Shown here piece after piece: positions 1-23,748 of a stretch of 23,748 bases of DNA (position 1 is its first letter; each line of letters begins with the position of its first letter). A program made the translations under genes and the position numbers. The notes beneath the pieces are model-generated. The model was not told where the DNA came from. It saw only the letters and a list, made by a program, of their open reading frames with translations, and made no database searches. The stretch comes from a virus, in the IMG/VR virus record IMGVR_UViG_3300025598_000183, positions 1 to 23,748 of that record, one strand, 5' to 3'.

Positions 1-832
1 TTCCCTTCAAAGGACTAATCGGAGCAGGCGCTTTTGACTGCACAGCAACAGGCTTCTTCGCTGGTTCGGCAGTTTCCTGTTCAAACCTAGCCTCCAACTT
101 CCCAATCTCTCGTAAGGCTTTAATAAGCGGCATTCCTGCCACTTTATTTGCGTATTCTGTGTTTGACGCTAGTTCATATAGGATTTGTGGGCCTACATCC
201 GACTCCAAGATTGCGTCCCTAATTTCATTAGAAACCTGGACGTTACTTGATGTCACTAAATCGTCAAAATCAGGCAGGTTTGGCTTTGCTTTTTCTAGCT
301 TTTCAGACCATAACTTTTGGATTTTGGCCTGTTCTTCCGCAGCTTTCCGCTCCGCTTCCTGCTTATCACGCTCATATAAAGCCTTTTCAGTCGACCACAT
401 TGCGAGTGCTTTCGCATACTCAATGGCATCGGTAAACTGATCCGCTCTTGGCTCATCTCCTACAGGATCGATTTCTTTAGGTTGGGTCGATACCGTTTCA
501 AATTGCCGTAAACGCTCCTCTAGGGCTTCTTTTTCAGCTTGAGCTTTGGCAGCTTTATCTTCTGCCTCTTTTCTAGCCTTAGTAAGCTCAGAGAATCTTT
601 TCTCGAGTTTAGGATTTTGTTTCCGTTCCTCTGTTGCTTTTGTCTCAGGTTCTGACGCTGGTTCACTCTCACCTTGAGCTTGCTCAATCGGCTCTGATTC
701 AGGAGTTTCCTCTACTGTTTCAGCCTCAACTGGCGCTTCCTCGGCAGCTAAACCAAGACGATTCATGTTCCAATCGACTAAATTTTCACTTGTTACTACA
801 TTTGATGCCAACCGCTCTTGCACTTCTGACAT
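1..832 (-). CDS. Phage scaffolding protein, C-terminal part missing
   Basis: The frame is open from the start codon at 830-832 to the window edge (277 codons), so the C-terminus is cut off. The start has a GGAG Shine-Dalgarno about 8 bases upstream. The protein is highly charged and rich in Glu, Ala and Lys. An acidic first ~70 residues (EAPVEAETVEETPESEPIEQ) lead into long predicted coiled coil (SELTKARKEAEDKAAKAQAE). A more ordered segment follows with LPDFDDLV, a pattern I associate with scaffolds of P22-like and related podophages. A scaffold nucleates coat assembly into the procapsid around the portal and is lost on maturation. The position directly downstream of terminase and portal is the classic slot before the major capsid gene, which should lie beyond the left edge. 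No catalytic motif is visible. Confidence 0.82.
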   Translation of the reverse strand, partial: MSEVQERLASNVVTSENLVDWNMNRLGLAAEEAPVEAETVEETPESEPIEQAQGESEPASEPETKATEERKQNPKLEKRFSELTKARKEAEDKAAKAQAEKEALEERLRQFETVSTQPKEIDPVGDEPRADQFTDAIEYAKALAMWSTEKALYERDKQEAERKAAEEQAKIQKLWSEKLEKAKPNLPDFDDLVTSSNVQVSNEIRDAILESDVGPQILYELASNTEYANKVAGMPLIKALREIGKLEARFEQETAEPAKKPVAVQSKAPAPISPLKG

Positions 833-852
833 GGATAACTCCAAGAATTAAC

Positions 853-868
853 CCAATGAATCCATTGG
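853..868. other. Small hairpin between portal and scaffold genes
   Basis: The 76-base gap between the portal stop and the scaffold start holds a perfect six-base inverted repeat, CCAATG (853-858) and CATTGG (863-868), with a four-base loop. On the transcribed (minus) strand it lies between the scaffold ribosome binding site and the portal start side, and no U-run follows. It is therefore more likely a minor mRNA structure than a terminator, and it may be chance. Confidence 0.25.
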
Positions 869-908
869 TAGATTGTTACTTTTTAACACAAAATTTTATT
901 AAACACAA

Positions 909-2990
909 TCAAATTGCTCTTTCGATTGCCTCAGCTTCAGCTTCCTTTTCAGAGCGTAAATTTAAATGCGCCAATACTAAGGCCAAGTTTGCCTTTAGGT
1001 GTTCAATTTCTAGCTTGGTCTGATTGTTAATAACAGTATCTGTTTGCTTAGCAGAGTCACGCATTTCAATATCATGCGCCTTAGCAGTCTGACGCATAAG
1101 CTCTCGCTTAGTTTCTGCATCTTCTTGCATCTGTTTAACAGAACTGTTGTGCTTAATATCAAGCTGTAATTGCTGAATAGTTTGTTGAGCCTGCTGGAGT
1201 TGAGACTGCATATTCTTAACCTGCATCTGAACTTGTGGCGGAACAGGCGATTTATCGTCAATTTGAGCCATTGGGTTAGACGCTGCCAAGCGGTCAGCAA
1301 TAATATCTGCACCTGGGAAGTCCATATTACGCACAAATAGGTCGCCAGCCACTTGGATAAGCTGAGGATCGGCAGCAAATAGCCCTGTCATAGCCTCTAC
1401 AGCCTCTTGGCGCTTAGATGAATAGCCTGGGCCTGTATCCATTACAACGTCATATTTGCCAACGGATACGTCGTTTAGAATCTTTTCTACACCTTGCTCG
1501 TCAACGGAGCGTTGGTTCAGCGTAACTAATTCAGGTTTGCCGTCATCGCCAATTATGCGCAAAACTCGCTCAGTATCGTAAATTTTAGGAATCAAATCCA
1601 AAATAATACGGCCACAATAAGCAATAGAACGAGTCAAGTTGTCATAGTAATGGTAATTAACCATGTCAACTTGCTGTTGTTGACCTTGGATAGCCTTGCC
1701 TGATTGGTTGCCTTGCGGAAGCTGGCTAGGGTCGTATATACCAACCACAGCCTGCAAGTCTGCGTTCATACCGCTTAATGCAGCCATAACCCCTGTAGGA
1801 GGCTGTTCAGGCGCTTGTCTTGTAGGAGGAGGGGCCATCCTACCTTCTGTATCGGTCTGCTTGTAACGCAAATAAGGTGAGGCTTTAATATTAGCCATCG
1901 CCCATTCGTTTTCATGGCCTTCGTCTTGGCCTTCAGCAAGAATCCATTTAGCCTTAGGCGCTAAAGCTACGGTCTCGGTCAAGCTAGTGGCCCAGTAGTT
2001 ATACATACGCTGTGGGTCTTTAGCCATACGAACCAAGCCAAACTTCTTATGCTTAGAATCCACAATAACCTGCTGGCCATATACAGGAATAATAGGAATA
2101 AACTTACCAGCCCAATCACCCTCTTCAAGGATTTGCATAGCGGTTAGCTTGCACCACTTGATTTTCTTTTTATAGCTATCTCGTTTGTCTAATACCTCAA
2201 TATTGGCAGCCTCGAGCAGTTTCTTAACCTTTTTGTATTCGTCCTCATAAAGGCTTGTGCCATCAGATAAATAGTAAAGAACGGCTGGCTCTTTGACGGT
2301 ATAGAAGTATTCGGCAATACGAATATCTTCCTTCATTACCCATTCAGAGTTGGTATCCCCAGTGCCTCTGCTACTAAAGCCTTGATCTACCTCAGCCCAG
2401 GGGTATAGGACCTTGAAGTTTCGTTTGCTTATTACGGTAGTAATTAAGCATCGCTCAGCATCAGAACCATCTGGCAACTGGGAATTAGGATCAAAGTAAA
2501 CAGTAAAAGGGTTATCAATAGGACGGATATAGATTTCCTGTTCAAAGCTATCGTCTGACACATAGTCAGTAGTAACCCTGAAATATCCCCAACCCATTTT
2601 TACTGCGTATTCAAAGGCTGTGTCGTAAGCGTTGTCAGCGTTTGATTGTGTTTCTATATGACGGCATACACCAGTTAGAATCTCGGCTAATTTAGCGTCT
2701 GATTCATTATTCATGCCATGCACTTTAATTCTAGGACGTTGCTGGCGCTGTTGGTTACAAATTTGACGGATATAAGCGTCAATCTTATTAATGGTTAGGC
2801 AAGGACGAGCCTCTAGCACTCGGCTATTTTGGACGTCTACTGGCCATTGATCGCCTGCAGCAAAACGGACATCATCTAATGCTTCGGCACGATTGTTTGA
2901 ATCTACATCGCCACATAAGCGCAAGAATTGCTTAGCTTCATCAATCCTTGAATCGTATTCCATGTCATTGATGCTATCGTAATCTGCCAT
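909..2990 (-). CDS. P22-type portal protein
   Basis: This 693-residue protein forms the dodecameric ring at the unique capsid vertex through which DNA is packaged and ejected. The N-terminal half carries the wording typical of the P22-like portal family (PF16510 type): FAAGDQWP near residue 45, RPCLTINKI near 62, and QRQQRPRIKV near 80. Further on come AVKMGWGYFRV and PFTVYFDPNS. Length is close to the ~700 residues of P22 gp1. The last ~110 residues are Gln-rich and probably coiled coil (QMQVKNMQSQLQQAQQTIQQ), matching the helical barrel of P22-like portals. It lies 2 bases after the large terminase stop and just before the scaffold, the usual order. The frame is intact and the identification is strong. 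Confidence 0.93.
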   Translation of the reverse strand: MADYDSINDMEYDSRIDEAKQFLRLCGDVDSNNRAEALDDVRFAAGDQWPVDVQNSRVLEARPCLTINKIDAYIRQICNQQRQQRPRIKVHGMNNESDAKLAEILTGVCRHIETQSNADNAYDTAFEYAVKMGWGYFRVTTDYVSDDSFEQEIYIRPIDNPFTVYFDPNSQLPDGSDAERCLITTVISKRNFKVLYPWAEVDQGFSSRGTGDTNSEWVMKEDIRIAEYFYTVKEPAVLYYLSDGTSLYEDEYKKVKKLLEAANIEVLDKRDSYKKKIKWCKLTAMQILEEGDWAGKFIPIIPVYGQQVIVDSKHKKFGLVRMAKDPQRMYNYWATSLTETVALAPKAKWILAEGQDEGHENEWAMANIKASPYLRYKQTDTEGRMAPPPTRQAPEQPPTGVMAALSGMNADLQAVVGIYDPSQLPQGNQSGKAIQGQQQQVDMVNYHYYDNLTRSIAYCGRIILDLIPKIYDTERVLRIIGDDGKPELVTLNQRSVDEQGVEKILNDVSVGKYDVVMDTGPGYSSKRQEAVEAMTGLFAADPQLIQVAGDLFVRNMDFPGADIIADRLAASNPMAQIDDKSPVPPQVQMQVKNMQSQLQQAQQTIQQLQLDIKHNSSVKQMQEDAETKRELMRQTAKAHDIEMRDSAKQTDTVINNQTKLEIEHLKANLALVLAHLNLRSEKEAEAEAIERAI

Positions 2991-2992
2991 AT

Positions 2993-4282
2993 TTATCCCA
3001 TCCAGCTGCCCACAGGCATATAGTTTTGTCTTTGGGGTTTTGGCTTGCGAGGCTCGTTTACCATCAACCCAATATATCTAAAGGCATCTGCGCCATGTGA
3101 ATATTGGTCATGAAGTGGCTTCTGACTAAATGCGCCAGTTTCAGGATCAACGTCATAGCGATAATGTCTTAAGCATTGTAAGCCTTCTTCGCAATTTTGC
3201 CTATCAAAATAGCATTTTGCAAATATCGTTCTAGCTGCGTTTATAGAATCCGTTACAGGCACTCGGTCTAGTATTTGCACCTTCCAGCCTGTAGATCGCA
3301 CAATTTCCTCGATAGATTTGCCTGAGCCTAAGTTCTTAGCAGCAGCGTCATGGGGTAGCCATAAGGTGTCATAGACGTAGCCATAGGTCTGCATTTGGGC
3401 TAGATACCAACTAATGGTTTTTTGGTTGTCCTCAATATAGCGTATCACCCTGATTTCCATGCCAATAAACTGCACAAACCAAATCGCAGTCGAGTCGGCC
3501 CACCCAAGGTCGAATATGGCATGAACTGGTTTGATTGGGTCGTAAGGCACTCTAGTAATTCTGCCGTCTAGCTCGGCTATTTCCATCTCTTTACCAAATA
3601 CAGCTCCATCTATTTGGGTTCGGCAGATACCTTCCCAAACGTTGTTATAAGCCTGAATATCCCTATTTTTTAGTGCCTGGCGTTCTAACTCTAGCGTTTC
3701 AGGAAACCAAGGGTTGTCGCTGTAGTTTATCTTTTGGACCACCGAGTTTTCAGGTGGATTGACAATAAACCGTTGATAAGTCTCGTCTGTCTCTAGCTCA
3801 GGGTTGAATGACACCCATATTTCGCTGTTTTCTTTACGAATCGTAGGTATGAGAATGTTCCAACTTTGGGCCGAAACGCTTTGCGCCTCTTCCACCCAAC
3901 AAATATCAATTCCTTCGATACTTTTTACATTATTTGTATTGTTTTTAATACCCACAAAGGTAAACTCTGTGCCGTTTTTACCCACAATAGAGTTCTGCGT
4001 AACGGTGTAATACCAGCCTAGCTCTAGGTTTTCTATTTGATCGCACAATAATTTATGAACCGAGTCTTTAATAGAAGTTTGGAACTCACGTGCGCATAGA
4101 ATACGCAGCTGGCTTCTAAAGCCTTTAATAAGCAAAGCCCTGGCAATATTCCAAGATTTTGATCCGCCTCGCCCTCCGTAGAGTATGCGATAACGGCAGT
4201 TTTTAGGCTTAAATAGTATTCCTAACTTAGTAGGAAAATGCGCCTTAGCAAGAACCTGCTCAAGCCTTTGATCTTGTTCCAT
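2993..4282 (-). CDS. terL: Terminase large subunit (Terminase_3 type)
   Basis: This 429-residue packaging motor cuts concatemeric DNA and pumps it into the procapsid. The N-terminal ATPase shows Walker A GGRGGSKS (residues 36-43), Walker B ending IDICWVEEA (125-133) and the coupling motif SFNPE (158-162). The C-terminal RNase H-like nuclease shows acidic residues in FDLGW (D258), LPHDAA (D312) and SHGADAF (D399). The wording matches the PBSX XtmB/SPP1 gp2 group (Terminase_3 and Terminase_3C) rather than the T7 or lambda types, and the length is normal for it. The start overlaps the small-subunit gene by 23 bases, and the portal follows after 2 bases. This branch of terminases often, though not always, packages by headful; that mode is inference here. 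Confidence 0.95.
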   Translation of the reverse strand: MEQDQRLEQVLAKAHFPTKLGILFKPKNCRYRILYGGRGGSKSWNIARALLIKGFRSQLRILCAREFQTSIKDSVHKLLCDQIENLELGWYYTVTQNSIVGKNGTEFTFVGIKNNTNNVKSIEGIDICWVEEAQSVSAQSWNILIPTIRKENSEIWVSFNPELETDETYQRFIVNPPENSVVQKINYSDNPWFPETLELERQALKNRDIQAYNNVWEGICRTQIDGAVFGKEMEIAELDGRITRVPYDPIKPVHAIFDLGWADSTAIWFVQFIGMEIRVIRYIEDNQKTISWYLAQMQTYGYVYDTLWLPHDAAAKNLGSGKSIEEIVRSTGWKVQILDRVPVTDSINAARTIFAKCYFDRQNCEEGLQCLRHYRYDVDPETGAFSQKPLHDQYSHGADAFRYIGLMVNEPRKPKPQRQNYMPVGSWMG

Positions 4283-4610
4283 CAGGTTCAGTTAGGATTA
4301 TTTCAAAGCCGTCAATATTTGAGCCGTCAGCGTTAGCCAATCTAGTGGTATTGGTCTCGCCCCACCCCATTTGGGCCTTAGTCCACCAAATAGCAGCCGT
4401 TGTGTCACCTTTGATAGCCTTGTTAAACAATGAATTGGCAACCTTAGCCGATGCCTGGGCCTTGCCTAGCGCCAGTTCTATTTCGTAATGCTTGCGTAGG
4501 GTCTTATCGCATATACCAATTAAAGCGCCTATTTGCTCATGTGGAAGCCCTAGCCCTGCAGCTTGTAGGACTTGCACTTTGGTCTTTTCGGTTGGTTCGT
4601 GGGGTAGCAT
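4260..4610 (-). CDS. terS: Terminase small subunit
   Basis: This 116-residue protein is expected to bind the packaging-initiation site and hand DNA to the large subunit. Its first 50 residues form a helix-turn-helix (VLQAAGLGLPHEQIGALIGI, then CDKTLRKHYEIEL). A second helical part follows with KVANSLFNKAIKGDTTAAI and WWTKAQMGWGE, wording I recognise in phage terminase small subunits. Its place immediately before and overlapping terL supports the call. The Shine-Dalgarno is weak (AAAAAG). The ParB-methyltransferase gene ends 21 bases upstream, so translation may depend partly on readthrough of ribosomes from that gene. Confidence 0.85.
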   Translation of the reverse strand: MLPHEPTEKTKVQVLQAAGLGLPHEQIGALIGICDKTLRKHYEIELALGKAQASAKVANSLFNKAIKGDTTAAIWWTKAQMGWGETNTTRLANADGSNIDGFEIILTEPDGTRSKA

Positions 4611-4631
4611 CTTTTTATTGTCGGAAAATGT

Positions 4632-5840
4632 TTAAAGTTTATCGAACTCTAAGCCTGATTCTATATGGATCGCCTGCTTTCCAGTAAACTCCTGCCATCT
4701 TTTAATAATAACGTCACAATACTTAGGATCAAGCTCCATCAAAGCGGACTTTCTGCCTGTTTTCTCAGCAGCTATTAGGGTAGACCCTGAACCACCGAAT
4801 AAGTCTAGCACCATATCCTGTCCTTTGGTGTTGTTCAAGATTTGATACTCCATAAGCTCTACTGGCTTCATCGTAGGGTGGATATCGTTACGCTTAGGAC
4901 GCTTGCACTCTATAAGGGTGGTTTGCTTACGGTCCGATGCCCATAAATGCCCTGCACCGTCTTTCCAGCCATATAAACAAGGTTCATGCTTCCAATGATA
5001 GTCTTGACGGCCCATAACCATTGTGTCTTTTTGCCATATTAGGCATTGACGAACCTTCCAGCCAGCGTCTTTACACGCACCCCTAAAATTAAAGCCTTCG
5101 GAGTCGGCATGCCATATATAAAATACAGCGCCAGGCTTCATTACAGCGTCTGCAGCTACAAAAGCGTCTCTTAGGAATTGGCGGAATGCTTCGTCTCCCA
5201 TAGAGTCGTTTTGAATGGTTAGCGCATCCTTTGTTTTGCCTTCGTATGCCACGTTATATGGCGGATCGGTAACAAGAATATCGACTAAGCCGTTTGTCAG
5301 CTTTTCTACGCTTTCAATAGAAGTCGAGTCGCCACACATAAGCCGATGGTTGCCAAGACTAAATATATCGCCCAGTTTCGACTTAGGTGTAAGCGGAGCA
5401 TTAGGAACAGCATCTTCATCGGTTAGCCCTTCCGTTGGCTCAATAACGTTCAATAGAGCGTCTAATTCGTCCTTATCAAAGCCTAATAGGTCTAAATCAA
5501 ACTCATCGCCTAATAGCTCTTGTAGTTCTACGGTTAATAGTTCTGTATCCCAGTCGCTATTTAGCGCCAGTTTATTGTCCGCAATGACCAGAGCTTTCTT
5601 TTGAGTCTCTGATAAATGGGCAAGTTCGATAACAGGAACTTTATCCATAGACAACTTGCGAGCAGCAAGCAAACGACCATGACCAGCAATAATCCCATTA
5701 GCCCCATCAACCAAAATGGGATTAGTCCAACCAAACTCTCGGATGCTAGCTGCAATTTGAGCCACCTGTTCATCTGAGTGCTTTCGGCTGTTGTTGATAT
5801 AGGGTATCAACGATTCTATTGAACGCTGTTCTATTTTCAC
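4632..5840 (-). CDS. ParB-domain DNA N6-adenine/N4-cytosine methyltransferase
   Basis: This 402-residue fusion has a ParB/Srx-like N-terminus (residues ~5-95, with SRKHSDEQVAQIAASIREFG and the GIIAGHGRLLAA box). A short acidic linker leads to an N6/N4 DNA methyltransferase domain. Catalytic motif IV is TDPPYN (191-196), HPTMKP sits at 321-326, and the S-adenosylmethionine motif I is LDLFGGSGST (345-354). The order motif IV then motif I is that of the beta class. Such fusions are common in phages and are thought to modify phage DNA against host restriction; the ParB part may help locate DNA. The start is GTG at 5838-5840, inside a GTGA overlap with the upstream small gene, which argues for translational coupling. 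No cognate restriction enzyme is next to it, so it is an orphan methylase. Confidence 0.93.
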   Translation of the reverse strand: MKIEQRSIESLIPYINNSRKHSDEQVAQIAASIREFGWTNPILVDGANGIIAGHGRLLAARKLSMDKVPVIELAHLSETQKKALVIADNKLALNSDWDTELLTVELQELLGDEFDLDLLGFDKDELDALLNVIEPTEGLTDEDAVPNAPLTPKSKLGDIFSLGNHRLMCGDSTSIESVEKLTNGLVDILVTDPPYNVAYEGKTKDALTIQNDSMGDEAFRQFLRDAFVAADAVMKPGAVFYIWHADSEGFNFRGACKDAGWKVRQCLIWQKDTMVMGRQDYHWKHEPCLYGWKDGAGHLWASDRKQTTLIECKRPKRNDIHPTMKPVELMEYQILNNTKGQDMVLDLFGGSGSTLIAAEKTGRKSALMELDPKYCDVIIKRWQEFTGKQAIHIESGLEFDKL

Positions 5841-6016
5841 TCGGCAGGGGTCTCGGCTGGAGTAATAGTTACAGCAGGCTGAACTTGTGGCTCTGCAATA
5901 GATTTAATACCAGCAATTAGATGAGCGCTGTGAACATAAGGGATTTTACCTAGTTCAGCTAATAGCTCGTTAATTTGCGCAATAGTGAATGAAACTACTT
6001 TATCTTCAATGCTCAT
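5837..6016 (-). CDS. Small hypothetical protein, 59 residues
   Basis: An intact frame joins both neighbours by four-base stop/start overlaps (ATGA at 6013-6016 upstream, GTGA at 5837-5840 downstream), which is the best evidence that it is real. The protein begins MSIEDKVVSFTIAQINELLA. It has an amphipathic helical first half with INELLAELGKIPYVHSAHLI and a Pro/Thr-rich tail. I do not recognise a family with certainty. Short proteins of this layout, a helix followed by a disordered tail, are common near head genes of freshwater phages. No function is proposed. Confidence 0.75.
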   Translation of the reverse strand: MSIEDKVVSFTIAQINELLAELGKIPYVHSAHLIAGIKSIAEPQVQPAVTITPAETPAE

Positions 6017-6162
6017 TTCTTTCCTTTCGGTTTAGTTTTTGCTGCTTCACGTTTTTCGCTGTAAGCAATTGCCACAGCTTGTTTAATAGGTTTTCCTGCT
6101 TTTACTTCAGCCTTAATGTTTTCTTTAAAGGCTTTGGCGCTAGTTGATTTTTTAAGTGGCAT
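6013..6162 (-). CDS. Small basic protein, 49 residues
   Basis: The frame runs MPLKKSTSAKAFKENIKAEV to a Lys-rich end (TKPKGKK). It contains the phrase GKPIKQAVAIAYSEKR, a pattern I recognise from very common short phage proteins of the form 'MPLKK..SKKAF..N(I/V)..E...GKP.KQAVAIAY..KR'. The function of that family is unknown to me. The strong positive charge would suit nucleic-acid or virion binding, which is inference only. The stop overlaps the next start as ATGA. Confidence 0.8.
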   Translation of the reverse strand: MPLKKSTSAKAFKENIKAEVKAGKPIKQAVAIAYSEKREAAKTKPKGKK

Positions 6163-6163
6163 G

Positions 6164-6442
6164 TTAGCAATTCCAATTTTTAAGTGATGCTTTGGCCCTT
6201 TCAGCTGGACCCTTGGCTTTCTTTACTACTCCCTCCATCCTTGCACAAAAAGACTTTTTACGGCCTTCATCTGCCTTTGTTTTGGGGTTTGGTGCTGGTG
6301 CTTTCAAGTGGCTACCGTTTTTAGCGTTATATTCGGCACGACCTTTAGCGGTCATTCCTGCGCCTTTTTCGGTTGGATTGTATGTTTTGTCTTTCCCTGT
6401 TGTTTTATGAGGGATAGGTTTGTCATGTTTTTTAGTCGCCAT
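6164..6442 (-). CDS. DUF6321-like basic protein
   Basis: The 92-residue protein starts at the ATG of MATKKHDK. An AAAGGTG motif lies 6 bases upstream, so I prefer this over an in-frame GTG at 6449-6451. The wording GAGMTAKGRAEYNAKNGSHL, then LKAPAP, KKSFCARMEGV and a C-terminal ASLKNWNC is that of the small DUF6321 phage proteins. Their consensus, as I recall it, is TAKGRAKYN, SFCARM, and a KWNC end. It is very basic (many Lys), with two conserved cysteines that could bind metal or form part of a virion contact. Role unknown; families like this are found near packaging genes. It overlaps the upstream stop by 11 bases. Confidence 0.8.
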   Translation of the reverse strand: MATKKHDKPIPHKTTGKDKTYNPTEKGAGMTAKGRAEYNAKNGSHLKAPAPNPKTKADEGRKKSFCARMEGVVKKAKGPAERAKASLKNWNC

Positions 6443-6662
6443 CTTTGTCACCTTTGCGAGTAGTAGCCTTTTTAAGGGCTGGCTTACGCTTAGCTTTAGG
6501 CGCTGGAAATGGCCACTCAGCTTCAGTTTTTAACGGTTCTTTATTGAAAGTGTAAGTAATTTGCAAGTTGTCGAACTCTAGCTCAACCTTTTTAACCTTA
6601 TACCAGCCAAAATATGCCATTACAGTTTCAAGTAAAGATGAATCCTTAACAATCTCTTCCAT
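6432..6662 (-). CDS. Hypothetical protein, 76 residues
   Basis: The start ATG at 6660-6662 overlaps the stop of the GroES-like gene (TAATG) and has a GGAG about 8 bases upstream. The first ~50 residues have mixed alpha/beta character (MAYFGWYKVKKVELEFDNLQ, then ITYTFNKEPL). The last 25 are Lys/Arg/Pro-rich (KAKRKPALKKATTRK) and probably disordered or nucleic-acid binding. No family recognised. The position between a co-chaperonin-like gene and DUF6321 suggests an accessory role in head assembly, which is inference only. Confidence 0.7.
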   Translation of the reverse strand: MEEIVKDSSLLETVMAYFGWYKVKKVELEFDNLQITYTFNKEPLKTEAEWPFPAPKAKRKPALKKATTRKGDKDGD

Positions 6663-6967
6663 TATGCGATCTCCTGTTCAAAACAAACGTCCTGCCAACT
6701 CATAACGAGATAGCGCTCACCATCTTCAAAATACTCAAAATACTTTAAATATTCGTCTTTAGGGTTGTCGTTCATAGTTCCAAAGCGAACATAAGCGCCT
6801 ACGGTAATAGGCATATCTTCTCTACGACCACCGACTTTCTTGCCAGGGCCTACAGCAACAACCGTTCCCATGTTGTCGACTTCTTTGTTTTCAACATAAA
6901 TAATGGAACTAAGTTGCCGTTTTTCAGGCTTTACTACAATTTTGTCATTTAAAGGCTGTAATTTCAT
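6662..6967 (-). CDS. GroES-like co-chaperonin (Cpn10 fold)
   Basis: The 101-residue protein opens with LQPLNDKIVVKPEKR, the signature of GroES/Cpn10 first strands (PL.DRVVVKP). It continues with a NMGTVVAVGPGKK segment and a VGAYVRFG strand like the VGDxVxF region of GroES. The mobile loop position holds an unusual IIYVENKEVD. Known phage GroES analogues such as T4 gp31 and RB49 CocO replace the host cap on GroEL so that large capsid proteins can fold. Here the gene sits in the leftward head-gene operon upstream of terminase, consistent with a capsid-folding role. No GroEL is present, so host GroEL would be the partner. The identification rests on motif reading and should be confirmed by profile search. 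Confidence 0.72.
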   Translation of the reverse strand: MKLQPLNDKIVVKPEKRQLSSIIYVENKEVDNMGTVVAVGPGKKVGGRREDMPITVGAYVRFGTMNDNPKDEYLKYFEYFEDGERYLVMSWQDVCFEQEIA

Positions 6968-7140
6968 TGGACACCATGTGTTTCAGTAGGAGCAATAGAA
7001 TTGTGACCGTTAAATTGGTCTATAAGGTCCATAACCTCTAGCATTATGCGATTAGCCTCGTCAGGTCCATTTGATTTACAAATAAACTCAACAAAGCCGT
7101 CTTCGTCAACTTCAATAGTTATATGAGCGTTAGACCGCAT
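6964..7140 (-). CDS. Small acidic hypothetical protein, 58 residues
   Basis: The frame begins MRSNAHITIEVDEDGFVEFI and continues with SNGPDEANRIMLEVMDLIDQ. It is joined to the GroES-like gene by an ATGA overlap (6964-6967) and overlaps the upstream Cys-rich gene by 11 bases. The pattern of one beta-hairpin then a helix is clear, but I recognise no family. The fact that stop and start signals interlock on both sides supports a real gene. Confidence 0.7.
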   Translation of the reverse strand: MRSNAHITIEVDEDGFVEFICKSNGPDEANRIMLEVMDLIDQFNGHNSIAPTETHGVQ

Positions 7141-7402
7141 CTTTTTTGGGCCTTCCTCGCATTTTTGGTGGAATCTTGGCTACTTCTTCTTGTATCTTTG
7201 CTCTAGCTTTACTAGGCTCGTTAGACAAGTCTTGCACCATATATTCAATAACCAAAGGCGCAGCAGTAGATTTCCACTCGCCACACCAGTCGTTTAATGT
7301 TTTATTGACAGCCTCAGGAAACCGATGGCAACGGCCCATAATGTCGGCATTTTTAAAATATCGACAATCTTTACAGCTAACTTTAGAATCTACTTCAGCC
7401 AT
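7130..7402 (-). CDS. Cys-rich putative zinc-binding protein, 90 residues
   Basis: The N-terminal 45 residues have the spacing C-x2-C then C and C (SCKDCRYFKNADIMGRCHRF, later DWCGEW). This C..C..C..WCGE(W/F) pattern recurs in small phage and prophage proteins and looks like a compact zinc or iron-sulphur knuckle. The C-terminus ends MRGRPKKDAV, which includes an AT-hook-like RGRPKK that could contact the minor groove of DNA. Together these suggest a small DNA-associated protein, but function is unproven. The start ATG has a GGAG 8 bases upstream. Confidence 0.78.
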   Translation of the reverse strand: MAEVDSKVSCKDCRYFKNADIMGRCHRFPEAVNKTLNDWCGEWKSTAAPLVIEYMVQDLSNEPSKARAKIQEEVAKIPPKMRGRPKKDAV

Positions 7403-7428
7403 TTAGTTCTCCGTTTACTAACTGGTTA

Positions 7429-7465
7429 GAAGGGCTTACAAGTTTCACGTGCTTGTAGGCCCTTC
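7429..7465 (-). terminator. Long hairpin after the 88-residue gene
   Basis: The arms GAAGGGCTTACAAG (7429-7442) and CTTGTAGGCCCTTC (7452-7465) pair over 14 positions with a single G:U or mismatch and a nine-base loop. The hairpin lies 8 bases past the stop of the leftward 88-residue gene and before the Cys-rich gene. No strong U-run follows on the minus strand, so it may be a partial or factor-dependent terminator, an mRNA-stability element or an RNase site rather than a full stop. Confidence 0.5.
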
Positions 7466-7472
7466 GCCTTAA

Positions 7473-7739
7473 TTACATACCGTCTTGTGCATGCTCGTAG
7501 CGTTTATGGGAATAGCACTCACGCTCACCCATATTGCCATCGTTCAACTCACCAAGTTTGCCTTCAAAGTTACCAGCATGGCTCAAAGGACGGCTACCCA
7601 TTGCATCAGCCTTACCCATACCAACACCGCCAGTAATCTTCATTTTACGCTCACCAGTGGTATCGCTAGACAAAGCACCCTTAGGAACTTTCTCACCGCT
7701 CATACCAGACTTAAATACTTCTGCGTCCATCTTACCCAT
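7473..7739 (-). CDS. Gly/Met-rich hypothetical protein, 88 residues
   Basis: The start ATG has an AAGGAAA motif upstream. The protein is low in hydrophobic residues and rich in Gly, Met, Lys and Asp. Repeating short turns include GMSGEKVPKGAL, TGERKMKITGGVGMGKADAM and GSRPLSHAGNFEGKLGELND. It looks mostly disordered and could be a minor virion or assembly protein, but I recognise no family. It is flanked upstream by a terminator-like hairpin and downstream by a long hairpin, so it may be a separately controlled transcript unit. Confidence 0.6.
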   Translation of the reverse strand: MGKMDAEVFKSGMSGEKVPKGALSSDTTGERKMKITGGVGMGKADAMGSRPLSHAGNFEGKLGELNDGNMGERECYSHKRYEHAQDGM

Positions 7740-7756
7740 GTTTATTTCCTTTTGAT

Positions 7757-7780
7757 CAAAAAGACTAGAAAAGTTCTAGT
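7757..7780 (-). terminator. Rho-independent-like terminator after the nuclease gene
   Basis: On the minus strand the seven-base stem ACTAGAA / TTCTAGT (7774-7780 with 7764-7770, three-base loop) is followed by C then five T (7758-7762). It sits 14 bases after the stop of the PD-(D/E)XK gene. The stem is AT-rich and therefore weak, so termination may be partial and let some transcription continue into the head-gene operon. Confidence 0.5.
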
Positions 7781-7794
7781 TATATTATTTTGCC

Positions 7795-8088
7795 TTATTC
7801 GCTGGCATTGTCAAGAACTTTCACAACAGTTTTGACCCCTTCTAAATCATGAACTCGGCAAACGGTAGAGCCTTTCCAGTTCATCATAAAAAGGTCTTGA
7901 GCCGTTGTGAACTTTGCTTTTTCAGATGATTTTATTTCTACCAAAACCGTTTTACCGTTCTTTCCTATAACCAAATCAGGAAAGCCCATACCAATACGAG
8001 ATGTATCAAATATGCTGCAACCCATATCTTTAAAAGCATTTACGATTTCCTTTTGATTGGCATCAGTGCGTTTTGCGTAATAAGTCAT
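7795..8088 (-). CDS. VRR-NUC/PD-(D/E)XK nuclease
   Basis: The 97-residue protein has the compact layout of the stand-alone VRR-NUC or Holliday-junction-resolvase-like nucleases of phages. An early Gln sits in RTDANQKEIV (Q12). Then come GMGFPDLVIG (catalytic D38) and TVLVEIKSS with the E-x-K pair E51/K53. These form the metal-binding PD...ExK core that cleaves branched or flap DNA. Length (about 100 residues) fits the minimal family. It is the first gene of the long leftward operon and starts inside a divergent control region carrying a candidate operator. Role in resolving recombination or packaging intermediates is an inference from the family. Confidence 0.85.
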   Translation of the reverse strand: MTYYAKRTDANQKEIVNAFKDMGCSIFDTSRIGMGFPDLVIGKNGKTVLVEIKSSEKAKFTTAQDLFMMNWKGSTVCRVHDLEGVKTVVKVLDNASE

Positions 8089-8123
8089 TGATTTGTTGCA
8101 ATAATAGGTTAGTATTTAGCAAC
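8088..8123. promoter_or_regulatory. Divergent control region with candidate operator, copy 1
   Basis: The 54 bases between the divergent nuclease and phosphoesterase genes hold the 18-base element ATTTGTTGCAATAATAGG (8091-8108). It differs at three positions from one upstream of the YdaS-like regulator (13097-13114). GTTGC (8095-8099) and GCAAC (8119-8123) form an inverted pair. A rightward promoter of modest quality overlaps it: TTGATT (8088-8093), 16-base spacer, TAGTAT (8110-8115). Binding at this element would block that promoter. On the minus strand TATTAT could serve as a -10 for the nuclease gene, but no good -35 is visible. Confidence 0.5.
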
Positions 8124-8142
8124 TTTATCACAAAGGAAAATC

Positions 8143-9120
8143 ATGGGATTTACTTCTGCGGTATCTGATCAAGAATTTATTAAACTTTGGAAAGAGTTAG
8201 GCTCGCCAACCCTTGTGGCTGAAAAGATAGGTGTAAACCCTAGAAGCGCTATGACAAGGCGCAAAAACATAGAAATTCGCTACAGCATCAAACTGCCTAC
8301 GTTTAACTCTTTGAGAGACCCCAAAAAAGAGAGACCCAAAAAAATAGAGCAAACACCGCACAACGTTCGCAGAGGCATAGACGTTGACAAGGTTAAAAGG
8401 GTTATTGTCTTTTCAGACGCACATTTTACCGATACAACCACCACAGCTTTTAAAGCGCTTATCAAAATGATTGATGAGTTTAAGCCTGAGGTCATTATTT
8501 GCAACGGTGACGCATTTGACGGCCAGGTTCTATCAAGATTCCCCAGTATTAATTACGACCAAAAGCCTACTGTTTTAGAAGAGTTAAACGCTTGCCGTTA
8601 CCATTTAGACGAAATAGTCAAACACAAGCCAGCAGGTTGCGAGCTTATTTGGACCCTTGGAAACCATGACATGCGCTACGAGTCCTGGCTAGTTAATAAA
8701 GTGCCTGAATATAGTGGAGTTGACGGTTTTAGCCTTAAATATCACTTTCCTGAATGGAAAACCTGCTGGTCATATTGGATTGGCGAGGAAACGGTTGTAA
8801 AACACCGTTTTAAAGGCGGTAGAACGGCTGGATATAGCAATTTGATGGCAGCAGGCAATACAAACATAGTCACAGGCCATACGCATGTTTTATGTGCCAG
8901 CCCAATTTCAAATTACCAAGGAACGTTTTGGGGGGTTCAAACTGGCTGCCTTGCAGACCCATTTTCTAGCACCTTTGAGTATTGCGAGGACTCCCCTAAG
9001 GATTGGCGTTCAGGCTTTGTAATGCTCTCATTTGACCAAGGTAGAATGCTTATGCCTGAACTGGTTATGGTTTGTGGCGAGGACGAGTATGAATTTAGAG
9101 GCAGTATTCATAAAGTATGA
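8143..9120 (+). CDS. Calcineurin-like metallophosphoesterase with N-terminal HTH
   Basis: The 325-residue protein has two parts. Residues ~10-45 read as a helix-turn-helix (KLWKELGSPTLVAEKIGVNP). Residues ~86-320 are a metallophosphoesterase with metal ligands in order: SDAHF (D92, H94), NGDAFD (D123), LGNHDM (173-176) and TGHTHV (245-248). The enzyme should hydrolyse phosphoester bonds using two metals; the substrate (nucleic acid, nucleotide or phosphoprotein) cannot be told from sequence. The start has AAAGGA 6 bases upstream. The next gene begins within its stop codon (ATGA), so both are probably made together. The added DNA-binding-like segment suggests action on DNA, which is inference. 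Homologous phage proteins are usually annotated only as phosphoesterase. Confidence 0.9.
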   Translation: MGFTSAVSDQEFIKLWKELGSPTLVAEKIGVNPRSAMTRRKNIEIRYSIKLPTFNSLRDPKKERPKKIEQTPHNVRRGIDVDKVKRVIVFSDAHFTDTTTTAFKALIKMIDEFKPEVIICNGDAFDGQVLSRFPSINYDQKPTVLEELNACRYHLDEIVKHKPAGCELIWTLGNHDMRYESWLVNKVPEYSGVDGFSLKYHFPEWKTCWSYWIGEETVVKHRFKGGRTAGYSNLMAAGNTNIVTGHTHVLCASPISNYQGTFWGVQTGCLADPFSSTFEYCEDSPKDWRSGFVMLSFDQGRMLMPELVMVCGEDEYEFRGSIHKV

Positions 9121-9464
9121 AGATCACTCCTAAAATCTTAGAAGGCATTTATTTAACTTTAGCTAAGTGCGAGCCTTTTATTAAATGGGACTTGCCACCT
9201 AGCGAATTGTGCCGTTTTGAAATAGTAGACGACCATCAGGTAATGGCTACCTATGAGTTTGATGAATCGTTAGCTCGCCCTCATATATTTAGCATTTCTA
9301 AGGCTCGTTGTGGCTTTTTTGACACAGTGGTCAGAAGCATGGCCCATGAACTGGTTCATTGCAGCAGACACAAATCAGGTAAATGGAACTTGCATGACGC
9401 TACATTTAAAAGGCGCAAAATGCTGGTTGGAGCTTGTCTTGGTTTTGATGGCCACGAATTGTAA
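9117..9464 (+). CDS. SprT-like zinc metalloprotease
   Basis: The 115-residue protein carries the zinc-protease signature MAHELVHCSRH, with HELVH at 77-81. A downstream His in NLHDATFKRR (H93) is the likely third ligand, the arrangement seen in SprT/Spartan-like domains. It is shorter than bacterial SprT (about 165 residues) and lacks an obvious C-terminal zinc ribbon, so it is a minimal catalytic domain. Spartan relatives remove DNA-crosslinked proteins; whether the phage protein does so is unknown. It overlaps the phosphoesterase stop as ATGA, making a two-gene rightward unit facing into the convergent leftward genes. Confidence 0.8.
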   Translation: MKITPKILEGIYLTLAKCEPFIKWDLPPSELCRFEIVDDHQVMATYEFDESLARPHIFSISKARCGFFDTVVRSMAHELVHCSRHKSGKWNLHDATFKRRKMLVGACLGFDGHEL

Positions 9465-9489
9465 AGTTATTATACTTTTATTGTAAAGT
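9458..9489. repeat. Ten-base direct repeat at a convergent gene end
   Basis: ATTGTAAAGT occurs at 9458-9467 and again at 9480-9489, 22 bases apart, spanning the stop of the SprT-like gene and the 32-base gap to the convergent membrane-protein gene. ACTTT and AAAGT within the unit can also pair around a short loop. It could be a weak bidirectional terminator or a protein-binding site at two helical turns. Chance is possible in such AT-rich DNA. Confidence 0.35.
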
Positions 9490-9496
9490 GTAACAA

Positions 9497-9640
9497 CTAT
9501 CTCGCCATAAAATACAAACCTACGTTGGCGGTTGAATACGATAAATAAGTAATTGCCATAGGTATATTGCCTTTAACGCCTTGCTCTATACCAATATAAG
9601 CATAAATCAATCCAGTAACAATAATTAGCCAGCTACTCAT
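9497..9640 (-). CDS. Small membrane protein, 47 residues
   Basis: The frame starts MSSWLIIVTGLIYAYIGIEQ. It contains a first membrane helix (residues ~4-18), a short GVKGNIP turn, and a second helix (MAITYLSYSTANVGLYFM, ~28-45). The start overlaps the stop of the HNH gene as ATGA. I recall similar short proteins in other proteobacterial phages with the phrase 'IEQ..KGN.PMAITY..Y...NVGLY', so it looks conserved. The function is unknown; possibilities include a holin-like or superinfection-exclusion peptide, but neither is supported directly. Confidence 0.8.
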   Translation of the reverse strand: MSSWLIIVTGLIYAYIGIEQGVKGNIPMAITYLSYSTANVGLYFMAR

Positions 9641-9903
9641 TCCAGTTCCAGCAATTTATCTTCGAGGTCAAAGCCCCAATGCTTTTTAAATCCTTTAGCT
9701 CCAAGCTGGTGAATTGAATCCTTGAAGTGTCTATGATGTCCAGCACAGAGCGGTATTGCTGGCGCTTTGTCTCGCTTGCCTCCAAAACGTCTGATGTGAT
9801 GGATTTCGACTGGCATGTCAGAGTCGCTGAATCCAAGGTGTTTGCATAATACGCAGCCATATCTCGCCAACTTTGCATAATTTTCTTTTTCAGATTTATT
9901 CAT
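9637..9903 (-). CDS. Ref-like HNH nuclease
   Basis: The 88-residue protein shows CVLCKH (a CxxC knuckle), then the metal/catalytic VEIHHIRRFG, and a zinc-completing IPLCAGHHRHF. The family's closing pattern SIHQLGAKGFKKHWGFDLED follows. This layout matches the C-terminal nuclease domain of P1 Ref (RecA-dependent nuclease) and its small phage relatives, an HNH variant. P1 Ref cuts ssDNA within RecA filaments and stimulates recombination; the same role here is inference from family. It overlaps the downstream membrane-protein gene (ATGA) and the upstream gene by one base. Confidence 0.8.
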   Translation of the reverse strand: MNKSEKENYAKLARYGCVLCKHLGFSDSDMPVEIHHIRRFGGKRDKAPAIPLCAGHHRHFKDSIHQLGAKGFKKHWGFDLEDKLLELE

Positions 9904-10343
9904 TAAAAAATTTGTGTTAAATCCACATATTTGAAAAGCTCGACAGGCACATCGTAATAAAACTCATGCTTTTCATTATCCTTCAACTCCACCTGAGGAT
10001 GAGAAAATACTTTACTGCCCTTGATCCAATACGCATGTTTCATGCAATGCGTTAGCGCAAAGAATAATGTATTTTCCACCTCTAGCATGTGCTTTTTGCG
10101 TTCAGGCACATGAATAGTATTAAAAGGGCAATATGGTGTCCAAGAACGAACCTCTACTTCTACAAAGCCCACATGTTTGCCTGCTCGATATATAACTAAA
10201 TCCGTCCCATATATGTCAGGGTTGTCTACAGCATCAACACCCCACATATTGTTTAGCCAAGTCGTAACGGCAGCCCTGGCAGGCGGATCGTATCGATCAT
10301 GCAGCCCTTGATCAAACTTTTTTATTCGCATTTTCGCCAGCAA
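9903..10343 (-). CDS. Putative PD-(D/E)XK-fold protein, 146 residues
   Basis: The core reads NPDIYGTDLVIYRAGKHVGF followed by VEVEVRSW. An acidic residue (D48) comes before a beta strand ending E62-x-E64-x-R66, which resembles the restriction-endonuclease fold with an E-x-E variant of the usual E-x-K. A preceding helix (ARAAVTTWLNNMWG) fits that fold. The C-terminal half is rich in aromatic residues and may bind substrate. I do not recognise a named family, so nuclease activity is a hypothesis. The second Met (MRIKKF) is an alternative start. The upstream small gene overlaps it by 32 bases. Confidence 0.6.
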   Translation of the reverse strand: MLAKMRIKKFDQGLHDRYDPPARAAVTTWLNNMWGVDAVDNPDIYGTDLVIYRAGKHVGFVEVEVRSWTPYCPFNTIHVPERKKHMLEVENTLFFALTHCMKHAYWIKGSKVFSHPQVELKDNEKHEFYYDVPVELFKYVDLTQIF

Positions 10344-10482
10344 AGTCTTGTAATACTAAGGCCATTTCTACCATGTCGGTTGCTATTTCATAAGCTCTAT
10401 TTGAGTTATTTTTTAGCATCATATCGTGGTATTTTTTAAGCAAACTATTTAAAACGATATAGGGTAAAGAGTAATCTTTCAT
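10312..10482 (-). CDS. Small helical protein, 56 residues
   Basis: The frame starts MKDYSLPYIVLNSLLKKYHD at 10480-10482, and the start codon overlaps the stop of the upstream gene as ATGA. It appears wholly alpha-helical (NRAYEIATDMVEMALVLQDF). It fills a stretch that would otherwise be empty and ends 32 bases inside the nuclease-fold gene. No family recognised. Confidence 0.7.
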   Translation of the reverse strand: MKDYSLPYIVLNSLLKKYHDMMLKNNSNRAYEIATDMVEMALVLQDFAGENANKKV

Positions 10483-10718
10483 TTGGTGCTACCTCCAAAA
10501 AGTTGTGCTTCTAAATATTTAACGCTGCCCTGAAAGCAATCGTTCCATTTATTGAACCAGTAGTTGGTTTCGGTCCTATACTGCTCAATCTCTTGATATT
10601 GAAATTTGATAAATTCAATAATTTCCTGTTCGTTGATTTCTTGCAAATAATCAACAATATCTTCCATACTGCGTTTCATAAACTCCCCTTTCTTCGGTTT
10701 GCGCTTAGTGTTTGCCAT
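10479..10718 (-). CDS. Hypothetical protein, 79 residues
   Basis: Lys-rich N-terminus (MANTKRKPKKGEFMKRSMED), then a long acidic helix (YLQEINEQEIIEFIKFQYQE) and an aromatic end (TNYWFNKWNDCFQG). MKRSMED at residue 14 is a possible later start, which would reduce the 43-base overlap with the upstream gene to 4 bases or fewer; I cannot decide between them. No family recognised. Confidence 0.7.
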   Translation of the reverse strand: MANTKRKPKKGEFMKRSMEDIVDYLQEINEQEIIEFIKFQYQEIEQYRTETNYWFNKWNDCFQGSVKYLEAQLFGGSTK

Positions 10719-11011
10719 ATTTCTGTAATACGAATTTCATGCTGGCGCTTGTTATCCAGCGTTTTATATTCTTTAAAGGTGTCGGCCCACTCTTCTACCG
10801 CTTTGCTATAAGAAGGGCTATCCAGCGCCTGGGCCTCTCGCTCTGCTACTGTTCCTTGCGATAGTAAAAAAGCATGCGCTTTAGCCTGCTTAATCCATTC
10901 TTCCAAGCGTTTGACCTCACCAGCCAAAATTGCATGATCTTCATCGGTAGAAGATAAAAATATCAAAGCCTTTTCTACTCGGCTATCGTTTAAATGCTCT
11001 AAATCACTCAT
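10676..11011 (-). CDS. Hypothetical helical protein, 111 residues
   Basis: I place the start at the ATG of MSDLEHLNDSRVEKAL because it forms an ATGA overlap with the upstream gene; the longer frame would need a TTG. The protein is mostly helical. The central part reads ILAGEVKRLEEWIKQAKAHA. The C-terminal YKTLDNKRQHEIRITEIWQT with LSANRRKG is a pattern I recognise from unnamed phage proteins that lie among recombination or replication genes. No catalytic motif is visible. Confidence 0.75.
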   Translation of the reverse strand: MSDLEHLNDSRVEKALIFLSSTDEDHAILAGEVKRLEEWIKQAKAHAFLLSQGTVAEREAQALDSPSYSKAVEEWADTFKEYKTLDNKRQHEIRITEIWQTLSANRRKGSL

Positions 11012-11241
11012 CGCCAATCTCCCATCCTTCCTCTATTCCCCTTCTTCCACTGTTCCGATACGTCATGTAAGATTCTTGCAAGTCGTGGGCTAAATCCAGG
11101 AGATCGTAAATACTCTCTGAAGCGCTGTAATCCCTGCTCGTTTCTGAATCTAAGAAGCCATCGAACTTCGCACTGGTGACGATATTCTTCGCTGCTTTTG
11201 TAGTCCTTTTCATTTAAATCTCCTTTAAATAAATCGTTCAC
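11008..11241 (-). CDS. Small conserved phage protein, DUF7696-like
   Basis: 77 residues from a GTG start with GGAAG 7 bases upstream, overlapping the end of the cytosine methylase by 17 bases. The phrase YKSSEEYRHQCEVRWLLRFR and the closing SEQWKKGNRGRMGDWR are, from memory, typical of a small family in proteobacterial phages (DUF7696 or similar). This favours this frame over an overlapping 69-codon frame that has a strong AAAGGAG before its ATG at 11211-11213. It is highly charged and helical; function unknown. Confidence 0.72.
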   Translation of the reverse strand: MNDLFKGDLNEKDYKSSEEYRHQCEVRWLLRFRNEQGLQRFREYLRSPGFSPRLARILHDVSEQWKKGNRGRMGDWR

Positions 11242-12112
11242 TTAACAACTTCCATGCTGTTGCTGCACATAAACTTACTTGTCCGTTTCCAATGGCTTTA
11301 AGTCTGTCCACCCTAGCGGCCACCCCATTAGCCACTCTGTCCACGTTGGGTTCAACGCTCCAGAAATTGGGCTCACCGATTGGCTTAAGGATATTTGCTT
11401 GCCTATCTTTACTCTTCTTTGAACGCTCGGATTCGATAAATTTCCTCGATCTCTGTTGTCTGATGCTTGGGGTGTCGGCCACATTTGCACCAATCTTCCC
11501 AACCCCACCGATCCGTCTTTGCCGTTTTGATTTATCTTTCTTGGCATTCCAGTTTTGGTTCTGTAAAATTTGTCCTTCTTCCCAATGATTGCTCCTGTCG
11601 TTCCATCGCTTGAAACAGGAGTTGGTAGCGAGAATCCAAATACGGTCTCTCTTATGGGGAGCGCCCACCTCTCCTGCTGAAAGCACTCCCCATTCCGCAT
11701 CGAACCCCATCGAGGCCAAGTCTGCAAGAACTGTTCCGAGTCCTCTAGAAGTAAGCATTGGGGAATTTTCCACGAATGCGTATTTGGGTCTAACTTCGCC
11801 AATAATTCTCGCCATGTGTTTCCACATTCCACTTCTGTTTCCTTCAATTCCTGCGCCTCTTCCTGCTGCGCTAATGTCCTGGCATGGAAATCCACCAGAT
11901 ACGACATCAACAATTCCTCGCCAAGGCTTTCCGTCAAATGTTTGAACGTCATCCCATATTGGGAAAGTCGGCAAAATTCCGTCATTTTGTCTGGCGCACA
12001 ATACGCTTGCTGGATATGCTTCCCATTCAACTGCACAGACTGTTCGCCATCCAAGCAAATGCCCCCCAAGTATTCCTCCACCAGCGCCTGCGAAAAGAGC
12101 CAACTCATTCAT
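11225..12112 (-). CDS. dcm: C5 cytosine DNA methyltransferase
   Basis: The 295-residue enzyme methylates cytosine at C5. The canonical motifs appear in order: LFAGAGGG (motif I, AdoMet, residues 6-13) and GGFPCQDIS with catalytic C77 (motif IV). FVENSP (motif VI) and APHKRDRIWI (motif VIII, ~151-160) follow. Then comes a variable target-recognition stretch (~165-255) and AIGNGQV (motifs IX-X, 273-279) with CAATAWKLL. Length fits small phage Dcm-like enzymes. It probably protects phage DNA from host restriction; no restriction enzyme is nearby. The start ATG overlaps the DUF1376 stop (ATGA). The variable region is Arg/Lys/Ser-rich and unlike its surroundings, perhaps because the same DNA is also an open +1 frame of 277 codons (see that entry). 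Confidence 0.93.
   Translation of the reverse strand: MNELALFAGAGGGILGGHLLGWRTVCAVEWEAYPASVLCARQNDGILPTFPIWDDVQTFDGKPWRGIVDVVSGGFPCQDISAAGRGAGIEGNRSGMWKHMARIIGEVRPKYAFVENSPMLTSRGLGTVLADLASMGFDAEWGVLSAGEVGAPHKRDRIWILATNSCFKRWNDRSNHWEEGQILQNQNWNAKKDKSKRQRRIGGVGKIGANVADTPSIRQQRSRKFIESERSKKSKDRQANILKPIGEPNFWSVEPNVDRVANGVAARVDRLKAIGNGQVSLCAATAWKLLSERFI
11275..12108 (-). CDS. Candidate overprinted ORF inside the cytosine methylase gene
   Basis: A 277-codon frame runs in the +1 phase of dcm for 94% of its length without a stop. It begins at an ATG four bases after the dcm start, with its own AAGG 8 bases upstream. The translation contains MSYLVDFHARTLAQ, GNTWRELLAKLDPNTHSWK and QTWPRWGSMRNGECF. Later come two PTP-type units (SLPTPVSSDGTTG and MWPTPQASDNRDRGN), then ALNPTWTEWLMGWPLGWTDL. 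I recall similar wording in phage and metagenome protein entries, where the pieces lie opposite conserved methylase motifs. They may be real dual coding or repeated misannotation of the alternative frame of conserved DNA. It is also in the same phase as the upstream DUF1376 gene, separated by one TGA. No known catalytic motif; function unknown. Confidence 0.45.
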   Translation of the reverse strand: MSWLFSQALVEEYLGGICLDGEQSVQLNGKHIQQAYCAPDKMTEFCRLSQYGMTFKHLTESLGEELLMSYLVDFHARTLAQQEEAQELKETEVECGNTWRELLAKLDPNTHSWKIPQCLLLEDSEQFLQTWPRWGSMRNGECFQQERWALPIRETVFGFSLPTPVSSDGTTGAIIGKKDKFYRTKTGMPRKINQNGKDGSVGLGRLVQMWPTPQASDNRDRGNLSNPSVQRRVKIGKQISLSQSVSPISGALNPTWTEWLMGWPLGWTDLKPLETDK

Positions 12113-12124
12113 TTCACCTTCCTT
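12106..12124 (-). promoter_or_regulatory. Tandem ribosome sites and tandem ATGs
   Basis: On the minus strand AAGGAAGG (12117-12124) precedes ATGAATGAG. The first AAGGA is 7 bases from the dcm ATG (12110-12112), and the second AAGG is 8 bases from the +1-frame ATG (12106-12108). The TGA between them ends the DUF1376 gene. Both starts therefore have well-spaced Shine-Dalgarno sequences. Confidence 0.5.
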
Positions 12125-12879
12125 TTTTCTCGTTGCGCTACGATAAAGTTGCGCATTTCGTAATAAGAATTAAACCTAGCCTTTGATGGATCGCCACACT
12201 CGGCCCTATACGCTGCCTCGATTTGGGCATCCGTTCCTAAAGGTAATTCTTTTGTTTTGGTAATAGGGTCGATGTTCTCTACCCAATCTGCTTTAAATCC
12301 TCGCCAGCCTCTTTGACAGCAAAGTTCCATTACAGCCTCTAAGGTCATCTTGGCTTTTGCTGCCTCTTTTGCTAAACCTTTTAAAGCGGTTTCAGTTAAA
12401 GGCGCTTTGTGGCTTTTACGCAACTTCAAGAAATCCTGAAAAACCAAATCATTAACCCCTTCAGGGGTCTTAGTATTTATTTGGTTCTTGGTTCTTGGTT
12501 CATGGTTCTTGGTTGGCATTGGGGGGTGTTTAGGGGGGCTATCGCTAGGCAATAGGGTGGGTATTTCTTTATTCCACCGTTTAGCTGCACCCTTGCGTCC
12601 ACCCTCTGCCATTGCCTTATAGCGAGAAAGCTCTTCTGTGGCTCTCTTATTGGTCCAGGCTACCTTACCCTCATCTAGCTCAAAAAACTCGCCCAAAACC
12701 GCTAAAACAGCCTCCTGTTTCGATTTTGTCCGCCTAGCAAGAGTAGGTATGTCGTTTATCAAAGGTTTCTCGGTCAAATAGTAAAGGTCAATCAATCGTC
12801 TATAGGCTAAATCTTCTTCATTCGTTAGATGGGCTGTGTGGCTTATATAGTCACCTATGTGAAATGGATAAAAGTTCAT
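12109..12879 (-). CDS. DUF1376 (YdaU-like) replication-region protein
   Basis: The 256-residue protein starts MNFYPFHIGDYISHTAHLTN and continues EEDLAYRRLIDLYYLTEKPL, the hallmark of DUF1376/YdaU (residues 1-~95). A Pro/Lys-rich linker (~105-140) follows. The C-terminal domain reads HKAPLTETALKGLAKEAAKA and CQRGWRGFKADWVENI, which in other phages completes primosome-like or DnaT-like replication proteins. YdaU-type proteins are found in prophage replication regions and may act as initiators or helicase loaders; the exact role is uncertain. It lies between the repressor-like gene and dcm. The stop overlaps the dcm start. Confidence 0.85.
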   Translation of the reverse strand: MNFYPFHIGDYISHTAHLTNEEDLAYRRLIDLYYLTEKPLINDIPTLARRTKSKQEAVLAVLGEFFELDEGKVAWTNKRATEELSRYKAMAEGGRKGAAKRWNKEIPTLLPSDSPPKHPPMPTKNHEPRTKNQINTKTPEGVNDLVFQDFLKLRKSHKAPLTETALKGLAKEAAKAKMTLEAVMELCCQRGWRGFKADWVENIDPITKTKELPLGTDAQIEAAYRAECGDPSKARFNSYYEMRNFIVAQREKRKVK

Positions 12880-12881
12880 GT

Positions 12882-13079
12882 TTAGCCCTGGAAAAGATCA
12901 GGCCGTAACAATTCCTTGGTTAAACGGCCTTCTGATAGCCGTTCTAGGGTTTTTATATGCTTTAGCGGAATTTGCTTTCTAGCCACCCATTGATATACAG
13001 AAGACTCCCTAATACCTAGCTGGTGGGCCAAATTTGCTAAAGAACCGAACTCCATTTTCAACTCATAAAACTGATTCAT
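12882..13079 (-). CDS. YdaS/Cro-like helix-turn-helix regulator
   Basis: This 65-residue protein is a single HTH domain: FGSLANLAHQLGIRESSVYQ, then WVARKQIPLKHIKTLERLSE, ending LTKELLRPDLF. The 'A..LG......V.QW....IP......ER......LRPDLF' pattern is that of the YdaS/Cro-like family, used as early repressor or antitoxin in phages and prophages. It starts with AAGGAG 8 bases upstream and is the first gene leftward from a divergent region. An inverted repeat there flanks its own probable -10, so autorepression is likely. A similar element at 8091-8108 suggests a second target. No CI-like partner is visible in the window. Confidence 0.85.
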   Translation of the reverse strand: MNQFYELKMEFGSLANLAHQLGIRESSVYQWVARKQIPLKHIKTLERLSEGRLTKELLRPDLFQG

Positions 13080-13096
13080 GTAGTAATTCTCCTTCT

Positions 13097-13138
13097 ATTT
13101 GTCGCAAGAATAGCATGTTTTGGTAAAAAGCAACAAAT
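13097..13138. promoter_or_regulatory. Operator candidate, copy 2, over the leftward promoter
   Basis: ATTTGTCGC (13097-13105) and GCAACAAAT (13130-13138) form an inverted repeat with one mismatch in nine. The left arm extends as ATTTGTCGCAAGAATAGC, matching 15 of 18 bases of the element at 8091-8108. On the minus strand a promoter reads TTGTTG, 18-base spacer, TATTCT, lying between and across the arms and giving the leftward regulator transcript. Occupancy by the YdaS-like protein would close it. Confidence 0.55.
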
Positions 13139-13169
13139 ATTTTAATTAGGGATTGTCCTAATATAAAAC

Positions 13170-13199
13170 TCGACATTTCTACGACTTTTAAGGTATAGT
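13170..13199 (+). promoter_or_regulatory. Rightward sigma70-like promoter of the recombination operon
   Basis: TCGACA (13170-13175), an 18-base spacer and TATAGT (13194-13199) match the sigma70 boxes at five of six bases each. The promoter lies 45 bases before the 26-residue micropeptide and heads the rightward run to 16691. It is 32 bases right of the operator arm, so control by the YdaS-like protein is possible but not shown. Confidence 0.6.
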
Positions 13200-13244
13200 T
13201 CTTTTACGCAGTAAATTTTTTAACGAGTGATGAAGGGAAAGCAA

Positions 13245-13325
13245 ATGAAAACAGCAATTATTGAAATAGTCGGTGTAATACTTTTAGGCATACTTCTTGG
13301 CTGCATGTTTGGGTGGGGGTTCTAA
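13245..13325 (+). CDS. 26-residue membrane micropeptide
   Basis: The frame ATG (13245) to TAA (13325) follows a GAAGGGA Shine-Dalgarno and encodes a short N-terminus (MKTAIIEIV) and one membrane helix rich in Leu, Ile and Gly. It ends CMFGWGF. It is the first frame after the rightward promoter, and its last bases carry the GGGGG that probably serves as the next gene's ribosome site. No family known. It may be a leader peptide or a small membrane effector; the single long hydrophobic stretch and good ribosome site argue for real translation. Confidence 0.55.
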   Translation: MKTAIIEIVGVILLGILLGCMFGWGF

Positions 13326-13327
13326 TC

Positions 13328-13621
13328 ATGGGAATGTCTAGACACGATGCGTATTACGAACCTGACGATTACGATGACCGCACCGACGAAATAGAAGAAC
13401 GCACCTGGGAGCTTCTAAAAGTTGGCGGTAAATTCGATTACAGAACTACCAGCGCTATTGCAGAAATGCTCTCAGAGCTTGGGGTTGACGATTCTAAAGC
13501 TATTCAGGATGTTATCGATTCAGGCGATTATGAGGCGCTTGGTAGAAAACTAATCTCTATGTCTTGCGATTACCACGAACGCTACGCTAGAGAAATTGCC
13601 GAGTTTGAAATTTACGATTAA
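13328..13621 (+). CDS. Acidic hypothetical protein, 97 residues
   Basis: I choose the ATG at 13328 (MGMSRHDAYYEPDDYDDRTD) because the GTG at 13313 falls inside the ribosome-site region and overlaps the micropeptide. The protein is strongly acidic in its first 25 residues and ends YARE-IAEFEIYD. The centre is helical (TTSAIAEMLSELGVDDSKAI). A DNA-mimic or regulator is conceivable because of the charge, but I recognise no family. Confidence 0.75.
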   Translation: MGMSRHDAYYEPDDYDDRTDEIEERTWELLKVGGKFDYRTTSAIAEMLSELGVDDSKAIQDVIDSGDYEALGRKLISMSCDYHERYAREIAEFEIYD

Positions 13622-13631
13622 GGAGTAAGTG

Positions 13632-13850
13632 ATGGCTAAGAAAAAGACCGAGTATTGCCCTAAAACGCAGGCCCTTTGGGAAATGTTTAACTGGCATGAC
13701 GAACATACCGCCATGCTGGTAATTCTTAGGGAATACCTAAGTAATCCGCATTACACCAAGTTTTACGCTGAAAGCATGATTAATAGAATGATTAGCGATC
13801 AGATTACAAACCAATACGACATGATGAATACAGCCAAAATTGAGATATAG
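13632..13850 (+). CDS. Hypothetical protein, 72 residues
   Basis: The start is the ATG in GTGATGGCTAAG, 10 bases past the previous stop, with AGGAG upstream. The protein is helical (KTQALWEMFNWHDEHTAMLV, then ILREYLSN) with a Met-rich end (AESMINRMISDQITNQYDMM). No family recognised. The spacing and same layout of ribosome site (GGAGNAAGTGATG) as the next gene suggest both belong to one early operon. Confidence 0.72.
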   Translation: MAKKKTEYCPKTQALWEMFNWHDEHTAMLVILREYLSNPHYTKFYAESMINRMISDQITNQYDMMNTAKIEI

Positions 13851-13859
13851 GAGAAAGTG

Positions 13860-14411
13860 ATGAGTAAATTTTTAGAACTACGCAAGATTAATGTCAATGA
13901 ACACACAGACCGCAAGGGTAAATTTACATATTTAAGTTGGGCATGGGCTGTAGACCAGCTTTTACAGCAAGACCCAGGTGCAACTTGGGAATATAAAGAC
14001 CCCATGTATTTTGCCGAGACCTTGATGGTATTTTGCTCGGTTAACGCTTTTGGCAAAACTATGACGGCCCAACTGCCTGTCTTAAACCATCAAAATAAAG
14101 CTATACCAAACCCCAACGCAATGGAGGTAAATACCGCCATGCAACGCTGCCTTGCCAAAGCCATCGCCTTACATGGCATTGGTTTGTATATCTACGCAGG
14201 CGAGGATATTCCTGAAGAGGACACACCTGACCTAACGGACCAGGCAGATACCTGGGTAAAAGCCATCAATACAGCTAAGGATATAGATGAACTCAAAGTC
14301 ATATACGGTAATGCCTATCACCAGCTCTCAAAAGATAAAACCGCAGTCGCTAAGATTTCCGCAGCCAAAGATGCCAAAAAGTCAGAATTGGCAACTCAAA
14401 GCGATGTTTGA
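13860..14411 (+). CDS. Sak3/DUF1071 single-strand annealing protein
   Basis: The 183-residue protein begins MSKFLELRKINVNEHTDRKG with KFTYLSWAWAVDQLL and continues MVFCSVNAFGKTMTAQLPVL, NPNAMEVNTAMQRCLAKAIA and LHGIGLYIYAGED. This is the DUF1071 (Sak3) family of phage annealases, a Rad52-related branch that anneals complementary ssDNA and works with a 5'-3' exonuclease. The conserved domain takes up ~150 residues and the Lys-rich tail is variable. A YqaJ exonuclease and an SSB-like protein follow in the same operon, giving a full recombination set. The start ATG follows GTG as GTGATG with GGAG upstream; the ATG at 13860 is preferred. Confidence 0.92.
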   Translation: MSKFLELRKINVNEHTDRKGKFTYLSWAWAVDQLLQQDPGATWEYKDPMYFAETLMVFCSVNAFGKTMTAQLPVLNHQNKAIPNPNAMEVNTAMQRCLAKAIALHGIGLYIYAGEDIPEEDTPDLTDQADTWVKAINTAKDIDELKVIYGNAYHQLSKDKTAVAKISAAKDAKKSELATQSDV

Positions 14412-14418
14412 TGAGATT

Positions 14419-14712
14419 CTAAGAAAGGCAAACGATGAACGCAAATGAACCAGTAGCATGGATGGAGTTGTATTTTGGAGAACCCAATAATCTTGCTTGG
14501 ATTAATGCTGAATTAAAAGATAGCGGTGATGTCTATAAAACTATCCCACTCTACACCCATCCAGCAAAGACACTAACAGATGAGGAAATATATGAAGTTT
14601 GGAAAAAAGCTATGCAAGAAGAAGCAAAAATTGAATATTCAATATATGCAACACAACTTGAACGGCAACCATTTTTATATTTTGCTAGAGCAATACTAAG
14701 AAAGGCAAGCGA
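14419..14712 (+). repeat. 17-base direct repeat bracketing the 93-residue gene
   Basis: CTAAGAAAGGCAAACGA (14419-14435) and CTAAGAAAGGCAAGCGA (14696-14712) differ at one base, 277 bases apart. Each ends at or near the ATG of the next gene, so each carries its ribosome site. Both copies are in a frame reading ILRKA(N/S)(D/E), suggesting duplication of the gene end and start rather than chance. Confidence 0.5.
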
Positions 14713-14716
14713 ATGA
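14435..14716 (+). CDS. Hypothetical phage protein, 93 residues
   Basis: The N-terminus NEPVAWMELYFGE leads to KTIPLYTHPAKTLTDEEIYE and ends with YFARAILRKASE. The combination 'EPVAWM...IPLYTHP...LTDEEI' recurs in phage proteins of unknown function and looks like a mosaic of a small beta unit and a helical tail. The gene is more AT-rich in appearance than its neighbours, and 17-base repeats flank it, so it may have been gained recently together with the HNH gene that overlaps its end (ATGA). Confidence 0.78.
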   Translation: MNANEPVAWMELYFGEPNNLAWINAELKDSGDVYKTIPLYTHPAKTLTDEEIYEVWKKAMQEEAKIEYSIYATQLERQPFLYFARAILRKASE

Positions 14717-15033
14717 ATCAAGAACTATTACACAAGCTATTTGATTACAAAGAAGGCAAATTGTATTGGAAAGAAAGCCCAAGCCGTAATGTAAAAGCTG
14801 GTGATATTGCTGGTCATTATGGTAATCGTAGGTATGCCCAAATCCGTATAAATGGCAAATATTACTTAAAACATAGACTTGTGTATTTATATCATCATGG
14901 ACATTTACCACCTGAACCATTAGTTATTGACCATATAAACCGAAATAGGTTTGATAACACCATTGAAAATCTTAGGGCAGTTACAAAATCAGAAAATCAG
15001 CGTAACAATAAATTTAAGGCACAAGACAAATGA
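14713..15033 (+). CDS. Free-standing HNH endonuclease
   Basis: 106 residues. An N-terminal beta unit (LFDYKEGKLYWKESPSRNVK; IRINGKYYLKHRLVYLYHHG) precedes the HNH core LVIDHINRNRFDNTIENLRA, VTKSENQRN. H74 is the catalytic base, and Asn at 85 and 98 fill the other conserved positions. This is the layout of the HNH_3 group of phage homing-type endonucleases without the AP2 or NUMOD DNA-binding tail. Such genes often move between phages and can favour their own inheritance. It sits between annealase and exonuclease, interrupting the recombination cassette, and overlaps its neighbours as ATGA on both sides. Confidence 0.9.
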   Translation: MNQELLHKLFDYKEGKLYWKESPSRNVKAGDIAGHYGNRRYAQIRINGKYYLKHRLVYLYHHGHLPPEPLVIDHINRNRFDNTIENLRAVTKSENQRNNKFKAQDK

Positions 15034-15173
15034 TCGAATCTTTAGTAAAGCCTAGCCCTTTAGATAACGATGTAGCCGTCATGAAAATACTACAGCTTAT
15101 GGGCCAAATTAGCCTGCGAGACCTAGAGTATGTTTTAAAAGTAGTGGCTGCCGTTTATAAAAAGGTTTCTTAA
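15030..15173 (+). CDS. Small hypothetical protein, 47 residues
   Basis: A short frame, MIESLVKPSPLDNDVAVMKI then LQLMGQISLRDLEYVLKVVA, linked to the HNH gene by ATGA and ending one base before the exonuclease start. It is helical; the end AAVYKKVS is basic. It fills the gap exactly, so I consider it coding. No family recognised. Confidence 0.7.
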   Translation: MIESLVKPSPLDNDVAVMKILQLMGQISLRDLEYVLKVVAAVYKKVS

Positions 15174-15174
15174 C

Positions 15175-15858
15175 ATGACAACATTTACAACAGATGACCG
15201 TATAGCAGCAGAGCCTATACCTTTTGCTGGCATAGTAGATTTGACCGTAAAACAAGGCACAGACGAATGGCATCAACTGCGCCTTGGCAAAGTAACCGCT
15301 TCTAGGGTTGCCGACATACTTGCAAAGACAAAGACTGGGCCTTCAGTTAGTCGAGTCAACTATCTGATTGAGCTTGCCTTGCAACGAGTTACTAAGGCCC
15401 TAGAGCCATCTTACACCAACGCATCAATGGAATGGGGAACATTAACTGAACCGCAAGCGAGGGTAGCTTATGAAGTTGCAACTGGTAATTTTGTCGATCA
15501 AATCCCTTTTATGGACCACCCTAAAATTAAGTGGTTCGGTTGCTCTCCTGATGGCCTGGTTGGGGACGATGGACTCATTGAGATTAAGTGTCCTAACTCT
15601 CCTACACATTGGTCCTATATAAAGGCAGACGAACCGCCCAATAAGTATGTAATACAAATGCAGGCGCAGATGGCGGTTACAGGACGTAAATGGTGCGACT
15701 TTGTATCGTTTGATCCTAGGATGCCTGAACGCAGCCAGCTGTATATAAAAAGAGTTCCTAGGGACGGTGAATTTATTCTTTTTATGGAGGCAGAAGTAGC
15801 TAGTTTTTTAAGAGAAGTTGAGGAGGAAGTAAATTTAATGGAGAGCAAAGATGCTTAA
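15175..15858 (+). CDS. YqaJ-type 5'-3' exonuclease (viral recombinase)
   Basis: The 227-residue protein has the YqaJ/lambda exonuclease fold: VKQGTDEWHQLRLGKVTASR (~26-44), then MEWGTLTEPQARVAYE with E86. The metal centre follows as GCSPDGLVG (D126) and GLIEIKCP (E136, K138), and VIQMQAQMAVTG carries the helix with the conserved Gln. It degrades 5' ends to leave ssDNA for the annealase, here the DUF1071 protein upstream. The first ~20 residues before DLTVKQGT are not conserved. The frame is intact and the identification is firm. Confidence 0.94.
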   Translation: MTTFTTDDRIAAEPIPFAGIVDLTVKQGTDEWHQLRLGKVTASRVADILAKTKTGPSVSRVNYLIELALQRVTKALEPSYTNASMEWGTLTEPQARVAYEVATGNFVDQIPFMDHPKIKWFGCSPDGLVGDDGLIEIKCPNSPTHWSYIKADEPPNKYVIQMQAQMAVTGRKWCDFVSFDPRMPERSQLYIKRVPRDGEFILFMEAEVASFLREVEEEVNLMESKDA

Positions 15859-16024
15859 GGAAATAAAAGTAATCTATTCATGCAATATTGCTGGATATAA
15901 CACCCATCTAATAGACAAAGCAGAGCTTATGAAATGGCTTGATGGCCAATTTAAAGCGTATGTTGGTGCGAAAGATATTGGAATCATGGGTAATTCACAA
16001 CTAGAAACTTCGGAAAAGGAATAA
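15851..16024 (+). CDS. Small hypothetical protein, 57 residues
   Basis: The frame starts MLKEIKVIYSCNIAGYNTHL eight bases inside the exonuclease gene and ends two bases before the SSB-like gene. The middle reads IDKAELMKWLDGQFKAYVGA. Mixed beta and helix; no family recognised. Exact filling of the space supports coding. Confidence 0.65.
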   Translation: MLKEIKVIYSCNIAGYNTHLIDKAELMKWLDGQFKAYVGAKDIGIMGNSQLETSEKE

Positions 16025-16026
16025 AT

Positions 16027-16281
16027 ATGTCAGTCAAATACTTTGTAAAAGCAGCCGTTTCGGAATACACCGATAAAGAAGGAAAATCAAAAAAGAAATA
16101 TCAATCTATTGGTGTCGTAATGGAAACCAAGCATGGCCTAATGCTTAAGATTGAAACCATTCCTGTATTTGCCATGAAAGAAGGATCAATTTTTGCTTAT
16201 TTAAATGAGCCTGAAGATAAGCTTCAGGGATATTCTGCGCCACAGAATTTAAGCCAACTGGAAGAAGACGTTCCGTTTTAA
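16027..16281 (+). CDS. SSB-like small protein with acidic tail
   Basis: 84 residues. The body has beta strands (VKYFVKAAVSEYTDKEGKSK; YQSIGVVMETKHGLMLKIET). The tail ends SQLEEDVPF, very like the acidic tip of bacterial SSB (DDDIPF), which recruits partner proteins. The size and tail are those of minimal phage ssDNA-binding proteins, and its place right after exonuclease and annealase supports the role of coating ssDNA. A definite OB fold cannot be shown by eye. Confidence 0.6.
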   Translation: MSVKYFVKAAVSEYTDKEGKSKKKYQSIGVVMETKHGLMLKIETIPVFAMKEGSIFAYLNEPEDKLQGYSAPQNLSQLEEDVPF

Positions 16282-16290
16282 GGAGTAATT

Positions 16291-16488
16291 ATGCTAAGAG
16301 TTGAAAAGTTTAAGGAGCGCTTTCCTGATGCTCCTGATAATGGAACGGCCCAAAAGTTATGGGAAACCGCTTGGAACGAGGCTATAAAGACAGCAATTAA
16401 GCACATTGACATTTATACGACCTTGGACCAAGCTACAGCTAGGGCCTATGCCATGAATATTATGGACGAACTGGAGGGACTTGCATGA
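16291..16488 (+). CDS. Small helical protein, 65 residues
   Basis: Begins MLRVEKFKERFPDAPDNGTA with GGAG upstream and continues AWNEAIKTAIKHIDIYTTLD. All-helical in appearance and amphipathic. The next start overlaps its stop (ATGA). No family recognised. Confidence 0.7.
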   Translation: MLRVEKFKERFPDAPDNGTAQKLWETAWNEAIKTAIKHIDIYTTLDQATARAYAMNIMDELEGLA

Positions 16489-16691
16489 ACGATCACATTT
16501 GGACCGCAGCAGGAACTGATATTGAAGAACGCTGGAAGGCTAAATATGGATGGGTTAGACCATCCGAACAGCCTGAATACCAAGCCAAGTTTAAGTATTA
16601 CCAAGAACTGCCCCTAAGGAAACTTGACGATGAAGCCAAGGTTCAATACGAGGCAGTTTTAAGAAAAGCTAAAGTAGCCAGGGTTCGTTAG
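16485..16691 (+). CDS. Small hypothetical protein, 68 residues
   Basis: Starts MNDHIWTAAGTDIEERWKAK, then YGWVRPSEQPEYQAKFKYYQ, a pattern I recall only as unnamed phage proteins. Highly charged, aromatic-rich and basic at the end (LRKAKVARVR). It is the last rightward gene; its stop overlaps the convergent gene's stop by four bases (TTAG), leaving no room for a terminator in between. Confidence 0.7.
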   Translation: MNDHIWTAAGTDIEERWKAKYGWVRPSEQPEYQAKFKYYQELPLRKLDDEAKVQYEAVLRKAKVARVR

Positions 16692-16903
16692 TATTTCCGC
16701 ATGTTTGGAAGAGGCGCTTCTGCTTGGCTTTTGCCTTCAGGATGCGCTTTTTCAATTGGTAAGCTCATGTGCTTGTCTAATTTGGCTTCCAAACGCTTTA
16801 ATTCGTGTTCTGTGGCCTTTTCATGCTCTCGCTCTACTATGTAGTGGCCCTTGGTCTTGCCGTCGCTTGCAGCGCCTGTAATCTTGAAACTATCTGCTTT
16901 CAT
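16688..16903 (-). CDS. Charged hypothetical protein, 71 residues
   Basis: Starts MKADSFKITGAASDGKTKGH and continues with a Glu/Lys/His-rich helix (REHEKATEHELKRLEAKLDK), ending PLPNMRKY. It is the last gene of the lysis operon, one base past the endolysin stop (TAAAATG junction). Helix-rich charged proteins in this slot have no established role. Confidence 0.7.
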   Translation of the reverse strand: MKADSFKITGAASDGKTKGHYIVEREHEKATEHELKRLEAKLDKHMSLPIEKAHPEGKSQAEAPLPNMRKY

Positions 16904-16904
16904 T

Positions 16905-17501
16905 TTATGCTCCTAAAATATCCATTGCTCGGTGAATTGCGGAAATACGCTGGTCCAGCCCTAGTGTGCCACCATTGATTCGTTTTGTCATAGTTAGCCA
17001 ATCTTCAACATCAGCGCAGGCATTTAGGCCCTTTTTATTCCAAAACCAGCCAGCCGACATAGCAGCGTTTTCAGGCTGTAAAAGTAATTCAGGGGTATCT
17101 GTCAACGGACGATTAATTGCATCACCGCATACAGTGTAATTAGAACGACCAGTAAGCTGAATAATGCTTCGTCCATGAAATCTCCATCCATCTCCGTCTT
17201 GTGAATTGCCTAAATCGGCTCTACCGCCATAAACCTTGTTTGCTATCTTTTCAGGGTTGTTTTCGTATTTTTCAGCAGTATCCGTATCAGGAAAACGGCT
17301 AGGCCATACTCGCATCAGCGCTGCAGCAGAATAATGAAGATTCTCTTCCAAATTCTTAAAATTATTAGATTCATGCTGGCATTGACCGATAAACGCAGCT
17401 TGGCGTTTCGGTGTATTAATCTCGTATTTATTAAAAGTCGCATTTAGTGGGTCTAGCCATTTAGAGTCAATCCCTAGCGATGTAAGTTGGTCAATGTTCA
17501 T
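16905..17501 (-). CDS. GH19 chitinase-like endolysin
   Basis: The 198-residue enzyme carries the GH19 landmarks QCQHESNNFKNLEENLHYSA, with likely catalytic E44 and second acid E53. YGGRADLGN, WRFHGRSIIQLTGRSNYT and a TKRINGGTLG motif follow. Phage GH19 proteins act as endolysins that cut peptidoglycan between N-acetylglucosamine and N-acetylmuramic acid. No signal peptide is visible, so release would need the holin. It overlaps the i-spanin gene by 11 bases, completing a holin, spanin, endolysin lysis cassette. Confidence 0.93.
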   Translation of the reverse strand: MNIDQLTSLGIDSKWLDPLNATFNKYEINTPKRQAAFIGQCQHESNNFKNLEENLHYSAAALMRVWPSRFPDTDTAEKYENNPEKIANKVYGGRADLGNSQDGDGWRFHGRSIIQLTGRSNYTVCGDAINRPLTDTPELLLQPENAAMSAGWFWNKKGLNACADVEDWLTMTKRINGGTLGLDQRISAIHRAMDILGA

Positions 17502-17919
17502 TTAATTTACTATTTTCTGTAATCCAGTCTTGCAATGATACTAGTTGGGCTGTTGTGCTGGCGCATTGCTCGGTAAGAGATACCACGTTAACGGTTTGGC
17601 CATTAACTGTGATGGTGGCTGAGGCATCGCTGGTGGACAGGCTACTGGAACTGGAGTAGTGCATCCTGCCATACATAGCATGAATAGAAGCGATCCTTGC
17701 TTCATAAGTCTGTTTAATTCCATCATTTATTAACTCCTGTTCCTTTTGTATTGCTTTTGTTTTATCTGCTTGCTCTTGCGCCACAATAGCTTGCTGATCC
17801 ACATAATGAGCAAAACGCAAATGCTCGACATAAAAACCACTAAATACAAGAGCAAAATATAGTGCAATTTTGTAGTAACCACTAAACCCACCTGTAAATA
17901 ATGAAATCAAAAAGTTCAT
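17491..17919 (-). CDS. Inner-membrane spanin (Rz-like)
   Basis: This 142-residue protein has an N-terminal membrane anchor (YYKIALYFALVFSGFYV, residues ~15-31). A long periplasmic coiled coil follows (DQQAIVAQEQADKTKAIQKE) with a Ser-rich linker after ~85. This is the classic i-spanin plan, which links the inner membrane to an outer-membrane lipoprotein and fuses the two membranes at the end of infection. The partner gene lies fully inside it in another frame. The start overlaps the upstream gene as ATGA. Recognition is by architecture and synteny rather than sequence identity. Confidence 0.85.
   Translation of the reverse strand: MNFLISLFTGGFSGYYKIALYFALVFSGFYVEHLRFAHYVDQQAIVAQEQADKTKAIQKEQELINDGIKQTYEARIASIHAMYGRMHYSSSSSLSTSDASATITVNGQTVNVVSLTEQCASTTAQLVSLQDWITENSKLNEH
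17541..17726 (-). CDS. Outer-membrane spanin lipoprotein (Rz1-like), embedded
   Basis: The 61-residue frame lies entirely inside the i-spanin gene. It has a strong AGGAG 7 bases before the ATG. The lipoprotein signal (MKQGSLLFMLCMAGC) has cysteine at residue 22 as the lipidation site; Met at -3 is slightly atypical for a lipobox. The mature part is proline-rich (11 of 40 residues, TTPVPVACPPAMPQPPSQ), the hallmark of Rz1-type o-spanins. The nested arrangement repeats lambda Rz/Rz1, so this frame is real and not a shadow. It implies a Gram-negative host. Confidence 0.85.
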   Translation of the reverse strand: MMELNRLMKQGSLLFMLCMAGCTTPVPVACPPAMPQPPSQLMAKPLTWYLLPSNAPAQQPN

Positions 17920-18146
17920 TGTGGCTCTGCACCGCTCATGTGTTTTGCTGCTACTGAAGCTGCGCCTGAGCCTGATACGATACCTAATGCGCCAGCTAAC
18001 TCAGTAAGGCTAATTTCATGCCCTGCATAAATAAGATAAATTGCTGCACCAGCAACTACTACAAAACCCAAAAACCAAGCCCACCTTGCAATATCATGGG
18101 TTTGATTATCTTTTCCAGTCAAAATATGAGTAAAAATTTCGTTCAT
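17916..18146 (-). CDS. Candidate holin or holin-like membrane protein, 76 residues
   Basis: I place the start at MNEIFTHILTGKDNQTHDIA (18144-18146), which overlaps the previous stop as ATGA; a longer frame would run 27 residues upstream through the neighbour. One strong membrane helix (WAWFLGFVVVAGAAIYLIYA) is followed by a Gly/Ala-rich amphipathic stretch (LAGALGIVSGSGAASVAAKH) that could be a second. Two-helix proteins of this size directly before spanins are often holins. The role cannot be separated from the two small membrane proteins upstream. Confidence 0.65.
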   Translation of the reverse strand: MNEIFTHILTGKDNQTHDIARWAWFLGFVVVAGAAIYLIYAGHEISLTELAGALGIVSGSGAASVAAKHMSGAEPQ

Positions 18147-18325
18147 TTTTGATTTCCAGCTAATAAAGCCACTATTACAGCAATTAACTGCATAGTCCAT
18201 TGACGAGTATCTCCTGTAGTAAGGCAAGGAATCCAGTCAAGAATACAAAGCGAACCTATTGTTGCCGATATTCCAACAATATAAACCAACAACCAAATAA
18301 GAACTAATCGGTAATTATTATTCAT
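18143..18325 (-). CDS. Small two-helix membrane protein, 60 residues
   Basis: The start MNNNYRLVLIWLLVYIVGIS overlaps the upstream stop (ATGA). It has two membrane helices (~6-26 and ~45-57) with IPCLTTGDTRQWTM between them and a short tail, LLAGNQK. A holin or antiholin is possible from size and place. Confidence 0.6.
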   Translation of the reverse strand: MNNNYRLVLIWLLVYIVGISATIGSLCILDWIPCLTTGDTRQWTMQLIAVIVALLAGNQK

Positions 18326-18528
18326 TTTTGCGTAAAGTAATGAGCAATAAAACCAACTAAAGAACTTATACCTGATACAACCATCATGCCGACCCAAAAG
18401 CCTCCACGACCTTTATTTGCCATAGCAAGTAGTTCTTTGATATCGTGGCGCATTTCAGCTACTTCTCGCTCCATAGCTTCTACCTTGGACCACATTACCC
18501 CTATTTTAACTGGATCGATTTCAGACAT
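18322..18528 (-). CDS. XhlA-like lysis accessory protein
   Basis: The 68-residue protein has an N-terminal coiled coil (WSKVEAMEREVAEMRHDIKE, LLAMANKGRG) followed by one membrane helix (FWVGMMVVSGISSLVGFIAH). This plan and wording match the XhlA/hemolysin-like accessory proteins of phage lysis cassettes. It begins 2 bases after the fibre gene and is followed by two other membrane proteins, so the three may act together as a pinholin-type or holin/antiholin set. Confidence 0.65.
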   Translation of the reverse strand: MSEIDPVKIGVMWSKVEAMEREVAEMRHDIKELLAMANKGRGGFWVGMMVVSGISSLVGFIAHYFTQK

Positions 18529-18530
18529 GA

Positions 18531-19076
18531 TTACGTTTTCTGTATAAAAGCCAATGAATAATATAGCGGAACGTTTGTGCCACTGTTAGTTACAACTCCT
18601 GAACTTGCAAAGCCACCTGTATTTCCTACACCATAAGTATTGCCTGCACCTACTATAAATGAATCTCTTAAATCAGGAGTGCCGTTTGATCCGTTACAAA
18701 TTACATAACCAGCAGGAATAGAACCAATAGAGCCAGACCACATAATAATTGCGCCAGTAGGAATAGCCGTAGTGGAGCTTGTAGAGGTTGGGATAGCATA
18801 AATATTGTCATAAGTCTGAATAACGGCATTTGTAGAATCTGCCAAAACAAACTTATATGAGTAACCTGTAGTTAGCCAAATCTCAAAAGGTGGTCTGCCG
18901 TCTGTTCCTAATACGATAGGATTTGTATTTGCAACAGCGCCTGTTGAGTCTGTATAGGTAGCCAAAGGAGTGCTAGAGCCTGCCTGGTAACTATATAAAT
19001 AACCGCCAGCTAATGGCAGGCCTGTAGTGGTAAAGAATTGAAATCCGTTACCTATTGGGGATAATAAAACTGACAT
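18531..19076 (-). CDS. Short tail fibre with collar-like C-terminus
   Basis: 181 residues. The N-terminus (SPIGNGFQFFTTTGLPLAGG, YLYSYQAGSSTPL) is a pattern seen at the virion-attachment end of podophage fibres and spikes, including the 'TPLATYTDS.G......NPIVLD..GR' motif. The C-terminal half begins IPTGAIIMWSGSIGSIPAGY with VICNGSNGTPDLRDSFIVGA, a tail-collar (DUF/pfam collar) motif, and ends YYSLAFIQKT. It is short for a fibre, so it may be an adaptor or a truncated receptor-binding protein. It is followed by the lysis genes and preceded by the ejection protein (TAATG overlap). Confidence 0.85.
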   Translation of the reverse strand: MSVLLSPIGNGFQFFTTTGLPLAGGYLYSYQAGSSTPLATYTDSTGAVANTNPIVLGTDGRPPFEIWLTTGYSYKFVLADSTNAVIQTYDNIYAIPTSTSSTTAIPTGAIIMWSGSIGSIPAGYVICNGSNGTPDLRDSFIVGAGNTYGVGNTGGFASSGVVTNSGTNVPLYYSLAFIQKT

Positions 19077-21145
19077 TATTGATTACCTTTTTCTTTTTGA
19101 ACTTGTTGCAAATAAGATTGGAAAGAAGCCAATGGAACTTTGCCAGCGCCTAAATTGCTTGGAGCTTGTAATAGCTGTTTTAAAGTTGATTGACCAATAC
19201 CTTTTTCAAGATAAGAAGCAAAAGCAGGGTTATTTAATGCTTTTTGAATTAACTTAGGAGCAACAACACCTACGGCTATGCCTTTGCCAGCGCCATATAT
19301 ATCGCCTTCTCTTAAAGCCTCTCCAGCACCAAAAGCAGCAGGCAAAGCAGCTGCATTTAATATGCGAGCCGTTGTTCCGCTATTTGGCAATTTTTCAGGT
19401 AATACATTTTTACCTGCTGCTGCCAAGTTAGCTAACTGAGGGTCTTCAGCATAAAAAGAGTAACGCTTGCCTTTAGTTTTTAATGAATTGTAGAGCTTAG
19501 ATGGGCTAATTTCGCCTGTAGAAAAGTCGGCAACATCCTCGACTTTGCGCATATTACCCCACTCTTTATTGGCTTGTTTGAGCAAAGCCACGTCTGCTTT
19601 ATTGCCATAAAATTCTGCTGAATCGCTAAGACCTTTGTTTAATAAGTCTCGCAAGTCTCTAGCATAACCAGCAACGTCAGTATCTTTGCTGCCTGACAGT
19701 TTATCTAAGCGCTTTTTAAGGTTTTTATATTGCGCTGCATCTAAATGGCCACCGTTTTGCTCGGCCTTGGCAATAATATCGTTAATGTTCTTTTGAATAA
19801 TTTGATGTTGCGAGTCATCTAAAGTATGCATGGCTTCATCGTTTAAATGTGACAAAGCAGACTTAAATTCTTTATCAACACCAATATTTACTCTAGTTGC
19901 AACATCGTCATAAACGTTACCAATTCTATCTTTAGCAGCAGTAATAACTTCAGGAGTAATATGCTCGGCATCTTCACCAAAGGTTTTAGCCACAGCCTTG
20001 TTATATGCTGCCTTTTGAGCGCCTGCAAAAGAAGCCTGTGCGCCTGCGGTAATTGGGTTATCAGATAAGAAAGCCTTAGCTCTTTCTAATACTTTTGAAC
20101 CTGTAGCTTGGGCTGCGTCTAAGGGAATGCCAGCATCTTTTAATATTTGAACGGCTTTTTCACCAACTGGAGATAATTGTTTTGCAATAGGTTGTGCAAT
20201 ACGACCAATAGCTTTAACACCAGCCTCACCGCCTGCACCAGCAGCAGCGCCTCCAAGCATATTAAAGGCTCTGTTTTCACTTTCTAAAGTAGGCTGCACA
20301 GCGCCCATACCTGCGCCTGTCATAGCGGTTTTAGCAATAGTGCCACCTGGAAGCAAGAAAGCCTGTCCAAGCTCGCCAGCTACGTTTCCAGCCAAACCTG
20401 CGCCAGTTCCCAATATTTCTTCATTAGCTTTTCTTTGAGCCAATATTTCTTGTTGGCGGTTTGCAGCAACTTCTTTAGCTGAAGGAAATCCGAGCTTTTC
20501 ACCAACCTTAGATACTTGTGGGAATTTCTCTTCAAAATATTGTGCTAATGGGTCTAATACTTGACCAACACCAGTTATGGTTGTTTGGCCTGAGGCTTTT
20601 AAACCTTTAGCAAATAACTCGGTATTTGACATAGGCTGGCCCTTTTCATTTAAAGGACGAGCTTTTTCTACTTCAGAAGCGTTGATTGGTTTAGAAACTT
20701 CAACCTCAGATGGATTGATTGGCTCATAGCCTGAAACTGTTACAGATGAATGACCTGTTTCAACTTGGCTTGGATCAATAGGAGGCAACTTCATGGATAC
20801 CTTTTGCAGATATCCTTTAGTTTCAGAAGCTGGCGGTTCGCCACCAGCAACTACAGCTTGACCTGCTTTACTACCACCGTTGTAATGGGCCAAGGCAGCT
20901 TTAAAGCTACCGTATTGTTTTTGTAAATCAGATAAATATTGCGCTGCGCCATGAGCAGAACTTACAGGATCATTTACATCAACCCCATAAGCCTGAGCGG
21001 TGGATGGCATAAATTGAAACCGACCTTTAGCACCCTTGGGGCTTTCTGCCGTATCTTTTCCGCCACTTTCTACGGATTCGACAGCAGATAAAGCGCCTTC
21101 AGGAAGGCCGTATCTTTGCTCTAAAGAAGCATAAAGATTATCCAT
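19076..21145 (-). CDS. Internal virion protein with lytic transglycosylase domain
   Basis: 689 residues. The first ~110 form an SLT (GH23) lytic transglycosylase: LSAVESVESGG with catalytic E26, KGRFQFMPSTAQAYG, and ALAHYNGG near residue 85. A Pro/Glu/Val linker has repeats of the type PINPSEVEVSKPINASEVEK (~135-165). A long helical rest follows, with Ala/Gly-rich membrane-like stretches (LAGNVAGELGQAFLLPGGTI) and Lys-rich coiled coil. This is the plan of podophage ejection proteins that open peptidoglycan at DNA entry, comparable to T7 gp16 in principle. It is the longest but one of the ejection set, and the gene is intact. The catalytic call is firm, the ejection role an inference from context. 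Confidence 0.9.
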   Translation of the reverse strand: MDNLYASLEQRYGLPEGALSAVESVESGGKDTAESPKGAKGRFQFMPSTAQAYGVDVNDPVSSAHGAAQYLSDLQKQYGSFKAALAHYNGGSKAGQAVVAGGEPPASETKGYLQKVSMKLPPIDPSQVETGHSSVTVSGYEPINPSEVEVSKPINASEVEKARPLNEKGQPMSNTELFAKGLKASGQTTITGVGQVLDPLAQYFEEKFPQVSKVGEKLGFPSAKEVAANRQQEILAQRKANEEILGTGAGLAGNVAGELGQAFLLPGGTIAKTAMTGAGMGAVQPTLESENRAFNMLGGAAAGAGGEAGVKAIGRIAQPIAKQLSPVGEKAVQILKDAGIPLDAAQATGSKVLERAKAFLSDNPITAGAQASFAGAQKAAYNKAVAKTFGEDAEHITPEVITAAKDRIGNVYDDVATRVNIGVDKEFKSALSHLNDEAMHTLDDSQHQIIQKNINDIIAKAEQNGGHLDAAQYKNLKKRLDKLSGSKDTDVAGYARDLRDLLNKGLSDSAEFYGNKADVALLKQANKEWGNMRKVEDVADFSTGEISPSKLYNSLKTKGKRYSFYAEDPQLANLAAAGKNVLPEKLPNSGTTARILNAAALPAAFGAGEALREGDIYGAGKGIAVGVVAPKLIQKALNNPAFASYLEKGIGQSTLKQLLQAPSNLGAGKVPLASFQSYLQQVQKEKGNQ

Positions 21146-22305
21146 TATTTATATTCCCAAGACTTGCCACCATCATAGCTTACAACATCACGATCTTTGT
21201 ATTTACCAAAAGTAGGATTGCCCTTTGGCTGAGTTTTTGCCTCTGGGCTTAAATATTTCTCTCTAATATGTTGTTGTGCTTCTGCAACATGGGTGTCAGG
21301 ATTTAACTGTTTGTTTTTTGTTTTCTCTAGCAAAAATTGCTGTTCATCGTAAGCCATTTGATTTTGCTTATGAGCAAAGTCAAAGAAACGCTTTAATGCT
21401 CTTGGGTCGCTAGTGACATCAGGATTATTCTTAAGATAATCATTCATCATATTAGCTGTTGGGTTGCCTTGTAATTGACCAATACCGCTAGTGACGGCTT
21501 GCGCAATAAACTTGTTAAAAGATTGGGTTGCTGATAAATCACCGCCTGCAACCTTGTCTACCAAGTCTTGTGGAGCGCCAATAGCCTGTAATCTTTGAGC
21601 AATATCAGCATAAGCCCTAGCGCCTGCGCCTGGCCTAAATTGATTCATAAGTTGCTCTGCCTCGTTGATACGAGAATCCACCTGAATAGCACCGCCAACC
21701 CTACCAGTTAAGTCTTTTTGGTAATCGTTAAAATTAGCGACCCCTGGTGTTGTTGGAAGTAAATTCTGTGTTCCACCTTGAACGTTTGGTGCTGTAACTG
21801 TTCCTGCAGCCCTATTAGTTAAATAAGGTGTTCCTTGTGCGTTTGCATTAAATTGTGGCAATGCAGCAGCGTATTTCTCAGAGTTAGTAGCTAGGCTATT
21901 TCTAATTTTTGCTAACAAGCCTTTATAGCCTGCAACATCATTATTATTTAAATGCTCTTCAGCTTGTTGATAAAGAGTATCAATTGCAGGTGAATGACCA
22001 AAAGTAGAGGTCCACTGTTTAGTTGCAGATAACTCCTTTTTTAAGCCTTTAATATCATTGCTTTTATATGCCTCAGAGTTTTCTAATCCAGTAATAGCGC
22101 CACCAGCCATAGCGACTTGGTTTTGTAATAAGTCTAATTGGGACTTTTCAGATTGCGCTTTTGCCTGAGCAATTTCTGCTGGCATTGTTGCTGCTTGTTT
22201 TTGATAGGCCTGAACACCTCTAGCCATATTGACAATATCGCCTAAATTATTGCCATATTGCTGTGGCTTTACAGTTAAATCGGTATCAAAGTTATAACCT
22301 GCCAT
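21145..22305 (-). CDS. Putative internal virion/ejection protein, 386 residues
   Basis: It begins MAGYNFDTDLTVKPQQYGNN and is rich in Gln, Ala and Asn throughout. A long first helix region (ARGVQAYQKQAATMPAEIAQ, AKAQSEKSQLDLL) is typical of phage internal proteins. The tail is lysine and aromatic rich. It lies between a transglycosylase protein and a Gly/Ala-rich partner, the three-gene layout of podophage ejection proteins. It overlaps the downstream gene by one base (TAATG). No enzymatic motif; the call rests on synteny and composition. Confidence 0.75.
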   Translation of the reverse strand: MAGYNFDTDLTVKPQQYGNNLGDIVNMARGVQAYQKQAATMPAEIAQAKAQSEKSQLDLLQNQVAMAGGAITGLENSEAYKSNDIKGLKKELSATKQWTSTFGHSPAIDTLYQQAEEHLNNNDVAGYKGLLAKIRNSLATNSEKYAAALPQFNANAQGTPYLTNRAAGTVTAPNVQGGTQNLLPTTPGVANFNDYQKDLTGRVGGAIQVDSRINEAEQLMNQFRPGAGARAYADIAQRLQAIGAPQDLVDKVAGGDLSATQSFNKFIAQAVTSGIGQLQGNPTANMMNDYLKNNPDVTSDPRALKRFFDFAHKQNQMAYDEQQFLLEKTKNKQLNPDTHVAEAQQHIREKYLSPEAKTQPKGNPTFGKYKDRDVVSYDGGKSWEYK

Positions 22306-22306
22306 A

Positions 22307-23683
22307 TTAAGCTCCTGCTGCGCTTTGGTTTTGACCTAATAAACTAGCCAATAATAAATTGTTTGCTACTCCTGTTGCGCCACCTGTTAATGCGCTGGCC
22401 ACACCTGTTGTTCCTGCTGCCTGAGCTGCTGCACCTCCAACTCCAAGCTGACCTTGAGTTGTTGCAGCATTTTGAGCAAGGTTTCCTGTTTGTGTTTGTG
22501 AGGTTTGACCAATACCAGCAATACCTGCCAAAGTGTTATAAATATTTTGACGTTGAGTTTGATAATTTTGGAATGCGTTTTGATAGTTAGTTTGTGCCAA
22601 ACCTTGAGTGTAGTTTTGCAGACCTTGTAAAGCATTACCTCCAACTCGACCACCTAATGCGTTTGCAGCGTTTAAATTGGCATTTTGCCCTTGCTGTAAT
22701 TGGAAGGCATAGCCAGGTGACATATTGGCATTTAAATCACTTGCATTAAATTGATTGGTTAAATAACCTGTTCCTGTTCCTGCGCCTACTGCATTGCCGT
22801 TTGCATCGTATTGAACATAGTTTCCAGGCAACATAGAATTAATTTGATTTAATGCGCCATAGCCAGCAGTTCTATATGGTTGCTGTTGTTGATTTTGAAT
22901 ATTAAACATATTCGCAGTCAACTGTGATGCGTTGTTTGCAGCGTTAGCTTGAATTTGTGCAGCTTTATTAGAAGCGTTAGCACCCAATAAACTGCTTAAT
23001 ACGTTAGCGCCAGCAGTTACACCCAAAGCTGTGCCAAGACCGCCACCGCCAAGACTGCTTAATAATCCTGTGCCACCAGCTGCTGCGGTTGCTGGTGCAG
23101 CCAATCCTGCTGAAGTTCCAACTAAAGCACTTCCTGAGGCTGGAGCAAGTCCTGCGCTTGCATCAATAGCAGCAGTTGTAGGTGCTGTCAAAGAGCCTAC
23201 AGTTCCGCCTGATGTAAGGCCTGTTGCGCCTGCACCACCAGTTAAACCTGTGCCACCAGCAACTCCTGTGTCGGTTGTTGCGCCTGCGACAGCAGCATTT
23301 GTAGATGGGGCTGTTCCCAAAGCTAAAGCAGATGGATCGCTTGCTACTTGAGAGGCTACTGTTGCAGGGTCTAAACCTGCTGCTGTAATAGCAGAATCTG
23401 ATAATGTGCCTGAGTCGGCTGCTGCCAAAAGTGTAGGATCAGTAATGCCTGCTGCTAAGAGAGCAGCTCCACCGATTGTTGCCCAACCACCAGGAATTGC
23501 ATTATTTACAGCAGAATCAACGCTTGCAAGACCGCCTAAAATACCGCCACCGCTACCATCTGTGCCAAGAACACTAGAAATTGGATCTGTTATTGCGCTT
23601 ACAAAGCCCCCACCACCACCTCCAAAAGGGGTGCGTTTTAATTCCCAAGTCCAACCGCTATGCTTACTTTTAAACATGCTCAT
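22307..23683 (-). CDS. Ejection (DNA-transfer) protein, Gly/Ala/Gln-rich
   Basis: I set the start at the ATG of MSMFKSKHSGWTWELKRTPF (23681-23683), with GGAG 8 bases upstream, giving 458 residues. A longer frame would only overlap the upstream gene. The N-terminal 25 residues are followed by Gly runs and Ala/Gly/Thr low-complexity sequence to ~220. Then comes a conserved part with AAQIQANAANNASQLTANMF, QQPYRTAGYGALNQINSML, MSPGYAFQLQQGQNANLNAA and YQTQRQNIYNTLAGIAGIGQ. That wording matches the C-terminal part of podophage proteins annotated as DNA-transfer or ejection proteins. They line the core or form the trans-envelope channel on entry. Repetitive composition could make assembly errors. 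Confidence 0.8.
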   Translation of the reverse strand: MSMFKSKHSGWTWELKRTPFGGGGGGFVSAITDPISSVLGTDGSGGGILGGLASVDSAVNNAIPGGWATIGGAALLAAGITDPTLLAAADSGTLSDSAITAAGLDPATVASQVASDPSALALGTAPSTNAAVAGATTDTGVAGGTGLTGGAGATGLTSGGTVGSLTAPTTAAIDASAGLAPASGSALVGTSAGLAAPATAAAGGTGLLSSLGGGGLGTALGVTAGANVLSSLLGANASNKAAQIQANAANNASQLTANMFNIQNQQQQPYRTAGYGALNQINSMLPGNYVQYDANGNAVGAGTGTGYLTNQFNASDLNANMSPGYAFQLQQGQNANLNAANALGGRVGGNALQGLQNYTQGLAQTNYQNAFQNYQTQRQNIYNTLAGIAGIGQTSQTQTGNLAQNAATTQGQLGVGGAAAQAAGTTGVASALTGGATGVANNLLLASLLGQNQSAAGA

Positions 23684-23748
23684 ATAGTGTTCTCCACAAG
23701 GATATAACGCTCTTTGAATCCTACTTTTCGCCATAATCTAGCGATTGA
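23680..23748 (-). CDS. C-terminal fragment, GNAT-like protein, partial
   Basis: A frame open at the right edge ends SIARLWRKVGFKERYILVEN-TI and stops at a TGA overlapping the ejection-protein ATG (ATGA, 23680-23683). The 'LWRKVGFKER' end is typical of the last strand of GNAT acetyltransferases (LY.K.GF). In other podophages a GNAT-like gene does precede internal virion genes. Only about 22 residues are present, so the family is tentative; the start and catalytic part lie outside the window. Confidence 0.5.
   Translation of the reverse strand, partial: SIARLWRKVGFKERYILVENTI

Follow-up and report, generated by a model that had tools for sequence, protein, structure and literature searches.

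The window (the whole stretch of 23,748 nt of viral DNA that was analysed, an IMG/VR virus record) carries two overlapping open reading frames at a cytosine methylase locus, both on the minus strand, as are all features described here. The longer frame, alpha (11225..12112, 295 aa), is the catalytic ORF of a C5-cytosine methyltransferase, with motifs I–VIII and X and matches to PF00145 and PHROG 363. The second frame, beta (11275..12108, 277 aa), is an overprinted ORF in the +1 frame with an ATG start, for which we propose the role of a subunit bearing the TRD and motif IX; it matches PHROG 1008. Beta lies inside alpha, covers 94% of it and starts 4 nt downstream of the alpha start, which bears out an earlier note on this DNA that had reported a stop-free run of 277 codons across that share of the methylase. 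In this register, positions 1, 2 and 3 of a beta codon are positions 2, 3 and 1 of an alpha codon.

The two starts form the sequence ATGAATG (12106..12112), with the alpha ATG at 12112-12110 and the beta ATG at 12108-12106. A Shine-Dalgarno-like sequence, AAGGAAGG (12117..12124), stands at a spacing of 4 from alpha and 8 from beta. Beta had been credited with an ATG and a ribosome site of its own; the ATG is its own and the ribosome site is common to both frames. The DUF1376 replication gene upstream (12109..12879) ends in a TGA that overlaps the alpha ATG (ATGA) and lies 1 nt before the beta ATG. The DUF1376 stop and both start codons are therefore packed within AAATGAATG, behind a single AAGGAAGG, an arrangement that suggests coupled initiation.

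The alpha protein is readily classified, matching PF00145 with an E-value of 5e-31 and 108.6 bits against a curated cut-off of 22. Its single chain holds GFPCQ with the catalytic cysteine (motif IV, 11879..11893, read from the translation, with GGFPC invariant in the alignment), VENSP (motif VI), HKRDR within HKRDRIWI (motif VIII, 11633..11656, from translation and alignment) and GNGQV within RLKAIGNGQV (motif X, 11276..11305, where the substitution pattern is alpha-like). Motif VIII is the final conserved alpha motif ahead of the switch in coding frame. In an AF2 model the catalytic domain extends to residue 192, residues 196-277 are disordered (pLDDT below 50) and a confident helix occupies residues 280-291 (pLDDT about 90), just C-terminal of motif X. 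The model superimposes on M.HhaI with Z 19.2 and rmsd 2.8 over 186 aligned residues, and the alpha C-terminus matches PHROG 32758. A single-chain enzyme usually has the TRD and motif IX in this same chain; in alpha, the corresponding stretch is beta-like in its substitutions and disordered in the model. Alpha thus appears to be without a small domain, and the conserved part of beta appears to be that domain.

The beta protein begins with MSWLFSQAL (12082..12108), a peptide that is kept in relatives where the codons differ. A conserved WP.WGSMRNG element, identified from alignments, follows on the DNA that separates alpha motif VI from motif VIII (11686..11718). Beyond it lies a TRD-like region of LPTPVSSD and WPTPQASDNRDRGNLSNP modules (11359..11628), over which the alpha frame is unconstrained and predicted to be disordered; these modules are shared with Paenibacillus polymyxa and Megaera. 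WPTPxASD-type modules are present in the protein, and at its end stands LNPTWTEWLMGWPLGW (11308..11355), whose pattern we take to be that of C5-methylase motif IX (compare LHPRECARVMGYPDSY in M.HhaI). Two phrases of beta had been placed opposite methylase motifs by the earlier note: LNPTWTEWLMGWPLGWTDLK, assigned to motifs IX-X, does lie just ahead of motif X, whereas MSYLVDFHARTLAQ, assigned to motifs VI-VIII, is found opposite alpha residues about 69-83, at motif IV (GFPCQ).

Beta matches PHROG 1008 over residues 60-269 (E 1.2e-28), as do 127 of 127 aligned beta relatives. None of these 127 betas has a credible Pfam domain, NCBIfam likewise gave nothing for beta, and a sequence and profile search of the PDB with beta returned no credible solved-structure relative and no recognition of a TRD or motif IX. 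The AF2 model of beta is of low confidence (pLDDT 57.8), with LNPTWTEWLMGWPLGW predicted as a helix and then a loop; it has no PDB fold match at Z 2 or more, and a model this poor does not show a match to the M.HhaI small domain. Beta therefore appears to be the carrier of the TRD and motif IX on the basis of motif pattern, position and redistribution among relatives.

The openness of the beta frame was compared with that of other genes and of shuffled sequences. In the window's other genes the +1 frame contains 7-37 stops; in alpha it contains three, all of them outside the 277-codon run. When synonymous codons of the window gene were shuffled, the mean was 6.2 stops and an open frame arose in 0 of 300 trials. 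Relatives were drawn from viral contigs, one set with beta as query and another with alpha as query, the latter not being selected for beta. In all 68 distinct loci of the alpha-query set the +1 frame is free of stops over nearly its whole length, so the frequent stops in close homologues that would mark a spurious frame do not occur; the +2 frame of the same loci has ∼20 stops. Shuffles that keep both the alpha protein and its codon usage, applied to 134 genes (57 clusters below 80% nucleotide identity), gave a mean of 5.9 stops and an open frame in 0.07%. A spurious frame arising from base composition or from the conserved methylase was rejected by these synonymous shuffles together with the analysis of codon positions given below. 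Other C5-methylases picked as +1-frame controls have the same dual design and are unusable as negative controls. We also considered, and rejected, one relative (L167) as a case of broken alpha; its alpha stop merely ends the gene a few codons before the usual end.

Substitution patterns point to selection on beta. By a simplified OLGenie-like count, which uses single differences with identical flanks, dNN/dNS was 0.146 (bootstrap 0.124-0.170) and dSN/dSS was 0.325 over 116 pairs, both indicating constraint on beta. The position of the substitutions within codons changes along the gene. Over alpha nt 0-510 (motifs I–VIII) they fall mostly at alpha position 3. Over alpha nt 510-735 the rates at alpha positions 1, 2 and 3 are 0.298, 0.038 and 0.018, respectively, so that over the TRD stretch the rate at alpha position 1 exceeds that at position 3 by a factor of 16, which is the pattern of the beta frame. 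Substitutions are still beta-like at alpha nt 750-810, where beta encodes motif IX, and are alpha-like at alpha nt 810-870, where motif X lies. Synonymous sites are therefore constrained, as the ratios and the codon-position rates both indicate. Both frames are selected as protein sequence, and the methylase motifs are divided between them. The alpha variable region had been described as oddly rich in Arg, Lys and Ser; it is, because this stretch evolves in the beta frame.

Alpha is nonetheless kept open where beta dominates. In 207 loci with intact alpha there were no alpha stops in the beta-dominated stretch, compared with 529 expected from shuffles that preserve beta, loci with interrupted alpha being excluded from this reverse test by construction. 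Through the TRD stretch, where alpha is predicted to be disordered, the alpha frame is kept open to allow motif X to be reached. Alpha stops alongside an open beta occur in seven loci (L123, L198, L209, L214, L218, L228 and L235), not all of these stops being in the beta-dominated stretch; the loci may be decaying copies or sequencing errors. In the N-terminal half of alpha, divergence at fourfold sites is 0.19, compared with 0.40 in flanking genes (183 non-independent pairs), to which recent gene exchange could contribute. Entropy at the fourfold sites of this half gave only a modest signal: the first ∼70 residues of beta are under modest constraint (1.39, compared with 1.71 by shuffle). These residues are absent or interrupted in some relatives.

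At the start, an NTGAATG arrangement is present in 172 of 218 relatives, and GGAGG stands 4 nt ahead of alpha in 40 loci. Among the 172 NTGAATG relatives, alpha Asn2 is always AAT (background 45%), which is needed for the beta ATG. Alpha Glu3 is always GAG in these relatives (background 34%), Ala5 is GCT in 164 of them (background 17%) and Phe7 is TTC in 169 (background 43%). Where the arrangement is lacking, the beta start precedes that of alpha by 5 nt or by tens of nt. Such displaced betas have MSWL.S.AL-like N-termini written in other codons (Ser2 changes from AGT to TCA and Ser6 from TCG to AGC), and alpha Glu3 is GAA at such loci. The retention of MSWL.S.AL with different codons shows that selection acts on the beta peptide rather than on the DNA.

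A TRD module from the window is identical to its counterpart on a plasmid of P. polymyxa (Bacillota) at 26 of 33 residues in the beta frame but at only 13 of 33 in the alpha frame; most of the nucleotide differences fall on the third positions of beta codons. For a second module, shared with a plasmid of Candidatus Megaera (Rickettsiales), the figures are 22 of 38 in the beta frame and 8 of 38 in the alpha frame. The motif IX pattern was seen in 212 of 263 loci, some of them redundant, and in 211 of these 212 it is in the beta frame. Among the same partly redundant 263 loci, 236 have motif X in the alpha frame, and one, from Paraburkholderia adhaesiva (L255), has it in the beta frame.

This last locus is one of three in which the motifs are redistributed. 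Its alpha stops a few residues after motif VIII, and its beta, of 499 aa with a start upstream of alpha, has several WPTP modules and motifs IX and X in one frame; the beta-frame motif X matches PHROG 32758, as the alpha C-terminus does in the window. The mycobacteriophage Wildflower (L005) has two annotated genes with a similar division, its beta having IX and X. On a Candidatus Megaera plasmid (L261:1296-2318), motifs IX and X are both in the alpha frame and only TRD modules are in beta. In each of these rearranged cases the two frames together contain every motif a single time, which fits one enzyme made as two pieces. As a separate observation, in Mycobacterium phage Seabastian (L171, 1375-2134) and near position 3250 of another locus (L252) a frame shift swaps alpha and beta between ORFs. 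A swap of this type is unlikely to be a sequencing error because a like split is annotated in several mycobacteriophage genomes.

Taken as a whole, the locus very probably encodes one two-subunit C5-methyltransferase in overlapping frames, with alpha as the catalytic subunit and beta providing the TRD and motif IX. Alpha would fold as a large catalytic domain with motifs I–VIII, followed by a disordered linker and then motif X, and beta would provide the TRD and motif IX, which in a normal C5-methylase make up the ‘small domain’. The two proteins would initiate 4 nt apart behind one Shine-Dalgarno sequence, coupled to the DUF1376 stop, and would assemble into an active enzyme whose most likely task is to modify the phage DNA and so protect it from host restriction. 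We infer that beta is translated, that a heterodimer assembles, that beta sets its specificity and that the enzyme has an anti-restriction role. The proposal that beta is a real gene, overprinted on the methylase and inseparable from it, is thus supported by the open frames and the constraint on beta. The further idea that beta is a modulator or anti-restriction partner finds no support, since beta appears to carry the enzyme's own TRD and motif IX and is therefore better read as a second methyltransferase subunit.

The division of motifs could also be produced by a programmed frameshift, in which translation starts at alpha and slips by +1 near motif VIII to give one fused chain, beta being merely its downstream part. 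The TRD and motif IX do follow in the +1 frame right after motif VIII, and in the P. adhaesiva and Wildflower loci, where alpha stops soon after VIII and the TRD, IX and X are in the beta frame, a +1 slip would yield a complete single chain. A slip leaves unexplained, however, the open beta frame across the entire N-terminal half, the conservation of the beta ATG and of MSWL.S.AL even on different DNA and the openness of alpha through the TRD to motif X; the fused chain in the window would, moreover, end without motif X. We therefore regard a frameshift as improbable. Equally small is the chance that beta stands outside the active enzyme, as a distinct overprinted protein that regulates or inhibits the methylase or a host restriction system. 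Selection on beta as a protein would suit such a role, as would its want of a Pfam domain and of a confident fold, but neither a TRD nor motif IX can be recognised in alpha, which would alone be an incomplete enzyme, and relatives differ in which frame holds motifs IX and X. That the second frame is no gene, being held open by the conserved methylase and codon bias, is hardly credible and already refuted, short of some codon-periodic constraint at the DNA level: invariant alpha residues account for part of the similarity and beta is unknown to Pfam and NCBIfam, but such a reading does not account for the rarity of open frames in shuffles preserving alpha and its codon usage, the beta-frame periodicity of TRD substitutions, the fixed beta start codons or the low fourfold divergence of the alpha N-terminal half relative to flanking genes.

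The two-subunit organization that we propose has partial parallels in known enzymes. In M.EcoHK31I the gene of the small subunit is nested, in a different frame, within that of the large subunit, and its beta is shorter than the beta here, which covers 94% of alpha and starts only 4 nt away. The large chain of M.EcoHK31I, which recognizes YGGCCR (Lee, Kam and Shaw 1995), has motifs I–VIII, X and the predicted TRD, with IX on the small chain (PMC3404938). Compared by description only, the window locus is similar in having I–VIII and X on alpha and motif IX, as judged by its pattern, on beta, but differs in that its TRD is coded in the beta frame rather than predicted in the large subunit. The proposed placement of the TRD in beta and the nearly complete overlap set the window locus apart from M.EcoHK31I. 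In M.AquI (CYCGRG), motifs I–VIII are on one chain and the distal variable region, IX and X are on the other (PMC3404938). The window resembles M.AquI in having the catalytic motifs I–VIII on one chain and the variable region and IX on the other; however, motif X is on alpha in the window and on the small subunit in M.AquI. The P. adhaesiva and Wildflower loci have the division of M.AquI, with IX and X on beta, but in overlapping frames. With the single-chain enzymes M.HhaI, M.HaeIII and Dcm, alpha shares the catalytic fold but, unlike them, has the TRD and motif IX outside its chain.

A second protein in another frame within a phage methylase gene is also found in ShiLan, where an insertion in the methylase hides an HNH endonuclease in an alternate frame (PMC11855218). 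There, in contrast to the window, the insertion is mobile and the protein is a homing-type nuclease rather than a part of the enzyme. PHROG 363 (alpha) and PHROG 1008 (beta) are separate families, both labelled DNA methyltransferase, and their listing does not mention that they overlap at one locus. We found no prior description of dual-coded phage methylases in the literature, although subscription journals could hold one.

Alpha and beta occur together in 80 bacterial-genome loci, including Acinetobacter, Pseudomonas, Bradyrhizobium, Verrucomicrobia and Phycisphaerae, and the pair is also present in plasmids and phages; it extends from proteobacterial prophages to other phyla. A methylase of an Escherichia coli PT62 prophage (L264:53-1039), from a second, divergent family with the same design, has a +1 frame open for 307 codons with GWPTP and LNPAHSRWLMGLP, its beta frame matching PHROG 1008 and its alpha PHROG 363. 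Relatives of this gene are found in 195 phage records, including N15 gp58. In E. coli PCP07014 (L265:1512-2273), a copy with stops in both frames is apparently decaying, and its alpha is a RefSeq pseudogene. The annotated frame varies by record, being alpha in some, beta in others and both in a few; in three phage records (L168, L173 and L174) beta is annotated and the catalytic alpha frame is not.

Many phage and prophage C5-methyltransferases that are annotated as single genes are probably two-protein enzymes with a +1-overprinted recognition subunit, in which motifs IX and X are mobile between frames and two full-length proteins are made from the same DNA across several bacterial phyla. If so, annotation has overlooked or mislabelled the recognition subunit in a widespread class of phage and prophage methylases, and a methylase cloned as the annotated frame after recoding of its codons would be inactive or incomplete. 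The locus also offers an unusually clear natural example of long overprinting on one strand, where the share of each frame can be followed from position to position.

Elsewhere in the window, positions 4632-5840 encode an N4/N6 DNA methyltransferase with a ParB N-terminal domain, a second methylase of this phage. A frame at 9637-9903 matches a RecA-dependent (Ref-like) nuclease, and the adjoining frame at 9903-10343 has a weak match to a PDDEXK endonuclease (E 0.1).
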